From positions 1 through 64,000 of IMG/VR virus record IMGVR_UViG_3300033146_005596: 64,000 bases of DNA. The stretch is one strand, 5' to 3'. Below, piece by piece: positions 1-64,000 of this stretch (position 1 is the stretch's first letter; the number at the start of each line of letters is the position of its first letter). The position numbers were made by a program, and so were the translations under genes. Source of the stretch: a virus. Below the pieces are notes generated by a model. The model searched no databases and was not told where the DNA came from. It saw only the letters and a program-made list of their open reading frames with translations.

Positions 1-13
1 TAGTCTATATTTG

Positions 14-346
14 TCATTTCATTTTCTCCAATGCCAGTCTAATTTTTAATCTCTTTAACTCTTCCATAATTATTTGTTTTACCTCATCAGGAAGTCCTAC
101 TGGTAAAAAGTCCCAGCTTATTCTTAGTACACATAATTTTTTACTCTTGTAAGTATAAACTGAGAAGTCGTATTCCCCTTGAAAATCCACGTATTCATGC
201 TCATGTATCTTTCTTATAATAGCTGACTTTGTATATCTAACATATCCAATTAAACTTTCTTTGAACATTATTTCTAATGAATTATCAAGGAAAACTGTTT
301 CCTCTACTGAGCTAATTGTGTTTGTAAATTGCTCTATGTATATCAT
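14..346 (-). CDS. small early array protein (paralogous family), 110 aa
   Basis: Function not recognised. It is the most downstream visible member of a minus-strand run of ~100-residue genes. The C-terminus is a basic, leucine-rich helix ending ALEKMK, as in its neighbours. The ATG overlaps the TGA of the upstream gene in an ATGA junction, and its ribosome site GGAGG lies inside the last codons of that gene, so translation is probably coupled. No signal peptide or membrane segment is seen. Transcription probably comes from the early promoter at 2849-2879. Family membership rests on size, position and C-terminal pattern; sequence similarity to the others is weak. Confidence 0.75.
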   Translation of the reverse strand: MIYIEQFTNTISSVEETVFLDNSLEIMFKESLIGYVRYTKSAIIRKIHEHEYVDFQGEYDFSVYTYKSKKLCVLRISWDFLPVGLPDEVKQIIMEELKRLKIRLALEKMK

Positions 347-642
347 TTTAACTCCTCCAATTTACGAGAAAGGTTAGCTCTTTCAAAAGCTTCTAAAAAG
401 TCTCCGTCATAAGTATAAAGATTAAGTCGATATACAGTTTTATCTGGGTTACACCAGACACCGAGTGCCTTATAAGCTATATCTAATAATGAGTCAAACA
501 TCTGAACAAAACTAGTATTTGAAGGTTCAATAAGAATGTATAGTACTCCCTCATACTTCATGAAATCTATTTCAACTCCTTTAAAATGCTTTAGCTTTTT
601 AACCACTTCTTGATAGAGCTTAATACTGATGTTTTTATTCAT
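343..642 (-). CDS. small early array protein (paralogous family), 99 aa
   Basis: Function not recognised. Soluble protein with a Lys-rich N-terminal helix and the array-type C-terminus SRKLEELK. The last codons (TTG GAG GAG TTA AAA TGA) double as the ribosome binding site and start of the next gene. Its own start at 642 follows GGAG inside the end of the upstream gene and overlaps it by ATGA. Fourth-position overlaps like these suggest one coupled polycistronic unit. Confidence 0.75.
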   Translation of the reverse strand: MNKNISIKLYQEVVKKLKHFKGVEIDFMKYEGVLYILIEPSNTSFVQMFDSLLDIAYKALGVWCNPDKTVYRLNLYTYDGDFLEAFERANLSRKLEELK

Positions 643-968
643 TTCAACTTCTCCATCTTTATTTTAAGAGTAACCTTGTCTATCTCTTTTTTTAGAAAAG
701 AGCTAGTCTCTTTACTCAGTTGCAAGATTACATGAAACTCTAATAGTTCACCATAAGTCTTACTAAATATAAACTGAGATTCAGACATCACCCATCTATG
801 AATTGAATATCTATGTATTATCTGTTGAATGAATCCTTCATATTTCATAGTTGTAGAAATAACAAATCTTACATTACCAATTATAGTGTACTCACTACCA
901 AGAGTATTAGCTAAACTTTTAAGACTGTTTTTTAGACTAGCCCTTTGTTCAGACTCTTTTAGTTTCAT
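639..968 (-). CDS. small early array protein (paralogous family), 109 aa
   Basis: Function not recognised. Near the N-terminus the pattern SLKSLANTLG, then YTIIGNV, resembles SLEHLAKTLD, then YTVNGLI, in the gene at 1305-1610. This is the clearest within-array homology. The C-terminus is KIKMEKLK. The start at 968 overlaps the end of the frameshifted member at 965-1314 and uses GGAGG within that reading frame as ribosome site. Confidence 0.75.
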   Translation of the reverse strand: MKLKESEQRASLKNSLKSLANTLGSEYTIIGNVRFVISTTMKYEGFIQQIIHRYSIHRWVMSESQFIFSKTYGELLEFHVILQLSKETSSFLKKEIDKVTLKIKMEKLK

Positions 969-1314
969 TTCATTACCTCCAATTTTAGTTTAAGATTAAT
1001 CTCTTCCATAAGTTTAAGACAGTCTTTACTGATTTCATTTGATATGTTTAGTTTTATGGATAATTCTACATACTCATGATAATTTTCATTATATGAGACT
1101 TCCAAAGCTTCAAAGCAAGGTCTCCACCCTCTTTTTCCTAGTCGAATATGTTTAAGTATAACCTCTTTATAAAACTTTCCTTTAAACCCTATATATCCAT
1201 AAAATCATAGTTACGCTCTTTACGAGTAATATCAACAGAAGCACTATGTAATCTTGCAAAGGGATAACAATATCGTAATAACTTAGTAGTAGTTGAGTTA
1301 ATCCCTAAATCCAT
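965..1314 (-). pseudogene. frameshifted member of the small early array family
   Basis: An ATG at 1314, overlapping the 3' end of the upstream gene, opens a frame beginning MDLGINSTTTK. It hits TAG after about 41 codons, near 1196. In another frame the coding sense continues without a break (YGYIGFKGKFYKE and onward) to the array-type ending KLKLEVMK at 965. A single-base change around the T-run near 1196-1206 would join the two parts into a normal-length member. Either the gene is broken, or it is a sequencing error or a frameshifting site. The ribosome site for the next gene is preserved in its last codons. Confidence 0.6.
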
Positions 1315-1610
1315 TTTAATCTCTCCAGTTTTAGACCTGTATCTATTTTCCTAATTTCAGTAGCTACCTCATATAACTCAGGGTAATTTTTACCATAGGC
1401 TACCTTAAACATATAAGTTCCCTCATAGCCCCTATAGTAGTTTACTAAATCACTTGTTATACTAATCTTTCTCAGAGAGTCATCTAATTTAGAACTAAAA
1501 TCTTCGTTATAATAACCCAGCTCCATAACAATCAAACCATTAACTGTATAGCATTTTTTATCAAGAGTTTTAGCTAAATGTTCTAAACTGGTCAGTACCT
1601 TATTTTTCAT
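1305..1610 (-). CDS. small early array protein (paralogous family), 101 aa
   Basis: Function not recognised. N-terminal pattern SLEHLAKTLD followed by a short strand resembles the gene at 639-968. The C-terminus GLKLERLKWI is the array-type tail, and its codons contain GGAGAG, positioned as ribosome site for the ATG at 1314. The ATG at 1610 follows AAAGG and overlaps the TGA of the decayed upstream copy. Confidence 0.75.
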   Translation of the reverse strand: MKNKVLTSLEHLAKTLDKKCYTVNGLIVMELGYYNEDFSSKLDDSLRKISITSDLVNYYRGYEGTYMFKVAYGKNYPELYEVATEIRKIDTGLKLERLKWI

Positions 1611-1899
1611 TCTAAAGCCTTTAGTTTTAGTTTAAGGAGTAATTTCTTATCTAAAAGTTCCATTAAGAAACCTCTTTGTTAAACTGGGTTTTTAGGAACA
1701 TAAGAGTATATATAGCAAATCCTAAATCATTATTTTTGATAATAACAACTTCATTAAGTCCCTCTATCCTTACTCCAAAGGAGGGATTATCTCCACCAAC
1801 AATAGTTACTACTTTTATTTCATTACCATACAAACTCTCAGTTCTATCCTGAAATTCTAACCTCTTTAGCTCTAGTTTGGCTTGATTAGCTTTATTCTG
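1607..1899 (-). pseudogene. decayed member of the small early array family
   Basis: Between two intact genes there is an open frame of about 75 codons without any ATG near its start, ending TAA at 1663-1665. Immediately after, in another frame, come 18 codons (ATG at 1663) ending LLKLKLKALE, the array-type C-terminus, with the ATGA junction to the next gene. The simplest reading is one ancestral member broken by a frameshift near 1665 and by loss of its start. A TTG-initiated short protein remains possible. Confidence 0.5.
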
Positions 1900-1901
1900 T
1901 C

Positions 1902-2198
1902 CTACTTCTCCTCAATAAAAGCTCTATGAATATTATAATATTCTGGGTTTTTAAGAACTCCATCAGTTAACAAAGCCTCTTCTCGATTTAGCATTTCTTG
2001 CATGGAATCACAAACTTCGATTTCTTTAATTCTAAAAGCTTCTTTTCCATACTTTTTAAGAGCATTTTCCCAGTAAGTACCACTACCTGAAATCTCTAGT
2101 ACTTCGCCCTCTGCTCCAGACAGAACCGCGGTACCAATAAATTTCTTTCCATTTTTCAAGTTGATTGTCTCAGTAATAACAAATCTTTCTTTTCCCAT
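1902..2198 (-). CDS. GIY-YIG-like endonuclease relic, 98 aa
   Basis: The pattern NLKNGKKFIG at residues 13-22, then SGSG...ALKKYGKEAF at about 37-56, then the C-terminal YYNIHRA fits phage GIY-YIG (Seg-like) nucleases. In these a short NGK.YIG strand is followed by GSG, a KYG.E.F helix and a terminal YN motif. The N-terminal GIY element is atypical and the catalytic Arg and Glu cannot be assigned with certainty, so activity is doubtful. The ribosome site AAGGAG precedes the ATG at 2198. It sits directly upstream of the family array, where a mobile nuclease could have contributed to rearrangement (inference). Confidence 0.5.
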   Translation of the reverse strand: MGKERFVITETINLKNGKKFIGTAVLSGAEGEVLEISGSGTYWENALKKYGKEAFRIKEIEVCDSMQEMLNREEALLTDGVLKNPEYYNIHRAFIEEK

Positions 2199-2225
2199 AT
2201 TTATCTCCTTATGATAAATTATATT

Positions 2226-2648
2226 TTAAACCTCATCAGAAACAAGGTCTATTCCAACATTTAAAAACTCAGCTACATCTACTAAATCATCACAAGTAGT
2301 AGCACCATTTTCATATACCATTTCTTTAACCATCTCTAAAGATTTAATCTGGTGCTCATCAAACTTATTATTTCCGTCTTTATCAAGATAACAAAAAATA
2401 GTTCGGTCTGGAGACTTGATAGAATCCTCTACCAACTCAGCAATAGAATAAACTCCAGTCATTTTAGGCGTAATAACATACAATACCTTATTACAACTTT
2501 CTCTCTGTTTTATCTCTTCCTTCTGAGCTTCTTCTGTCCAGTCATCTACAACGGGATTAAAATATTTTACATCTTTGTGCAACTTTTTAATCAAATCATC
2601 TCGCCACTTGCTGTTATTGCAAGTACCACCTAAAAATACATCATTCAT
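2226..2648 (-). CDS. nucleoside 2-deoxyribosyltransferase-like protein, 140 aa
   Basis: Begins NDVFLGGTCNNSKWRD, followed by YFNPVVDDW and a VLYVITPKMTGVYSIAEL segment. This matches the Rossmann-like nucleoside 2-deoxyribosyltransferase superfamily (type represented by Pfam Nuc_deoxyri_tr2), which handles nucleosides or NAD-like ligands. The ATG at 2648 is preferred over an upstream TTG because GGAGG lies seven bases before it. It is the first gene behind the early promoter at 2849-2879, with a leader of about 200 nt. The substrate is unknown; roles in nucleotide salvage or in evading NAD/nucleotide-based immunity are speculation. Confidence 0.65.
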   Translation of the reverse strand: MNDVFLGGTCNNSKWRDDLIKKLHKDVKYFNPVVDDWTEEAQKEEIKQRESCNKVLYVITPKMTGVYSIAELVEDSIKSPDRTIFCYLDKDGNNKFDEHQIKSLEMVKEMVYENGATTCDDLVDVAEFLNVGIDLVSDEV

Positions 2649-2848
2649 TATTTCCTCCAATTTACTTGAGCATAGTTCCCACTTTAAGTCTGTTTAATAA
2701 GTTTAAAACTATATTTTTATTATTCTCAGTAACACTTATAGCAAGAATATACTACTAGTTGAGAAGCTTCTTAAACCTCCAGGCTGATTCTTATTCTTTG
2801 TAGTGCCAAAATTAACTAATTTTATAGCCTAGTCACTCTTACACATAT

Positions 2849-2879
2849 AATATAACAAACTTTTTCCAAGCTGTGTAAT
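2849..2879 (-). promoter_or_regulatory. early promoter P1
   Basis: Reading the minus strand: ATTACA (2879-2874), 19-bp spacer, TATATT (2854-2849) extended to TTATATTATA. It faces the 2226-2648 gene and the array behind it. Confidence 0.65.
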
Positions 2880-2901
2880 ATTCTGGGTTATTTCAATTAT
2901 T

Positions 2902-2913
2902 ACTTATTTAATA
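2902..2913 (+). promoter_or_regulatory. late-type promoter before groEL
   Basis: ACTTATTTAATA, the same element as at 22841 before the sigma factor gene. It is followed by a 35-nt leader with an AAAGGTAGG ribosome site. Confidence 0.45.
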
Positions 2914-2948
2914 GTAATAATAATTAGCTATAAAGGTAGGTTTTAGAT

Positions 2949-4523
2949 ATGGGTAGAGATTATAAGTTTAGTGAAGATATTAGAAAAGATTTACTAAAGG
3001 GTATTGAAATAGTATCAAATGCGGTTAAAGTAACATTGGGCCCAAAAGGTAGAAATGTATTATTGGGCTCTGTTGCTGGAGCACCTATGGTAACCAAAGA
3101 TGGAGTCTCAGTTGCAAAAGAAATTGAGTTGGATTGTCCTTTCCAAAATATGGGTGTTCAGCTATTGCAGGAAGTTGCATCAAAAACAAATGATGATACT
3201 GGAGATGGTACCACAACTTCAACGGTACTGGCTTATGCTATTGCTAGAGATGGAATGAAAGAAGTAGAAAAAGGTTTAAACCCAATTGGTATTAAAAAAG
3301 GTATTGATTTAGCTGTTATTAAAGCGACTAATTATATAAAAGATTTAGCCAAAAGTATAGACAGCAAAGAAGAAATTAAACAAGTAGCAACCATCTCAGC
3401 AAACAATGATAGCTCAATAGGTGAGTTAATTGCAGATGCTATGGAATCTGTCGGAAAAGATGGAGTCATTACAATAGAGAATAGTAATACAGCTAAAACA
3501 TCAATTGATGTAACTGAAGGTATGGAGATTGATAAAGGGTATTTATCTCCATATTTTGCTGGTGATAGTACTAAGGTCGAAATGGAAAATTCTTATATTT
3601 TATTATGCGACCAGAAAATAACCCATATGGAAGAGTTATTACCAGTACTTGGACAAATTGCTCAAGAAGGAAAATCAGTTTTAATCATAGCAGAAGACAT
3701 TGAAGGAGAGGCTTTAGCTACTTTAGTTATGAACTCCCTGAGAGGTACTATAAACGCAGTCGCTATAAAAGCTCCTAGCTTTGGGGATTATCAAGCAGCT
3801 ATACTTGAGGATATTGCTATTTTGACAGGAGCACAAGTTATATCTGAAAGGTATGGATTAAAACTAAAAGAAGCAAACCTAGACTTGCTTGGAAAAGCAA
3901 GTAAAGTAAAGGTTGAAGCAAACTCCACAACTATTGTAGATGGTTTTAATATACCAGAGGTTTTAGCAACTAGGATTGATTCTATCAAAAAAGAAATGGG
4001 GGACTGTACTTCAAATCATGATACTGAACAGCTCCAAAGTAGACTAGCAAAATTAACTGGGGGTATAGCTGTTATAAAAGTTGGTGCCAACACCGAGACA
4101 GAACTTGTTGAGAAAAAACATCGAGTTGAAGATGCTCTCTCTGCTACTAGAGCTGCCATTGAAGAGGGAATTGTATCCGGTGGGGGTTTAACTTTACTCA
4201 GGGCTAGTGCTAATTTAGATATTGATGGAGAGTTAACCTCGGAAGAAGAGGCTGGTTTTAGAATTATAAAAAAAGCATTACTTGAGCCTATGAAACAAAT
4301 AGCTAGTAATGCTGGTAGAAATGGTGAGAGTATAATCGCTACAGGGCTTGAGGAAAAAAATGGAATTGGCTATAATGCCTTGACTGGTAATTGGGTTGAT
4401 ATGATAAAAGCAGGAATAATAGACCCAGCTAAAGTCACACGATGTGCTCTTGAAAATGCTGCCTCAATTGCTTCTTTAGTTTTAACAACAGAGTGTGCTA
4501 TAGCTCCTCCTAAGCTAGACTAA
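2949..4523 (+). CDS. groEL: GroEL-type (group I) chaperonin, 524 aa
   Basis: Full-length group I chaperonin (bacterial GroEL is about 548 residues). It has the ATP-binding TLGPKGRN at 29-36, GDGTTT at 85-90, the apical domain in the middle and the ELVEKKHRVEDALSATRAA segment carrying the catalytic Asp. The C-terminal GGM tail of cellular GroEL is absent; the protein ends APPKLD. No GroES gene lies nearby. Phage-encoded GroELs are known in some giant phages (for example phage EL), where they work without a co-chaperonin; the same is inferred here. It has its own late-type promoter and faces away from the early array. It probably folds virion or replication proteins. Confidence 0.97.
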   Translation: MGRDYKFSEDIRKDLLKGIEIVSNAVKVTLGPKGRNVLLGSVAGAPMVTKDGVSVAKEIELDCPFQNMGVQLLQEVASKTNDDTGDGTTTSTVLAYAIARDGMKEVEKGLNPIGIKKGIDLAVIKATNYIKDLAKSIDSKEEIKQVATISANNDSSIGELIADAMESVGKDGVITIENSNTAKTSIDVTEGMEIDKGYLSPYFAGDSTKVEMENSYILLCDQKITHMEELLPVLGQIAQEGKSVLIIAEDIEGEALATLVMNSLRGTINAVAIKAPSFGDYQAAILEDIAILTGAQVISERYGLKLKEANLDLLGKASKVKVEANSTTIVDGFNIPEVLATRIDSIKKEMGDCTSNHDTEQLQSRLAKLTGGIAVIKVGANTETELVEKKHRVEDALSATRAAIEEGIVSGGGLTLLRASANLDIDGELTSEEEAGFRIIKKALLEPMKQIASNAGRNGESIIATGLEEKNGIGYNALTGNWVDMIKAGIIDPAKVTRCALENAASIASLVLTTECAIAPPKLD

Positions 4524-4529
4524 ACATCA

Positions 4530-4631
4530 ATGCTCTCTTCTGAACTAGCAAATTGGGAAGACCTTTATGTTGGTGACTATCTTTTTGAGACTGGAGTGTT
4601 TGGAATTTCCCAGCACTCGAGTCAATATTAG
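4530..4631 (+). CDS. possible 33-aa ORF after groEL
   Basis: An ATG seven bases after the groEL stop opens 33 codons (starting MLSSELANWEDLYVGD) ending at a TAG that overlaps the convergent gene. Codon use looks coding-like, but there is no ribosome site. It may be a relic or chance. Confidence 0.25.
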   Translation: MLSSELANWEDLYVGDYLFETGVFGISQHSSQY

Positions 4632-5038
4632 ACTAGACTAGCTAGTTTATACCTTACTTTAGCTTTTATAAATAAATCCCTGAGGTCTCTATAATTGGAC
4701 CTTGGATTGATTGTACCAATTTCATAAATGTAGGTATTAGTTGGTTGTTCCGTTAATCCATCATTCTTATAGAATTGTCTGACTCTAAACTGGCCTTTTT
4801 GTGCTTCTTGTATGAGGTATGATAAGGCTGTATTTTTTAAGCTATGCTCTTTATCAAATATAAACTCAACATGAATATTATTTGATGTTCCACTATGTAC
4901 TTTTGGTAGAGTAGTGGATTCGGCACCGGGTACCGTTTGATAGATGTTATCTGCTAAATCAACAAGTACAATGGGTACCGTTTGATAGATGTAATCTGCT
5001 AAATCAACAAGTTCAAGTTCAAGAGTATAATCTTTCAT
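4628..5038 (-). CDS. small early protein with 15-residue tandem duplication, 136 aa
   Basis: Function not recognised. The start at 5038 (MKDYTLELE) is chosen because it overlaps the upstream TGA as ATGA and has GGAG inside the upstream gene's last codons; a longer in-frame start at 5113 would run well inside that gene. Residues ~12-41 contain the unit VDLADYIYQTVPIVL repeated as VDLADNIYQTVPGAE. The duplication is exact at DNA level over 45 bp (4928-5017) apart from a few changes. It ends KAKVRYKLASLV, compatible with the array-type tail. Confidence 0.65.
   Translation of the reverse strand: MKDYTLELELVDLADYIYQTVPIVLVDLADNIYQTVPGAESTTLPKVHSGTSNNIHVEFIFDKEHSLKNTALSYLIQEAQKGQFRVRQFYKNDGLTEQPTNTYIYEIGTINPRSNYRDLRDLFIKAKVRYKLASLV
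4928..5017. repeat. 45-bp tandem duplication
   Basis: Two in-frame copies with period 45, each starting GGGTACCGTTTGATAGATGT, differing at about four positions. The frame is preserved. Confidence 0.9.
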
Positions 5039-5352
5039 TTTAAAGACTCCAAACTCTTTTGAGCTGGCATTAACTCTGCTAACTTGCTTAATAGTAAGAT
5101 GTCTTTCAGACAAGATAATGCCTCCTCTTGGTATTCTGTTAAGTTAATTTGTAATAAACTAAACGGTAAAATAATAGGAAGAAAACTAAAAGATAATCTG
5201 TCATGTTTAATAACCACTTTATATATTGGCCCTCCAATTCTGCAGTCTATAGCTAAGTGCAATGGAGTGCCATCTCCACTATAAGCTGGAGTATACTTAA
5301 ACCGGTCAAGCTTTACCAATCTGCTGATAACATCATTTATTTCTTTGTCCAT
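5035..5352 (-). CDS. small early array protein, 105 aa
   Basis: Function not recognised. It ends AQKSLESLK with the TTGGAGTCTTTAAAATGA junction that provides the next gene's ribosome site, as in the 1-2 kb array. The frame stays open upstream of the ATG at 5352 for about 45 codons without another start (reading ...FIREIEIKKLWSKEL). This suggests the 3' remnant of another member fused in frame. The downstream neighbour is the duplicated-repeat protein. Confidence 0.65.
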   Translation of the reverse strand: MDKEINDVISRLVKLDRFKYTPAYSGDGTPLHLAIDCRIGGPIYKVVIKHDRLSFSFLPIILPFSLLQINLTEYQEEALSCLKDILLLSKLAELMPAQKSLESLK

Positions 5353-5476
5353 ATCTAGCTCTTTGCTCCATAATTTCTTTATTTCTATTTCTCGGATGAA
5401 AGCTAGGCAACTGAAGCATAAGGCTCTAACTCCATTTATGCCCAGTGTACTTTGGTACCATTACTATTATCTAGTC

Positions 5477-6772
5477 TTAGACAGTAAAAACAGTAGCCTC
5501 ATCTTTATCGGTTCTGATGATAGCTAGCCAAGATGGAAATCTTAGTGAATAACTACCTCGAGCATTTTTAGATACCTCGAAATATTTAATTTCAACTAGC
5601 TGTCCTAGTAACTCTTTCTGACCCTCATCAGACCAGTATTTAGTTCTTTCAGCATCAGATAAACCAGTACCAACTCCAACCTCATAGAGAGAGCCATTAA
5701 CTTCTAGCTCAACTATGATATTTCCGCATTTTCCAGCATATTTTCCTTTGCCTTCTTCAAATCCAGTAACTCTTAAATCAGCAGTATAAAACTTCTTTAG
5801 CTTAAGTAAATTTTTAGTCCTTTTACCTTCATAAGGGGCATCAGCTATTGCAAGCATAAGTCCTTCTTCTCCACTATTAACAGCTTCCTGAAGCAAACCA
5901 TCGATTACTGAAGTATCTTTTCCAGAATAAACAAAATCAATTGGTCTGCAGAATCTGCAACCATTAAGATTTTTTCTACTCTGAGCTTGCCTCTTAGAAT
6001 ATGGTACCAAACATTTATTAGTGCTTAAGTACTTATCAATATCATTGATATAATCAAAAACATGGAATAGTAAACCTTTTTTATTTTCAGATTTAGAGTT
6101 AATAACTTTTACTGATTTTCTATATAAATCAGCACTATTAAGACCATTTGGATTTTCAAGTACTAGCTCACCATCATAAATGCCATTAGGGCAATTGGAA
6201 AGCTCAGCTTTAATATCAACCAAACCTCCAATTACTTTGCCACTTCTAGCATAGCAGGTAACAACTCCATTCTGAACATATGATAAATTTCTAACTCCGT
6301 CTCTCTTGTTTGACAGGATAAACTCTTTTCCTTCAACAAACTTAATATTGTCAAGGTACTTTTGAGCTTTCATAGTCTCAAAAGTTGGAATCATCTTAAA
6401 GCCTCTTGCTTTATTTATAGAAGCAACTCCGCAGCCTAAGCTCAAACTTTTAGTAATAATTTTTTTAAATAAATCTTTTTCTAAATCATCTTTTAAAGTG
6501 CTTTCAAAAGCTTTTACTATACTTACTACTTCTTGTTTTCCAGTATTGTTTTTAAGAACATAGCTCAGAACTTCCTCAGTCTCCACCATGGAGTTTTGAG
6601 TAGAAGCTTTATAGTTATCATAGCTTTTATTTGAAATACCACTAGGGGTCCGACCAAAGGCAAACTTTAGAACCTCATTTATTTCTTGATAATCAAAGCT
6701 TTTTAGTAATGCAACTTTTGCATTTTTACCACTTGTTTTCATAATCTCATTTAAATCTGTATAAACACTCAT
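5477..6772 (-). CDS. ATP-dependent DNA ligase, 431 aa
   Basis: Seals nicks during replication. The nucleotidyltransferase motifs are in order: motif I KRDGVR at 156-161 (Lys156 is the predicted AMP acceptor), ARSGK at 175-179, DGEL at 200-203, EEGLML near 305 and LLKLKKF as motif V, followed by an OB-fold region. An N-terminal helical domain of ~140 residues precedes the catalytic core, as in T4-type ligases. It has its own early promoter at 6792-6822 with a leader of only ~15 nt and a weak AAGGGG ribosome site. It sits inside the small-gene array. Confidence 0.93.
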   Translation of the reverse strand: MSVYTDLNEIMKTSGKNAKVALLKSFDYQEINEVLKFAFGRTPSGISNKSYDNYKASTQNSMVETEEVLSYVLKNNTGKQEVVSIVKAFESTLKDDLEKDLFKKIITKSLSLGCGVASINKARGFKMIPTFETMKAQKYLDNIKFVEGKEFILSNKRDGVRNLSYVQNGVVTCYARSGKVIGGLVDIKAELSNCPNGIYDGELVLENPNGLNSADLYRKSVKVINSKSENKKGLLFHVFDYINDIDKYLSTNKCLVPYSKRQAQSRKNLNGCRFCRPIDFVYSGKDTSVIDGLLQEAVNSGEEGLMLAIADAPYEGKRTKNLLKLKKFYTADLRVTGFEEGKGKYAGKCGNIIVELEVNGSLYEVGVGTGLSDAERTKYWSDEGQKELLGQLVEIKYFEVSKNARGSYSLRFPSWLAIIRTDKDEATVFTV

Positions 6773-6791
6773 TATAACCCCTTACCTATAT

Positions 6792-6822
6792 AATATAACA
6801 GGCTTTTACTTTTCTGCGCAAA
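6792..6822 (-). promoter_or_regulatory. early promoter P2 (ligase)
   Basis: Minus strand TTTGCG, 19-bp spacer, TATATT. The -35 carries G instead of A at position four. Confidence 0.65.
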
Positions 6823-6851
6823 ATAATAAATAAAATTTTGGTACCATAGTA

Positions 6852-7214
6852 CTAAATATTTTTCAGAGCTAAATAAGCATAAATCTTATTTAATAACTCC
6901 AATAAAGTAATGTCCTTTTTTATGTAGGTTAGCCTACGACAACTCTCACCCGTAGATGTTGTAGCAGTGATACTAAAAATATTGATTGGCTCAAATAAGG
7001 CGCTAAAATTAGGAAAAAGTCCTGGCCTCATATATTTAAAGATAAATTTAGATAGCATCATTTTTTCATAAACATTTGGTCCAAAATGCAACTGCATCTC
7101 ATCTTTATGACCAGTTCTACTAATATAACTTCTTTTGTAGGACTCAGGTGGTAATAGTTCTTTAATCTTAAAAAAAGCTTTCTCCTCCTCAAGAGACACT
7201 TTTAATCTTACCAT
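6852..7214 (-). CDS. small early array protein, 120 aa
   Basis: Function not recognised. The start at 7214 (MVRLKVSLEEEK) is preferred to 7229 because GAGG lies nine bases upstream; both overlap the end of the upstream gene. The C-terminus ITLLELLNKIYAYLALKNI resembles the endings of the genes at 8260 (EFLKKLYVYQQL) and 9010 (ETFETLYQNLKTI), supporting a shared family. Confidence 0.65.
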   Translation of the reverse strand: MVRLKVSLEEEKAFFKIKELLPPESYKRSYISRTGHKDEMQLHFGPNVYEKMMLSKFIFKYMRPGLFPNFSALFEPINIFSITATTSTGESCRRLTYIKKDITLLELLNKIYAYLALKNI

Positions 7215-7371
7215 ACTTTTTGTCCTCATATCTAGCTATAGCTCGGGCTAATTTTCTAAGAAATCTTATATCAGCTTTATCAGAATCCCCAGCTATGTTA
7301 GCATCCAGCATGTCTTCCACTAGTTCTAATGCTGCATTATACTCTACTTCATGTTTTAGCTTAATTCTCAT
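7189..7371 (-). CDS. 60-aa protein resembling the N-terminal part of HigA-type antitoxins
   Basis: The sequence KLKHEVEYNAALELVEDML...YEDKKY resembles the pattern (teaEYeaALaeie.L ... LIe.YEdkh) that precedes the helix-turn-helix in COG5499-type antitoxins. The DNA-binding part is missing, so it would be only a fragment. AGGAG lies eight bases before the ATG. It overlaps the next gene. The resemblance is from memory and tentative; no toxin partner is recognised. Confidence 0.45.
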   Translation of the reverse strand: MRIKLKHEVEYNAALELVEDMLDANIAGDSDKADIRFLRKLARAIARYEDKKYGKIKSVS

Positions 7372-7433
7372 ATTTTATTCTCCTATTGTTTCTAACCTAT
7401 TAGAAGGAGCTATACTTAGTTTCTTATCCAATT

Positions 7434-7763
7434 TTATAACTCCCTTTTGATAAGATAGTCTAGTAAAAGCTCTAGTAAATCCTTTGGGCTAAAGCCCTTA
7501 AGTAAATAACCATAATCCACTTTTGCAACTAAGTCTGTAGTTTCCCACCTGATATAATAGCTTGAAATCTTTTTGAACTCATCAGGATATTTAATATAGC
7601 CTTCAAAGTCAGTAGCAAACCCATTCAAGAACTTTTCAAGGTCAGAGTCATATCTAAAAACTATGGTCTGTAAATTACTGGAGTTATGATAAGCTCCTGA
7701 GCTATCGCGTTCAAACTGAGGCTTAACCTCATTTATTTTTTTAATCAATTCTTTATTTGTCAT
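7434..7763 (-). CDS. small early array protein, 109 aa
   Basis: Function not recognised. The ATG at 7763 is preferred to the in-frame TTG at 7772, which lies in the last codons of the upstream gene. It ends FSPKDLLELLLDYLIKREL, matching the 'short loop + LLe.L..YL' ending of neighbours at 7766 and 8260. No membrane segment. Confidence 0.65.
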   Translation of the reverse strand: MTNKELIKKINEVKPQFERDSSGAYHNSSNLQTIVFRYDSDLEKFLNGFATDFEGYIKYPDEFKKISSYYIRWETTDLVAKVDYGYLLKGFSPKDLLELLLDYLIKREL

Positions 7764-7765
7764 CT

Positions 7766-8167
7766 TTAGCAAGCCTTTACTGCCTTTACTAGATAAGTTC
7801 TAATGGCCTCTAGCATATCTCTAGTTGTTAGTCCTAATCCTTTTTTAAAATTGCAATAGTTAAGCTCTCGTTTGGTCGCAAGGGTAACTACTAACTGCGG
7901 AGACTCCTCAACATTGTCATATAGACTTGGGTTTTTCCTGAGTACTCGGTCAGAGACCATGTACTTTTCAATAAAGTTTCTTAGCCCTCTGTCATAACCA
8001 GGTAGATAAACAACTGCTTTTTCGCAACAGGAATAAGCTGAATAAAAAACAGTTGAATGATTTTTATAATCAGGTAGGTCCATGTTTGTTTGTCTTACCA
8101 ACCCGGTAATCATAATAACATCATCTTCTAAATCTCTTCTATTTTCTAAATCTTTTCTATACTCCAT
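7766..8167 (-). CDS. small early array protein, 133 aa
   Basis: Function not recognised. Highly charged N-terminus (MEYRKDLENRRDLEDD), then a mixed domain and the family-like ending LTTRDMLEAIRTYLVKAVKAC. AAGGAG lies nine bases before the ATG. It is the first gene behind the early promoter at 8189-8219. Confidence 0.7.
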   Translation of the reverse strand: MEYRKDLENRRDLEDDVIMITGLVRQTNMDLPDYKNHSTVFYSAYSCCEKAVVYLPGYDRGLRNFIEKYMVSDRVLRKNPSLYDNVEESPQLVVTLATKRELNYCNFKKGLGLTTRDMLEAIRTYLVKAVKAC

Positions 8168-8188
8168 TTAAGTGCTCCTTACTCATAT

Positions 8189-8219
8189 AATATAACGGAC
8201 TCTTACTAATCTGCGTAAA
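8189..8219 (-). promoter_or_regulatory. early promoter P3
   Basis: Minus strand TTTACGCAG with TATATT 19 bp after the hexamer. The start of the 7766-8167 gene is ~20 nt downstream. Confidence 0.7.
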
Positions 8220-8259
8220 ATATTTCTACTAATCTTTTAAAAAGTTTAGTGCCAAGAAA

Positions 8260-8592
8260 TTATACCATAGTTCTCAACTGCTGATAAACATATAACTTTT
8301 TTAAAAACTCAGCACTAGATATTCCTGTTTTTAAACATTGAAAACTTCCAGCAAAGCTAGTATCTTCTTTGTAGTATAGGCTTAATCTTGGAGATAAATA
8401 AAAATGTTTATCTGTCTGACCCTTGGCTATGGACTCTCTGAACTCTCTTGAGCTAATAACAAAATTATGAATAAAATTTTTCATGTTCTCATCAGCATCC
8501 AATACTAAAGTCAGAGTACTCCCATCAAAATTAGACTGGCTGTCTTTGTCCAGTTTATCAAAGTATTCTTTAGCTAGGTTAGTGTCCAACAT
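8260..8592 (-). CDS. small early array protein, 110 aa
   Basis: Function not recognised. A strong AGGAGG precedes the ATG. The ending ISSAEFLKKLYVYQQLRTMV fits the family C-terminal helix. It stands alone between two early promoters (8189 and 8623), so it may be expressed independently. Confidence 0.7.
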   Translation of the reverse strand: MLDTNLAKEYFDKLDKDSQSNFDGSTLTLVLDADENMKNFIHNFVISSREFRESIAKGQTDKHFYLSPRLSLYYKEDTSFAGSFQCLKTGISSAEFLKKLYVYQQLRTMV

Positions 8593-8622
8593 TTGCTTAT
8601 CCTCCTGTTTAAGTACAACTAT

Positions 8623-8653
8623 AATATAACGAACTTTAAGCTTACTGAGTAAA
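8623..8653 (-). promoter_or_regulatory. early promoter P4
   Basis: Minus strand TTTACT, 19 bp, TATATT, in front of the 8260-8592 gene. Confidence 0.65.
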
Positions 8654-8657
8654 AATA

Positions 8658-8669
8658 ACTAATTAAATA
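8658..8669 (+). promoter_or_regulatory. late-type promoter before 8686 gene
   Basis: ACTAATTAAATA, identical over 12 bases to the element before the acidic protein gene at 36885; both are followed by a TAGTAATG start. Confidence 0.5.
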
Positions 8670-8685
8670 TTAAAGGTAGGTAGTA

Positions 8686-9018
8686 ATGAATATTAGAGTT
8701 AAAAGAGATTTTAGGGTACCAGGTACCAATATTTTAATTGAATCTGGTGATGTAATCCATATTAGAGAGGCTGCTTCTACTTGGGATGAAATAAGTAGAA
8801 TTTGCAATAATGAGACAGATGAAAATTTAAAAATTGTAGGTGATACTGTTTTATGGAGTGATTTAGACAATTACTCAAAAGCTTATCTAACTTCAGCTGC
8901 TTGGAAAGCAGGTATTTATGTTCCAAAAAGGCCTAATATATATAAGAATACTTTATCTCTTGGAAATAACCCTGAAAAAGTTTTAGCTTTTCTGAAGGAT
9001 AACTTGGACTTAGACTAA
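8686..9018 (+). CDS. late protein with FR(I/V)PGTN-LIE module, 110 aa
   Basis: Function not recognised. Residues 8-23 read DFRVPGTNILIESGDV. Nearly the same module occurs in the C-terminal half of the 23633-24106 protein and at the N-terminus of the 37774-38292 protein. Unlike its neighbours it is on the plus strand, has a late-type promoter and a GGTAGG ribosome site, and converges on the 9010 gene with a 9-bp overlap. Expression with structural genes is inferred, so it may be a minor virion or assembly protein. Confidence 0.75.
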   Translation: MNIRVKRDFRVPGTNILIESGDVIHIREAASTWDEISRICNNETDENLKIVGDTVLWSDLDNYSKAYLTSAAWKAGIYVPKRPNIYKNTLSLGNNPEKVLAFLKDNLDLD

Positions 9019-9234
9019 GTCCTTAAGCTTAAGCAGAGCATTTATAGTTTTAAGGTTTTGATATAAAGTTTCAAAGGTCTCTTTAGTATCATCTCCAGAA
9101 GATATATAAACCATCAAGTCATAGCCTGTATTAGTAAGTCCTCTTGAAACAGTAGCTAAACAACTTTTTAAAAACTTTGTTACTCTCTTATGAGATGAAG
9201 GAACTTCTAAATAAACCTTTTTTATTAGGCTCAT
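9010..9234 (-). CDS. truncated array-family protein, 74 aa
   Basis: Function not recognised. The C-terminal ETFETLYQNLKTINALLKLKDLV is almost the same as the end of the 9710-10030 protein, and the two genes are similar there at DNA level. The upstream ATG corresponding to the paralogue's start (near 9256, after GGAGAAAATATAA) runs into a stop after five codons. The frame starting at 9234 is therefore probably a shortened survivor. Confidence 0.5.
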   Translation of the reverse strand: MSLIKKVYLEVPSSHKRVTKFLKSCLATVSRGLTNTGYDLMVYISSGDDTKETFETLYQNLKTINALLKLKDLV

Positions 9235-9256
9235 ACTATACTTAGAAGTAACTCCC

Positions 9257-9380
9257 CATTTATATTTTCTCCAATTCTGTTTTTAGTCATAACACTTATC
9301 TGGTACCATAGTACCAGATAAAAACGGCTGACTAAAAATAAAAGCAACGCCCAACAGTTTATATCGCCATTCACTTTTAT
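9257..9380. repeat. long direct repeat, copy 1
   Basis: Matches 10028-10156 almost base for base, apart from the centre. Its centre is a 9-bp inverted repeat ATCTGGTAC/GTACCAGAT with loop CATA. In both copies the minus strand keeps an ATG-less open frame reading EWRYKLLGVAFIFSQPFLSG. Confidence 0.9.
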
Positions 9381-9421
9381 AGGTTTTAACCTCAAAGTAG
9401 GTTAGTTTTATTCCTATGCTA

Positions 9422-9713
9422 TTAAAAACTTTTAAGTTTTAGCATAGCTACGATTCTATTAAGCTCTATATCAAGCTTTGGAAGACTGTAAGCCGTTAGG
9501 TGATAATACTAGCTGCTTATAGTGAAAGTAGGCTTTGCATTTAAGAACTCCTGAAGACCAAAAGGGTAAATCACCACTTAACTTACTAGAAATAAAGTCA
9601 AATTCACTTTTCGAGTTGAATGTTAGTACAATTATGGATAGTACTTTTTGGTCTACAAAATCAGCATCAAGACTAGATGCTATAAACCTAAGATTATCTT
9701 CTATACTTTTCAT
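9422..9713 (-). pseudogene. frameshifted array-family gene
   Basis: The ATG at 9713 (overlapping the upstream TGA, with AAGGGG before it) opens 80 codons that end SSKA at 9471. In a shifted frame the sequence continues as DIELNRIVAMLKLKSF to a TAA at 9422, which is the family C-terminus (compare SILKLKGLA). A one-base event near 9480-9510 would restore a normal member. The N-terminal SIEDNLRFIASSLD resembles the 1305 and 639 genes. Confidence 0.6.
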
Positions 9714-10030
9714 GCTAACCCCTTGAGTTTAAGTATACTATTTATTGTTTTAAGGTTTTGATATAAAGCTTCAAAGACCTCTGTAGTTAGTGAGCTATTT
9801 TTAGTATTGCAAAACATGAAAGTCAACCGATGTATAGTCTTTTTTGAAAGTACAAAAACAGGAAGTTCTGGGCCTATTAGCCGATTCAAGGCTTGGAGCT
9901 CTTCTGCTGTTTTAAACTCAATCATTACTTCCAGCATAGGATATTGATAATAATATTTACCATTGACAGCTTTTGCAATCTTGTATACTAAGCCTTTTAT
10001 TAAAGTTGGATGGTTCCTTTCAATACTCAT
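9710..10030 (-). CDS. small early array protein, 106 aa
   Basis: Function not recognised. Intact paralogue of the truncated 9010 gene: an N-terminal amphipathic helix (LVYKIAKAVNG), a short strand region and the ending FEALYQNLKTINSILKLKGLA. The ribosome site GGAGAAAATATAAATG lies inside the direct repeat at 10028-10156. Confidence 0.7.
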   Translation of the reverse strand: MSIERNHPTLIKGLVYKIAKAVNGKYYYQYPMLEVMIEFKTAEELQALNRLIGPELPVFVLSKKTIHRLTFMFCNTKNSSLTTEVFEALYQNLKTINSILKLKGLA

Positions 10031-10156
10031 TTATATTTTCTCCAATTCTGTTTTTAGTCATAACACTTAACTTCCTTGGTACTATGGTACCAGATAAAAA
10101 CGGCTGACTAAAAATAAAAGCAACGCCCAACAGTTTATATCGCCATTCACTTTTAT
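10028..10156. repeat. long direct repeat, copy 2
   Basis: Second copy of 9257-9380. The 12-bp core reads GTACTATGGTAC, the inverse complement of GTACCATAGTAC in copy 1, as if the palindromic centre had flipped. It supplies the ribosome site of the 9710 gene. Nothing else is seen up to 10197. Confidence 0.9.
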
Positions 10157-10197
10157 TATCAATCAGCCGGAGAATGAACTCTTAGCTTCTTAGCTTC

Positions 10198-11250
10198 TTA
10201 TTCCATTGATGCTAAGATTGATTTTCTGAACTCATCAGTAGGATCATAAGCTTTGATGATTGTCTTAACATGTCCAAGATATTTAATATCATCAGAAGAC
10301 TCTAGCCACTTGATAATTAGAAATACTACTTCATCAGCCCGACAAACTTTCAAGAACTTAACAATGTTATTCTTTTGAGTCATAGTAGTTTCATCGACTT
10401 TATACTCAGCAAAATCATGAATTAGTGATGATTTCTTGGAAGCAGGAACCGACTTAACTAGCTTTTTAACATCAGCCCAGTTCTCAACAATGTCCTCAAC
10501 CGTAACCATAGCAGTTTCTTCAAGATAAGTCTTGAAAGCCATTGCTCCAGTACCAACATAATTAAAACCAGCTTCAATAACCTCATTCATTAAATCATTA
10601 GTACTAGGGCTATCTCCTAATACTGACTTAAGATAATTTGATAAATTAGTCCAACTTCTATATGAAGCTGTTGCATCTGAGTTTTCAGAGCTTTCAAAGA
10701 TTTTACCGGGACGAGCCTCAAGAAAATCAACTACTTGACTTAGGACTTTTCCATCAGCCCATTTTTTCCAATCATTAAACTCTAAAACATGCCTGACTGG
10801 AACTAGACGATTCATTAGTGCAGTACCAAGTTCTTCAGTACTTCCTTCATCTGAAGAACCATTTCCAGCGCAACAGAAGTAAACCTCATCATTGAATGCA
10901 AACTCAGTTCCAATAGTTCTCTCGTTCAAAATCTGAAGACTAGCATTTAGAGTAGCTACAGATGCTCTATCAATCTCGTCAAAGAATATAAGAGTTGGTT
11001 GGTCATTTGCTTTTACCAACATTTTAGGTAAAGCCCATTCTACTACCGTGGTTCCTTTATAATCGATAGGTCGAGGTATACCAGCTAAATCTTCTGAAGC
11101 TAGTTGTCCAAGGCGTAGGTCTATAAAGTTCCAGCTATTTCTATCTGCAATCTCTCTAACTATTGCAGATTTTCCTGAACCCGGAACTCCAGTTATGAAT
11201 AATACACCAGCTTTACTCTTAATAATCTTTTCATAAGTTTCAATTTTCAT
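10198..11250 (-). CDS. MoxR-type AAA+ ATPase, 350 aa
   Basis: Walker A GVPGSGKS at 21-28, Walker B LIFFDEID at ~90, then an NASLQILNERTIG segment and a sensor CAGNGSS, as in the MoxR/CbbQ branch. These ATPases remodel partner complexes together with a VWA-domain protein through a MIDAS metal site. A fitting partner (metallopeptidase + VWA) is at 35446-36786 behind the same promoter class. The start at 11250 is chosen because GGAG is seven bases upstream; the ATG at 11256 is too close. The ~160 C-terminal residues after the core are unrecognised. Confidence 0.88.
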   Translation of the reverse strand: MKIETYEKIIKSKAGVLFITGVPGSGKSAIVREIADRNSWNFIDLRLGQLASEDLAGIPRPIDYKGTTVVEWALPKMLVKANDQPTLIFFDEIDRASVATLNASLQILNERTIGTEFAFNDEVYFCCAGNGSSDEGSTEELGTALMNRLVPVRHVLEFNDWKKWADGKVLSQVVDFLEARPGKIFESSENSDATASYRSWTNLSNYLKSVLGDSPSTNDLMNEVIEAGFNYVGTGAMAFKTYLEETAMVTVEDIVENWADVKKLVKSVPASKKSSLIHDFAEYKVDETTMTQKNNIVKFLKVCRADEVVFLIIKWLESSDDIKYLGHVKTIIKAYDPTDEFRKSILASME

Positions 11251-11308
11251 TTTCATTCTCCATAGTAACCAGTTTAACTTGAGTGTCTTACTCGCTGATT
11301 ACATATAT

Positions 11309-11339
11309 AATATAACGAAGTTCTACAAGTCTGCGTAAA
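11309..11339 (-). promoter_or_regulatory. early promoter P5 (MoxR ATPase)
   Basis: Minus strand TTTACGCAG, TATATT at the fixed 19-bp distance; leader ~50 nt to the MoxR gene. Confidence 0.7.
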
Positions 11340-11450
11340 AAAATAAAAATAAAAGCTGCAAATATTATATAATTATGTTTTAGGGAGCTCTGAATACAAA
11401 CTACTTATCTATAAAAGTACTTCATTATAATATTGAGGGGTGAAAAGAAA

Positions 11451-11477
11451 AAATCATATCCAGTAAGAATATGATTT
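11451..11477 (-). terminator. intrinsic terminator after 11507 gene
   Basis: Nine-base-pair stem AAATCATAT/ATATGATTT with a 9-nt loop; on the minus strand it runs into TTTTTTC. Confidence 0.7.
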
Positions 11478-11506
11478 AATTAGACTGATATACTATGGGT
11501 CCCATA

Positions 11507-11881
11507 TTATCTTATTTCAGACAATGCTCTCAAGCTCTCAATTAGCTTACGATTCTTGCTCTCAGTTATATTCTGAAATATTTCAGCGTCTAAGTCTTTA
11601 ATCTCAGTGGTATTGGTACCAACAAAAACATTAGTTCCACCACCCTCAGCAGAAGGTTGAGGCATTAGAGGTCGAATTAAAGTCTCGGACTCTTGTATAT
11701 TAAAATCTTTCATTCTGGACCAAAACTCAAGAAGTTCTTCAGTGCTAAATTCTGGTATTCTAGCAAGCATTGCCTCTAGTACTATCTTCTCATTTGTCTC
11801 GCTTTCTGTTACTTTTTCCAGACGTTTCAAATAGAAGTTAGAAAGACTTTGTCGCATATCTGGCTGCTCGTTAGTTGTCAT
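11507..11881 (-). CDS. hypothetical protein, 124 aa
   Basis: Not recognised. Soluble, helical, acidic; a Pro/Gly-rich linker (MPQPSAEGGGTN) divides a ~75-residue N-terminal helical part from a C-terminal helix. GGAGG inside the end of the upstream gene is its ribosome site, and a terminator follows. Last gene of the helicase operon. Confidence 0.7.
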   Translation of the reverse strand: MTTNEQPDMRQSLSNFYLKRLEKVTESETNEKIVLEAMLARIPEFSTEELLEFWSRMKDFNIQESETLIRPLMPQPSAEGGGTNVFVGTNTTEIKDLDAEIFQNITESKNRKLIESLRALSEIR

Positions 11882-11883
11882 GT

Positions 11884-12297
11884 TTACTCCTCCAATTTTT
11901 CAATCATAAACTTCTTCAATTGAAATATTTTAATTCCTAGCGCAATTGTATCAAGGTCTGTATTTTTTAATATAGCTTTTATTTCTTTCCAGCTTTTGCC
12001 CTTATGCTCTTTTAAATAGAAGCAAATAGCTAAATCTAAGTCTGATTTGAAGTCTTGAGACTCTGGAAAATAAATGTCTTCTCCAGATAAATAATCAATA
12101 ACAGTCAAAAAATGCTCAGTGGGCAATATGTTATATAACCCTAGAATCTTTTCTGCTGATTTACTTTTCCGCATTTTTTTATTTTTAAATAAGATTAGCT
12201 CAAGAATGGTATTAACCTCTTTAAGTTTATTGCTGTCAATTGTTTCTATGTTTTCTAGTCCTTTTTGGAACATGCTTTTGGGCTTATTGTTTTCCAT
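11884..12297 (-). CDS. hypothetical protein, 137 aa
   Basis: Not recognised. All-helical, Lys/Glu-rich, ends FMIEKLEE with GGAGGAG serving the next gene. No strong ribosome site precedes its own ATG, so it may depend on coupling to the gene upstream. Confidence 0.65.
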   Translation of the reverse strand: MENNKPKSMFQKGLENIETIDSNKLKEVNTILELILFKNKKMRKSKSAEKILGLYNILPTEHFLTVIDYLSGEDIYFPESQDFKSDLDLAICFYLKEHKGKSWKEIKAILKNTDLDTIALGIKIFQLKKFMIEKLEE

Positions 12298-12303
12298 AAT
12301 ATT

Positions 12304-12663
12304 TTACTTTGTATCCTCAAGAAATAAGCCCATAAAGACATAATAGTCAAGAGCTTTTATTTCTAGCTTTTCAACGAACAATGCCTCAAACTCATTGAAC
12401 TCTTTAGTAGCTAATTTTGGAAGCTTAAGTTCAATTGAATTACTTTTTAAGTATTCAGCCCATTCAATATTGATTTCATCTGAACTATCAGAACTTGCTT
12501 CAAAACCTTCTATAATAATTGTATTTGCATCATCTAGTTTTTTCTTCAGCTTTAAAAAAGTTAAAATACTTGGGCTCAGCTTATTACCTTCACTAAGTGC
12601 ATTAAGAATTAAATTGGTAGCTCTATGTACTACTAGTATATCAGTATAATTTATTTTGACCAT
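12304..12663 (-). CDS. hypothetical protein, 119 aa
   Basis: Not recognised. The ATG at 12663 (MVKINYTDILVVHR) is chosen over an in-frame TTG at 12675 that touches the GGAG ribosome site. A central acidic stretch (SSDSSDEINIEW) separates two helical parts. It lies downstream of the SNF2 helicase gene in the same orientation. Confidence 0.65.
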   Translation of the reverse strand: MVKINYTDILVVHRATNLILNALSEGNKLSPSILTFLKLKKKLDDANTIIIEGFEASSDSSDEINIEWAEYLKSNSIELKLPKLATKEFNEFEALFVEKLEIKALDYYVFMGLFLEDTK

Positions 12664-12719
12664 AATTATAAACAATCTCCTCTAATATTATTTATAATTA
12701 GTACTACTGAATACTATGC

Positions 12720-14555
12720 TCAAATCATCCCATTGCTCATCTTAAAAATTGAATTCCATTCTTCTTTGGATAAAAAGTCTTTATCAAGAAGTTTGGTATG
12801 TATGGTATTTTTATTTCCCAGAGTTTCATCTTTATAAATATCTAGGGAACCATCAAAAAGGAGAACGTAAGTGTTAACATCCTTGTTCTGCCCATATCTA
12901 TATATTCTTTTTTGAGATTGTTCATATTCAATAAAATTAAAACTTCTCTGGAAATAAATCTGGCAGGTCGCATTAGTAACAGTGATACTAGTGTTTAATA
13001 CTGAGATATTAGCTATTAATAGCTTATGCTTTTTAGATGCTTTAAAACTATCAACAACCTCTTGCTTTATTTCATCTTTTGTCATACCCTTTTTGGAGCC
13101 TTTTGTACCACCAACTAGTACTAATGGATTTAATTTTTTGTACTTATCAGCTATTAAATATGCTTGGCTTGGGTGTGTTACCCATACAATAGTGTCTTCT
13201 TTACTATCAATAGTATGTTGCTTAATTAAATCGTCTAAGACCTCCATCTTATTATTATCAGTAATTTTTAATCGCCTAGCTAAGGCCTTAATATCATCAG
13301 GTACTTTAGGGTTTGGCACCAATAGCTCTGGAGCATCTAACGCTAACATCATATAAGCAAATGAGTTTTTGACTCTTTTTGCCTCTAGCTTTCCATACTT
13401 CTTTTGTATTCCGTTCAAAGTGTGAACAACAAATGACTCGTACAGTTTTTTGTGCTTACCTGACAGCTCAACATACCTCTTTTTGGTATAGTTTTCTGGT
13501 AAGTCCAAATGAGTTTTAGCCTCTCTCTTTTTCATATAGTTTTGATTTAATTTGTCCATAAGAGCTTTTACTTTTTCAGGCTTAAAGTAATTGATTGCAT
13601 AAGCACTCCATTTATTACCTAAAACAGCAATATCTTCAAGCCATACACTATAGGTGGAATTAGACACTAAACTACTATCCAGAACATTTAACTGTGGATA
13701 ATACTTTTCTATAACATCTGCAGGAGTAGCAGAAAATAAATATCTGTATTCAAAGAAATCTTTTATCTGCATGAAAACCTTGGTCTGTCTTGACTGAGCA
13801 TTACCTATCTTATGAGACTCGTCTAAGAACATACACCCAACATTACCATCTAGCCATGATTTTATTGGAATTCTAGTTTTAGTATACTGCTTCGATTTGC
13901 TCTTTTCTTTTTTAAAATAGTAATGGTCACTAATTAACCGCATTGAGCCATAAGTTGCTATAATGATTTTGGCTTTAGTATTAAAAGGCTCTCTAGTCTT
14001 TGCATTTCCAATTACAATATCTTTAGCAGTAAAGTTTTTAGAAAACTTCAAAATCTCATGTTTCAAGTTATAAAGGCCTGATGGGGTTGTTACTAACAAA
14101 AACTTTTTAGCTTTGTTTAAATAGCTCAAGTGTTCCATTAGTGCAACAGTTGCATAGCTTTTTCCAAGACCGCACTCCCAATTATAAAAAAATCTATTTT
14201 GCATTAAGCCTCTTACTATATCAACTTTTTGAAATCTCTCGTTAGGACTAACCCCTTTAATTGGAGGAAATTTCAGAAGGTCTTGATTAAACATTATTCT
14301 TTCTCTTGATTTTATCAGTTCAACTTTACCCTTCAATATTTCTTGGACTTCTTGCTCATCTTCAACATTTATAATGTCTAGCTCGCTTAGACCATCAATA
14401 ACAGAATAGTATTTTGCAGGAGAGATATACCAAGATTTTGTATCTGGTTGGTATATACATTTAAAAGACTTCAGTTTTTCAACAGCTGCTCCAAAATCAG
14501 GCGTGTTTCTAAAATATATTCTAATCTGTCCATTTTCTGGCTTAACTTCTAACAT
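12720..14555 (-). CDS. SNF2-family helicase, 611 aa
   Basis: ATP-dependent DNA translocase. The first ~60 residues (QIRIYFRN...YQPDTKSWYISP) resemble the HARP/annealing-helicase N-terminus. Walker A GLGKSYA is at about 129-135, followed by the DESH box in FLDESHKIG, motif III LFSATPADV, and near the C-terminus QSQKRIYRYGQ, the SNF2 motif VI. The phage role is probably fork remodelling or recombination-dependent replication, as with T4 UvsW (analogy, not homology). The start follows the polymerase fragment directly (TTTGGAGATTAGATG, where GGAG lies in the upstream gene's last codons). Confidence 0.9.
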   Translation of the reverse strand: MLEVKPENGQIRIYFRNTPDFGAAVEKLKSFKCIYQPDTKSWYISPAKYYSVIDGLSELDIINVEDEQEVQEILKGKVELIKSRERIMFNQDLLKFPPIKGVSPNERFQKVDIVRGLMQNRFFYNWECGLGKSYATVALMEHLSYLNKAKKFLLVTTPSGLYNLKHEILKFSKNFTAKDIVIGNAKTREPFNTKAKIIIATYGSMRLISDHYYFKKEKSKSKQYTKTRIPIKSWLDGNVGCMFLDESHKIGNAQSRQTKVFMQIKDFFEYRYLFSATPADVIEKYYPQLNVLDSSLVSNSTYSVWLEDIAVLGNKWSAYAINYFKPEKVKALMDKLNQNYMKKREAKTHLDLPENYTKKRYVELSGKHKKLYESFVVHTLNGIQKKYGKLEAKRVKNSFAYMMLALDAPELLVPNPKVPDDIKALARRLKITDNNKMEVLDDLIKQHTIDSKEDTIVWVTHPSQAYLIADKYKKLNPLVLVGGTKGSKKGMTKDEIKQEVVDSFKASKKHKLLIANISVLNTSITVTNATCQIYFQRSFNFIEYEQSQKRIYRYGQNKDVNTYVLLFDGSLDIYKDETLGNKNTIHTKLLDKDFLSKEEWNSIFKMSNGMI

Positions 14556-15380
14556 CTAATCTCCAAACTCTATTTCTTTTCCGGTACCATACATTTCTTT
14601 AGGTCCATTATATCCTCTAATATCTGTAACAACTCCATCAACTGTTATGTTAGTGGTACCATACTCTGGAAAAGGTTTTTCGGCAATAGCACATATTTCT
14701 TGTATTACTGACTCAGCTGTATTTTTAGGTAAAGCCCAACTCATAGAATCATGTACTGACCCAACTAAGTAACCATCAATTTCATTTTCTTGCAAATAAT
14801 TGTCAATAGCAACTATTGCTCGCATTACAAGCACAGACTCAAAGTTTTGAACATCAGTATTAGCTGCTGTATTATTGATTCCAGCAAATATTCTACTATT
14901 CAGCCTATCATCATCTTCACCTTTTAGTATCATTTCAGGAAAATGCCTGAAAGCTCCGTGGTAGCTTCGTATGAAGCCGTCACGTGAAGCGTTGTTTACA
15001 CTCTCTCGTAACCTCCTACCAAAGCCCGGATATGCAGCAAAAAACTTATTCTTCATGTCAATAGCAACAGCTTTTTGTTTTAAGTACAGCAGTGTTTCAG
15101 AGCCTCTTTGATTCTGGGTTAACATATCTAATATGTTTTCAAGGTCATTTTCTTCTATGTATTTGTTACAGTCTTCCATGCTCCAGGTATTGGCCAGAGC
15201 AATCTTAACAAAGGTTGCAGGTTGTGCACCGAACAACAAACCAAAATTACAATTATGTGTTAGATAACCAGCTTTAGTGGAATTCTGTCGTATTATTAAC
15301 TCGTGGTCTTCTACATTCAAGCTATGAACTGACTCTTTGTTTTCTAGCATTTTAATGCTATTTATTTTTACTCTCTTCAT
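14556..15380 (-). CDS. family A DNA polymerase C-terminal part preceded by a C-intein, 274 aa
   Basis: Residues 1-43 are a C-intein: block F VHSLNVEDHELI and block G ending GYLTHN, followed by Cys44 as first extein residue. The extein starts CNFGLLFGAQPATF, the second half of polymerase motif B, and contains a helix leading to NTAANTDVQNFES, then VGSVHDSMSW (motif C, catalytic Asp). The exonuclease domain, motif A and the start of motif B are absent. The matching N-intein is at 22398-22823, on the other strand. Trans-splicing would give RKNAKQ-CNFGLLFG, a perfect motif B. No ribosome site: the ATG abuts CCTTATTATAATAAT, so a leaderless mRNA is likely. Confidence 0.9.
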   Translation of the reverse strand: MKRVKINSIKMLENKESVHSLNVEDHELIIRQNSTKAGYLTHNCNFGLLFGAQPATFVKIALANTWSMEDCNKYIEENDLENILDMLTQNQRGSETLLYLKQKAVAIDMKNKFFAAYPGFGRRLRESVNNASRDGFIRSYHGAFRHFPEMILKGEDDDRLNSRIFAGINNTAANTDVQNFESVLVMRAIVAIDNYLQENEIDGYLVGSVHDSMSWALPKNTAESVIQEICAIAEKPFPEYGTTNITVDGVVTDIRGYNGPKEMYGTGKEIEFGD

Positions 15381-15395
15381 ATTATTATAATAAGG
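15381..15395 (-). promoter_or_regulatory. middle promoter, leaderless (C-intein polymerase fragment)
   Basis: Minus strand ACCTTATTATAATAATATG. The 19 bases including the ATG are identical to those at the N-intein gene (22382-22400). The element overlaps the last codons and stop of the gene at 15385. Confidence 0.65.
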
Positions 15396-15759
15396 TCAAA
15401 AGTAACATTTTTAAATTATTTTTATAAATATTTTCAAAATTCAAAAGTTCCACATCACAAAAGTCTACGGGCTTAACCTTGCACATGTCATAGTCAAGTA
15501 TTTCAGTATAGTGGTACAGCTCATAGTCTGTCATATCATAGCCACCTGTTAAAACTTGCACAGGCCTATCCTTTCTTACTTTTTCTATTTTTTTAAGAGC
15601 TCTTTTATACCTTTTATTTTTTATAAGTATTAAGGTATATTTCCCACTGTCTTCTAAAAAGACGAAAAGCCAGTCGTTTACCTTAACAGTAAAACGAGCT
15701 CGCTTTTCAACCTCTTGTGTATGGTCTATTTCAAATTGGCCTATACTGCTTTCTTCCAC
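15385..15759 (-). CDS. hypothetical protein, 124 aa
   Basis: Not recognised. Starts with GTG at 15759 within the end of the small gene at 15741-15908; a coupled start is likely. Mixed alpha/beta, basic centre (KNKRYKRALKKIEKVRKDR), ends in a hydrophobic run KMLLLTLL. The last codons form the promoter of the polymerase fragment. Confidence 0.65.
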   Translation of the reverse strand: MEESSIGQFEIDHTQEVEKRARFTVKVNDWLFVFLEDSGKYTLILIKNKRYKRALKKIEKVRKDRPVQVLTGGYDMTDYELYHYTEILDYDMCKVKPVDFCDVELLNFENIYKNNLKMLLLTLL

Positions 15760-15908
15760 TTTATTACATTCCTATTTTCAGACAACCATATAGTCCAAGC
15801 TTTTTGGTCATTTACAATTATGGCCCAGATATTATCCCTTAAATGTTTCCTAGCAAATGGTTCTGTAATAAACTTTTTACCTGGAAGATTTTCAACTAAG
15901 TAATACAT
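15741..15908 (-). CDS. hypothetical small protein, 55 aa
   Basis: Begins MYYLVENLPGKKFITEPFAR and has a Trp-rich second half (DNIWAIIVNDQKAWTIW). AAGGGG lies upstream, and a late/middle-like ACTTATTTAATA element is at about 15923-15934 on the minus strand. It overlaps the next gene by 19 bases. Not recognised. Confidence 0.6.
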   Translation of the reverse strand: MYYLVENLPGKKFITEPFARKHLRDNIWAIIVNDQKAWTIWLSENRNVIKWKKAV

Positions 15909-15967
15909 TGTAAGCAATCCCCTTATATTAAATAAGTCTTTATTGCTTTTTAACTTGCATTAGAAAG

Positions 15968-17359
15968 TTAATCGTCTTTTTCTATATCATATACTTTAAA
16001 TATTGGGCCGTTGAACATATAATCCATTCTGGTACCAATTTTGCCAGATGAGTTTTTAAGCACTGATATTTCCATAATATCGTCAAGGAGGTCAGTCTCT
16101 TCTAAATCGCCAAGGTACCTATCTGCATAGAACTTCGGTCTAAAAACAGATAATACTAGTCTTGCCCTTTCTCCTAAAGCAGCAGCATTTTTAATATCAT
16201 TAAACCCACCTCTCAGCTTGTCAATATCCTCAAGGGAAGTAATCTCTGAGCTATCAGCATTTCTGTTAAACTGCACAACCCCAAAAATATGGCAATTTTC
16301 AGATTTTGCTAAAGCATTTAAATCATTAACCGCAATTTCCATCTGGACTGGTACCGAACTACCAGCATTTTGTCCTGACATGAAATCTTTAACTTGTGTT
16401 AATAAGTCAATAAATACTAGCACATAGTCATTACCAGTTCTTTGTTTATACTCACGGATTAGCTGTTCTAACTTTATTAGGTCTAACTTAGGATTATCAA
16501 TTACATAAAAGTTTTCATTATCTTCCAGCTCTTTTCTTTGCTGCTCAACTTTTTTAAGGATAGGTGCTAAGTCCATTCCAGTTTTGTAGAACTCACTGAT
16601 TGGTATTTCAGTACGCATCGCCATTAATCTATCATATGTATCTTCTGAGCTCATTTCTAATGTTACATAAATACAAGGCTGATTCATATTTATAAGAGCA
16701 TTGACTAGGTTTAGAGTATAGGTTGATTTACCAGAACCGGATGAGCCAGATAAAATAGTAATAGCTCCTGGGTATGCGCCTTTAAAAACCTCTTTGTCCA
16801 GCTGCTTATTACCAAAAGTATACCTTTTTCCTAGTTGTCTATCCTCTAATACTTTCTTATATTCAGTACCCCAGTCTTGAATTGATTTTAAGTATTCAGA
16901 TGAGTCTCCATTCATTATTTTAGTGCTATCTGATAAAACTTTTCCAATAGCAGTCTGGTCAATAGTACCATTTTTTTTGGATAGTTCCTTTAAGAAAACT
17001 TGTGCCTGAGCTTTTAAGTTCTCTTTAATTCTAGCAGCTTTCAATGTGCTAACTACATCTTGATATTTAGTACCATCATTGTCCAAAGATACTATTCGGT
17101 CTATTAAAGAAGCTTCCACCTCAAAGTTTATCTCATTAGCTCTTTGTAATAACGATGATGCTGTAATTGGTATATTTTCGTGGTGTAATTGAGCTATCGC
17201 TTCATAAACATCTTTAGGTAATTTATGAATTAATAGTTCTTTATCAATGCCACTATCTGCTGTGTATATTAGTTTTGGATTATTATAAATAAGATGAAGA
17301 AGCCTCATCTCTGCTACTATAATGTAGTCTGTATTATCTCGTATTTGTTCACTGCTCAA
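15968..17359 (-). CDS. DnaB-like replicative helicase, 463 aa
   Basis: Hexameric 5'-3' helicase of the replisome. An N-terminal helical domain (residues ~10-115) is followed by a linker and a RecA-fold core with Walker A GSSGSGKST at 205-213 and Walker B LVFIDLLTQV near 310, then GVVQFNRNAD and DLRGGFNDIKNAAALGERAR (arginine finger region). Length is typical for DnaB. The start is TTG at 17359, nine bases after AAGGAG. The ribosome site lies in a perfect 14-bp inverted repeat with the promoter (17363-17399). A helicase loader gene lies two genes upstream. Confidence 0.93.
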   Translation of the reverse strand: MSSEQIRDNTDYIIVAEMRLLHLIYNNPKLIYTADSGIDKELLIHKLPKDVYEAIAQLHHENIPITASSLLQRANEINFEVEASLIDRIVSLDNDGTKYQDVVSTLKAARIKENLKAQAQVFLKELSKKNGTIDQTAIGKVLSDSTKIMNGDSSEYLKSIQDWGTEYKKVLEDRQLGKRYTFGNKQLDKEVFKGAYPGAITILSGSSGSGKSTYTLNLVNALINMNQPCIYVTLEMSSEDTYDRLMAMRTEIPISEFYKTGMDLAPILKKVEQQRKELEDNENFYVIDNPKLDLIKLEQLIREYKQRTGNDYVLVFIDLLTQVKDFMSGQNAGSSVPVQMEIAVNDLNALAKSENCHIFGVVQFNRNADSSEITSLEDIDKLRGGFNDIKNAAALGERARLVLSVFRPKFYADRYLGDLEETDLLDDIMEISVLKNSSGKIGTRMDYMFNGPIFKVYDIEKDD

Positions 17360-17362
17360 TTT

Positions 17363-17399
17363 GTAAATCTCCTTATATTATTATAATAAGGAGATTTAC
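17363..17399 (-). promoter_or_regulatory. middle promoter in a perfect 14-bp inverted repeat that pairs with the dnaB ribosome site
   Basis: Arms GTAAATCTCCTTAT (17363-17376) and ATAAGGAGATTTAC (17386-17399). On the minus strand the right arm and loop are the promoter CTTATTATAATAAT and the left arm is the ribosome site. RNA reading through from 17415-18062 can fold and hide AAGGAG; RNA started here lacks the upstream arm. Confidence 0.7.
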
Positions 17400-17414
17400 C
17401 GGATTTCTTACTTT

Positions 17415-18062
17415 TTATATTAAATTTAATTCCCTTAATTTTCTATTAGCTGCTTCACTCCAAGCCATACGGCCATAAACATTATTAGGCGCAAACTGAA
17501 CCTCTGCTTTACCTTCTACTAAAGAAAAAGGCCTGTTATTTATTAAAGTTGCATACTTAGCTTTCACTCCAAACTCTCTTTTAGAATAAGGTATTTCAAC
17601 ATCTTTGAATGGCCAAGCACCTTCTTTGGTACCAATTAGTTTTCCGCTATTTCCAAAAGGAATAGATAATATTGCATCTTGGTCATACTCTTCACCCAAT
17701 TGCTTTAGCACTTTTTCTAATTCGTTATTGTCATCGCCATCAACAGTAGTATTAACAACCCAAAAAGCAGGTTCCTTAACAGGAATTTCTTCCAGAGCAT
17801 CAGATTTAAGATTTTTCCCCCATTCATAGTCTGGGGGCTTGTAGTTTTCAATATAAAAACCAGATACTTTAGTAACCCCAAAGCCTAACTTTAATAATAG
17901 TCCTTTAAGCTCCTCCTGTTTCTGTCGGTTAGCTGCATAAGTTCTTTCATCTCTCCAAGCAGTTATTGCTCCGCAAGCATGCTTTTCCATAGCTTCAAAA
18001 GCTCGTGATAAACTTGACTCTTTCATTGCTTCTTGGTCTAAAAACCTCTGTCTCAAACTCAT
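17415..18062 (-). CDS. hypothetical protein, possible DUF3293-like, 215 aa
   Basis: The segment ITAWRDERTYAANRQKQEELKG, then GFGVTKVSGFYIE, then an E-x-FWVVN strand and LGEEYDQDAILS, recalls a phage/bacterial family (DUF3293 type): N..R...L...L.. followed by E.sf.v and y.Qda.l. The activity of that family is unknown. Ribosome site AAAAGGAG. It lies between the helicase and its loader in a replication operon, so a replication or RNA-related role is only inferred from position. Confidence 0.6.
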   Translation of the reverse strand: MSLRQRFLDQEAMKESSLSRAFEAMEKHACGAITAWRDERTYAANRQKQEELKGLLLKLGFGVTKVSGFYIENYKPPDYEWGKNLKSDALEEIPVKEPAFWVVNTTVDGDDNNELEKVLKQLGEEYDQDAILSIPFGNSGKLIGTKEGAWPFKDVEIPYSKREFGVKAKYATLINNRPFSLVEGKAEVQFAPNNVYGRMAWSEAANRKLRELNLI

Positions 18063-18076
18063 AGTATTTTCTCCTT

Positions 18077-18805
18077 TTAGCCAAAGATTGACTTTATATC
18101 AAACTGTTTGCAGTGCTCTAAATAGTTATCCTCAAATTTAAGATAACAGCCATTCAAAGCACAGTTTCTATGCATTAAGTCCTGTAGCGAAACACTAAAA
18201 TTATTTTGATGTATTCCACTTATTGCTACATTTGAAATAAAAATATTACTTTTTCCATAGGCCTGGATTCTCTCTCTAACAAAATCGTCTAAGAAAGATA
18301 GCTGGTAACCAGACTTATAAATTGCTAGTTTATTTTTATCAAATGACTCATCTATAATAAGTAAGTCTGCTTTTTTTAGTATGTTTATTCTATCTGAGTT
18401 ATTGTTTATAAAATCTGGGAGAAGCAAATCAACTAGTCGTTTCATTGTTATATACTCCACAGTATATTTTTGTTTTAAAAGTTTGTGGGCAACCCATGCA
18501 GCAATAGTTGTTTTCTGGGTACCATTCCCACCATAAAAGTATAATGTTTCTGACTTAAACCTCTTATAGTTATCTGTAAACTCAAGTAGTTTAGGTATAT
18601 TCTTATTTGTATCTAAGCCTTTATAGGATTTTTCTAAATCAAACTGAGGTATAAAATTAGAATATGGTATATTTGATTTCCTCATTTTTATTTCTAGCAG
18701 TTGTGATTCACGCCATTTCTTTTTACATACACATTCTTTAACTGTATTCTCATCTATTTTAATAATTCCATTGTTGCATTTGTTACAACTTCTAAAAGCT
18801 ACCAT
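18077..18805 (-). CDS. DnaC-like helicase loader, 242 aa
   Basis: The ATG at 18805 (MVAFRSCNKC) has AGAAGGAG nine bases upstream; the open frame continues to 18922 but lacks a good start. A Cys-rich N-terminus (CNKC at 7-10, CVCKK near 27) could bind zinc. The ATPase core has a P-loop GGNGTQKTT, in which Gln replaces the usual Gly of DnaC-type GGNGTGKT, and Walker B LLIIDESFD. It probably loads the DnaB-like helicase encoded two genes downstream. A hairpin at 18842-18874 separates it from the gene upstream. Confidence 0.82.
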   Translation of the reverse strand: MVAFRSCNKCNNGIIKIDENTVKECVCKKKWRESQLLEIKMRKSNIPYSNFIPQFDLEKSYKGLDTNKNIPKLLEFTDNYKRFKSETLYFYGGNGTQKTTIAAWVAHKLLKQKYTVEYITMKRLVDLLLPDFINNNSDRINILKKADLLIIDESFDKNKLAIYKSGYQLSFLDDFVRERIQAYGKSNIFISNVAISGIHQNNFSVSLQDLMHRNCALNGCYLKFEDNYLEHCKQFDIKSIFG

Positions 18806-18841
18806 TTTGCTATCTCCTTCTATATAACATTTGCGTAAAAT

Positions 18842-18874
18842 GGTGCCGAATAAGCTTTGGCTTAATCCGGCACC
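18842..18874 (-). terminator. strong hairpin between ssDNA-binding and helicase loader genes
   Basis: GGTGCCG/CGGCACC stem extended by AATAAGC/GCTTAAT with a short loop. On the minus strand it is followed only by ATTTTACGC, so it may be a partial terminator or RNA-processing element. Just after it lie TTTACGCA and GTTATATA, parts of an early promoter but with 7 instead of 19 bp between them. Confidence 0.5.
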
Positions 18875-18894
18875 CAAAAACAGGAGTCTAATTT

Positions 18895-20163
18895 TTAAAA
18901 CTCTTGGCCACATCTGGGACAAACAAAGTTTAGCTCAATATCAGAAATAGCTCCACAAACTGGACAGGCTGCGGGTGAATTACCCTCAAAATAGTCTATT
19001 CGAGTTTCATCTGCAAATTTGACATTATCTTTTTCAGCTTGAGTCATTTTATCCCAGCCCTTAAGTGCTGAGGTATCAACAGCTGGTGCTGACTCAACTG
19101 GCTTTCTAGTAGGTACTTCCCTAGTTGAGACTTCAGCTTCAGCTGGAGCTTCAGAAGTTGATGTTACTGGTGCAGCGGTACCAACTTCCTCATTTAGCTT
19201 TTGCATTTCTTTAGGCTCATTCTCTTTAGCATTTGCTTCAGACTCCACAGTCTCTGCATCAACAAGTTCCTTGAGCTCTTCCAAGAAATTTGTGCCTAAA
19301 GCAATATCAATTTGGCTAATCTTTTTCTTAAGGCGGTTATACAACTTTGTAGCTTTTGAAAAGCCATAGACTTTTTCAATGTTTACTTTTTTCCAGGAAA
19401 GCTCTTCTTCAGAAAGAGGCCCTTCAACAACATACTGCTTTTTATCCTCTGGAACTTCCTCCATGTGCTTTTCAGCATTGATAACTCTATAAGGATTTTC
19501 TTTAAGTCCTAGCCTTTCAACTCCAACATCATAGTTTTTCCAGTCGCCATAGTACTGAAATAGATTATGAGCGATTGGTCCTAGAAATCCATAAGCAGGT
19601 ACTCCAGTATCTGCGAATACTCTTCCATCAGGAAGTGTGTTGATATTTTTGCTCAAAATCATCAACTGCTTTTTTTCTTTATGCCAATCCATCTGCTCAC
19701 GGTCTATAACGTTAACAATTACAACTTCTTGTCCACCCCAACCTCTATCCCACATTCCTTGGGGAGTTTTGGAACTGAAACCATTCTTTGTTACCATCTT
19801 CAAAATGTCTTTGTGGGTCTTTTCAAGCTTAAGAATCTTTTTACCATCAACCCAGTCCGATTCAGTAACTCTATTAAGTATCTTCCACATGATATGGTCT
19901 ACTGACTGAGGGTCTTCTTTGGTAGGAAAAATATACCTGAACTTTTTACCATTATCCCCAACAATCATAGTTGTTCTAACGGTTCTAGCACAATACTCAT
20001 CTTTATTAGAGTTTGGTGCTCCACTTACAAATCTTAGAATCTTTGTTGTATTTTTTTCAAGCCCTGAATAAAAAATCTCTTCATAACTTCCAGTCTTACC
20101 TGATGATTTAGGCTTGTTCTCTTCCTGCTTTACTTGTGCGACGTACGCTTCAAAATCGTCCAT
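18895..20163 (-). CDS. putative ssDNA-binding replication protein with C-terminal zinc ribbon, 422 aa
   Basis: An N-terminal acidic helix and Lys/Gly linker lead into a ~170-residue mixed domain (from about 40), then a helical part. A low-complexity Ala/Pro/Glu region follows (EAPAEAEVSTREVPTRKP), and the C-terminus is a zinc ribbon with CPVCG and CPRCG. This layout and its place at the head of the helicase/loader operon suggest the replisome ssDNA-binding protein. The OB fold is not demonstrable by eye, so another DNA-binding role is possible. Ribosome site AAGGAG 12 bases upstream. Confidence 0.5.
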   Translation of the reverse strand: MDDFEAYVAQVKQEENKPKSSGKTGSYEEIFYSGLEKNTTKILRFVSGAPNSNKDEYCARTVRTTMIVGDNGKKFRYIFPTKEDPQSVDHIMWKILNRVTESDWVDGKKILKLEKTHKDILKMVTKNGFSSKTPQGMWDRGWGGQEVVIVNVIDREQMDWHKEKKQLMILSKNINTLPDGRVFADTGVPAYGFLGPIAHNLFQYYGDWKNYDVGVERLGLKENPYRVINAEKHMEEVPEDKKQYVVEGPLSEEELSWKKVNIEKVYGFSKATKLYNRLKKKISQIDIALGTNFLEELKELVDAETVESEANAKENEPKEMQKLNEEVGTAAPVTSTSEAPAEAEVSTREVPTRKPVESAPAVDTSALKGWDKMTQAEKDNVKFADETRIDYFEGNSPAACPVCGAISDIELNFVCPRCGQEF

Positions 20164-20272
20164 ACTATTATGGTTCTCCTTGTTCCTATTACTTTCTAAT
20201 AGGTTTTTCTATTGGTGTGTCAAAACTAAAATTATTATAACTTCTATAACTTAATTTTAGTAGCTACTTACT

Positions 20273-20285
20273 ATTATATAATAAG
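20273..20285 (-). promoter_or_regulatory. middle promoter (ssDNA-binding/helicase operon)
   Basis: Minus strand CCTTATTATATAATAG, a two-base variant of the middle element, ~110 bp before the gene start. Confidence 0.45.
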
Positions 20286-20312
20286 GCGTTTTTCTGTATT
20301 TCTTACAAGACC

Positions 20313-22301
20313 TTATAAAATAATTTCTCCATTTACAACCTTCACAACCTGGCAATTATCCGTACCAGTTAAAATATCAATAACTTTTTCCTTATGGGTT
20401 ATCACAATAACTTGTTGAAAGTCCTTTAAATTAGATAATAAGGCGTAAAACTTTTCTGAGTTCTCCATATCAGCTGCTGAATCGATCTCATCCAATACTA
20501 ATATTTCTATGTTAAACATCTTTGCTAGAGAGGCTTGAAAAGCTAGGGATATAAGCTCAGATTCAAACCCAGAAGCATTTGAAACTTTTGCCCATATTCC
20601 ATTATTTAAGGGTGAATATAAGAAATCGATACCTTTCTTATTAGAAGTTAACTTTACTGGAAATGAAGCTTTAACCTCATTGATAAACCTGTTCATAGAG
20701 TTTTCCAGAACAGTACAAGCTTTCATTATTGCAAAGTTTGGTATGGTAATTTCTATAATATTTTTAGCGGTTAACATATCCTCAATTTTACTATCTATCT
20801 CTTTGATTTCCTTTTTCAGTTTTAATACTTCTTTTTTATTTTTTCGCTTGTCCAACAAAATCTTTTTATTAAGCTTCTCATATAGGTTATTCTTTTCAAT
20901 TTTAGCTTGCTCAGTTTTTAAGTCAATACCTTGAACCTCTAATTTTGCTTTAAGCTCTTTTAATTCTTTGGTACCAGAAAATTCAGCCTTTTCCAAGTCT
21001 TTTAAATTCTTTAGCTCTTTTTCTAAAAAAGATAGGTTGTCAGTTACTGATTTTGTAGCTTCAAATATATCTATATTCAATAACTTTTCTTGTGCTTCAA
21101 TCTCTGTTTTTACTTCAGCTATTCTTTTATTTAATGGCTCAATGCTCTCTTCTAAAACTGTTACTTTTTCAATGTTTTTTGTTAAAACATTTATTTTTGC
21201 TGCAGAACTCTTAATATTTACTTCAAACGCAGATATATAGCTTTTCTTTTCAGAAATCAAATCAGCTAAGTTTTCAACAGATTGTTTACATACTGAGCAT
21301 TTACCATCATGTAAAAAGGTCAAATCATTCTTTAAAGTTTTAATATGAGCTTTTGTATTAGCTAGTATTGCTTTTTCATCTTCCTTTTCTGATTTCAGTA
21401 TTTTACTAGAATCAGCATTTTCAAGAGCGTCTAAAACCTGTTGTAGGCTTAATTTGAGGCCTGATTGCTCGGAAGTTTTATTAGAAATAATTAACTGTAC
21501 ATTATTAGCTTTTGAGATTAAGTTGTTGAGCCGATTTGTATTTTCAAATATTTGTTGCTCGAGGCCATCTTTTTTAATTTTATTATTCTCCACATTAGCC
21601 TGATAGTTATATTCTATTTTCTGAGTCTCTAAATCTTTTACTCTCTTTGCTAAACTATTGATGGAAGACTCTAACCTTTTTATTTGTACCTCAGTTTTAA
21701 CATTTTCTAGTATATGCTCCTTAAACTCTAACCCAGCTATATGTTCAGACTTACTAGCAATTTTTATACTATTATCTCTTGTATCTTGTATATCAGAGTT
21801 AAGCTTAGATACTGGGTCTACAAAATTAAAGCTGATTACCTTCTTTAGAAGTTCCCTTCTTTCTGAGGGTGACATATCAGAAATATTTTGTGAGTTCTGA
21901 TGACTAAATATAATTTTATCTATAAAGTTAATATCAATTAGCTGTTTGAGCATTCTCTTAGCTTCTGAATTTTTATATTCTTTTCCTTTATACTTTATAA
22001 ACTTACCGCCACCTCCGGTGCTTGACTTTTCAGGAACAATTCTTGTCCTTATGAGCATTGGCTCATTATGTACTTCTAGCAATAACTCAGATTCACAATA
22101 ATTGGTACCATGTTTTATATACTCTTTATATGAGCCAGATCGTCTGTAGTCTGATAAACACAAAGCAATACCTTGTAAAACTGTACTTTTACCTGAGCCA
22201 TTCCTGCCTATTATTAAAGTAAATAAATTCTTATCTAGCTCAATTTCAGCATGGTCAATTCGCCCAAAGTTTGTTAATGTTATCTTATTTAATCTCAGCA
22301 T
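20313..22301 (-). CDS. SbcC/Rad50-type (T4 gp46-like) recombination ATPase, 662 aa
   Basis: SMC-type ATPase: Walker A GRNGSGKST at 32-40, long coiled coils on both sides of a zinc hook (CSVC in the middle), and C-terminal LVLDEIDSAAD as Walker B/D-loop. The size is closer to T4 gp46 (~560) than to cellular SbcC (~1050). It pairs with the SbcD/gp47-like nuclease at 45918-46880 to resect DNA ends for recombination-dependent replication. A middle promoter variant at 22322-22334 and AGGAGAT precede it. Confidence 0.92.
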   Translation of the reverse strand: MLRLNKITLTNFGRIDHAEIELDKNLFTLIIGRNGSGKSTVLQGIALCLSDYRRSGSYKEYIKHGTNYCESELLLEVHNEPMLIRTRIVPEKSSTGGGGKFIKYKGKEYKNSEAKRMLKQLIDINFIDKIIFSHQNSQNISDMSPSERRELLKKVISFNFVDPVSKLNSDIQDTRDNSIKIASKSEHIAGLEFKEHILENVKTEVQIKRLESSINSLAKRVKDLETQKIEYNYQANVENNKIKKDGLEQQIFENTNRLNNLISKANNVQLIISNKTSEQSGLKLSLQQVLDALENADSSKILKSEKEDEKAILANTKAHIKTLKNDLTFLHDGKCSVCKQSVENLADLISEKKSYISAFEVNIKSSAAKINVLTKNIEKVTVLEESIEPLNKRIAEVKTEIEAQEKLLNIDIFEATKSVTDNLSFLEKELKNLKDLEKAEFSGTKELKELKAKLEVQGIDLKTEQAKIEKNNLYEKLNKKILLDKRKNKKEVLKLKKEIKEIDSKIEDMLTAKNIIEITIPNFAIMKACTVLENSMNRFINEVKASFPVKLTSNKKGIDFLYSPLNNGIWAKVSNASGFESELISLAFQASLAKMFNIEILVLDEIDSAADMENSEKFYALLSNLKDFQQVIVITHKEKVIDILTGTDNCQVVKVVNGEIIL

Positions 22302-22321
22302 AACTATTTATATCTCCTATA

Positions 22322-22334
22322 CTACTATAATAAG
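22322..22334 (-). promoter_or_regulatory. middle promoter (SbcC/gp46)
   Basis: Minus strand ACCTTATTATAGTAGT, back to back with the N-intein promoter 50 bp away on the other strand. Confidence 0.55.
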
Positions 22335-22382
22335 GTGGAAAACAAGATTTTTAATTTATTTTGTTAAAAAGTATATGTTTCA

Positions 22383-22397
22383 CCTTATTATAATAAT
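22383..22397 (+). promoter_or_regulatory. middle promoter, leaderless (N-intein polymerase fragment)
   Basis: ACCTTATTATAATAATATG with the ATG as its last three bases; no ribosome site upstream. Confidence 0.65.
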
Positions 22398-22823
22398 ATG
22401 ATAACGATAAAAAAAGAAAAGAAAAACAGGCCTATTACTGAGCAAGAGTTTAATATTCTTAAAGAGACTAAACCATTTAAGGACTTAAGAAAAAATGCAA
22501 AGCAATGTTTTCCAGTAACAGCTAATACAGAAGTATTGACAGATATTGGGTATATTAATCTAGCACAAATTATTGATAAAATTGATACATCTTGGCTTGG
22601 TTCAGCTAAGGATTTTATAAAGATTATTGGCCGTGATGGTAAACCAAAAAAAGTATTAGGTACTATCAAAGAGGATAACCACTATATAATAGAGTTTAGT
22701 CTTGCAAACGGAGATATACTCAGATATTCTTGGGCTCATTTATGCCCTATTATTAGAGATGATGTTGAAATGTTGGTACCAGCAATTGATGTTCAAAGTA
22801 CAGATGAGTTCTTAGAATTTTAG
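22398..22823 (+). CDS. family A DNA polymerase middle fragment with N-intein, 141 aa
   Basis: Residues 1-36 are extein, ending DLRKNAKQ, which is the first half of polymerase motif B (R..AK). Residue Cys37 starts an N-intein: block A CFPVTANTEVLTDIGYINL, and block B ILRYSWAHLCPI with its His. The 105-residue N-intein plus the 43-residue C-intein at 14556-15380 give a typical mini-intein of 148. The joined extein of ~267 residues would carry motifs B and C but not motif A or the exonuclease; upstream of the ATG there is no alternative start, so at least one further subunit must be encoded elsewhere. Leaderless. Confidence 0.9.
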   Translation: MITIKKEKKNRPITEQEFNILKETKPFKDLRKNAKQCFPVTANTEVLTDIGYINLAQIIDKIDTSWLGSAKDFIKIIGRDGKPKKVLGTIKEDNHYIIEFSLANGDILRYSWAHLCPIIRDDVEMLVPAIDVQSTDEFLEF

Positions 22824-22840
22824 CTCTTTTTCAATTTTGT

Positions 22841-22852
22841 ACTTATTTAATA
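22841..22852 (+). promoter_or_regulatory. late-type promoter (sigma factor)
   Basis: ACTTATTTAATA, the same 12 bases as before groEL; a weak AAAGGAC ribosome site follows. Confidence 0.45.
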
Positions 22853-22882
22853 AGAAACAAATTAAAGGACAAAGAGAAGTTT

Positions 22883-23620
22883 ATGAATATATCAAGATTC
22901 TTAGAAGCTGTATCTGGATTTGATGACTACTTAGATAAAAGAAGTATTGAACGGGCAGAAAAATATGCTCAAGACAAAACTGACCTAGAAATATTGACTG
23001 ATGCTAAAGAGGGCAAACGTAATGCTCTGGTATATATTTATCATCAAGGTAAAAAAATTATTACTCATGTGTTTTGGAAATATTTTATGGGGCCAAATAA
23101 ACGATTTGCCCAGAAGAGAATTCTCTCTGGTGATGATAAGTTATTTGCTGCAGAGGCATTTTTATTGTTAGCTGGTAACTCTGATATAGTTGTAGGTAAC
23201 GGGCCATTAGGTACGTTTAACCCAGAAATATATAAGCCACACGACCAGATTAAAAAGTTCAATTATTATTTTGAACGGTATTTAATGCGTATGGCTTTTT
23301 CTATTATTAGTGAGAGAAAAAGACGTGGTATGACAGGACAAGGTGCTGCTGAAAAAGTTTCAATTTCTTCTTATGATACCTATGGTGATAATATTGAGCC
23401 AGAGGGTAATCATGCTAATGACCATTTAGAAATGGAAGATGCTATTAAAGATTTTATTTCTAAGTTAAAAGGAAAAAGAAAAGAGGTTATGTCACTTAGA
23501 ATGAAAGGTAAGGACTATCAAGAAATTGCAGATATTATGGGTTATTCAAATCTAAGAACTGTGGAGAGAATTGTTAAAGATTTAGGTAAAGATTTTAAAG
23601 CTGAGTATGGCTTAGCTTAA
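22883..23620 (+). CDS. RNA polymerase sigma factor, 245 aa
   Basis: The C-terminal ~45 residues (KGKRKEVMSLRMKGKDYQEIADIMGYSN, split by helix breaks) form a sigma region 4 helix-turn-helix. The region around 130-160 (FNYYFERYLMRMAFSIISERKRR) resembles region 2. The overall size and divergence are like T4 gp55, the late sigma factor. It is the obvious candidate for recognising the ACTWATTA late element. It is followed by the FRIPGTN-module gene after a 12-nt gap. Confidence 0.85.
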   Translation: MNISRFLEAVSGFDDYLDKRSIERAEKYAQDKTDLEILTDAKEGKRNALVYIYHQGKKIITHVFWKYFMGPNKRFAQKRILSGDDKLFAAEAFLLLAGNSDIVVGNGPLGTFNPEIYKPHDQIKKFNYYFERYLMRMAFSIISERKRRGMTGQGAAEKVSISSYDTYGDNIEPEGNHANDHLEMEDAIKDFISKLKGKRKEVMSLRMKGKDYQEIADIMGYSNLRTVERIVKDLGKDFKAEYGLA

Positions 23621-23632
23621 GGAGAAAGAGTA

Positions 23633-24106
23633 ATGAGAAAAGATTTTAGAGAAGACTATGCACATACTTTAAGTGCAGGCGAAAAACCATGGAGAAAAGA
23701 TGTTAGGGACCAACGAGCTAGAAATCATGCTAAGATGAAAGCTAAGTTTGCTAATCAACCTGCTGAGCCACGGCCAGAATGGTCTGATGAGTTTAGAGCT
23801 AATCATCTGGAATGGCGTAAAAAACTACACAAACTCGGTAAGTTAACCGCTCCACTTGGAAAGTATTCAGACGAGACTCCACAAGAGCGGAGTGAGAGAA
23901 TAAATGCATTGCCTCAAGAGGCTTGGGCTATTCCTGAAAACACAAAAAGAGTACAAGTTAAAATTTTAAAAGAGTTCAGAATACCTGGTACCAACATCTT
24001 AATAGAGGCTGGAGACATTTTAGAGGTTAACTCTGATGTTGATGAGTTTGATGAGTTTGAGACGGACCTACCTGAAGGATTTAAAATGGCTCAATTTGCT
24101 AAATAA
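23633..24106 (+). CDS. basic protein with FRIPGTN-LIE module, 157 aa
   Basis: Not recognised. The N-terminal ~85 residues are rich in Arg/Lys/Trp (WRKDVRDQRARNHAKMKAK). The C-terminal part contains EFRIPGTNILIEAGDILEV, shared with the proteins at 8686 and 37774, followed by an acidic tail. GGAGAAAG precedes the ATG, and a terminator ends the unit. LIE|AG resembles the (L/I)xE cleavage rule of the T4 prohead protease, so an internal head protein is one possibility (inference). Confidence 0.65.
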   Translation: MRKDFREDYAHTLSAGEKPWRKDVRDQRARNHAKMKAKFANQPAEPRPEWSDEFRANHLEWRKKLHKLGKLTAPLGKYSDETPQERSERINALPQEAWAIPENTKRVQVKILKEFRIPGTNILIEAGDILEVNSDVDEFDEFETDLPEGFKMAQFAK

Positions 24107-24131
24107 AATAAATCAATTCTAATTGATTTTT

Positions 24132-24175
24132 GCTCCTAGACCTTAAAGTTATAACAAAGGGTCTAGGAGCTTTTT
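24132..24175 (+). terminator. intrinsic terminator of the sigma factor unit
   Basis: GCTCCTAGACC/GGTCTAGGAGC stem followed by TTTTTATT. A smaller AATCAATT hairpin lies just upstream (24112-24130). Confidence 0.9.
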
Positions 24176-24205
24176 ATTCGCTGTTTTGAAAAAGAGCAAA
24201 AAACT

Positions 24206-24227
24206 AGGCACTCACTAATGAGTGCCT
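24206..24227 (-). terminator. intrinsic terminator of the 24238 gene
   Basis: Perfect AGGCACTCA/TGAGTGCCT stem; on the minus strand it runs into AGTTTTTTG. Confidence 0.85.
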
Positions 24228-24237
24228 CACTTAACTT

Positions 24238-24468
24238 TTAACCAATTTGTTGTTTTAAGATTAGGCTTGTATAGTTATAGACAGCATTTCTAGGTATGTT
24301 ATTTTTAACTGCGAATCTTTCTATGTCTTCATTAGTCAATTCATAACCATTCAATGCTGGATACAATAAGTCAAACACAACCATATCACTTAGCTCATAG
24401 ACATCTGCAAAAGTTTCTAGTGAATATCTTGCAGCTATTGTCATTTCGTTAAAACCATTTATAACCAT
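24238..24468 (-). CDS. hypothetical early protein, 76 aa
   Basis: Not recognised. Acidic and helical; the second half (LTNEDIERFAVKNNIPRNAVYNYTSLIL) could be a small helix-turn-helix or recognition helix pair. A one-gene unit: early promoter at 24485-24515, AAAAGGAGGA ribosome site, own terminator. It sits alone between sigma and tail genes, so an early regulator is plausible but unproven. Confidence 0.75.
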   Translation of the reverse strand: MVINGFNEMTIAARYSLETFADVYELSDMVVFDLLYPALNGYELTNEDIERFAVKNNIPRNAVYNYTSLILKQQIG

Positions 24469-24484
24469 TCTTTCCTCCTTTTAT

Positions 24485-24515
24485 AATATAACGTGCTTCT
24501 CAGTAATTGTGTAAA
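24485..24515 (-). promoter_or_regulatory. early promoter P6
   Basis: Minus strand TTTACACA, TATATT at 19 bp, for the single gene at 24238-24468. Confidence 0.7.
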
Positions 24516-24702
24516 AATCCTCACAATTATTGGATAGGAGGATACTTAATTGTGAAGTTTTTATCAAAACAAAAAATTTCATTTTTTACTTAAACTTTTG
24601 TTTAACTTACACCCCTACTATATAATTTTCGTCTTCATTCACAGTAATATTTTTCCTAATATTTAATTAGCCTTTTTAGAAGTGAGGCTTTAATACCAAG
24701 AT

Positions 24703-24714
24703 ACTTATTAAACA
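24703..24714 (+). promoter_or_regulatory. late promoter (tail chaperone operon)
   Basis: ACTTATTAAACA, 20 nt before the ATG; AGGAGATT ribosome site lies between. Confidence 0.45.
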
Positions 24715-24733
24715 TATTACTAGGAGATTAAGA

Positions 24734-25813
24734 ATGAAAATTGAAATGGATAATGAACAAGTTAAAAGTTTAAAAGCAGTTGAAAAAAGCATGAGTACTA
24801 AAATAGAAGCACCAGCTGGATATTATGAGGTAGAGCTATCTACTCAAGGAAAGGTTGGAGCTCCAGCTTCAGTCCTTGTTAAAAACTTTGGAGCTTCTGA
24901 AATATTAACTTTATCAACTTTAGAAAATGAAGATTTGCCTGAAAAAGTTTCTGGAGTACTACAAGGACTATTATGGAATCCAGACAAAGATATAAACATC
25001 TTGGACTGGGACGAACGCGAGATTGTAGAACTATTAGTAAAAATGTACAAAATGTTTTTCGGCCCAGCCTTTACAGGTATTACTTGGGAGATGCAAGATT
25101 CTGACTGGAGTTATATTGAAGAGAAAGAAGGCAAGCAAAAAATGCTTGATAAGAAAGATGCATATATAAATGATAGATGGAAGCCTACTTTTGATATAGA
25201 CCTGACCAATTTACAGTTTTATGAAGTGCCTAAAGAGCATAAGCTAGAATATTCAATCACCTCTAAAAAAAGAAATTTTAGTGTGACATTTGGGTACCCA
25301 AAGTTTGGAGATGTATTAGCTATTAAAAAGTTTATAGAAAAAGCCTTTGAGGTACAAGATAAAAGATGGGCTAAAACAAGAGAAATTTTAGAGTACAAGC
25401 AAAGGGCTATTCAGGAGTTTGAGTCTGGAAAAGATGTTAATCTAAGCCGTATCCCTGATATAACAGAAGCTGATAAAAAAGCTTTCAAAGCTTATGAAAA
25501 TAATAAAATTGATTTTGCAATTCAAGTAACTAAAGCTTTGTATGTAAGAGAATTTGATGGACAAGATTTACGTAATGCAACCTTAGCCGAAAGAGTTGAG
25601 GCTGTAAAAGATGATGTCAGATTTGATTTTGGAATGACAAAAGCTATTGATAGAGCTAATGCTCAATTTAAAATAGGAATAAACGATGAGCTAGTACTTG
25701 ATAATCCTATTACACTTAGAGCTGAAACAAGGAGGTTGCCCTTTCAACTTTATACTATACTTCAGGCCATTGGAAATGACGACTCTGATGACTATACTAT
25801 TTCAACTGACTAA
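24734..25813 (+). CDS. tail assembly chaperone / T4 gp26-like protein, 359 aa
   Basis: Position just before the tape-measure gene and an overlapping out-of-frame ORF identify it as the tail assembly chaperone G-type product. The N-terminal half (VLVKNFGASEILTLS, then ILDWDEREIVELLVKMY) recalls the T4 gp26 baseplate/chaperone family (Pfam T4_baseplate). Near the 3' end AAGGAGG-TTG-CCC-TTT forms an RF2-like +1 frameshift signal; without shifting, translation ends DDYTISTD at 25813. The family link is from pattern memory. Confidence 0.65.
   Translation: MKIEMDNEQVKSLKAVEKSMSTKIEAPAGYYEVELSTQGKVGAPASVLVKNFGASEILTLSTLENEDLPEKVSGVLQGLLWNPDKDINILDWDEREIVELLVKMYKMFFGPAFTGITWEMQDSDWSYIEEKEGKQKMLDKKDAYINDRWKPTFDIDLTNLQFYEVPKEHKLEYSITSKKRNFSVTFGYPKFGDVLAIKKFIEKAFEVQDKRWAKTREILEYKQRAIQEFESGKDVNLSRIPDITEADKKAFKAYENNKIDFAIQVTKALYVREFDGQDLRNATLAERVEAVKDDVRFDFGMTKAIDRANAQFKIGINDELVLDNPITLRAETRRLPFQLYTILQAIGNDDSDDYTISTD
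25729..25742 (+). promoter_or_regulatory. candidate programmed +1 frameshift site
   Basis: AAGGAGG at 25729-25735, three bases, then CCC in the zero frame at 25739-25741 followed by T. Slip of the CCC-decoding tRNA to CCT enters the frame that stays open to 26021. The SD-to-P-site spacing is three bases, as in the RF2 (prfB) shift site. Confidence 0.55.
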
Positions 25814-26021
25814 ATATACTGGCAATACTTTAGAGTCTTTATTGAGATTGTCAATTGATAAAGTTTTAAATCAGCACAAATGTTTACAGAAGCATATAGA
25901 AAAAGAAAATGAGGAGCAATCTGGAGAGTCCTCAACTATGCCAAGCATGGGTAGTGTTAGCTCTTCTATGAGTTCTATAAGCTCTGGATTTTCTAGTGGA
26001 TTTAACATGCCAAGTATTTAA
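25743..26021 (+). CDS. frameshift extension of the tail assembly chaperone (T part), 92 aa
   Basis: Open frame offset by +1 from the chaperone gene, overlapping its last 70 bases, with no ATG plus ribosome site of its own. The only early starts are a TTG at 25698 and an ATG ~45 nt after the AGGAGG. Content: a helical part (LTKYTGNTLESLLRLSIDKV) and a Ser/Gly/Met-rich tail (SSTMPSMGSVSSSMSS), typical of chaperone extensions that bind tape measure. Expected product with the +1 shift: 336 + 92 = 428 residues. Confidence 0.55.
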   Translation, partial: FNFILYFRPLEMTTLMTILFQLTKYTGNTLESLLRLSIDKVLNQHKCLQKHIEKENEEQSGESSTMPSMGSVSSSMSSISSGFSSGFNMPSI

Positions 26022-26030
26022 AAAAATAAA

Positions 26031-26063
26031 AAGACTAGTACTAGTTTCTTAAGTACTAGTCTT
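26031..26063 (+). terminator. terminator between chaperones and tape measure
   Basis: Perfect 12-bp stem AAGACTAGTACT/AGTACTAGTCTT, then TTACTTT. The tape-measure gene restarts from its own promoter. Confidence 0.8.
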
Positions 26064-26092
26064 TTACTTTACAACTTTAATCTAAAAAATGG

Positions 26093-26103
26093 ACTAATTA
26101 AGT
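26093..26103 (+). promoter_or_regulatory. late promoter, leaderless (tape measure)
   Basis: ACTAATTAAGT directly followed by ATGGATA. The same 18 bases recur at 29887-29904. No ribosome site. Confidence 0.6.
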
Positions 26104-28728
26104 ATGGATAACTTTATAGAAGGACTAACAGCTAAAGCTCAAAGTGCAGCAAACACAACTCGTGATTTATTTAAAAATATAACTACATCTGCATTACCAA
26201 AGCAGGATTTTGACCTAGATGAAATCTCAGAGTCTTTTTCAAAATCCTTTCAAGATATGCTAAGCAATAATGTAATTACAAAGGTAGTAACTGGTGCAAT
26301 GAGTGAGTCGATGAAAAATATTGGCTTAGCTGAAGGGAGCTTGACCAACCTACTTAATTATTTTGAGCCAGTTCCTTCTGTGACTACTCCCAAAACAAGT
26401 AATATATTAGCATTAGATGGAAAAATATCTCTTCCAACATTGTACCTTGGAAATAAACTTGATGATATTATCAAGGCCCTTGGTATTAAAAGTAGCACAG
26501 TTAGCTTGAGTAAAACTAAGTCTCCCCTTTTACAAACTAAATCTGACAAAGATTTAAAAGCACCAATATCTAAAGGAAAAAGCAGTTTATTAGAAGGGTT
26601 GAACCTATTCAAAAATGTTGCACTGGTGGTTGGTACTTTTGTAGTGTCCGCTTTACTTATTCAATCATTTGGCGTTGGGCTAAGTGCTATCTTGAAAGTC
26701 GGGGTTATTTTTGGGTTAGTAGCTACCATCATAAAAATAGTACCCTTGGTAATGCGTGGAGTAAGCCTGTCTGTATTTTTGGAGTTTGCACTAGCTGCTA
26801 GCTTAATAAGCCTCGGGATTATGGCGATTAGCCTTGTTTCTAGGTTTATGCCAGTAAAAATATTATCTTTAATAAAACAGATTTTAGCCATATCTACCTT
26901 AATATGGATTATTGGAACAGTTATAAACCCTTCTGTTTTAGCTGGTGCTGGTACTTTTGCATTAAGTGGTGCACTAATTGGTTTTGGACTTGTAGGCTTT
27001 AGCTTAGGGCTAAAAGCTATTTCTGGAGTTAAAAATATTCTTAATGTAATTGTTATTTTAACAGTAATAACTGTGTTTATGTATGCTATTGGACCTGGAG
27101 CACTATTAGCTTTACCTGCAGGTATAGGCTTAATGGCTGTTGGTATTGGCCTACTGTCTATGTCCCTAGCACTCGATGCTATTAATAAACTAAGCGGTGA
27201 TAATTTAAAGGAAAACCTTACTACCATTGTGCTATTCACTGCAGCAATAGGACTAGTTGGAATGTTTTTTGGTCTAGGCCTAGTGGCTTCTGGCCTTGGT
27301 ATGCTATTTCTTGGAGTTGGCTTGTTATCTATGTACTATGGCTTAGAAAAGTTTTCAACTTTAAAGCTGGATAATAGCATATTTAATTTATTACTTGTTT
27401 TAGCTGCGTTTATTGGTACCATAGGACTAATTGGAATGGTATTTGGAACAGGGCTAGTAAGCGCTGGACTTGGTATGATATTTATTGGTATTGGTTTATT
27501 ATCTATGGCAAAAGGTCTTGATGCAATAGACAAGGTGTCTGCTTCATCTGGGCTTGTGAAAATATTAGTAACAATGAGCGTATTCCTTGGTGTACTTGCA
27601 GTAGTTGGAACCTTCTTAATTCCTGCAGGTGTTGGCCTAATTCTTGTAGGACTAGGACTTGTATCAATGGCAATGGGCTTTAAGCAAATAAGTAAGTCAA
27701 CAGAAAATATGGAAGACTTGAAATCAATATTAATAGTTATGAGCGTATTTTTATTAGCAATGGCTATAGTTGGTTTATTATCACCTCTAATTGCATTAGC
27801 TGGATATGCTATGATAGTGATTGGATTATCATTTCTAGTTTTTGGTCTGGGACTTTGGAAAATAGCCTCAGTTGGTGAAGAGGGTTTTAATACAATTAAG
27901 AATGGAATTATAGGCATTGGTGAAGCTTTCTTGACTTATGGAAATGGAAAAGTAGCGTTAGGTACCATAGTTTTCTTAGTAGCAGCTGCTTCTTTATGGG
28001 TGCTAGGTAAAGCGATGGAACATTTGCTTACCTTTGACTCAGATAGTATACTTAATTTTATAAATGGATTTAGTACTGCTGTTCTTAAATTTAATGAGCC
28101 TGGAGTTTTAAAAGGAGCACTAGGACTGTTTGGTGCTGGGCTTGGGCTAATCTCAATGAGTAAAGCTATTAAAGATATTGATGGTACTAAGCTTGGAACA
28201 TTTGCTGAAGGCCTAGGAGCTATTGGTGATGCTTTCAAAAAGTTTAGCCTCAGAGATACTTTGTTTGCAGCGATAGGACCTTCAATTTCTGCTGCAGCAA
28301 ATGCTATGAAAATAGCTGCAGATGTTGGTACTTCTGCTCTACCCCAATTCATAAAAGATTTAGCAACTAGTGTTAGCTCTATTACAAACTTTGGCCAGTT
28401 TAAGTCTAGACTTAAAACCGTTTCGAAGGGTATGAAAGACCTTGCAAACAGTATAAAGTACCTAGAAGATAGTGCTGAGTTTTTATCTAAGGGAGACGTT
28501 AGCTTAACAAGTAAACAATCAGCTCAGTTTATAAACTCAAATAAAGACTCAGTGACCGAGCTTAAACTGCTTAATACTAAGCTTGATACAGTAATAGGTA
28601 TTATGAATATAGAAACAGGAAAAGAAGGAGAGATTAGTACTACTGAACAAACTGGTTTTTCAGCAAAGGACATCTCAAGTGGTATGGACTTTGAGGGAAT
28701 GGCCTCAAGTATGCTACCTGATTTTTAG
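26104..28728 (+). CDS. tape measure protein, 874 aa
   Basis: Longest gene of this tail block, after the chaperone pair. Residues ~170-640 consist of repeated hydrophobic Gly-rich helices (units such as GLGMLFLGVGLLSM, GLGMIFIGIGLLSM), with about a dozen membrane-like segments, typical of tape-measure cores. The ends are helical and polar. At ~0.15 nm per residue it predicts a tail near 130 nm (family rule). It has no ribosome site and starts on a leaderless late promoter. Large antisense open frames within it are composition artefacts. Confidence 0.85.
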   Translation: MDNFIEGLTAKAQSAANTTRDLFKNITTSALPKQDFDLDEISESFSKSFQDMLSNNVITKVVTGAMSESMKNIGLAEGSLTNLLNYFEPVPSVTTPKTSNILALDGKISLPTLYLGNKLDDIIKALGIKSSTVSLSKTKSPLLQTKSDKDLKAPISKGKSSLLEGLNLFKNVALVVGTFVVSALLIQSFGVGLSAILKVGVIFGLVATIIKIVPLVMRGVSLSVFLEFALAASLISLGIMAISLVSRFMPVKILSLIKQILAISTLIWIIGTVINPSVLAGAGTFALSGALIGFGLVGFSLGLKAISGVKNILNVIVILTVITVFMYAIGPGALLALPAGIGLMAVGIGLLSMSLALDAINKLSGDNLKENLTTIVLFTAAIGLVGMFFGLGLVASGLGMLFLGVGLLSMYYGLEKFSTLKLDNSIFNLLLVLAAFIGTIGLIGMVFGTGLVSAGLGMIFIGIGLLSMAKGLDAIDKVSASSGLVKILVTMSVFLGVLAVVGTFLIPAGVGLILVGLGLVSMAMGFKQISKSTENMEDLKSILIVMSVFLLAMAIVGLLSPLIALAGYAMIVIGLSFLVFGLGLWKIASVGEEGFNTIKNGIIGIGEAFLTYGNGKVALGTIVFLVAAASLWVLGKAMEHLLTFDSDSILNFINGFSTAVLKFNEPGVLKGALGLFGAGLGLISMSKAIKDIDGTKLGTFAEGLGAIGDAFKKFSLRDTLFAAIGPSISAAANAMKIAADVGTSALPQFIKDLATSVSSITNFGQFKSRLKTVSKGMKDLANSIKYLEDSAEFLSKGDVSLTSKQSAQFINSNKDSVTELKLLNTKLDTVIGIMNIETGKEGEISTTEQTGFSAKDISSGMDFEGMASSMLPDF

Positions 28729-28740
28729 GAGTGAGAACAG

Positions 28741-29580
28741 ATGAATAAATTTATAATTGCAAATGGAACGCCAAAAGTAAGCTCTAGCCGTAGAGTTGTA
28801 ATAGGCCCGGTTGGTTCTGATGATAGTAAACCCCTTTATACTCAGAGTGATATAAACTTCCAAGTGTCTAACGTAATGAAAGACCCTTTAGAAATGATTA
28901 GGGGTGTTATAAAAACTTTTAAAAAAGCTAGCCTCGCACTAAAAGTAGTTGGGTTTGCAGGAGATACAGTGGGTTCTGCTGTGTCTCATAAAAATACTAG
29001 GTTTATGTCCCCATATAATAATACCAAAGTTTGGGTTAGTACTAACCCATTAAAGTTTAGTATTGATTTGGACTTTAATCTAGGAATGTGGGGTATGTGG
29101 GATGCACAAAAAGAAGTTGTTGAACCAATCCAACAGTTGTCTAAGTTTGTAGTACCAGAAATAGAAAAAAATGGATTTCAGGTAACAGGACCAGGGCCTA
29201 GTATGGTAGATATGTTAGTTGCTGTTGTCAAAGGCAGCCAATTAACTGAAGTAGTACAGCACCCTGTGAAAGAAACTAAGGCACTCATAACAGATAAAAA
29301 CAGGCTTAGTGGCTTTATGAAAAACTTTAGCGGGTCAATTACAGATTTTTTTGATAATCAAGAGAATATAACTAAAATTTCAATTCTTAATGGTGGTATT
29401 GTGTTAGATAGTTATATAGACAACTGTACTTACAGCTATGGTGATATTGTGGACGACAATGGGAATCCTGTATCTGGCAAAATAAGACTGAGCTGTAGTA
29501 CTTATAAAATGGCAAATACCAGCTATGTATTTAGGGGATTTGATGAGTCTGGACGGTTACAAGAAGGAGCAACTATATAA
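28741..29580 (+). CDS. tail/baseplate protein, 279 aa
   Basis: Not assigned to a family. It lies between tape measure and hub genes, with a GGAG site in the tape-measure stop region. The C-terminal half (ISILNGGIVLDSYIDNCTYSYGD...SGKIRLSCSTY) looks like a beta-rich tube/adaptor domain, and the centre is hydrophobic. Probably a hub-proximal tube-initiation or peptidoglycan-contact protein, by position only. Confidence 0.65.
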   Translation: MNKFIIANGTPKVSSSRRVVIGPVGSDDSKPLYTQSDINFQVSNVMKDPLEMIRGVIKTFKKASLALKVVGFAGDTVGSAVSHKNTRFMSPYNNTKVWVSTNPLKFSIDLDFNLGMWGMWDAQKEVVEPIQQLSKFVVPEIEKNGFQVTGPGPSMVDMLVAVVKGSQLTEVVQHPVKETKALITDKNRLSGFMKNFSGSITDFFDNQENITKISILNGGIVLDSYIDNCTYSYGDIVDDNGNPVSGKIRLSCSTYKMANTSYVFRGFDESGRLQEGATI

Positions 29581-29891
29581 TGAAAAATAGATACGATTTA
29601 TACTCTAACTCTATTGTTAAAGACATTGATGGAGAAGATTGGCCCGACCCTCTATCAATAGACTATGACAAGTTCGAGATTACCAACCCAGCTGTATACA
29701 CAAAAATAACGTTTTCAGGTAGAAAGAGGTTTTGGTTATTTGTTTACAACTATTATAAAACAAGTGATTTCTTTGATATTATTCTATCACTTAACAATAT
29801 AGAGTTTACTGAAGATATAACCGAGATTACTGGTGTGTTTCTTCCTGATTATGATGATTTGCTAAACTTTGTAAATAATCAGGGCAACTAA
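29580..29891 (+). CDS. small baseplate-region protein, 103 aa
   Basis: Not recognised by motif. Overlaps the upstream stop (TAATG). Sequence features KITFSGRKRFWLFVYNYYKTSDF followed by DIILSLNNIEF. Size, place and the W-x-x-x-Y-rich middle resemble T4 gp53-type wedge/LysM-like baseplate proteins, but this is a guess. Its stop lies inside the late promoter of the next gene. Confidence 0.6.
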   Translation: MKNRYDLYSNSIVKDIDGEDWPDPLSIDYDKFEITNPAVYTKITFSGRKRFWLFVYNYYKTSDFFDIILSLNNIEFTEDITEITGVFLPDYDDLLNFVNNQGN

Positions 29892-29897
29892 TTAAGT
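29887..29897 (+). promoter_or_regulatory. late promoter, leaderless (hub gene)
   Basis: ACTAATTAAGT abutting ATGGATA; TAA of the preceding gene is part of the element. Confidence 0.6.
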
Positions 29898-31085
29898 ATG
29901 GATATAACAGTAATTTTGAATAAAGGCATGGAGATAGCCTCCCCTTTAATTCATAAGATAAAATTCAAAAATAGTATAGACTCACTACTTTCTAGCGGTT
30001 ATATAATAGTTAATGATTCAGGAAATAACTTTATAAACTCCGGAAATTTAGTTATTGGGACTCAAGTGGATATTCTTTTTCGAGAAGAAGCTGGTGATGC
30101 CATCTTTAAAACTATTAGCTTTAAGGTATCTGGGGTTAGACGAGCTGGACCAAGTGATGAGACCTCCGACTATAATTTAGGGGGCTTTATACAAATATTT
30201 TTTATATCAAGCTTGTACTTCATATCTAAAGAAAACAAGTGCCATAGAGGCTCAGCAACAGAACTTGTTAGAAAGCTAGCTAGTTATGATGGTACGATAG
30301 GACTAGACGAAATAGAAGACTCTGATGATAAAAACTCGGATACTAAACGTTACCAATTAAAATCCAACTATTATAAGTTCTTATTGAATGATGTATTACC
30401 GTTTGCTACAATAAAACAGGACCCTTCTTATTGCTATTTAGATATAAATAATAGACTGAATTTTATTTCGCAAAAGACTTTATTTAGTAAGCCTGTGAAA
30501 AAGACAATAATAAGTGCAGGCTCAAATTTAGATGCTGGTGGCGCCTTGCACTTTGAAAGTGGGGAGTGGTATATTGGACATGGCCTAAACAGTTTATTTG
30601 CTAGTTTGAACTCTGTCAATTTAATAGTTGATAGTGAAACAAGGCAAGTTGAAGGAAATACAGATAATGTTTCAAAGATACAAGCCTCAGACTATTTTTT
30701 TGTAGATAAAAGTTTGATGAGTAATATTGGTACCACCTACTTTGGGCACCTAGACTCAAACTTTTTAAAAAAAGACCTTATTGCCTATAATAAAAATGCT
30801 AAAAAAGAAAGAAACAACTTTTTTGAAATAAGTTTAATAGGTGTTGCAGACTTTGAAATAGAAGCCGGTAATGTTATTAGCCTAGTTATAGAAAATACGT
30901 CTAATAAGGAGTTAGCTATAGGCCATGTTCTCTCTGGACGATATGTAGTAAAAAGTATAGAATATGAGGTATCAACTCAAGGTATTACTCTAATGGAAAT
31001 TCAGCTGGTTCGACCATCCATAGATGAGGCAACTGTTAAATCCCTTGGACTAAGTGTGGATAACCTGTATAAAGGAGTTAACTAA
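29898..31085 (+). CDS. baseplate hub protein (T4 gp27/gpD-like), 395 aa
   Basis: Order tape measure - hub - spike, size, and a domain pattern of alternating tube-like beta folds support a gp27-type hub. The N-terminal ITVILNKGMEIASPLIHKI..., a VSGVRRAGPSDE strand, and a middle insertion with FLLNDVLPFATIKQDPSYCYLD are as in hub domains that read 'local frame' segments. The C-terminus (KSIEYEVSTQGITLMEIQLVRP) is the usual second tube domain ending. Leaderless start. Confidence 0.65.
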   Translation: MDITVILNKGMEIASPLIHKIKFKNSIDSLLSSGYIIVNDSGNNFINSGNLVIGTQVDILFREEAGDAIFKTISFKVSGVRRAGPSDETSDYNLGGFIQIFFISSLYFISKENKCHRGSATELVRKLASYDGTIGLDEIEDSDDKNSDTKRYQLKSNYYKFLLNDVLPFATIKQDPSYCYLDINNRLNFISQKTLFSKPVKKTIISAGSNLDAGGALHFESGEWYIGHGLNSLFASLNSVNLIVDSETRQVEGNTDNVSKIQASDYFFVDKSLMSNIGTTYFGHLDSNFLKKDLIAYNKNAKKERNNFFEISLIGVADFEIEAGNVISLVIENTSNKELAIGHVLSGRYVVKSIEYEVSTQGITLMEIQLVRPSIDEATVKSLGLSVDNLYKGVN

Positions 31086-31087
31086 AA

Positions 31088-31732
31088 ATGATTGACAAAA
31101 GTCTAAAGTTTTATTTGGCTCAAGTTGTATCTAATGATAGCTTGAACAAAGGAAAAATAAAAGTTAGAATACTACCACACCTTATTGAGATTGATGATAA
31201 TGATTTACCTGAATTCCCACCTTTTTCTGATGATACTCTGCCCAACTGCATACCAGGTGAGTACGTCTGGGTTATTGCTAATGAGAAATTTACATTTGGA
31301 TTTATTTTTGGAAATGCTTCAGTATATACTGAAGATGAAATGATAGACTATACTAAATTGGTTGATGATTTTGCTACAGTAGTTCTAGATAATGGTGGAG
31401 AGTATATTGCTGCGAAATACTTAAAAATTGTGCATATAAGTAGTCACACTCTAATGTATGTTAATGTTGAGTCTGGGCAATCAGGGATTATAAACATAAA
31501 CGGTCCACATCTTAGCTTGTCCAAAGATAAAGCTATGCTTGGTAATAAAGAATCTAAGATTATTCTTACTGAGGAGGAGGTTTTACTTCAAGGTAAAGTA
31601 ATTAGACTTGCAGGTCAAGTCAGACTTGGTGCAGGTAACTCAGGTTTAGTTGTTAGTACTTCGCTAGGAACAGTTTTAAATATTGGAGAGGAAGGCACAA
31701 AAGCCTATGTCTCAAAGGATATACTAGTATAA
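31088..31732 (+). CDS. baseplate spike protein (gp5 OB-fold/gpV-like), 214 aa
   Basis: The N-terminal ~90 residues (YLAQVVSNDSLNKGKIKVRILPH...PGEYVWVIANEKFTFGFIFG) have the OB-fold pattern of central spike proteins. The C-terminal ~80 residues are short beta repeats (IININGPHLSLSKDKAML, VIRLAGQVRLGAGNSGLVV) fitting a triple-stranded beta-helix. Follows the hub gene with an AAAGGAG site. No lysozyme domain is inserted. Confidence 0.75.
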   Translation: MIDKSLKFYLAQVVSNDSLNKGKIKVRILPHLIEIDDNDLPEFPPFSDDTLPNCIPGEYVWVIANEKFTFGFIFGNASVYTEDEMIDYTKLVDDFATVVLDNGGEYIAAKYLKIVHISSHTLMYVNVESGQSGIININGPHLSLSKDKAMLGNKESKIILTEEEVLLQGKVIRLAGQVRLGAGNSGLVVSTSLGTVLNIGEEGTKAYVSKDILV

Positions 31733-33258
31733 TGGATTATTTAGAAAATATTGGTGATTTAGTTCTAAGCCAAGCATTAAAAAATATTGAAGAATTATCA
31801 TTGGAAGAGCAACAAGCTATTAAGGATAAAATAAACTCACCTAATTTTCAAGAGTACGTTTCAGTTTTGAATAGCCAGTCTGACAAAATAAATTATATGT
31901 ACTCATACGGAAGTTTAGATGATATAAATGAATTCATTGGAGATTTATCTAGTAAGTTCATCAAAATGAATAATCCAGAATTAATTAAAGAAATAACCGA
32001 TTTAAAAATAGTTGCCACGTCTAAAGCAACAGATATAGTTAGAGAAGGGGAAAATATTTTAGATAGCTTAGCTAGCTATTTTAAAGATGGTACCTCACTG
32101 ATAAGCAATAGCTATATGCAGAAAATAACTAATTTGGTTGATATTGGTGGAATAAACAAAAGTATTAGCCAAGTTGGAGATATTAAAAATGCAATTGACA
32201 AGGGCGAAACAGGTGAAGCTGGAAAACTAATTGCATCAAACATTTTAGAAGATACGGACCTTATTGTAGCAGGTGTAAAAGAGTTTGAGGCTATAGCTAC
32301 TAATGTTGAAAAGTCGTTATCAAGGCTAGGACTTAACCTTACACCAGCCCTTGCTGAGAAGAAAATTGTTGATATGTCAAATAATTTTATAGAGGCTAAA
32401 GCTAAGGCCCTTGGGGATAATGTTACTGAGCAGTTAGAAGACCTTGGAGCTAAAGGCTTTGATTTATTAAAAGAGTCCATCAAAGAATCGTTTAGTCCAG
32501 AGCTGATGGAAAAGTTTGATAGGCTTGGAGAATACACTGATGCTCTAAACTTAAAAAAAGTAAAGATTAGCTATTTAATGAATGTAGCAGCAAGAGAAAA
32601 CTCTCTAAGTTTTGAGGACTTTGTTAATTATTTTATAAAAGCAGCACCTAAGTTTAATGAAAAAATATTGGATATTGCAAAACTTGTAGGAGAAGAAGCT
32701 AAACTAGATGGGCCAGATAAAGACTCAGAAAGGAAAATAAAGTCTCTAAGCGCTACAGTTGATGCCCTAAAAATTACAGGAACTACTATACTAGTAATTG
32801 CTAATATTATGAAAATAGTGTTATTAACTATGAAAATAATAAAAATAGTAGCTACTGTTCTTAAGCAGCTTGGGCTTGCAAAGGAGATAGGTGCTTGTGT
32901 TTTTAATCCAGCAAATATCCCAGCTCTTGCTGGTAAAATTGCAAAGGAAATATTGAACTATTTAACAAATTATTTAGAAGACTTTTTGAAAAAGATACCT
33001 GAGTTCTTATTAAGCATTAAAGTTCCAGTACCAGAAACAATGGTAGAGCTTATGCTTATGAACACTAGAAAGGGTGCCCTACCCTCTAACCAAAAAATAC
33101 TAGACGCTTTTGATAAAAAGAAAGTACAAGAAAAGTTTAATTCAAGTGCACTAGTTAAGCAGCTAGAAAAGGATAAAGATTGGAATAATTCCCGTGATGA
33201 TTTTTCAATTGATTGGAGTGATATGGAAGGAAATGAAGAGTTTGAGGCAAAAAGCTAA
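31732..33258 (+). CDS. baseplate-region structural protein, 508 aa
   Basis: Not recognised. Mostly helical with long heptad-like stretches, a hydrophobic segment around 345-375 (TGTTILVIANIMKIVLLTMK) that may be membrane-active, and a second at ~395-425. Overlaps the spike stop (TAATG), so it belongs to the hub/spike unit. A membrane-contacting tail-tip protein is possible. Confidence 0.6.
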   Translation: MDYLENIGDLVLSQALKNIEELSLEEQQAIKDKINSPNFQEYVSVLNSQSDKINYMYSYGSLDDINEFIGDLSSKFIKMNNPELIKEITDLKIVATSKATDIVREGENILDSLASYFKDGTSLISNSYMQKITNLVDIGGINKSISQVGDIKNAIDKGETGEAGKLIASNILEDTDLIVAGVKEFEAIATNVEKSLSRLGLNLTPALAEKKIVDMSNNFIEAKAKALGDNVTEQLEDLGAKGFDLLKESIKESFSPELMEKFDRLGEYTDALNLKKVKISYLMNVAARENSLSFEDFVNYFIKAAPKFNEKILDIAKLVGEEAKLDGPDKDSERKIKSLSATVDALKITGTTILVIANIMKIVLLTMKIIKIVATVLKQLGLAKEIGACVFNPANIPALAGKIAKEILNYLTNYLEDFLKKIPEFLLSIKVPVPETMVELMLMNTRKGALPSNQKILDAFDKKKVQEKFNSSALVKQLEKDKDWNNSRDDFSIDWSDMEGNEEFEAKS

Positions 33259-35192
33259 TGAATAATAAAGACCTTATAAAAACATTTGAGAATGTTTTGG
33301 ACAATAGAGATAATAGTGATAAAAGCAGAACAGCTATTAGTACCGCTTTAAAAAATATTATAGAATATTTATATCAAGATAAAGTAAACTATTTAAAATA
33401 TAAAGGGTTAAATACTGCTATAAATAACCTACAGGATATATTGTCAGTACAATATGATGAAAAACGGTCGTATTTAAATGAAATGTCGTTATTTGAGTAT
33501 GAAGTAGTAAGATATGAGCTAAACGATAGTGGGGAAGAAATTGAAGACCCAGCTCACCAGACTACAGTTAACTTTTTACCAGATGAAGCACCCAAAGATA
33601 TATTGAAGTGGCTGGACTTAAAATGTAGTATAGACAATGGTACCACATGGAAAACCAACTGGGACTATATGACTCTGAGGCTTGGTAGTAAAATATCATT
33701 TGAGCTGAATCCTAGTGATGAGATAGTTAATGTCAATAGCTATATATCAGCAAGTAGTAGTAATTTTTTAAATTTTGCTACATTCAAATCACCTGGATAT
33801 TGGGAGCATACATATAAGTCTGTTAAGAAAGATACTGATGACCCTCTTCCTGTATCAGCTGATTCATTAAAATCTTGGTACCCGTCTACTTTGAACGGAT
33901 ATATATATACTAGTATTGAAAAGAAACTTTTAACAAAGTATGATAGAGAAGAAAGAGAACAACATAAAGCTGAAAAAAGCGGAACATTAGCTCTTAATGA
34001 AGATACAGATGCAAAGCATACCTTTTTATTATTAACATTATTACTCAATGGTCTGCAATCAAGCTTAACTGTTGAAAGCTACACTGCAATAAGTGATGGG
34101 GATAACATTATTTCTGGTCTAAGCTTCCAAGATGAGTATATTGGGGTAATAGAAAAAGTATTACCTACATCAGAATACTATCTAGTTAGAAAAAATAGTA
34201 CTACTTATGAATATGTTTCTATGGGTGCTACCTCATGGAGTGCAGCAAATGCCCCAACCATATTGGACGGAGACGAGTTCAAACTCCACTATAGCCTACC
34301 AGTATATACTGAAGTTGGTGCTGCCTTTGAAAATCCTTTTAACCAGTTTTATAAGACTAAGCTAGAGAGCTTAAACTTTATAGAGTATGCAAATCTCCCT
34401 AGTTATTATCAGAGTAGAGAACCATCTGCGGAAACAAACTGGCTAGCATTAAAAAATACTAGTACTGGAAAATTTGAGATTAGTTTTAATACCTTATCTG
34501 CAGTTAGGAGTACTCAGCCAAACTTTATGAGCTATACTCAAATAGACAGTGTTTTAGGCTACATAAAATCTCAGGAAAAAGATAAACTATCAGACAACAT
34601 AGATGGTTCAGGTATGTACAAAAAAAGATTTGAACTTCTTTATTTACGATTGCACAAAACAGATGGGCTATACGCTAAAGCTGTAGCGGCTGAGATTGGG
34701 AAATACTCCATGACTTCTATGAACAACTTTTCTGAAGACTCTGACAGCATTTCCAAGCAGTATGAAACAGCCGTTAAACTATTTGATTATAGAGTGGATA
34801 ATAAAAAAGATACTTTTTTACTTGAGATGCTTGACTATGAAAAGTATTTAGACCCTAGTCTACCTCCAGAGGTACCAAAGTTTGTTGCTGGTAATAAATT
34901 TTATTTAATATATACTGATATATCTATGACCAAAAAAATAAAAGAGTTTTCTTTTTCAGACCTGATAATAAATACTAATATAGTATATGATACTCATGTT
35001 ATGGATATGAATTATAAAGAAAAGACCTATATTGATGGTATCATGGTACCAAATATGCGGCCTGCAAAATGCTATAGCTTAAAGCTCTTAGAGAATACTG
35101 AAGAAATTGCTCAAGACGAAGATGCAATTTTTGGTATTTTAGTTCCAGAGTCTAGTAGCTCTATTGTCGTACCGCCTAACCCTTGGGCATAA
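33258..35192 (+). CDS. baseplate/tail structural protein, 644 aa
   Basis: Not recognised. Helical first ~80 residues, then beta-rich segments with many Tyr/Ser/Asn (typical of receptor-proximal baseplate parts), ending in a Pro-rich VPPNPWA. Overlaps the upstream gene by TAATG; last gene of this tail block, followed by a hairpin. Confidence 0.6.
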   Translation: MNNKDLIKTFENVLDNRDNSDKSRTAISTALKNIIEYLYQDKVNYLKYKGLNTAINNLQDILSVQYDEKRSYLNEMSLFEYEVVRYELNDSGEEIEDPAHQTTVNFLPDEAPKDILKWLDLKCSIDNGTTWKTNWDYMTLRLGSKISFELNPSDEIVNVNSYISASSSNFLNFATFKSPGYWEHTYKSVKKDTDDPLPVSADSLKSWYPSTLNGYIYTSIEKKLLTKYDREEREQHKAEKSGTLALNEDTDAKHTFLLLTLLLNGLQSSLTVESYTAISDGDNIISGLSFQDEYIGVIEKVLPTSEYYLVRKNSTTYEYVSMGATSWSAANAPTILDGDEFKLHYSLPVYTEVGAAFENPFNQFYKTKLESLNFIEYANLPSYYQSREPSAETNWLALKNTSTGKFEISFNTLSAVRSTQPNFMSYTQIDSVLGYIKSQEKDKLSDNIDGSGMYKKRFELLYLRLHKTDGLYAKAVAAEIGKYSMTSMNNFSEDSDSISKQYETAVKLFDYRVDNKKDTFLLEMLDYEKYLDPSLPPEVPKFVAGNKFYLIYTDISMTKKIKEFSFSDLIINTNIVYDTHVMDMNYKEKTYIDGIMVPNMRPAKCYSLKLLENTEEIAQDEDAIFGILVPESSSSIVVPPNPWA

Positions 35193-35196
35193 AAAA

Positions 35197-35226
35197 TGTC
35201 AGCTAAACAAGGTAGAATAGCTGACA
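35197..35226. terminator. bidirectional hairpin between convergent units
   Basis: TGTCAGCTA/TAGCTGACA stem with a 12-nt loop. T-rich run (TTTTTT) on the minus side, weaker on the plus side. A second weaker hairpin (GCTAGCAA/TTGTTAGC) follows at about 35238. The remaining bases to 35445 hold no convincing gene, only short minus-strand open frames without starts. Confidence 0.65.
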
Positions 35227-35445
35227 TAAAATAGTTGAGCTAGCAATTGGATTGTTAGCTTTGTAAGGAGCATCATTCCAGCTCACTATTTTTAAAAAGT
35301 TCTTTTAGAATGCTACTTGTCATCTAATTTAAACAAATAAGCATACCTACTTTGCCAATATTATTATAGAATTCAATAAAAGGCCTATTACTCTCAAAGT
35401 TTTCAACTCTTGCATTTGATTTTCAAGAGGTTGAAATAGCATAAA

Positions 35446-36786
35446 TTACTCTTTTGGAATTATAAAAGATTTAACATTTTTTCCAACGATTTCTGGTAAT
35501 TTTTGAGTGCAAACTACTAATGCTTGTTTTTTATGATTTGAAAAATTCAGAGTATCAACATAACCATCAGATAGTAAGATGGTAGGATTCTTACTAAACT
35601 TTTCATTTACTAAATCAATGGCTGGTTGTAGGTTAGTACCTCCGCAGCCTTTCTGAGTTAATTTCTGAAGCTCTTTATAAGACTTAATAGTTTTTACTAA
35701 GTTTATATTAGAATCAATCATAATTAAGTTTATAGTAACCTCTTGTTTAAACAATATTCCTAAGACCTTCTCAAAATCTGAGTTCTTGCTAGAAAAAGCT
35801 CCACTCATTGAACCACTGCTGTCTACAATAGCGTTAATCATGTTACCTTCTTTTCTACGCCCCTTGAGCATAGGATTTCGTCTGTTATATCTTGCATAAG
35901 TACCAACCTGATGAGTACCTAAAAGTCCAGAAGCAGCTAATTTTATTTTTTTCAAGTAGTTCGTTTTAGTCTTATAAAGAGTATTTATAAGCTTTTCACT
36001 ATTTCCACTCAAAATACCTTTTAGTCTAGCTTCGTTTATTACTGACTTAACAAACTCTTCTTGAAAAGCTTCAGGAACTGTTGACTCAATATGCTCGTCA
36101 AAAGACTTAGGACTTTGCTTGGTACTACTACCATTTACCTTGCTACCTTTTTGGTCAGAGTCATTTCCAGACTGCCCTTCCTGGCTCTCATTACCTGAGC
36201 CCGAGCTAGAGCCCTTGCCAGAGCCCGAGCTAGAGCCCTTGCCAGAGCCCGAGCTAGAGCCCTTGCCAGAGCCCTTGCCATCTTTTGATGAAGAGCCTTT
36301 TCCTTTTTTTTCATCTTGAGAATTTTCTTCATTCCATTTATAAAGAGCCTCCAAGATTTCTAGTCCGTTATAATCTTTTGGAATTTCATAGATACTTTCT
36401 GAAGGTTTTTTTGTTTTATGAGAATAATCATTGATAATTGTAGTATTTATAATCATATCAGCAGCGATATTAGCTTTTTCATGGTCAAAGCCCATTCTAT
36501 TAGCCCTTGATATATGATTTGATATTAAATGCATCATCTCGTGAATAATTAAAAAGTTTACTTGCTCATCGTCTAAGCTATTAACAAACTCAGGATTATA
36601 AATAAATTGAGGGCCTTTCGGAGTAAAACATACTCCAGCAGTTTCAATTGACTTTGTACTTTGAAAGGTACATCTTATTAAAAATTCATAGAGAAAGGAA
36701 TTGTTTATAACTAGGAATTGCGCCGATTTTTCTAATTTTTCATTCCTTATAAAGTTTATAGGTATTATAGATTCATATTTAACCAT
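35446..36786 (-). CDS. metallopeptidase-like + VWA domain protein (MoxR partner), 446 aa
   Basis: The N-terminal domain has HEMMHLISNH at 82-91 (HExxH zinc-metallopeptidase motif). A low-complexity Gly/Ser/Lys linker follows, then a C-terminal VWA-like domain with the MIDAS motif DSSGSMSG. This DUF2201-type architecture commonly pairs with MoxR AAA+ ATPases; the phage's MoxR gene is at 10198-11250. The ATG at 36786 has AAGGAG seven bases upstream; an upstream in-frame start lies in the promoter. The linker is encoded by 24-bp tandem repeats. Role inferred: remodelling or processing of a host or phage complex early in infection. Confidence 0.85.
   Translation of the reverse strand: MVKYESIIPINFIRNEKLEKSAQFLVINNSFLYEFLIRCTFQSTKSIETAGVCFTPKGPQFIYNPEFVNSLDDEQVNFLIIHEMMHLISNHISRANRMGFDHEKANIAADMIINTTIINDYSHKTKKPSESIYEIPKDYNGLEILEALYKWNEENSQDEKKGKGSSSKDGKGSGKGSSSGSGKGSSSGSGKGSSSGSGNESQEGQSGNDSDQKGSKVNGSSTKQSPKSFDEHIESTVPEAFQEEFVKSVINEARLKGILSGNSEKLINTLYKTKTNYLKKIKLAASGLLGTHQVGTYARYNRRNPMLKGRRKEGNMINAIVDSSGSMSGAFSSKNSDFEKVLGILFKQEVTINLIMIDSNINLVKTIKSYKELQKLTQKGCGGTNLQPAIDLVNEKFSKNPTILLSDGYVDTLNFSNHKKQALVVCTQKLPEIVGKNVKSFIIPKE
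36197..36268. repeat. three perfect 24-bp tandem repeats
   Basis: Each unit begins GAGCCCGAGCTAGAGCCC and encodes SSSGSGKG on the minus strand. G+C is far above the surrounding sequence. A half unit follows to 36280. Confidence 0.9.
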
Positions 36787-36806
36787 TTTTAGCTCCTTAC
36801 ATATAT

Positions 36807-36837
36807 AATATAACAAAGTTTTAATATAGTGCGTAAA
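36807..36837 (-). promoter_or_regulatory. early promoter P7 (VWA protein)
   Basis: Minus strand TTTACG, 19 bp, TATATT; same class as the MoxR gene promoter. Confidence 0.7.
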
Positions 36838-36857
36838 TAACTTAAAAATATTTTATA

Positions 36858-36869
36858 ACTAATTAAATA
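36858..36869 (+). promoter_or_regulatory. late-type promoter (acidic repeat protein)
   Basis: ACTAATTAAATA, followed by AGAGGTAAG and the ATG. Confidence 0.5.
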
Positions 36870-36884
36870 AAGAGGTAAGTAGTA

Positions 36885-37784
36885 ATGACGACAGAAAAGA
36901 TGTTAAAAACTTATAGTTCTGAACTTGATAATAAACGAGTAAGAGAAACAACCATAAGTAATAATTTTACAGCAGATGACTCAATTTGGAATGACCCTAA
37001 AGTACTTCGGAGCAAAGCAGTTAAAAGCATTGTTACTAAGATTTATTTAGATCAGTTTAGAGATGAAACACAAGACCCTGAACAGGACTCTTTTGCAGAG
37101 TTAATGCACCATTATACTACAAGTGAACTAATTGGTTATTTATATGATGCTAACATAGCTGATGCTTTAGATACGCCTGAATTAAATAGAGCTGTTGAAA
37201 AAGCTCTTAGCACTAAAAACTTTTATGGAGAGGCAAGAATGAATAGTAGAAATTTAAGAGAGTCAATCACTGGAAATCCAGAGGATTATGATGAGTGGGG
37301 TTTTGATGATGAAGGCTTTGATGCTGAAGGCTTTGATGAAGAGGGTTTTGATGAGTATGGCTATGATTCTGATGGCTATGATTCTGATGGATTCGATGTA
37401 AACGATGAAAGCCGTTGGGATAAAGAAGATAGTGGGCCTTTTAATGAGTCAGTTAATATGTCAGACTTTAGCAATGTAGATGCTGATGACTGGGATGTTG
37501 TACCACAGGATTTAGACGAGCTAGAATATATTACTTACGAGGATGAGGAAGACTTTGAGGACGACTTTGAGGACGAGGACGAGTGGGAAGTAAATGAACA
37601 GAATGAATATATAAATATGCGAGACCTAGAAGATACTGGTTTTGATTCTGATGGTTATGACCTTGCTGGCTATAACGCAGAGGGGTATGATAGAGCTGGG
37701 TACCATATTGATGATGCAGACATTGATAGAATTGAAGATGAGTATTATAATGACATAGAAGGTTTAGAGGATTATGATAACTAA
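36885..37784 (+). CDS. acidic GFD/GYD-repeat protein, 299 aa
   Basis: The N-terminal ~110 residues are helical. From ~140 to the end there are two blocks of five-residue repeats of the form G(F/Y)DxxG (GFDEEGFDEYGYDSDGYDSD and GFDSDGYDLAGYNAEGYD), separated by a strongly acidic stretch (EDEEDFEDDFEDEDEW). DNA-mimic, Ca-binding or scaffold roles are all possible; none is shown. Late-type promoter; overlaps the next gene by 11 bases, so the two are probably co-translated. Confidence 0.75.
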   Translation: MTTEKMLKTYSSELDNKRVRETTISNNFTADDSIWNDPKVLRSKAVKSIVTKIYLDQFRDETQDPEQDSFAELMHHYTTSELIGYLYDANIADALDTPELNRAVEKALSTKNFYGEARMNSRNLRESITGNPEDYDEWGFDDEGFDAEGFDEEGFDEYGYDSDGYDSDGFDVNDESRWDKEDSGPFNESVNMSDFSNVDADDWDVVPQDLDELEYITYEDEEDFEDDFEDEDEWEVNEQNEYINMRDLEDTGFDSDGYDLAGYNAEGYDRAGYHIDDADIDRIEDEYYNDIEGLEDYDN

Positions 37785-38292
37785 AATTAAATTTACAGAA
37801 GATTTCAGAATTCCCGGCACCAATGTTTTAATTGAGGCTGGGGATATTATTCAGGTTCAAGAAGCTGGAGAGTCAGAGTCTCTTAAAGATGAGCTTAGAG
37901 ATGGTTGGGCTAAACTATATAAAAGAGTTGCGTCTAGAAATGTTAGTATAAGGGGCAAGTACGGAAATATTAAAAGTATTGATGAGTTGGCAGGCTTAAG
38001 CGTGAGGGTACTAAAAAATCTTAATGTAGTAATTACATCAGTAAGTCATTATGATGGATTGGACTATTTTAATAAGTATTCAGCTAATAGACAAATACAT
38101 TTCGAAGTAGTGCCTAGTAAAAAACATTTATTAGTCCTAGGCTTAGAACAAAATGATTTAAGTAAGTATAGCATTTTAGAAATGGCTGATTTTATTGAAA
38201 GACTTTTTAAAGAAGTTGATACTAAAAAAACTGATGCCTATGAAGCGAAGTATAAAAATATTGGTAAACCGCTATATACCAAAGTTAAATAA
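37774..38292 (+). CDS. FRIPGTN-LIE module protein, 172 aa
   Basis: Not recognised beyond residues 9-27, DFRIPGTNVLIEAGDIIQV, the module shared with proteins at 8686 and 23633. The rest is mixed alpha/beta with a basic patch (KRVASRNVSIRGKYGN). The start lies in the end of the acidic repeat gene, and a terminator follows. Partner of the acidic protein by operon structure. Confidence 0.7.
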   Translation: MITKIKFTEDFRIPGTNVLIEAGDIIQVQEAGESESLKDELRDGWAKLYKRVASRNVSIRGKYGNIKSIDELAGLSVRVLKNLNVVITSVSHYDGLDYFNKYSANRQIHFEVVPSKKHLLVLGLEQNDLSKYSILEMADFIERLFKEVDTKKTDAYEAKYKNIGKPLYTKVK

Positions 38293-38296
38293 AAAT

Positions 38297-38326
38297 AAAT
38301 GGTACCAAACTTAATTGGTACCATTT
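38297..38326. terminator. bidirectional terminator
   Basis: AAATGGTACCAA/TTGGTACCATTT stem with a 6-nt loop and T-rich flanks on both strands, between convergent 37774 and recA genes. Contains two TGGTACCA octamers. Confidence 0.85.
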
Positions 38327-38334
38327 TTTATTTG

Positions 38335-39372
38335 TTACTCTTCAATAACTTCTTTTTTTGCATTTTCAAAGTTAGCTTCATCAATTTTATTTGCTTTTAA
38401 AAAAGACTCATTTACTGTATTTTTTGCCTGTTCAAACAATTCAGGATTATCTGTTAAAAACGCTTTTACCCCATTTATACCTTGAACATTCATATCCCAG
38501 TCTTCATTTTTAAACCAAGCTCCACCCTGTTTAATGACTCCTGCATCTTTCATGAAGTTTACATACTCATCATCAAAATCAAATCCAGTCTCAAAGTTGT
38601 TGGTCATTTCCCCAGTTCTATAAGGAATTCCAGTCTTAGATTTTACATTTCTTACAACCATTGTGACCGCAACTGGAACACCCTTTTCTTTAATTGTTTC
38701 TTTTTTTCTAATTAGAAAAACATTAGAGGCGTAGTAAGGTAAAGCATGCCCTCCAACTTTCCAGTGAGTATCTCCTCCATATAAGCTCATGTTAGCTCTT
38801 AGCTGATTTATAAAAATAGCTGGTGTATCTGTCTTTGACAACCAAGGATTTAAAATTTTCAGGCCTTCAGACATTATCTTGCTCGTGGAACCGAATGAAG
38901 CCTTAAACATATCTTGGATATTTCCTTTAGTTGCAGTGACCGCAACTGAATCCCAAATTATTAAGCCTATCTGTTCTGTTTTAACTAGCTCCACAGCCAT
39001 ATCAAAAGCGTCTTCTCCTGATACAGGCCTTAATAATATAAACTTACCATTTTCTGGTGAGGTATCCAGTCCCAAGACCCTTGCATGTTCTGCATCAAAA
39101 GCATGTTCCATATCTAAAAATACAACAACATTTTTATTTGGCTTTTTCTGAATATCAGCAGCTATTAAAGTTGCTGTTGTTGTTTTACCTCCGGACTCTT
39201 GACCTGCTAAAATTGTTATTCTCCCATCTGGTAAACCACCAGAAAATAAATAATTCATAGTAGGGCTTGTTAATGTAAACTTTTTAATGGTACTCTCACC
39301 TTCACTTAACTCAACCAAATCACCTGGATAATCTTTTTGTATACTTTTTAAAACACTTGCTAAACTACTCAT
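38335..39372 (-). CDS. recA: RecA/UvsX-type recombinase, 345 aa
   Basis: Strand-exchange protein for recombination-dependent replication and repair. Walker A GQESGGKTT at 57-65 (GPESSGKT in RecA), Walker B LIIWDSVAV near 140, FINQLR (ATP-sensing Gln), and a DNA-binding loop region GGHALPYYAS. Typical RecA length. The ATG at 39372 has AGGAGA nine bases upstream; the frame is open to 39465 but those codons overlap the dUTPase gene. Works with the SbcCD-like pair and SNF2 helicase. Confidence 0.95.
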   Translation of the reverse strand: MSSLASVLKSIQKDYPGDLVELSEGESTIKKFTLTSPTMNYLFSGGLPDGRITILAGQESGGKTTTATLIAADIQKKPNKNVVVFLDMEHAFDAEHARVLGLDTSPENGKFILLRPVSGEDAFDMAVELVKTEQIGLIIWDSVAVTATKGNIQDMFKASFGSTSKIMSEGLKILNPWLSKTDTPAIFINQLRANMSLYGGDTHWKVGGHALPYYASNVFLIRKKETIKEKGVPVAVTMVVRNVKSKTGIPYRTGEMTNNFETGFDFDDEYVNFMKDAGVIKQGGAWFKNEDWDMNVQGINGVKAFLTDNPELFEQAKNTVNESFLKANKIDEANFENAKKEVIEE

Positions 39373-39373
39373 T

Positions 39374-39880
39374 TTATTTGTCTCCTGTACTTCCAAAACC
39401 ACCAGTACCTCTAGTGCTTTTATTCTTTGTTCCTTCACTGTGTAATTCAGTGAAATACTTTTCATTTATTTCTTCTGGTATATTGTATAGAACTGGTACC
39501 AAAATAAATTGTGCTACTTTTTGGTCTGAGTTTATAACAACCATTTTATTACTTGTATTTATAAGAGATAAATGTATCTCCCCTTGATAGTCTTCATCAA
39601 CTACACAAGCACCCATTACTAGGCCCAACTTTGTTGCTATACCAGATTTATTAAAAGCTGTAAGCATAGTTCCATGTGGTAGTACTGATTTTATTCCAGA
39701 AGGTAATAAAACGCGACCCTGAGGCTGTATCATTATTGTGTCGTCGTACACTATAAAACCCTTACCTGCTACGTCTTTAAGGTAGCATTCACTTAGTTTA
39801 GGTACAAAAAAATCAATACCTGCTGATAATAATGTACCTCTTTCTGGACTTTTCACATCTCTCATTTTAACAAATTTCAT
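39374..39880 (-). CDS. dut: dUTPase (trimeric dut type), 168 aa
   Basis: Hydrolyses dUTP to dUMP. All five motifs are present: SAGIDFF near 20, NKSGIA, GACVVDEDYQGEI with the catalytic Asp, KVAQFILVP, and C-terminal RGTGGFGSTG. Slightly long because of an insertion after motif 1. Its stop is just before the recA start and its 5' end overlaps the winged-helix gene by 14 bases. Presence argues for normal thymine DNA rather than uracil DNA. Confidence 0.95.
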   Translation of the reverse strand: MKFVKMRDVKSPERGTLLSAGIDFFVPKLSECYLKDVAGKGFIVYDDTIMIQPQGRVLLPSGIKSVLPHGTMLTAFNKSGIATKLGLVMGACVVDEDYQGEIHLSLINTSNKMVVINSDQKVAQFILVPVLYNIPEEINEKYFTELHSEGTKNKSTRGTGGFGSTGDK

Positions 39881-40628
39881 TTTCTTGTATCTCCTTTAAT
39901 CTTTGCATTTGTTTATCAAACTCTAAATATTTAACTAGTAGCTCTTCTGTAGAGTATAGCTTTGTGTGGTCTGGCATCTTTAAATAACTCTTAAAAATCA
40001 TTAAGTTATCAATACCATCTTTTGAGACAACATTTCCAAAATTTGTAACCCCTAAGGTTTTTACCTTGTAAAATGAACTCCTGTTTAGTATCACGGAAGC
40101 ACCAAAAACTTGCTTAAAAGTATAGAATATCTTAAAAATAGCATTTTTATTCTTTAGTTTATCAGCTTCTGCATCAAATCTTACCTTATTGTCTTCAGCA
40201 ATTGCTTCTTCTAACTCTTGGAAAAAATCCTTGGACTTCTTTCTTTTAGGTTCCATAAACTCTTTCATCTCAGCTTGTTTTAACTTATAGCTATCAATAT
40301 CTTTCTTGAGTAATTCTAAAGCAGGAATATTAAACTTCATAAACTTTTTAGCTGGCCAACCACGTAGGGCTGTTTGTACAAGTCCTAAGTCCTCAAACTC
40401 CTCAAGATATTTCTTCTGTTGGTGGTAGCTTAAGAAAAGCTCACCCTTAATAGCTTCAGCAGTTATATAAAAATAACCATCTTCTAAATAGCCGGACTTT
40501 GCATAGTACTCATAGTTATTTATGAGAAAACTAAAGAAAACAGCCCGGTTTGCATCCTTAAAAAACCTAATTAAGTCCTTATTAACAATCAAGTAGTTAT
40601 TCGTTGAAAATGCTTCTATAACTCCCAT
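39867..40628 (-). CDS. winged-helix replication-type protein, 253 aa
   Basis: Residues ~45-100 (YFYITAEAIKGELFLSYHQQKKYLEEFEDLGLVQTALRGWP) have the shape of a winged helix like the N-terminal domains of phage replisome organisers/DnaD-type proteins. The rest is helical and Lys-rich. It lies in the operon with clamp loader, dUTPase and RecA. An origin-binding or helicase-recruiting role is inferred from this. Confidence 0.6.
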   Translation of the reverse strand: MGVIEAFSTNNYLIVNKDLIRFFKDANRAVFFSFLINNYEYYAKSGYLEDGYFYITAEAIKGELFLSYHQQKKYLEEFEDLGLVQTALRGWPAKKFMKFNIPALELLKKDIDSYKLKQAEMKEFMEPKRKKSKDFFQELEEAIAEDNKVRFDAEADKLKNKNAIFKIFYTFKQVFGASVILNRSSFYKVKTLGVTNFGNVVSKDGIDNLMIFKSYLKMPDHTKLYSTEELLVKYLEFDKQMQRLKEIQENEIC

Positions 40629-40630
40629 AC

Positions 40631-40933
40631 TTAAAACAACTCCTCACTTAGTACTGTTAAAAACTCTTCTTTAGTCTTTGAACGATTAACTTTCTTTTTT
40701 AGCTTGAGGTATCTAGGCATCAATTCTTTTGGAATACTCCCAATGTGAATGGTCCCAAAAAATATATTAACCATTTGCTCTAATGAGAAAGATTTGTATG
40801 CTGTATCATGAAATATTTTACTAAATAAATATTCAATAATTTTTTTGAGATATGTAGCTCGGCTAATCTCCTCTTCCCTCTCGTGAATAACCTTCAAGTC
40901 ATCAATGGTTATAATCTTAATCTTTTCGCCCAT
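40631..40933 (-). CDS. hypothetical protein in clamp-loader operon, 100 aa
   Basis: Not recognised. Starts five bases after the clamp-loader gene stop with AAAGGAG. Helical, basic C-terminus (RYLKLKKKVNRSKTKEEF). The position could suggest a small clamp-loader accessory subunit, but there is no sequence support. Confidence 0.65.
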   Translation of the reverse strand: MGEKIKIITIDDLKVIHEREEEISRATYLKKIIEYLFSKIFHDTAYKSFSLEQMVNIFFGTIHIGSIPKELMPRYLKLKKKVNRSKTKEEFLTVLSEELF

Positions 40934-40937
40934 GCTC

Positions 40938-42113
40938 TTATGCTCCTTTTACTTGTCGTGTGGGTATATTTCTAGTTGGGATAATATCCTCAACAGTTGT
41001 TAATGGAACCAACTCATTTGAAAATGTTGGCATTTTGTTTGACTCATCTATAAATGAGCACAAAATTAAAATAGCCTCAGATTTGTTCAGATAAGGTACT
41101 CTTGCTTTTTCAATTTCTCTGAAAGTTGCAATCAGGGGAATAAAGTTTTTGTGAGTAGCAATCTCAACAGTAAGTGGTTGTACATTATCATTAAGGTCTG
41201 GAAAGCAACGGTACTGATAAGCTTCACCTAGAATATATAGACCTAGCTTATGAAAATCATTATGATTTATTTTAGAGTATTCAGTAATAAAATCCTGTTC
41301 TTTGTTCAATAACTGAATTAGCATCTTTGCAGTACTTTCCTCTGATACTATTCCAAGATTAGATAACAATGTTTTTGTATCGTAATACTCACCTGATATT
41401 GCCCGCTCTAAAAGCTGAACAGCAGTTCTTGGAATTCCTTCTGATGCGGAAGCTAATATTTTAAGCCCCTCAAATCTAAAGTCCTTTGGTAATTTGTCCC
41501 AAAGGCCTTCAATGTCCAAAGACCTTTTTAATAGACGCATTATATCAGAAGTTTTTAGAGGGTTAAAATAAAATGTTTGGCATCTTGATTTTATAGACGG
41601 TGGAACTCCAGATTTATCCATTGATAATAAAATCCAGTAAACATTTTTCTTTGGCTTTTCTAAAATCTTATGGAAGGCTGCTTTTGCACTTGCAGACAAC
41701 TGGTCAATCTCCTCAATAATGTAAACCTTTGCTTTATCAAGCATAGGTGAAGCATCTATTAAAGATGTGAAATCCACAATATCTGATTTAGAGCCTATTT
41801 GACTTCCATCTAGCATTTGTGTATCTCGTGTAAAAGTCTCATTTACAATTGATTTACAAGCTGGGCATTTACCGCAGGGAACTATATCATCTCCTGATGT
41901 ATCTAGGTCTGTGCATTGCACTATTTGAGCAATAATCTGAGCAGCAGTAGATTTACCAGTACCATAAGTACCTTGAAGTAGCATAACCTGTGGTAAGCCT
42001 TTATCCTTTTTGATTCGTTTAGACATTTCATTTTTTAGAGACTCCGCACCTTGAATCTCACCTAATGTTCTTGGCCTATGTTTTATAGACCATTGCAAAT
42101 TACTCTTTTTCAT
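40938..42113 (-). CDS. DnaX-like clamp loader ATPase, 391 aa
   Basis: Walker A GTYGTGKST at 48-56, a zinc site in CGKCPACK (with an earlier Cys) as in DnaX/gamma, Walker B VYIIEEID, sensor 1 and arginine-finger SRC (KSRCQTF). AAA+ plus C-terminal collar domain, no tau extension. Loads a sliding clamp not found in this window. The middle promoter at 42127-42139 and an imperfect 11-bp hairpin covering the ribosome site precede it. Confidence 0.9.
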   Translation of the reverse strand: MKKSNLQWSIKHRPRTLGEIQGAESLKNEMSKRIKKDKGLPQVMLLQGTYGTGKSTAAQIIAQIVQCTDLDTSGDDIVPCGKCPACKSIVNETFTRDTQMLDGSQIGSKSDIVDFTSLIDASPMLDKAKVYIIEEIDQLSASAKAAFHKILEKPKKNVYWILLSMDKSGVPPSIKSRCQTFYFNPLKTSDIMRLLKRSLDIEGLWDKLPKDFRFEGLKILASASEGIPRTAVQLLERAISGEYYDTKTLLSNLGIVSEESTAKMLIQLLNKEQDFITEYSKINHNDFHKLGLYILGEAYQYRCFPDLNDNVQPLTVEIATHKNFIPLIATFREIEKARVPYLNKSEAILILCSFIDESNKMPTFSNELVPLTTVEDIIPTRNIPTRQVKGA

Positions 42114-42114
42114 C

Positions 42115-42145
42115 TTATCTCCTATGTTATTATAATAAGGGATAA
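42115..42145 (-). promoter_or_regulatory. middle promoter with ribosome-site-pairing hairpin (clamp loader)
   Basis: On the minus strand TTATCCCTTAT can pair with ATAGGAGATAA (10 of 11 positions, one G-U). Promoter core CTTATTATAATAA at 42139-42127. Confidence 0.55.
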
Positions 42146-42196
42146 ATCAAGATTTTTAGTTTATCTAGAAAATTATTTTTGAAATTGAAAAGTAGT

Positions 42197-42241
42197 GCTG
42201 CTTTGAGGTTTTTCAATAGCAGCTGCTTTGAGGTTTTTCAA
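42197..42241. repeat. two 20-bp direct repeats, period 25
   Basis: GCTGCTTTGAGGTTTTTCAA twice, perfectly conserved; possible iterons. Confidence 0.85.
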
Positions 42242-42420
42242 AAACTATATACTATATTAAAATATATTATTATTATAATATTTAAATTATTATAATATTA
42301 AAATTTATATATTAAGAAATTTAGGAAATTTTAAGGTATTTCATAATCTAGAAATTAAGAAATTTAAAAATATTGTAAAATGAATTTTTGCGGTTTTTCA
42401 ATATTAAAAATCCGAGTTTA

Positions 42421-42445
42421 TCCCTTATTATAATAACATAGGAGA
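42421..42445 (+). promoter_or_regulatory. middle promoter with ribosome-site-pairing hairpin (primase)
   Basis: CTTATTATAATAA at 42424-42436; TCCCTTAT can pair with ATAGGAGA (one mismatch, one G-U). Confidence 0.5.
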
Positions 42446-42454
42446 TTTGAAAAT

Positions 42455-43510
42455 ATGAATCAAAGAAATATATTTACACAAAAGGAAAATGAGCAATTAG
42501 TCAAACTATTAGGCCTTAAGAATATTAAATGGACTAATGACTCTGCGTTAATTAGCTGTCCTAAACATAAAGATAAAACTCCCTCTCTTTCAATAGATTT
42601 AATCAATGGTATATTCAAATGTTTTAGTTGTGGTTATAGTGGAACACTAAACCAGTTGTTTTATGATAATACTGGACAGTCTGCAAACAAAGCACTAGGA
42701 AAATCAACAAAGCTTTCAAAGTTCGATACCGTGTTTGAAAAGACATCTAATTTTGGTAGATTTTTTAACCAAGAAAAAAACAACGATTCTATAGAAGAAC
42801 TTGATGAATCAATAAACATCCTTCTTCCTAGCTTTGACTTAACGTTATTAGATAGAGAAGTACAGAGATACTTAAGAAAAAGGGGTATTTATTTAGAAAC
42901 AGCAAAAGCTATGAATTTTGGTTATATTAAAAATCAAAGTAAAGTTAATTCTATTAAGCATAATACACGTAAAATAATGACTGTCCAGAAAAGACTAGTT
43001 ATACCTATCTTTGAAAATGGTAAGCTTATATCTGCAGAGCTCAGAGATACAACAGGGCTAAGTGGGAAGAAGGTATTGTATCCAGCTGGTTCTTCTACTA
43101 ACACACTCTATAACCATTTTGAGCTAGATAAAAACTCACCTATCTACATTACAGAAGGACTTTTGGATTTAGCTGTACTAAAGAACTCATCTTTTTTCAG
43201 CAATGCGACTAGTACTTTTGGTACCAGCTCTACAACTCGCAAGCTAAATATAATGAAAACTTTTAAGCATATTGTTTTTATTCCAGATAATGATACACCT
43301 GGAAGAAAAGCAATAGAAGAAAAGTATGAAGTTCTCAAGAGCTATAATATTAAAATAGAAGTTTTAGAAGTTCCAGCGTCTATTAAAGACCCGGGAGATA
43401 TACCAAAAAAATATATATCAGTACAAAATTTATTAGATAAAGGCTGGATTGCAAAAAATACAATTTGTATAGATGACTTTTTATTTAAATACAGTCTGGG
43501 TATTTATTAA
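42455..43510 (+). CDS. DnaG-type primase, 351 aa
   Basis: CHC2 zinc finger (Cys35, His38, Cys56, Cys59) followed by a linker, then a TOPRIM core with YITEGLLDLAVL (acidic motif) and FIPDNDTPG (DxD motif). Length suits a short phage primase without a fused helicase. Makes RNA primers for the lagging strand together with the separate DnaB-like helicase. First gene of the right-hand replication operon, next to the putative origin. Confidence 0.93.
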   Translation: MNQRNIFTQKENEQLVKLLGLKNIKWTNDSALISCPKHKDKTPSLSIDLINGIFKCFSCGYSGTLNQLFYDNTGQSANKALGKSTKLSKFDTVFEKTSNFGRFFNQEKNNDSIEELDESINILLPSFDLTLLDREVQRYLRKRGIYLETAKAMNFGYIKNQSKVNSIKHNTRKIMTVQKRLVIPIFENGKLISAELRDTTGLSGKKVLYPAGSSTNTLYNHFELDKNSPIYITEGLLDLAVLKNSSFFSNATSTFGTSSTTRKLNIMKTFKHIVFIPDNDTPGRKAIEEKYEVLKSYNIKIEVLEVPASIKDPGDIPKKYISVQNLLDKGWIAKNTICIDDFLFKYSLGIY

Positions 43511-43550
43511 AAGTACTAATTAAAAGAACCATAAAATGAAAGGAGATAAT

Positions 43551-43793
43551 ATGGATGTTACTAAGAAAGAGTTAATTGATTTTCTAGGAGAATGCTACAG
43601 CACTAAAGTAGGTATTGAACAACAGAGCAAAGGTATATCTGATGATGTTAAAGAGTTTGCAAAATCAGCAGGGGTTAAACCTAAAGAAATCAAGGCAGCT
43701 CTTAAAAGGTTTTCTGATTATATGAAAGGCAACATAAGTAATGATGATGACATATCAATCTATGTTGATGAATACTTTATTGAGCAGGAATAA
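43551..43793 (+). CDS. small protein, possibly DsbA-like dsDNA-binding, 80 aa
   Basis: The ATG at 43551 is chosen because AAAGGAG lies just upstream and after the ATG at 43536. The sequence DDVKEFAKSAGVKPKEIKAALKRFSDYM recalls T4 DsbA (DIRIRAKDELGVDGKMFNRLLALY), a small dsDNA-binding protein of late transcription. The match is from memory and short. Acidic C-terminus. Confidence 0.5.
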   Translation: MDVTKKELIDFLGECYSTKVGIEQQSKGISDDVKEFAKSAGVKPKEIKAALKRFSDYMKGNISNDDDISIYVDEYFIEQE

Positions 43794-43798
43794 GCAAG

Positions 43799-44383
43799 AT
43801 GATATATAATAATATAGATAGTGTTAGCTATAAAAAAATATTCACTAAGAAGTTTGAGAACTTTTGCAACAAGATAGCAACCCTTGTATCTGTAACAACA
43901 TCTGAAACAGGTGTTACAGTTAAGCATGAGAACTCAGGAAAGATTTATAGATATGACTGGGATTTTGATACACCGGTTAAGATGTTTATTAAAAAAATTC
44001 ATGATGATTTAATTAACCACTTACCTATCATATTTAAAGTTGTAAAAGAAGAGTTGTCTTTGACTGAAGAAGAGAAGGAAGCAGCACTCGAAGCACAAGC
44101 CTCAGCTGTTGAGTGTGGGCTTGAACCTGAAGCAATACCTGAAAAGTACTGGCATACAGTCGAAAATACACCGTACAGAATTGAGAAGGTTATAGTAATG
44201 AAAGATATTTTTATTATTAGAAATCTAGATACTGAGCAACTTTTTCGGTACCATATGAATAAATCCTGTATTCATTTCTTAGCTAATTACAGAAAAGGAA
44301 AGTATGATACACCACAAGCTGCTGGGAATGTATTTTTTGAAACTAGTGAGCTACTTGGTGAAATAACTCCAAAAGGTGAATAA
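43799..44383 (+). CDS. hypothetical protein, 194 aa
   Basis: Not recognised. Mixed alpha/beta; the motif IYRYDWDFD near 50 and LFRYHMNKSCIHFLANYRKGKYDTP near 160 suggest two related strands. Translationally close to both neighbours (5-nt and 2-nt gaps) in the primase-FEN operon. Confidence 0.65.
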   Translation: MIYNNIDSVSYKKIFTKKFENFCNKIATLVSVTTSETGVTVKHENSGKIYRYDWDFDTPVKMFIKKIHDDLINHLPIIFKVVKEELSLTEEEKEAALEAQASAVECGLEPEAIPEKYWHTVENTPYRIEKVIVMKDIFIIRNLDTEQLFRYHMNKSCIHFLANYRKGKYDTPQAAGNVFFETSELLGEITPKGE

Positions 44384-44385
44384 CA

Positions 44386-44748
44386 ATGGCAAGAAGAGAC
44401 AGCAACGATAAAAAATGGCAGGAAGTAAAAAAAGATGTAGTTCTTAGGGATATGAACATGTGCCGGTTATTAGCTGTGCTTGACTTAAAAGAGTATGCAA
44501 TTTATAATAAGTTTGCAGGTCGGAGATTTACCAAGCTAGACCCAGCTCATGTTTTTGCTGTTTCTTCTTACCCGCATCTTTGTTATGAGCTAGATAACAT
44601 AGTACTATTGAATAGGTACTCACATACAATGCTCGACAGTTGCAAAAATCCTTTAGATGGTACTAATATTTCAAAGGCAGAAAGAGATAATTGGTGGAAA
44701 AGAATAATAGGTCTGGAGTTGTATGAAAAACTTCAGTACAAAAACTAA
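44386..44748 (+). CDS. HNH-type nuclease-like protein, 120 aa
   Basis: Pattern RDMNMCRLL, then LDPAHVFAVSSYPHLCYELDNIVLLNRYSHTMLDS, matches the HNH fold: first His in PAH, Asn in DNIVLL and final His in YSHTMLD. The paired CxxC zinc ribs are mostly lost (single Cys). Compact, without a DNA-binding extension, so probably a phage-encoded recombination/processing nuclease or a captured homing-type domain. AAAAGGTG ribosome site. Confidence 0.7.
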   Translation: MARRDSNDKKWQEVKKDVVLRDMNMCRLLAVLDLKEYAIYNKFAGRRFTKLDPAHVFAVSSYPHLCYELDNIVLLNRYSHTMLDSCKNPLDGTNISKAERDNWWKRIIGLELYEKLQYKN

Positions 44749-44764
44749 AAATAGGAAAAAACCC

Positions 44765-44777
44765 CTTATTATAATAA
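44765..44777 (+). promoter_or_regulatory. middle promoter (44795 gene)
   Basis: CTTATTATAATAA, 17 nt before the ATG, with AGGAGA between. Confidence 0.6.
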
Positions 44778-44794
44778 TATAGGAGATTAAAAAA

Positions 44795-44962
44795 ATGGCT
44801 GATAAAATAGAAATTGTTGAAGCTGGAAAAATGTTGTTACTAGATGGAGTAGCAATCTCAAAAGAAGACTTAGGAAAAAGAATGCAGGAAGTTGCAGCAG
44901 ACGCCAGAATCAGGGAAACAAAACCCGGAGTATTTAAAACCCTAAAAAGAATGCAGGAGTAG
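44795..44962 (+). CDS. hypothetical small protein, 55 aa
   Basis: Starts MADKIEIVEAGKMLLLDGVA; charged helical second half (GKRMQEVAADARIRETKPG). It has its own middle promoter and AGGAGAT site, and its last codons (ATGCAGGAGTAG) supply the ribosome site of the FEN gene. Not recognised, but the control signals make it a convincing gene. Confidence 0.75.
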   Translation: MADKIEIVEAGKMLLLDGVAISKEDLGKRMQEVAADARIRETKPGVFKTLKRMQE

Positions 44963-44964
44963 AA

Positions 44965-45906
44965 ATGTATAATGCTATTCTAATTGACGTTATGAATCTT
45001 TGTTATAGAATTTATGATAAAGATTCTGAGTCAAGCATCAAGAAAATTGATGACAAATATGTATACAAGAATTTATTAAAAGACTTCATAGTTAAAGTGG
45101 AATCAATCAAGAAGGTATATGGTCTAAAAGATACTGAGGTTTATCTATTGTTTGATAATCCTATGAGCCGAGATAAAATTCATGACTCTTTTAAGTATGT
45201 AAAAAGAAACGAAGTGTACAATCCGTACAAAGCAAACAGGATTAAAGATAAAAAAAAGGAGTTTTTTAATACTCTAAACCTCTTGAAATATTTTTATATT
45301 CTAGGTGATAAACATTATCATACAATAAAAGTACAAAACTTAGAAGCTGATGATTTTGTTAAGTCTATTCTTGAGCAGAAAACAACAGAAGATGATAAGG
45401 TTTTAATGGTTACTAATGACTTGGACTGGTGCCGTTATCTTACATGCAATGTTGCTTATTTTCCAGACTTCTCAAAAGAGCCAGTCAATGCAGATGGCTT
45501 TGAAAGAAAATATAATTATATACCTTCTGAGTTTAATCTTGTGCTTAATAAAACATTGTTTGGAGATAAGTCTGATAATATTCCAAGAGTATGTACTTTT
45601 AATGATAAATATTTTGGAGAGTTTACTATGCTAATTGAAAAGCTAGAGAGTATTGATGAATTTTGGAAAGCATTTCAAGCTGGTTTATTTGGTACCAAGA
45701 TTTATGATAAGATTAAAGATAAAGAAAGGCAGCTGCAGATAAACTTTGCAATGACTAGTGTTATTGATGTTGATAAAAATATATTAAAAACACATTTGAC
45801 AAGTGGTAGAGAGTCTAGACTTCAAGAAACACTAACTAAGAGTATTTTCGGAATTAAAAAGGCAAAGCCATTTAGTTTTAGTACAATTCAAAAACCAAGA
45901 AAATAG
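44965..45906 (+). CDS. FEN-type 5'-3' exonuclease (T4 RNase H-like), 313 aa
   Basis: Removes RNA primers. Acidic metal-binding motifs in order: ILIDVMNLCYR near 6-16, LLFDNPMSR, KVQNLEADDFV, VTNDLDW and LFGDKSDNIPRV (helix-3-turn region). Length close to T4 rnh (305). It fits functionally because the polymerase's own 5' nuclease is not present. Starts two bases after the 55-aa gene. Confidence 0.92.
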   Translation: MYNAILIDVMNLCYRIYDKDSESSIKKIDDKYVYKNLLKDFIVKVESIKKVYGLKDTEVYLLFDNPMSRDKIHDSFKYVKRNEVYNPYKANRIKDKKKEFFNTLNLLKYFYILGDKHYHTIKVQNLEADDFVKSILEQKTTEDDKVLMVTNDLDWCRYLTCNVAYFPDFSKEPVNADGFERKYNYIPSEFNLVLNKTLFGDKSDNIPRVCTFNDKYFGEFTMLIEKLESIDEFWKAFQAGLFGTKIYDKIKDKERQLQINFAMTSVIDVDKNILKTHLTSGRESRLQETLTKSIFGIKKAKPFSFSTIQKPRK

Positions 45907-45917
45907 TGAGGTAATAA

Positions 45918-46880
45918 GTGGCTGTTATATTTGTTGGTGACCTGCATTTTTCAGATGATAAAGATTGGAAAATTGCAGTAGGACATAAAATGATTGATTG
46001 GATGAAAAACTTTCCAGAGAACAAAAAAGAAAATACTTTAGTCTTGTCTGGAGATATAACAGACAAGTCTTTAAACACTGGTACTGTTTATAAAATGCTA
46101 GAAGATTTCATTAGAGCTTGTACATTTAAAAAAATATATATTATAAAAGGTAACCATGATATACATTATAAAAATGGAGTTCAATCATATACGGGCGACC
46201 ACTTAAGAACAAATCCAAAAATTGTTATTCTGGACAAGCCTGGGGAGGTTCTCGAGATTGAAGGGTTTAAAGTACTAAGTTTGCCACATTATACATTTCT
46301 AGAGGGCTATCCAAATATGGAACACTATTATAGCAACCTCTATAAAAAAGTTAAAGAAGTTGATATAATCGCTGGTCATATATCTGATGAAAGTTTACCT
46401 TTATTTAGTAACATAGACCTGAGTAAAATAACAGCAAAGTGGAGGAGTTTAGGCCATATTCATTCACCAATGAATAATAGCTATCTTGGAAGTTTATACC
46501 CAACGTCTATATCTGAATATGCAGGTAACAGATTTTATCATAAATATGTTCATGGACAGCCAAAAGTTATTGGAAAAATTCCAATTTTACTAAAGTATGA
46601 GCAGGTTATTTACCCACAGAAAGCAAAAATAAATAAAGAGTATATTCAAGTCTTTACAGTCCTGAACTATCCAACTAAAGTCGAGGATAGCACTATCTAT
46701 AAAGATTTGTATATTAAACAAAGAATTTCAGGAAAGCTAATAGATGTTTTTGATGAAGAGCTTGGTACTAGTGATATACTAAAAGAAATAAATAGTCCAA
46801 GAGAAATTATTAACAAGTGTCTAGAAGATAATAACTTTTCTGATTCAGTTAAGCAACTAGTACGAAGCTATTTGCTCTAA
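45918..46880 (+). CDS. SbcD/Mre11-type (T4 gp47-like) nuclease, 320 aa
   Basis: Calcineurin-like phosphoesterase motifs: GDLHFS (7-12), SGDITD, IKGNHDIHY, AGHISDES and LGHIHSP. Partner of the SbcC/gp46-like ATPase at 20313-22301, encoded 25 kb away. GTG start with GAGG upstream. In T4 the gp46/47 pair initiates recombination-dependent replication and host DNA degradation; the same is assumed. Confidence 0.93.
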   Translation: MAVIFVGDLHFSDDKDWKIAVGHKMIDWMKNFPENKKENTLVLSGDITDKSLNTGTVYKMLEDFIRACTFKKIYIIKGNHDIHYKNGVQSYTGDHLRTNPKIVILDKPGEVLEIEGFKVLSLPHYTFLEGYPNMEHYYSNLYKKVKEVDIIAGHISDESLPLFSNIDLSKITAKWRSLGHIHSPMNNSYLGSLYPTSISEYAGNRFYHKYVHGQPKVIGKIPILLKYEQVIYPQKAKINKEYIQVFTVLNYPTKVEDSTIYKDLYIKQRISGKLIDVFDEELGTSDILKEINSPREIINKCLEDNNFSDSVKQLVRSYLL

Positions 46881-46891
46881 AGGAGAATAAT

Positions 46892-47248
46892 ATGAAATAT
46901 AGAGGATTTGATTTTTTCTATACTAAAAATGAGTTAAAGTTGTCTAAGAAAGATGGTATTTTAGTTGCAATGGTGATTGATGCTTGGGGACCTGTAAAAA
47001 ATGAGTTACGCAACTGCTCTTATAACTTTGAGGTTGAGCCTAAAGATGTTGATTTGTTCATACTATTTGGGGAGCAATCAGTAAAGGCAGAAATTAGACG
47101 GCTCAAGCCTAGGTTTTACGATTTTATAATAAGACTTTTTTTCAAAATATTAGCTTTTCCAGGTATACACCAAGCAGAAAAATGTTTTAAATCAATGGAC
47201 CAAAATGTTTTAAATCAATGGAGCACGGAGAGTTGGACAAATGAGTAG
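46892..47248 (+). CDS. hypothetical protein with a recently shifted C-terminus, 118 aa
   Basis: Not recognised; a ~100-residue domain (MKYRGFDFFYTKNELK...), AAGGAG start. A 23-bp tandem duplication at 47180-47222 changes the frame of the last codons. With one unit removed the protein would end SMEHGELDK and its TGA would overlap the next ATG as ATGA; now it ends QWSTESWTNE and overlaps the next gene by eight bases. Confidence 0.7.
   Translation: MKYRGFDFFYTKNELKLSKKDGILVAMVIDAWGPVKNELRNCSYNFEVEPKDVDLFILFGEQSVKAEIRRLKPRFYDFIIRLFFKILAFPGIHQAEKCFKSMDQNVLNQWSTESWTNE
47180..47222. repeat. 23-bp tandem duplication
   Basis: AAATGTTTTAAATCAATGGA occurs twice with period 23, not a multiple of three. 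Confidence 0.9.
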
Positions 47249-47534
47249 ACTAACATTTAAAATGTTTGATAAAGACATGGACGTATTTGATAGCTCTGAA
47301 CTTTTTTCTTTAGAAGAGATGCGCAGCTTGGAAAAACAAAATAAAAAAGAGACTAGCTTTGAACATTTAATCACTGGAAAATTACTCTATGATGATTATG
47401 GCCAATATATACTAGATTCTAACAACAACAAGCTATTAGAGATAAAGGACTTTGGGGTCTTTAAGAATGAAGAGCTACAAGATGACTTTGCAAAATTTGT
47501 AGTTAAAGCCTTAAATAAAGAACTGAACAGATAA
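47241..47534 (+). CDS. hypothetical protein, 97 aa
   Basis: Not recognised. Acidic, helical, with one short strand pair (GKLLYDDYGQYIL). The ATG overlaps the end of the upstream gene; last gene of the replication operon before the structural block. Confidence 0.65.
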   Translation: MSRLTFKMFDKDMDVFDSSELFSLEEMRSLEKQNKKETSFEHLITGKLLYDDYGQYILDSNNNKLLEIKDFGVFKNEELQDDFAKFVVKALNKELNR

Positions 47535-47544
47535 TTTTTTTGGG

Positions 47545-47556
47545 ACTTATTATAGT
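47545..47556 (+). promoter_or_regulatory. late promoter, leaderless (47557 gene)
   Basis: ACTTATTATAGT directly followed by ATG; only a T-run and GGG upstream, no ribosome site. Confidence 0.6.
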
Positions 47557-48654
47557 ATGAGTTACACAGAAGCAATACAATATTATAATCATGAAAACTA
47601 TGCAAATACATATTACACTAGTCAGATGGTCCTTGAGACTTTTCTGGCTAATCAATTATTTAAAGGCGATTTATCTAGAATACAATTTGCGTCTGATGCT
47701 TTTATGTTTAGAAAGCGGCTTGACTCAGTGGACAGTAAATCTGATAATTTTGTTGCTCAGAATTTAAACTTTCCTTTTATGTCCTATTGGTATCAAGGCT
47801 TTTGGGAACATGATGACAGACCGTTTGCAAAAAGTACAGCACAACGTGTACTGGGCCACGAAATTGAAATCCAAGGACAAAACATGAAAGCTATGGCTGT
47901 AAAAACTACAATGAAGTTTACTGTCATGTTTAGTAGAGATGATGATGCAAGGCTAGCTAATGAGATTTTAATGTGGACTCAAGGACCTATAGATATTAGA
48001 TTAAAATCAACTATTCTTTGGAAAAATACCCCAATTGAGCTGCCCTCTTTCTTTAAAATAGATAAGATAGCTTATAATGATAAAGCATATAATGAGGTTG
48101 ATTGGCTAGAAAAAAATAGGATTATTCCTATCACCTTTGAAGTTGTTTTGAGAACTTATGTACTGGGCCCTAACACACAAGACTCTGGACAGTATGTAAA
48201 AGAAGGAAATACTTTTAATTTAACTGAAGAATCAACTTTACAGTTTATAGCTGGAAAAAACTTGTCGGACGACCCAGAAATGATAGAAGATACAGTACAT
48301 GCTTATTTTAACCCTGAGGTTGCCATTACCCTGGATAATGTTTGGATTGATAATCAGGAAACAAATGCCCTAACTTTAAACTGGAGCTACACTGAAGATG
48401 TGCCAGACTCAGTGGGGAAAATTAAAATAGTTGGTAATGGCATCGAAACAATAGAAATTACTGATGATATAATCACAACAATGTCCCAGATAATAACTGG
48501 ATTGAAATCTAATAGCACTTACCGTTTTCATATTTATTTTTATTTAACTAATGGTCAGGTAACTATGCAAGGTGTTAATGGTACCACACTTTTCGACCCA
48601 GAAGAACCAGGAAAGCTAGGACAACTAGAAGACGCAATAGGATTCAAGTTTTAA
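47557..48654 (+). CDS. structural protein with C-terminal fibronectin-III-like domain, 365 aa
   Basis: First gene of the sheath/wedge block. The N-terminal ~240 residues are a compact alpha/beta domain with many aromatic residues. Residues ~265-345 (VWIDNQETNALTLNWSYTED ... GLKSNSTYRFHIYFYLTNG) have the fn3 strand pattern. Position suggests a neck/tail-completion or sheath-proximal protein; not assigned to a family. Confidence 0.65.
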   Translation: MSYTEAIQYYNHENYANTYYTSQMVLETFLANQLFKGDLSRIQFASDAFMFRKRLDSVDSKSDNFVAQNLNFPFMSYWYQGFWEHDDRPFAKSTAQRVLGHEIEIQGQNMKAMAVKTTMKFTVMFSRDDDARLANEILMWTQGPIDIRLKSTILWKNTPIELPSFFKIDKIAYNDKAYNEVDWLEKNRIIPITFEVVLRTYVLGPNTQDSGQYVKEGNTFNLTEESTLQFIAGKNLSDDPEMIEDTVHAYFNPEVAITLDNVWIDNQETNALTLNWSYTEDVPDSVGKIKIVGNGIETIEITDDIITTMSQIITGLKSNSTYRFHIYFYLTNGQVTMQGVNGTTLFDPEEPGKLGQLEDAIGFKF

Positions 48655-48671
48655 TACTATTTAAAAATATG

Positions 48672-48683
48672 ACTAATTATAGT
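48672..48683 (+). promoter_or_regulatory. late promoter (sheath)
   Basis: ACTAATTATAGT, 36 nt before the ATG, followed by AGAGGAGAT. Confidence 0.5.
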
Positions 48684-48719
48684 ATAAGAACCTATACATA
48701 AAGAGGAGATAAATAAAGT

Positions 48720-50546
48720 ATGGAAACATATAGAGTAAAGTTTACAGATATAGACTCAAGCGAGATATTTTTGGATGAGGCTAAAGGACTAAAAGGCTTT
48801 TTTAATATTTCAGCACCTAAAGGTAATAAAGCAGGATTCCTTTTTCCAAAAGGAGCTGAAGCAACTATTAAAAGACTTATTGGTTATCCTAGTGCAACTT
48901 ACCCAGCTATCCAAGATGTTATTGATTATAACGCAAAATATAGCTGTTATATTGCAGCTCCTACTATTGAAACAACTAAAAAAGGATATGCAGCTATTAC
49001 ACAGTTTGGAGTTTATCCATTCCAATCAGTAGATGGTGATATTTCAGGAGTTGGTGAAGAGTCTGTGGTTCCTATCATAGATGGAGAAGATGGTGCTACA
49101 GTTGCACCTATTGCTGATACTTCAGTAACTATAACACTAACTGCAGATGCTTATGCTAAATATAGTAAGATTTCAGGTTTAAAAGTTAAATTAAACAGTG
49201 TAACAGCCGTTGATTTTGCTGATTTTAATGAGACTACTTTTGACCTAACTATTGATGATGCAACGCTAGATGTTGATAATTATACATTAGATTGGCTGGT
49301 ACCAATTACAGCAGCTAATACACTATTTACTATCTCTCAGGTATCACCAACAGCTTTACCATTAAGAGTAAATATAACCGATTTACAATTTGTTGATACA
49401 GCAGCAGCTGGGTTAGATGCAGCAAAGACTAAGTTCGATTTGAAACTTTCTTATGTTGAAGATAATTATCCAAACAAATATGTATCTCAGGAGATTAGTG
49501 GAAACTTAGACTTTACTTCTGAGTTAGAAGATGGAACTAAAAACTATATTGGTGACAAGATTTCAGAGTACTCTTCTATTGAAATTGCTAATATTAACTT
49601 GGAAATACCTATTGAGACAGGCTATACTTCTTTAACTGGAAGTACAACTATAGCAGGGGAAGCAAGAAATACTTCAGACGTTGCAGCAAACTGGGTTGAG
49701 GGACAGAAAGATATTTATGATGATGTCAAAGTATTTATGGACCCTGAGGGAACTTTAACAGAAGAAACAGCAACTTCTTTAAGAGCTAATAACCAAACCT
49801 CAAGTATTATTTCTATTTTTAACAATTACTCAGTTTTAGAAGGTACTAAGCTATCAAAGGCTGATTCTGAAGTTATTTTGACTGGAACACCTCAGCCTAT
49901 TAAAGGAATAAAAGGCTTTGTACAATATCATAATAAGTTTAAAATATCTGAGTCTTTTACTAATACTAGCTATTGGACATCGTTTATTGGTAAAATTGGT
50001 GTTAAGCTGTCAGACATAATGGTAAAAGCACTAGGAGGAGCGTCTCCTATGTTTTTAGATGATGCAAGAGGCTTAGGTGGTCAGTTAGATGTAGACTTTG
50101 ATAAAATCTTTTATACTTATTCTGAAGATGCTCAGAAAAACTTTGATAAGATTGGTGTTAATGCTATATTCTGGGATAAAAATTATGGTGTATACATTGG
50201 CGGACAAAAAACATCTTTTTCAAGAGTTGGAGTTATATCTGACTGGGGCTACATCGGACATTCAATGGCTTTTGATATTTTTAGAGATAGTGTTAAACAA
50301 ACAGTTCTTATACCTCAAATAGGAAAAGCATTAAGCCCTAAATATTATGAGATTCGAGGAGACCAAATGGCTAAGCTAATCAGTCAGCGGGTTGATGGAA
50401 CTAATCCTATCTGGGCTTCAGCAAGATATGAACATGTGAATAAAGACCAAAATAAAGCTCTAAGAAAGTATGTTGTAAAAGTTTGGGTTAAGGTTTATCC
50501 TTTTGCTGAAGAGACCGAACTAATTTTTGAGAATGAAGCACAATAA
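48720..50546 (+). CDS. tail sheath protein, 608 aa
   Basis: Contractile sheath. The N-terminal LDEAKGLKGFFNISAPKG and KRLIGYPSATYPAIQDVIDY, and the C-terminal NAIFWDKNYGVYIGGQKTSFSR...WGYIGHSMAFDIFRDSVKQ followed by KVWVKVYPFAEETELIF, match the conserved inner domain of phage sheath proteins (insertion of variable outer domains at ~130-380). It is followed by the tube gene, as usual. Not disrupted. Confidence 0.8.
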   Translation: METYRVKFTDIDSSEIFLDEAKGLKGFFNISAPKGNKAGFLFPKGAEATIKRLIGYPSATYPAIQDVIDYNAKYSCYIAAPTIETTKKGYAAITQFGVYPFQSVDGDISGVGEESVVPIIDGEDGATVAPIADTSVTITLTADAYAKYSKISGLKVKLNSVTAVDFADFNETTFDLTIDDATLDVDNYTLDWLVPITAANTLFTISQVSPTALPLRVNITDLQFVDTAAAGLDAAKTKFDLKLSYVEDNYPNKYVSQEISGNLDFTSELEDGTKNYIGDKISEYSSIEIANINLEIPIETGYTSLTGSTTIAGEARNTSDVAANWVEGQKDIYDDVKVFMDPEGTLTEETATSLRANNQTSSIISIFNNYSVLEGTKLSKADSEVILTGTPQPIKGIKGFVQYHNKFKISESFTNTSYWTSFIGKIGVKLSDIMVKALGGASPMFLDDARGLGGQLDVDFDKIFYTYSEDAQKNFDKIGVNAIFWDKNYGVYIGGQKTSFSRVGVISDWGYIGHSMAFDIFRDSVKQTVLIPQIGKALSPKYYEIRGDQMAKLISQRVDGTNPIWASARYEHVNKDQNKALRKYVVKVWVKVYPFAEETELIFENEAQ

Positions 50547-50563
50547 AGGGAGATTAGAAAATA

Positions 50564-51124
50564 ATGGGAAATAACGTTAAAAGTTTAATAGACTTAGCAG
50601 CTGATTCTGCTAAAAATATGTTTGATGTGTCAATTACTGATTCTGCTATCTTAGCAGGTATAGACACTAATGACGAGCTTAGATTCAGAGCTCAAGGGTT
50701 TACTGTTAAAGAGCCTAAGGCCTCAACCTATGATGTTGATTATAAAACTGTAAAGATTCAGAAGCCTAAGCCTAAAATTGACCTAGACAGAACAATTACT
50801 TTAAAAGTTCGGTTAGATGCTAACTTCGGTTTTTATGACGGTTTCAAGCAGCTAGAGAACAAAGTTTTTGATGGCGAGACTGGTTTTGCAACTAGCAAGA
50901 TGCCAGATACTGGGGATAGATTTACCTTAAAATGTAAATATCTTAACAAAGCTGCGGAAACTGTTGCAGATATAAATGATGAGATTATGAATGGTCGAAT
51001 CTGGAAGTATTCAGACTGCTGGGTATCAGCTATTAACGAGCTTGGTTTTGACCAGAAATCAGCAGACCCTTTTGAGATTGAAGCTACCATCAAGTTTGGT
51101 AACTATGAAATGATAGTGGATTAA
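50564..51124 (+). CDS. tail tube protein, 186 aa
   Basis: Follows the sheath after 17 bases (GGGAG site). Size and pattern fit tube monomers: helical start, FRAQGFTVKEPKAST, beta strands ITLKVRLDANFGFYDGFKQL, and final strand FEIEATIKFGNYEMIV. Ends at a terminator, allowing high separate expression. Confidence 0.75.
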   Translation: MGNNVKSLIDLAADSAKNMFDVSITDSAILAGIDTNDELRFRAQGFTVKEPKASTYDVDYKTVKIQKPKPKIDLDRTITLKVRLDANFGFYDGFKQLENKVFDGETGFATSKMPDTGDRFTLKCKYLNKAAETVADINDEIMNGRIWKYSDCWVSAINELGFDQKSADPFEIEATIKFGNYEMIVD

Positions 51125-51142
51125 ATTTATTTTACAGTCTAA

Positions 51143-51176
51143 AAAGACTTAGTACTACAAAGGGTACTAGGTCTTT
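51143..51176 (+). terminator. terminator after tube gene
   Basis: AAAGACTTAGTAC/GTACTAGGTCTTT stem with one mismatch, followed by TATTATAT. Confidence 0.8.
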
Positions 51177-51205
51177 TATTATATATGGCTTCTTTATAAA
51201 ATTCA

Positions 51206-51217
51206 ACTAATTATAAT
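51206..51217 (+). promoter_or_regulatory. late promoter, leaderless (51218 gene)
   Basis: ACTAATTATAAT abutting ATGAGTA, no ribosome site. Confidence 0.6.
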
Positions 51218-51754
51218 ATGAGTAATACAATTAGAAATGATATAACACAATTATTAGATATAGCTTTATCTGCAAAAAACATGTATTCAATAGACTTCAG
51301 CAATGCTTGGAGTTCTAATACAAAGTATTTAGCACAAAATTTTATACTAGGTGGATTCAAATTTAATTTTGAACAAAATAAAATATCTGGTTTACCAATG
51401 TTTAAAGGATTTGATTTTAATAACTCAGTATCGTTTACTTTTGACGAACAAGAATACCACAATATTTTAAAGGACCACCTGGACTGGATTAATTCTTGGT
51501 GGAATTTTAAAGATAGATGCTTTAAAACAAATATTAAAAATAAAATTGAAACAGACCTAAAAGTTAGAATAATTAGAGTTGATTCATCTGGCCAAGAAGT
51601 AAACATAGGCACAATTTCGCTTGAAGGTGTTGTTTATACAGGTGAGACCTCGCTGCTATCTGGTGATTGGAGTAGTTCAAATCCACATCAAAGAAAGTTT
51701 TCTTATTTATATAAAAAGTTGACCATTGAGCTAGAGGAGAGTTCTAATGAATAA
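51218..51754 (+). CDS. tube-like/baseplate protein, 178 aa
   Basis: Resembles the preceding tube protein in size and layout (helical start LLDIALSAKNMYSIDFSNAW, then FKFNFEQNK and VSFTFDEQEY, and closing strands LYKKLTIELEE). It may be a tube-initiator (T4 gp48/gp54 role) rather than the major tube. Leaderless start after a terminator. Confidence 0.6.
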   Translation: MSNTIRNDITQLLDIALSAKNMYSIDFSNAWSSNTKYLAQNFILGGFKFNFEQNKISGLPMFKGFDFNNSVSFTFDEQEYHNILKDHLDWINSWWNFKDRCFKTNIKNKIETDLKVRIIRVDSSGQEVNIGTISLEGVVYTGETSLLSGDWSSSNPHQRKFSYLYKKLTIELEESSNE

Positions 51755-52178
51755 AAGTGTATTACGTGGTAAAAATGAGCTTTTACAAAAAAAGTTTATT
51801 AACAATATATCTTTTGTTGATTTAAACTTTAAATACATCCATGGTGGAGATATTTCTCTATACAAAGGTGATGCTCTAGAAAATGCTGTTTTATTATGGT
51901 TAACCAGTGGTCCATATGATTATTATGATAACCCTGGAAAAGGTGGACCACTAGATAAAATTAGTGTTGGAACTTTGATGAGTCCTGAAAGTATAACTGG
52001 ATTTGAAAATAGGTTTATTGCAGAGTTTGATGAAGTTTTTGGGGATAAGTTTACTTTAGTACAAGTGAGCTTAAAACCTGATTTGAAACATAAAAAGTTT
52101 AAATTGTATATAATTGTTTTTGATATTCTTTCAAAAGCATACAGTGAATTTAATATAAACTTGAGGGAAGATAGTTGA
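51747..52178 (+). CDS. baseplate wedge protein, gp25-like, 143 aa
   Basis: The order GDALENAVLLWLTSGPYDYY...GGPLDKI, then FENRFIAEFDEVFG, then FTLVQVSLKPDLKHKKFKLYIIVFDI fits the gp25/GPW family (N.l..ll.t..GE and terminal strand pair). A classic neighbour of the gp6-like gene, which follows with a TGATG overlap. GAGAG ribosome site in the upstream gene. Confidence 0.6.
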   Translation: MNKSVLRGKNELLQKKFINNISFVDLNFKYIHGGDISLYKGDALENAVLLWLTSGPYDYYDNPGKGGPLDKISVGTLMSPESITGFENRFIAEFDEVFGDKFTLVQVSLKPDLKHKKFKLYIIVFDILSKAYSEFNINLREDS

Positions 52179-55075
52179 TGAAAAAGTTCGATGTAGAGTC
52201 TATTAAAAATAGAATGGTTGGAAAAATACAAGAGAGTATTAAGGATATAAACACAGAGAATGGGTTAGAAGAAATTGGCTTGGTTTATGAAGACTCCTTA
52301 ATACAAGCCCTCTTTTCAGCAAGTGCTGAAGTAGAAAGCGAAGTAGTTAGATATGCAGAATATTTGTTAAAAGAGAAGAAATGGACTAAAGCAACTAACT
52401 TATCATCAATAGTTTCTCAAGCAAAATATATTTCATATAGCCCTCATAGAAAAGCATCAGCCACAGGTACCGTTTATTTTTCAGCAGATGAAAGAATTAA
52501 AACTTTACCTTTATCTATATTAAGTGGTGCTACACCAATGCTAGTAGGCGATATAAATATTGGCGATATTGTAGTAGATGATAAAAGCAATGAGTTTATA
52601 GTTATTGCTACACCTGAGCTATCTAGCAACTCAGCTTATGTATCAGCACAGGTTATGCAAGGTATTAAAAAAACACAGTACTCTGTAGCAAACGGAAAAC
52701 CTAATGAGTATATAGAAATAAATAACGACAGCGTTGAAGATGCTGATAATATAGTATCTGGTGCTTTTTTCAAAGTTTATGTGAATGGAGTAGAGTGGAA
52801 TAAAGTTAATAGCTTATTAGCTTCCAGTACAGCTTATAGTCAAGATTACCAAATAATCAACTCAGATGATTTTTCTAAAATATTTGTAGCTTTTGGTAAT
52901 GGCAAAGCAGGACAAAAACTAGCAGAAAACGACAGTGTTAAGATAGAATATATAGAAACAACAGGACTGGATGGTAATGTTTTTACAAATGACAAGGTAA
53001 CTGTTATCAAAAGTTTAATTACTAACCTTGGAACAAAAAAAGTTTATTGTTCTAATAAGTCAAGAATTGCTGGTGGAAAAGACTATGATAGTATTGATAG
53101 GATTAAAGAATTAGCACCAATTGAGTATTTAAAGTTTTATACTATTGGAAATGTTGAGTCTTATCATGAGAATATTTTAAGGTTACAACCAGATATTTCA
53201 AAATTAAAGATTTTTGGTGGCTCCAAGGAGTCTCAGGGAATTACACAAAAACTGATATATATGACAGCTTTATCCAGTGCTAGCACCGACATGTACCAAG
53301 ATAACATTAATAGTGGTAACCATATTTTAGAAAGTTTATCAGCTAAACTGGCTGATTTAAAAAATCCGTCAGATATTCTTGAGTTTTATCCTATTACTTT
53401 TATTCCTATACGAATAGGTGCATCTGTATTTATAAACGAACCACGGGATAGTACTGATAAAATACAAAAGGATTTAGAAAGAGCTCTTTTTATAAAGTAT
53501 AATAAGCATGCTAGAAACTTTCAGGAAAACTTTTACTATTCAGACCTAATTGCTTTACTGCATGAAAATGATAATGTGGACTATGTTAAGGTCCAGATGA
53601 GTACTGTTGAAAGTATGACAAATAATAATTTCAATATTTTTGATTACTACAAAATTTCTGAATACCACAAAAATGATGACCTTTCAAAGAATATCTATTT
53701 TTTAGACAAAGCAGTACAATTTGATTTTAAGTTTAACAACATTTTTAGAGAATCTGAGTTTCCGGGCTTTACTGAAAAGGTAAATGAAACCGGAGATTTT
53801 TTGTTAACTGTGTCAATAATAGCTAAAGACCAAGCCTTAGCTAATAAATCAAGAACTCTATTTTACGACCCAACTTTTACAGAGGACTCACTATTTGTAT
53901 ATGGGTACCATAAAGAGTGGGGTGTCTTCTTGGGTGGTACCACCTACATAAATATTTTATTTGCTACTTGGACTGGTAACGGAACTGATGAAGCATATGT
54001 TATAACACTAGAAGACCCCGCTTCAACGGTAACTCTAACCTATGATGCAACCCCAGGTTCAGATTGGCAAGTATTTAATAGCATGGTTAACCCAGATGCA
54101 GCCCTAGCTATATCTGTAGCTCTTCCTAATAAGTATATAGAAAATATAGAAATGTCAGATGTAGCTAGTATTTCCTATGAGGGCTTTGAACAGTCAGAAG
54201 TACTTTTAGCTGGAGAGCTAGAACCCCGACAAGCCTACTTGATGACAGAAATAAACTCTGTATCAGGAGATGTACGGTATAACTACTGCTATACTATGCT
54301 AAATATAGACATAACTACATATTCAGACTTTTGGGCATCATACTTTAAAGTAGAAGATATTCTAATAAACTCAGAGCTGGAAATCCCTGCAAAAACTACT
54401 ATAATAGATATAAAGCTAAAAGATAACACAGTAATCACAATAAATAAACCCTATGAAATAGCTAGCTTTATTAAGGTTTGGAATGCTAGAAAAATAAAAC
54501 AATTTCCAAAGATAAACTTTAATGTAACAAACTCAACTTGGAATAGTAGAATATTACAATCCTCTGTAGCACCTTTTCAAATAGAAAGATATAAAAAAGA
54601 TTCTAATGGTGTTTATATAAAAAAATCTCCAGTAATAACAGAGTCTGGCTCTGGAGTCAAGCTCTCTTATGAGGAAAGATTTGATAAGTTGTATGACTAT
54701 CCTATTAAAAATTCAAAAGAACATGTTTATTCAGGTAATAGCCCACTTGACAGCTTAGGTGATAGCTTCGATTCTAAAGAGCTAGTAGATGGAATTAAAT
54801 TAAAGTTTAATAATGACTATAGCTCGAATGATGATACTCTGTTTAGTGGTACACTGGATTTACCAGTTGCTTCTTTTTTAGCAGACGACCAAAGTACTTG
54901 GCCTGCAACGGAAGATGGTTTGAAAACACATTTCTTAGAGTTATATCATGTTGATATTTCTGCTATACCTAAGAATAAAAATATAATTGGAATCAATCCT
55001 TATACTTTGATTCATTCTGATTATTCAAATAATGATAGTGAGAGCTTAATTAAAGTGGACGTGATGTATGAGTAA
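52178..55075 (+). CDS. baseplate wedge protein (gp6/gpJ-like), 965 aa
   Basis: Position after the gp25-like gene and an N-terminal helical domain (SIKNRMVGKIQES..., ALFSASAEVESEVVRYAEYLL) followed by the HRKASATGTVYFSADE strand region are typical of the gp6/J wedge family. The C-terminal two thirds is beta-rich and unassigned, longer than T4 gp6 (660). The ATG at 52178 is preferred to the TTG at 52175 because it forms the TGATG junction after GAGGGAAG. Confidence 0.7.
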   Translation: MKKFDVESIKNRMVGKIQESIKDINTENGLEEIGLVYEDSLIQALFSASAEVESEVVRYAEYLLKEKKWTKATNLSSIVSQAKYISYSPHRKASATGTVYFSADERIKTLPLSILSGATPMLVGDINIGDIVVDDKSNEFIVIATPELSSNSAYVSAQVMQGIKKTQYSVANGKPNEYIEINNDSVEDADNIVSGAFFKVYVNGVEWNKVNSLLASSTAYSQDYQIINSDDFSKIFVAFGNGKAGQKLAENDSVKIEYIETTGLDGNVFTNDKVTVIKSLITNLGTKKVYCSNKSRIAGGKDYDSIDRIKELAPIEYLKFYTIGNVESYHENILRLQPDISKLKIFGGSKESQGITQKLIYMTALSSASTDMYQDNINSGNHILESLSAKLADLKNPSDILEFYPITFIPIRIGASVFINEPRDSTDKIQKDLERALFIKYNKHARNFQENFYYSDLIALLHENDNVDYVKVQMSTVESMTNNNFNIFDYYKISEYHKNDDLSKNIYFLDKAVQFDFKFNNIFRESEFPGFTEKVNETGDFLLTVSIIAKDQALANKSRTLFYDPTFTEDSLFVYGYHKEWGVFLGGTTYINILFATWTGNGTDEAYVITLEDPASTVTLTYDATPGSDWQVFNSMVNPDAALAISVALPNKYIENIEMSDVASISYEGFEQSEVLLAGELEPRQAYLMTEINSVSGDVRYNYCYTMLNIDITTYSDFWASYFKVEDILINSELEIPAKTTIIDIKLKDNTVITINKPYEIASFIKVWNARKIKQFPKINFNVTNSTWNSRILQSSVAPFQIERYKKDSNGVYIKKSPVITESGSGVKLSYEERFDKLYDYPIKNSKEHVYSGNSPLDSLGDSFDSKELVDGIKLKFNNDYSSNDDTLFSGTLDLPVASFLADDQSTWPATEDGLKTHFLELYHVDISAIPKNKNIIGINPYTLIHSDYSNNDSESLIKVDVMYE

Positions 55076-58010
55076 AATTTTAGTTTTTAACAATGGTCTG
55101 AACTATCCTGTTGAAACAGACCCTAACTATTTACAGTTATTACAGGAAAATGGTACTAATATCTCATCAGAATTAGCTATTAAATTAGATTTCACTAATT
55201 ATAACTTTATACCTGACGACTCGAAAAAGCTAGTTGTTCAGTTATCGAGCATTAAAGAAAAAACGCCATTTTATAATGAGTTTGTTGACATCGACTTTTC
55301 AGAATTGGTTTTTTATGGTAACCAGGGGGAAGGACATATCAGTATAGCTATTAGCAGCTTACTAGATTTCAACTCAGACTATGCTATAGAAGGGACTTAT
55401 CATTATATTCTATCACCTGCGCCTGGAGCTCCTTTTGAAGAGGTCCCAGGGCTATCCACTATGCCCTTTAGGCTTGAGTTTCGTACAGACACAGAATTGA
55501 CTGAAAAGGACATAAAGAGAGATAAGGACATAAAGACAATAGACTATTACAACTGTTTACATAGTGGTGTAACTAGTAATGTTTGGGAGAACTACTTTAA
55601 TGGTTTGCTTGTTCCAGAACAGAAAAAAGTAATGTATGAAGTAATATACGCACATTTAAACGAAGTTCTTCCTAGCTCAGTTAAATATTTCCAAACAAAA
55701 ATACTAGATGAATATAGTAATTATGATACAGAAAGAGCTATAAAGCAAATAAATGAGCCATACCCTTTAATTAGCCCAGCAGGGTATGAAGATGAAATAG
55801 ATAATTTTGGGGCACTTTTAAACTATAAGCAAGATAGAATTTTTGTTGAAGACTGGAAGTCATTTAGCTTGGGTGATTTCAACTATGATGCTAATGGAGT
55901 TATAATAAAAGATAGTAAATACGAGTCTTTAATAACAGAAAAGCTTAAATGGCTTATCAGTGATATTAAGTCTATTGCTTTTAGGCGTAAGTACGCTTCA
56001 TCTTATCTAGGCTTTAAAATGATATTTGGAGCTTATGCTAATCATGGCTTAGTAGGAGTATCTGGCTTTTTTAATGTTACCAATCCTAATTTACTAAACT
56101 ATAAAAAGACTTATAGATTCTTAGAGGATAATGGGGAAGCTAACTATTTAGAAGGAATTAAAAATGATGTTGATGCTAGGGAGCCTTTTTTTGTAGAAGG
56201 AACTAAAGATTTTTCACTTATTAGAAAGTTTTACCAAGCATATGATGAAGGTAATGTTTATGACACAACTGTTAGATATGATGAAGAATTCCCAGTGATA
56301 AGAACAAATAATTTATTACTGGAGCACACCATTTCCAGTGTTTTGAAGCACAAAAATACCTTGGCCAAATGGAATATATCTCCTTATTATTTTGATAGCT
56401 ATTCAACAGCCTCTGGTAGTGAAGACCCTTTTCATGAAACACCTTACTGCTTATCTGACCTGCCCATCTTGAGCTATGTAAAAAAATCAGCTGATAATGC
56501 AAAAAGAGTTTTAGATAAAATAAAAATTGGAAATCAGTTAAGTGTAGTGACTGATGATTCTGGTTATTATACACAGTCAGATAGCTTATATACAATGGAC
56601 AGTTTAAAGCTAAGGTTTACAATTATAAAATCCAACTTTGATGAGAACAAAAAAGTAAATTTTATTAAACTAGGTACTGGGGGAAAAGCTAAGCAACATT
56701 TATTTATTAAGAAATCTGATATAAAACTACAACAAAATATATATGGAGACCCTAATACTATTTATAACAACACTATCTACTCAAGTGAAGCTCTCAACTC
56801 TGCTAGTTACTTAAGTGACGAAATGGCTTTAATCCAAATAGAGGGAGCTAATTTAGAAAAGCCTCTGTTTGAGCAGTGGGTTGATAAAAAAGAAGTTGGT
56901 ATGATAGGGGTAAGCGGAGCTGTTCTAGATGTAAGCACTATTGTTGACTGTAAAACTTTTGAAGATGAAACACTCAATTCTGACTTAAACCTCAAGATGA
57001 TAGGTAATGAAAGTAGTGATGCATATTCAGAGTTAGATGCTCTAGCTACATACACTGAGATAAAGGAAGATTTGCTTTCAACTGCTTTTCTAGGTAGAGA
57101 TGAAACTGATAAGGTTGCTAAAATTGAAAAAATAACCAATACTTTGAGTCTCCCGTCTACCGTTATTACTGATTTATCCGAAACTTTTGAAATAAAAGTT
57201 TATCCACAGATAACAGATGGCTCGGAGCTTATTAGTTTTATTGACTATAACAAAAGGACCAAAATAGAAAAAATTGAGCTTAGATATAAAGACTTAGTAA
57301 CTTTTAAAAAGGAGTTTTATATTATTTTTTCAGATGATACACCTGATGAAAAAATAAACTTTGGAAGTACAGGTTATAATGAAAACACATTTTATGATGA
57401 TTTTTATATTGATGGAGACTACAAAAACCCTTTTGAAATGATAGTTGAAATAGGATATAATAGTGAGTTTAACCTAGTAATAGCATACTCAATGTGGAGT
57501 AAAGTTATTACTGCTGTTGGTCCAGAATACCGCCTGATACAAGTAGAAAAGCCTTTTATGAAAATATTTCCTGGTTTTGAGCTTGTTAATTATAGCATCA
57601 CAGATAACAGAAAGCTAGGTATAGCAAGAACAAGGATTGTACATAATGATTCAGGAAAACTCTCTTTTATAACTCTTCCTAATGGAAAACTAGACGAAGT
57701 AATAAGCCTGTATGGTATGAACTACGAAATCCAAAACTATGATACAGACGACCATATAATGCTAAGTGATAATATTATAGGAACTAGCAGTGTTTTATCA
57801 GCACTTGATTTTTCATATTATACCAACACCACTAAAAATAGGTTTGAAAAGGATTCTGATAATTCAGCTGTTGTAGGTATAACTGAAATGGGTGTGTTTA
57901 ATACTGAGAACAAGATGATAGCTTATGCTACATTTCCACCAGTTATATATAACTCTTTTTATAACCACTTATCTCTTAATATAATTATTGCAGCTACTTC
58001 TGAAATCTAA
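55068..58010 (+). CDS. large baseplate protein, 980 aa
   Basis: Not recognised by motif. Overlaps the wedge gene by eight bases. Beta-rich, aromatic and acidic, with helical segments around 230-330. By order (gp25 - gp6 - next) it may take the place of T4 gp7, but the sequence gives no proof. No repeats seen. Confidence 0.6.
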   Translation: MSKILVFNNGLNYPVETDPNYLQLLQENGTNISSELAIKLDFTNYNFIPDDSKKLVVQLSSIKEKTPFYNEFVDIDFSELVFYGNQGEGHISIAISSLLDFNSDYAIEGTYHYILSPAPGAPFEEVPGLSTMPFRLEFRTDTELTEKDIKRDKDIKTIDYYNCLHSGVTSNVWENYFNGLLVPEQKKVMYEVIYAHLNEVLPSSVKYFQTKILDEYSNYDTERAIKQINEPYPLISPAGYEDEIDNFGALLNYKQDRIFVEDWKSFSLGDFNYDANGVIIKDSKYESLITEKLKWLISDIKSIAFRRKYASSYLGFKMIFGAYANHGLVGVSGFFNVTNPNLLNYKKTYRFLEDNGEANYLEGIKNDVDAREPFFVEGTKDFSLIRKFYQAYDEGNVYDTTVRYDEEFPVIRTNNLLLEHTISSVLKHKNTLAKWNISPYYFDSYSTASGSEDPFHETPYCLSDLPILSYVKKSADNAKRVLDKIKIGNQLSVVTDDSGYYTQSDSLYTMDSLKLRFTIIKSNFDENKKVNFIKLGTGGKAKQHLFIKKSDIKLQQNIYGDPNTIYNNTIYSSEALNSASYLSDEMALIQIEGANLEKPLFEQWVDKKEVGMIGVSGAVLDVSTIVDCKTFEDETLNSDLNLKMIGNESSDAYSELDALATYTEIKEDLLSTAFLGRDETDKVAKIEKITNTLSLPSTVITDLSETFEIKVYPQITDGSELISFIDYNKRTKIEKIELRYKDLVTFKKEFYIIFSDDTPDEKINFGSTGYNENTFYDDFYIDGDYKNPFEMIVEIGYNSEFNLVIAYSMWSKVITAVGPEYRLIQVEKPFMKIFPGFELVNYSITDNRKLGIARTRIVHNDSGKLSFITLPNGKLDEVISLYGMNYEIQNYDTDDHIMLSDNIIGTSSVLSALDFSYYTNTTKNRFEKDSDNSAVVGITEMGVFNTENKMIAYATFPPVIYNSFYNHLSLNIIIAATSEI

Positions 58011-58011
58011 A

Positions 58012-58035
58012 CTTATTATATAACTAGATAATAAG
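58012..58035 (+). promoter_or_regulatory. late promoter with ribosome-site-pairing hairpin (58046 gene)
   Basis: CTTATTAT pairs perfectly with ATAATAAG, which begins the AATAAGGA ribosome site; loop of eight bases. The left arm is the late element ACTTATTATATA. Confidence 0.6.
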
Positions 58036-58045
58036 GAAAAATAGA

Positions 58046-59053
58046 ATGTTAAGAATAAGTACCAAGTTTAATGCAAGCTTGATTTCTCTTAATGAGAACA
58101 TAGCATTTGAGGGTTTGTACAACCAACAAAATATAATACTAAAATCAGAGTTGAGTGTATCAGGCTCTTCTTTTGTAATTACAGATTTATCAGCAATAGT
58201 ATTTTGCTTGGACACTACAAGTACATTGCGTGTACCAATAAAGCTAGATATTTCAAATGAAACCACGCCTATACCCCCATGTCCCACAGGTCTAGGCTTT
58301 TTATATCTAAAAGTAAAGTATGACTCAGTCTCAAGTAATAACTTCAATTTAGCATCAGCATTAAAATATAAAACGTATAGTGCTGTATTTAATCAAGATG
58401 GCACCAAGGTACTTAACAATAATGAATTATTATTAGCACCAATATATTTTGATGGAGCTAGTCTATACAACTTAAATATAAACTATGGGACACCAAACTT
58501 TGGTACGTATAACAAGTTAGTTAGCTCTAAGAACTCCATAGCTCTTGGGCTTTCAAAAACTAATAAGTTTGCTTTTTTAGTAAATAATAAACCAATATTA
58601 GTAAATGAAAGATACTTTAATATAGTCTATACCAATGTGCAGAAGGTTATAAATGAAGGTACCCCTGAAACATCTGACACAAATTATTATACTGAAATAA
58701 TAACTACAATTACTGCACCAACAGGGATTGAAGAAATAGATATGGGAGAAACTGGAGGTATTACTAAAATTTTAAATGTTTTGTATTTCTCTCCAAGTCC
58801 TGTGGGTGAAGAGAAAACTTTAAAATTATATAACAAAGCATATAAGATAACTAACTGTCTCAGCGCTACAAATATAAAAACTATTTTTGAAAAAGTTAGT
58901 TTACCCCTAGATAAAGGTGGAGTACTACTTGCTGGAGTTATAAGTGAAAATTTGAATAGTTTTAATGAAATTAGAGACTATCTTGATTTAACAGGTATTG
59001 AGAAGCATGGTGAGAACCGTGTTGTAAACTCACTAGTACTAGAAGTAGAATAG
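58046..59053 (+). CDS. tail/baseplate protein, 335 aa
   Basis: Not recognised. Beta-rich with a Pro-rich turn (NETTPIPPCPTGLGFLYLKV). Strand-turn repeats suggest an adaptor that attaches fibres. It lies between the large baseplate protein and two fibre-like genes. Confidence 0.6.
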   Translation: MLRISTKFNASLISLNENIAFEGLYNQQNIILKSELSVSGSSFVITDLSAIVFCLDTTSTLRVPIKLDISNETTPIPPCPTGLGFLYLKVKYDSVSSNNFNLASALKYKTYSAVFNQDGTKVLNNNELLLAPIYFDGASLYNLNINYGTPNFGTYNKLVSSKNSIALGLSKTNKFAFLVNNKPILVNERYFNIVYTNVQKVINEGTPETSDTNYYTEIITTITAPTGIEEIDMGETGGITKILNVLYFSPSPVGEEKTLKLYNKAYKITNCLSATNIKTIFEKVSLPLDKGGVLLAGVISENLNSFNEIRDYLDLTGIEKHGENRVVNSLVLEVE

Positions 59054-59067
59054 GAGAATAGAATATA

Positions 59068-61332
59068 ATGGCACAAGATAACAGACAATTCAGAACAGGT
59101 TACAACTATTGCTTTGGTGAGTCCAACACAGGCAGTAGTACTACTTACTCAAGTATAGATATGAGAGCGCCCCAGCAAAGTACTTTTTGGAAGAAATCTT
59201 TTAAAAAAGATGGCTATGTTTTTGATGAGTGGTTAACAACAAATAGCAATGACAAAGAAACAGTACTTATTGATTTAAACCAGCCAGAAATGATTACTTC
59301 GTTTAGAGACACTGGAAGCTTTTTACATAGGGACTTAATTTTCATAAATAGTGATGTAGCTAATAGAATGGTTAAGCTCACAAGTGTTGAGTTTGATTCT
59401 GGGACTAACACAATTATAAAACATGCTGAACAGGAGATTGAGTTTTCTCCAGATAGTAGTGTTCCAAGCTCTGCTACAAAAATAATTATTTTTAATAAAG
59501 AAGTGAATACTAGTAATTTAATCTCAGAGGGAAGTGCTTATAAAAACATGTATATACCCGATGACATATATGATGCTTTGAAAACATCTTATGGGTATTT
59601 ACTTGTTGAGTTCTGTTCGGTAGGAGATTTTGTAAGAAAAGAAACATTTGAACAAGATTTAGATGTTACAGCAAAAGTAGTATTTAATGAGGTAAGAGCA
59701 AATACTAAAAGTAGCACGCCTATAGAAGAGATTGAAAATAAACTTAAACTTGCAGATAATGAAGTAACTAATCGAGGTATACCAAACTCTGAGGCTTGGT
59801 TACCTGCTATTAAACATGTTAAAAGCTTGGTTCTAGAAAAACTATATAAAGTAAATGGTACTAGTTATTACAATCTTCCAAAAAATACTTTTGATAACGA
59901 ACTGGGTTATAGCTTTAATACAATAGACCCAAACTATTCAACTGAATCTCCAGGCTTAGCTTTATACTCCAAAATAAAACCTGATTCAGTTATAGGTAGT
60001 ACTTTCGACTCTTTTAATGGTATTATTCAGTACAATTCTAAGCAAAATACTTTGGAGTTTGGACAAGCATTCGAGTTCTATACCGATAACCACAGTAATA
60101 ACCTATTAGGTAATTTACCTTTTGTACCAAAAATTAAAGGTAGTTATACTGATATTTTACCTGGTGGAATCCCTTATTTTATTCAAGAGATTACAAGTGG
60201 AGGTGTATCTCAAGCCCAGTATGAAAGAACCAGAGAGACTTTAAAATATTCTAATATATTTAGAGTAGTTGAAAACGGGGCTGGTACAGAAATAGAAAAG
60301 TTAATACTTCCTAGCCTTTTAAGCGTAACAGACTCTCATACTGCCCCTACTTATTCAAGTAGCCTTGGTAATGGCTTGCTAAAGTTACTAACAGATAGTG
60401 CTACTGCTATTTCATACATGGAATGTATGGATTCTTACTCTGGAGGTTTATTTACCAAAGGCTCTAAAACAACTCTTTTTAGTAGCACAACCTCAGTAGA
60501 TGAGAATAATATTACATTTAATCAGACTATTTTATCAATGGACGATTCAAATAACACATTAGAAATAGGAAGGAAATTTAAAAATGCAGATTTATCAGCT
60601 TTTGTATCTAACTCTATTACTAGAATCTTTGGTAAAACAATCGAACTTGAATCTCAGTTTTTAACAGTTCTAGGTGATTTTAGCTTAAACCCTAGTATGG
60701 GTTATACAGCTCATATTCCTAAGTACCATAAAGTATTAGGAACTCCAGCTGATTATTCTGGTGTGTTTAAAACATTTAGTAAGATTCAGTCACCAACAAT
60801 TGACTATATTCATAATGAGATAGAGAGTATAATCTTAGGTGGAAGGACTTTGGATGATGGTACAACTATAATTCCAGGGGTAAAAAGTACCGCCCCAGCT
60901 TCGTTTAACAGCACTATAAATACTATTTCTGCTTTAACTTACTGGGCTTTACCCACAGCCTTTGCCTTATCTGATTATAATACTGAAGTTCCTAACCCTT
61001 GGCCTGCTATACCAGACAACAAGAAAGTTAGGTCTCTGGTAGATATTACAGATAGCCTCCTTAGAGTGTATTATGATGTTAAGACATTAACTAAGTTTGT
61101 GGAGCTGGAAAAGGCATACAACAGCTTAGGCTCTTGGCAAATTACTAAGAAAACAGATTTAAAAGTAAGTACTAACAATACAGAAGATAAAGTTTTGGAC
61201 TTGTACAAGGCAGACGAGCCATTGAGTAGTATCCAGAGTTTAACAACAGCAGAGTATGGTGCTCAATCTGTAGTTACAGGTGATGGAAAGATAGTACATG
61301 CCTCAAACATGATGATTCTAGCAATAGAATAA
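59068..61332 (+). CDS. putative tail fibre/baseplate protein, 754 aa
   Basis: Not assigned. Starts MAQDNRQFRTGYNYCFGESN; long, Ser/Thr/Asn-rich, with helical segment at ~210-270 (EIENKLKLADNEVTNRG). The C-terminus contains NMMILAIE. Composition and neighbours suggest a fibre-network or fibre-attachment protein. GGAG ribosome site 15 bases downstream of the previous stop. Confidence 0.6.
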   Translation: MAQDNRQFRTGYNYCFGESNTGSSTTYSSIDMRAPQQSTFWKKSFKKDGYVFDEWLTTNSNDKETVLIDLNQPEMITSFRDTGSFLHRDLIFINSDVANRMVKLTSVEFDSGTNTIIKHAEQEIEFSPDSSVPSSATKIIIFNKEVNTSNLISEGSAYKNMYIPDDIYDALKTSYGYLLVEFCSVGDFVRKETFEQDLDVTAKVVFNEVRANTKSSTPIEEIENKLKLADNEVTNRGIPNSEAWLPAIKHVKSLVLEKLYKVNGTSYYNLPKNTFDNELGYSFNTIDPNYSTESPGLALYSKIKPDSVIGSTFDSFNGIIQYNSKQNTLEFGQAFEFYTDNHSNNLLGNLPFVPKIKGSYTDILPGGIPYFIQEITSGGVSQAQYERTRETLKYSNIFRVVENGAGTEIEKLILPSLLSVTDSHTAPTYSSSLGNGLLKLLTDSATAISYMECMDSYSGGLFTKGSKTTLFSSTTSVDENNITFNQTILSMDDSNNTLEIGRKFKNADLSAFVSNSITRIFGKTIELESQFLTVLGDFSLNPSMGYTAHIPKYHKVLGTPADYSGVFKTFSKIQSPTIDYIHNEIESIILGGRTLDDGTTIIPGVKSTAPASFNSTINTISALTYWALPTAFALSDYNTEVPNPWPAIPDNKKVRSLVDITDSLLRVYYDVKTLTKFVELEKAYNSLGSWQITKKTDLKVSTNNTEDKVLDLYKADEPLSSIQSLTTAEYGAQSVVTGDGKIVHASNMMILAIE

Positions 61333-61338
61333 AAAACG

Positions 61339-61350
61339 ACTTATTAGATA
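61339..61350 (+). promoter_or_regulatory. late promoter (fibre)
   Basis: ACTTATTAGATA immediately followed by AAGGAGAT and the ATG 18 nt later. Confidence 0.45.
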
Positions 61351-61367
61351 AAGGAGATAAACTTATA

Positions 61368-64000
61368 ATGGCAAAAGTTAATGGTCAAATTTGGCTTAAG
61401 AATGATACTAAACAACTAAAATATAAACTCGACGGGTTAGTAAGGTCTGTAGTTCCTGAAAACGTATATGAAAAACCAGCTGGTGACCCGCTAAGTGTTG
61501 GTACTGCAGTGTCTTTTAACTCTGATGGTAAGCTACGATATACTAACCCAAATATTGACAGGAAAAGTTTAGGTATTATTTTAGCGATAGATGATGATGG
61601 TGTGAGTTGTACAGTACAGTCAAAAGGATTTATCACAATAGAAGATACCTACAATTTTTTTTCAGGCTATGACCCTTCTAAAGAAAATATTATTTATTTA
61701 TACCATATTAGTAATATAACTGCACCCTATGTTGGTTATACCCTATCTAGAGAACAAGCTGAACTAGGTTCAATTAATGTTATAGAAATTGGTACTATCC
61801 AAAGTATTGCTGACAATACTGGACCATATACAAAATACAATATAAATATATCACTAGAAGGAGATGGAAGAGGCCCTGTAGGAATAACCTCTTTAGAGTA
61901 TACCCTTGGTGAAGCTTTACCTGTCAGTGCAATCCCAATTCCAATAGCTCTAAAAAATGATGGAAAAGTTTATACTGGTAAATGGGACCCAGTAAACCCA
62001 AGTGATGAGCTTAGCAATATTGTTGGTTTTTATCTTCCTAGTACAGCTAAGAACATTGGTGATAACATTATTATAAAAACAACTGGGAGAATTAGCTATC
62101 CTGGCCTTTTAATAGGTCCTAAGTTCTTAAGTACTACTGCAGGAGCTATCGTTGACAATTCAGATTTAAACTGGTCTGTTAAGGTTGGTACCTGCTCAGG
62201 GGATGATTATTTAGACATAAACATTGAAAGAACCAAGCTAAACGAAACAGCAATCCCACTAGCAGGTATTAAAAAGACAGTAGGTGGAACTGTTGATAGT
62301 ACCCATGGTTTTGTAGCTTGTGATGGCTCAGCTATTTCAAGCTTAGCAAGTATCCCTTCAGAGAAAACAGCGCTTGAGCTTGTATTTGGAGTAGGCGGAA
62401 ATATACCTAATCAAACTGGCTACGAGATAAAAATAACTTATGCTTATGACTTAACAGAAGCAAAGCAACCTACTATCAAAAAGTTCAAATCAAATGGTAT
62501 AGTAGTAGGAGATTTAACTTCTAACTATGAAATGACTCATAATCTGTTTAACTCTAATATAACAAATCAGCTAACTGGTGATTTTAATGATTTAATTTTT
62601 AAGGCTTATGGTACCCATAGTTCAAAAGAGTATGATGTTACAGACCAGCTAACGTTTAAAAATGGTAGTACTAAAAACTCTGTTTTGATTTCAAGAAAAA
62701 ATACTTATATTTCTATATTAGAGAATACTACCTCTATACAGCTAGATAATACTGATGCTATTGAAATTAAAGTATACCATGCTGAAAATTATTATTTATA
62801 TGATGGTAATGAATTAGCAAGAGCTATTATGGAGCCTGTTGAAACAGAAGCTGAGCTAAAGGCTATAGTAGGTATGACAGATGATATTTTAGTTAATTGC
62901 CGGGATAAAGGTGTTTATAGCTATAGTAGTACTATTAACCCAGTCTTTACTAGTGAAGAACAAATAGGAAATATAAATAGTCTAGGAAGTGTAACACAGT
63001 ATATGAGCGCTTTTGTACTAGAGGGGAGCTTAGCAGATGAGACTGATTTTCATGGAGCTATATACAAGTATACAGCTTCAGATAATTATTATGTTAGACG
63101 GCTAAACTATGGAGCTCCTGATATTACTTCAGTTGCAAGCTTGAGTGGAAACGGGTTACTCTGGCCAAAGACTGACTTAGCAGGTGGTGGAGTATACTTT
63201 TGGGATTCTAGTGATGGAACAGGAAGCATAAAAAAATGGACTGGTGGCTCAAACTTTACAACAATGCAATCTGCAGCTACTTTGAGTGGATTTGGATTTA
63301 CAGAAGAGTCTTTTAAGATTCTACAGATAGCAAATGGTTTTTATTATATGGCTTTGAATGATTTTACTGACCCAACAAAAATTAAATTTGCAAAATGGCC
63401 TCTTAATTTTACTTCTCCATCAGAGCTGGTATACTTAACAGGCTTATGCGAGCCAGGTAATAGCTTGGAGCCAGTTACCTTTGCAGTATTGTCTAATGCT
63501 AAGATTGTTTATAAAACACAAGTTGCTACTTCTGGAACAACTCAATATAAGACTGTTTCAATTAGTAATGGAGGTACAGCAACTGATGTGGATATACCTG
63601 GTTTATCTCACTATTTATCTAGTACTACACAACCAGAAATACTTGGTATAAGTAATAAGCAATTTATTTTTGCAGATGAAGATAGTATGTATGGCTATGA
63701 TTTAGACACAGACTTGAAAACTGTAGTGGCTGAAAGAGCATTTATAGACAAGGGTATGATTTTAATGAACTATTCAGGGGAATACTATACTACTTATACA
63801 TTTAGTGGTGTAAATCAAGTTCAAAACCGTATTTTTGGTCCTAAGGTTCCATCAGACAGTGGTACTGGTGAGTGGGTTCAGGTGGCTAGCAAAGACTATC
63901 CTACAAGGCTAGATGCGTTGGAAACAATGGATTTATCTGGTCATATTGCAAAAAATGGTGGTGATGTCAATGGTACACAACATGTTTCTCAAGCAAACAT
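61368..64000 (+). CDS. tail fibre protein, 3' end beyond window (at least 877 aa)
   Basis: Starts MAKVNGQIWLKNDTKQLK after AAGGAGAT and stays open to the last base. Around residues 300-325 GGTVDSTHGFVACDGSAISSL resembles the phage tail-collar motif (P.GwllcDG..i). Further on there are kelch/propeller-like strands (VYFWDSSDGTGSIKKWTGG, FYYMALNDF), and near the edge DLSGHIAKNGGDVNGTQ, a common fibre linker. The receptor-binding end is not included. Confidence 0.75.
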   Translation, partial: MAKVNGQIWLKNDTKQLKYKLDGLVRSVVPENVYEKPAGDPLSVGTAVSFNSDGKLRYTNPNIDRKSLGIILAIDDDGVSCTVQSKGFITIEDTYNFFSGYDPSKENIIYLYHISNITAPYVGYTLSREQAELGSINVIEIGTIQSIADNTGPYTKYNINISLEGDGRGPVGITSLEYTLGEALPVSAIPIPIALKNDGKVYTGKWDPVNPSDELSNIVGFYLPSTAKNIGDNIIIKTTGRISYPGLLIGPKFLSTTAGAIVDNSDLNWSVKVGTCSGDDYLDINIERTKLNETAIPLAGIKKTVGGTVDSTHGFVACDGSAISSLASIPSEKTALELVFGVGGNIPNQTGYEIKITYAYDLTEAKQPTIKKFKSNGIVVGDLTSNYEMTHNLFNSNITNQLTGDFNDLIFKAYGTHSSKEYDVTDQLTFKNGSTKNSVLISRKNTYISILENTTSIQLDNTDAIEIKVYHAENYYLYDGNELARAIMEPVETEAELKAIVGMTDDILVNCRDKGVYSYSSTINPVFTSEEQIGNINSLGSVTQYMSAFVLEGSLADETDFHGAIYKYTASDNYYVRRLNYGAPDITSVASLSGNGLLWPKTDLAGGGVYFWDSSDGTGSIKKWTGGSNFTTMQSAATLSGFGFTEESFKILQIANGFYYMALNDFTDPTKIKFAKWPLNFTSPSELVYLTGLCEPGNSLEPVTFAVLSNAKIVYKTQVATSGTTQYKTVSISNGGTATDVDIPGLSHYLSSTTQPEILGISNKQFIFADEDSMYGYDLDTDLKTVVAERAFIDKGMILMNYSGEYYTTYTFSGVNQVQNRIFGPKVPSDSGTGEWVQVASKDYPTRLDALETMDLSGHIAKNGGDVNGTQHVSQAN

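What the first reader, a model, noticed from the sequence alone, without database searches (positions are those of the whole stretch)
14556..22823. Split-intein DNA polymerase with halves on opposite strands, and a third piece still missing
Seen: 22398-22823 encodes 36 extein residues ending RKNAKQ followed by a 105-residue N-intein. 14556-15380 encodes a 43-residue C-intein followed by CNFGLLFGAQ and polymerase motif C (VHDS). Together they rebuild family A motif B exactly at the intein junction. Known: inteins favour such catalytic motifs, and fractured phage genes with split inteins exist. New here: the halves are ~7 kb apart on opposite strands, and the spliced product would be only ~267 residues without motif A or exonuclease. 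The active polymerase must therefore be assembled from at least three polypeptides, the first one joining non-covalently or by another mechanism.
Basis: partly seen in the sequence, partly recalled or inferred. Interest (0 to 1): 0.92.

Follow-up and report, generated by a model that had tools for sequence, protein, structure and literature searches.

The report
Phage DNA polymerase in three genes

Summary
Confirmed and extended. M (22398-22823, +) is 36 polymerase residues plus a 105-aa class-1 N-intein. C (15380-14556, -) is a 43-aa C-intein plus the rest of a family A polymerase. Joined, they restore motif B (RKNAKQ|CNFGLLFG). The predicted third piece exists outside the window: N, C1:96233-98254 (+), 673 aa, with 3'-5' exonuclease and motif A, ending after DIHSRTGFQVFA. 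N, M and C cover the polymerase without a gap and keep 13 of 15 checked active-site positions; the two changed are the steric-gate pair (E->Q in N, Y->F in C). No family B or C polymerase was found in the record. All three genes carry the same promoter-like box. Another phage lineage has a cis intein at the identical site. The N|M junction is not spliceable from what the record holds: N ends in ~49 extra aa, the last 29 resembling intein block A, and M has no C-intein. So N most likely assembles non-covalently with spliced M-C. Split inteins, scattered halves and two-piece non-covalent phage polymerases are known; one polymerase combining both is a new variant. Splicing and activity are inferred, not shown. 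In passing: the terminase gene carries a naturally split class-3 intein.

The parts
22398..22505 (+). M: polymerase (extein) segment of 36 aa ending RKNAKQ, first half of the O-helix / motif B (residues ~11-36 align with intact polymerases)
22506..22820 (+). M: class-1 N-intein, 105 aa, Cys1, block B His (SWAH)
15252..15380 (-). C: C-intein, 43 aa, ends THN
   Evidence: weak by profile; supported by junction
14559..15251 (-). C: polymerase (extein) segment of 231 aa from CNFGLLFG (second half of motif B) through motif C VHDS
22384..22395 (+). promoter-like box CTTATTATAATA, 2 nt before M's ATG
15383..15394 (-). promoter-like box CTTATTATAATA, 2 nt before C's ATG. (The third piece N lies outside the window at C1:96233-98254 +, L003:4234-6255, with the same box 21 nt upstream.)

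Best explanation
The phage encodes one family A DNA polymerase as three unlinked genes. N supplies the 3'-5' exonuclease, the thumb, the palm half with motif A, and the fingers up to the helix after DIH. M supplies the next ~25 residues up to the middle of the O-helix and ends in a class-1 N-intein. C starts with the matching C-intein and supplies the rest of the O-helix, fingers and palm with motif C. M and C are joined covalently by trans-splicing (inferred from intact splice residues). N then binds the 267-residue M-C product non-covalently at the fingers loop and across the palm to give the active enzyme (inferred). The N|M break probably descends from a second interruption, likely an intein since lost.
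For: All three pieces read open and are family A polymerase. They complement each other with no gap: 9 + 20 = 29 residues between DIH and the motif B Arg, as in the closest intact type. 13 of 15 exo/pol active-site positions are kept. C folds as Pol I. M's N-intein is supported by two profiles; the same site holds a cis intein in another phage lineage. No other DNA polymerase found. No C-intein in front of M and no orphan C-intein in the record. The same rare promoter-like box precedes N, M, C, DnaB helicase and clamp loader. Precedent for active non-covalent split phage polymerase (gp43A/B) and reductase (NrdA).
Against: No close relative was found, so selection on the pieces cannot be measured. 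The intein profile of M is below the curated cut-off and that of C is weak. The steric-gate Glu and its Tyr partner are changed. The record is linear with no terminal repeat, so it may be incomplete. Splicing, binding and activity are not measured.
Confidence: 0.7

Rival explanations
1. Both junctions are spliced. The last 29 aa of N (TLLSEQTVETQRGRVKAKDLKETDTIKSI) are an atypically short N-intein, whose long C-intein partner, with its own copy of the middle fragment, is not in the record.
For: The tail aligns ungapped with block A of the phage's own terminase split intein, 12 of 25 identical, 0 of 2000 shuffles. Short natural N-inteins of 25 aa exist (AceL-TerL). The record has no terminal repeats and may be incomplete.
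Against: M, the exact complement, has no C-intein. No orphan C-intein in the record. With a best-of-proteome null the tail's resemblance is only modest, 7 of 200.
Confidence: 0.08
2. The polymerase is a decaying remnant and the phage relies on a host polymerase.
For: Three-way fragmentation; the otherwise invariant motif A Glu (19 of 19 homologues) is Gln and the motif B Tyr is Phe; scattered genes.
Against: All three frames are open; both metal-binding Asp, motif B Arg, Lys and Phe and all checked exonuclease residues are kept; each piece has its own phage promoter-like box; the phage has its own helicase, clamp loader and ligase.
Confidence: 0.1
3. M and C do not splice; the intein halves act only as a dimerisation pair and all three chains stay separate.
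For: The C-intein is weak by profile.
Against: Cys1, block B His, penultimate His, Asn and Cys+1 are all present; an unspliced intein would sit in the O-helix at the active site, between the motif B Lys and Phe.
Confidence: 0.05
4. Assembly chimera: N belongs to another phage and the real first piece is elsewhere.
For: The sequence is a metagenomic virus record; no read data are available here.
Against: The same promoter-like box occurs across the whole record, including before N, M and C; G+C of the pieces is similar (0.31-0.36); N, M and C complement each other without gap.
Confidence: 0.04

Closest known systems
Cyanobacterial split DnaE and Nanoarchaeum equitans split Pol B (own knowledge)
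   Same: Polymerase halves encoded far apart (dnaE on opposite strands) and joined by a class-1 split intein
   Different: Other polymerase families; two pieces only; the splice yields the full enzyme, here it leaves out motif A and the exonuclease
Aes123 PolB1 split intein, T4-like Aeromonas phages (PMC11923092)
   Same: Split intein in a phage DNA polymerase gene
   Different: Family B, cysteine-less intein; no third piece described in what I read
Split gp43A/43B polymerase of Aeromonas phage 25 and split NrdA of phage Aeh1 (PMC2988022)
   Same: Essential phage enzyme in separate polypeptides that reassemble non-covalently and are active
   Different: Two pieces, no intein splicing in the same enzyme, different families
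Intact PolA with cis LAGLIDADG intein, L012-L014
   Same: Same insertion point, AK-x|C...HN|CNFG, in family A motif B
   Different: Single 1164-aa gene with an endonuclease-bearing intein
Fractured genes with split inteins (Dassa et al. 2009; cited, paper not held)
   Same: Gene broken at a split intein
   Different: There the halves flank an endonuclease gene; here they are scattered and no endonuclease lies between them (the terminase of this phage does show that layout)

Membership tests
Family A DNA polymerase | DNA_pol_A profile match over both halves | tested here: met
   N 55.6 bits, C 39.7 bits, cut-off 34.3
Family A DNA polymerase | Motif A Asp, motif B Arg/Lys/Phe, motif C His-Asp | tested here: met
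   All present across N, M and C
Family A DNA polymerase | Motif A Glu (steric gate) and motif B Tyr | tested here: not met
   Gln (0 of 19 homologues) and Phe (1 of 19) instead; a variation, not required for membership
Family A DNA polymerase | Pol I fold | tested here: met
   C model matches Bst Pol I, E 2e-8; N and M not modelled usefully
Class-1 split intein (M/C) | Cys1, block B His, penultimate His, Asn, Cys+1 | tested here: met
   Read in the sequence
Class-1 split intein (M/C) | Match to intein profiles above curated cut-off | tested here: inconclusive
   TIGR01445 17-19 bits vs 24.5; own profile 0 of 1000 shuffles; C-intein weak
Class-1 split intein (M/C) | Trans-splicing | not testable with these tools
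   needs bench work
Fractured gene (split intein flanking an endonuclease gene) | Halves adjacent with endonuclease gene between | tested here: not met
   Halves 7 kb apart on opposite strands, other genes between
Genes-in-pieces enzyme (N with M-C) | Pieces together cover the whole enzyme, no splice signal at the break | tested here: met
Genes-in-pieces enzyme (N with M-C) | Copurification and activity of the pieces | not testable with these tools
   needs bench work

The most novel reading that the evidence does not exclude
A replicative polymerase whose active site is assembled from three unlinked genes by two different mechanisms: an intein weld inside the O-helix, and a non-covalent fit across the palm that brings the motif A aspartate (N) and the motif C aspartate (C) together from separate chains. 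Splicing would gate when the polymerase becomes active.
Probability: 0.6. Interest if true: 0.8.

Novelty: new variant of a known kind. Interest (0 to 1): 0.72.

Why it matters
It would show how far a core replication enzyme can be broken up and still be kept: intein splicing and non-covalent reassembly used together in one polymerase, with the two catalytic aspartates on separate gene products. It makes questions about gene fragmentation by mobile elements, and about splicing as an activation step, directly testable in a small system, and suggests a split polymerase design for biotechnology.

Tried and rejected
Second polymerase: family B and C profile searches of the whole record gave nothing. 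The HNCNFG pattern in bacterial genomes gave one chance match inside an aspartokinase-like gene. Intron at the N|M break: no RNA family match above threshold. N tail as intein block B rather than block A: not significant. Structure of M: low confidence (pLDDT 45), not used. Dassa 2009 is not held.

Full report
Observation. Both window pieces are as described. M (22398-22823, +) is 36 residues plus a 105-residue N-intein. C (15380-14556, -) is a 43-residue C-intein followed by CNFGLLFGAQ and motif C, VHDS. Joining them removes the intein and leaves RKNAKQCNFGLLFG, the family A motif B, in a 267-residue product. C belongs to DNA_pol_A and its model matches Bst DNA polymerase I.

The missing piece. 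The window is the first 64 kb of a 126,585-base virus record. A six-frame search for PF00476 found only two places: C, and a second at C1:97475-98164. The latter lies in a 673-aa gene, C1:96233-98254 (+), locus L003:4234-6255. It has the 3'-5' exonuclease (PF01612) and DNA_pol_A columns 4-204, motif A (DYSGLQLR) and ADIHSRTGFQVFA. No family B or C polymerase matches anywhere in the record.

Fit of the three pieces. In 34 distinct intact phage polymerases the stretch from DIH to the motif B arginine is 19-29 residues. N gives 9 (to VFA) and M gives 20 (from RPITEQEF), total 29, as in the closest type (alignment). So nothing of the polymerase is missing between N and M. N carries an extra 49 residues (SNKTFN...IKSI) and M about 10 extra (MITIKKEKKN) at the break. 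Of 15 exo and pol positions checked, 13 agree with the 19 homologues' usual residue. The two that differ are the motif A glutamate (Gln here) and the motif B tyrosine (Phe here), a pair that contact each other in Pol I (own knowledge) and are here coded by different genes.

The M|C junction. All class-1 splice residues are present. The N-intein is supported by two profiles; in a six-frame scan of the record it is the only significant N-intein apart from the two terminase inteins used to build the profile. The C-intein is weak by profile. The insertion point is independently an intein site: L012, L013 and L014 carry PolA with a large cis intein between KAAKV and CNFG (1164 aa where complete). 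Other relatives have endonuclease-bearing, intron-like interruptions within a few codons of this point (L017, L019, L023, L034, L038), although Rfam recognised no intron in the four loci tested. Motif B looks like a hot spot for mobile elements.

The N|M junction. M starts directly behind a promoter-like box, with a divergent gene beyond it and no C-intein in any upstream frame. No orphan C-intein was found. The last 29 residues of N resemble block A of the phage's own terminase split intein: 12 of 25 identical, 0 of 2000 shuffles. With a best-of-proteome null the support is modest (7 of 200), and the general intein profile gives 11 of 1000. I therefore call the tail only 'probably' an intein remnant. 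No intron RNA was found near the break. With what the record holds, N cannot be spliced to M, so non-covalent assembly is the most likely mode.

Expression. The box CTTATTATAATA occurs 13 times exactly in the record against none expected in a first-order model, and 21 times with up to one mismatch in the window against 3.2 expected (some of these are the same site read on both strands). It stands 21 nt before N and 2 nt before both M and C. It also precedes the DnaB helicase, the clamp loader, the SMC-like gene (one mismatch) and the NrdG-like gene. The three pieces are therefore likely to be expressed with replication genes. At M and C the ATG falls inside the box's usual 3' flank and the usual AGGAGAT is missing, so these mRNAs may be leaderless (inference). 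The shared box also argues that all three loci belong to one phage.

Mechanism, with status. Shown: three open frames that together encode one complete family A polymerase; catalytic residues kept; intein signatures at one break; no splice partner at the other; no other polymerase in the record. Inferred: M-C trans-splicing, non-covalent binding of N, activity. How it arose is speculation: an intein in motif B was split and its halves scattered, and a second interruption near the fingers tip lost its downstream part.

Comparison. Distant, opposite-strand polymerase halves joined by a split intein are known from cyanobacterial DnaE (own knowledge). Split inteins in phage polymerase genes are known (Aes123 PolB1). 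Phage polymerases and reductases in two non-covalently assembled pieces are known to be active. Genomes crowded with inteins and introns in core genes are known in crAss-like phages. In the searches I could run I found no description of one polymerase that combines splicing and non-covalent assembly. Hence 'new variant of a known kind'.

Limits. No close relatives, so no selection test; the record is linear without terminal repeats; no bench data; M's structure could not be modelled with confidence.

Noticed in passing
L005:12930-11371, 11322-9427, 9434-8067 (-) (C1:90930-86067): The terminase large subunit is a fractured gene: its first piece holds a complete class-3-like intein in the Walker A motif and then a class-3 N-intein; a 631-aa homing-endonuclease gene (phrog_3339, E 5e-119) follows; then a C-intein (TIGR01443, above cut-off) with the rest. 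The W, C and T of class 3 are present, so it looks like a naturally split class-3 intein, of which a 2020 paper reported only one (PMC7891396)..
   Followed up: partly
whole record; in the window 22384-22395, 15383-15394, 17379-17390, 42128-42139, 42424-42435, 44765-44776: Promoter-like box CCTTATTATAATA, usually followed by AATATAAGGAGAT, 13 exact copies, mostly 2-31 nt before genes. M and C appear to start inside its 3' flank without a ribosome-binding site.
   Followed up: partly
L003:4234-6255 (motif A) and window 15251-14559 (motif B): The steric-gate Glu is Gln in N and its Tyr partner is Phe in C; 19 of 19 homologues keep the Glu. May change sugar selectivity.
   Followed up: partly
L017, L019, L023, L034, L038 around the polA motif B codons: Unrelated phage polA genes are interrupted by endonuclease-bearing, intron-like inserts within a few codons of the same place; Rfam did not recognise the intron RNA in L017, L023, L034 and L038.
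   Followed up: partly
window 17415-18062 (-): Protein matching the S-adenosylmethionine lyase family (PF23780, E 7e-8), a known type of phage anti-restriction protein.
   Followed up: no
window 2949-4523 (+): Phage-encoded GroEL (phrog_5725, E 4e-158).
   Followed up: no
window 35446-36816 (-) and 10198-11256 (-): A DUF2201 metallopeptidase/VWA-type protein and a phage ATPase, phrog_1297, which together resemble a MoxR/VWA pair.
   Followed up: no
L003:8721-10868 (-): The anaerobic ribonucleotide reductase (NrdD) has an unusual stretch before its SCCRL motif (TVGNEETLVKLKDLENEDIKKS) that is the second-best match of the N tail in the proteome; unexplained.
   Followed up: no
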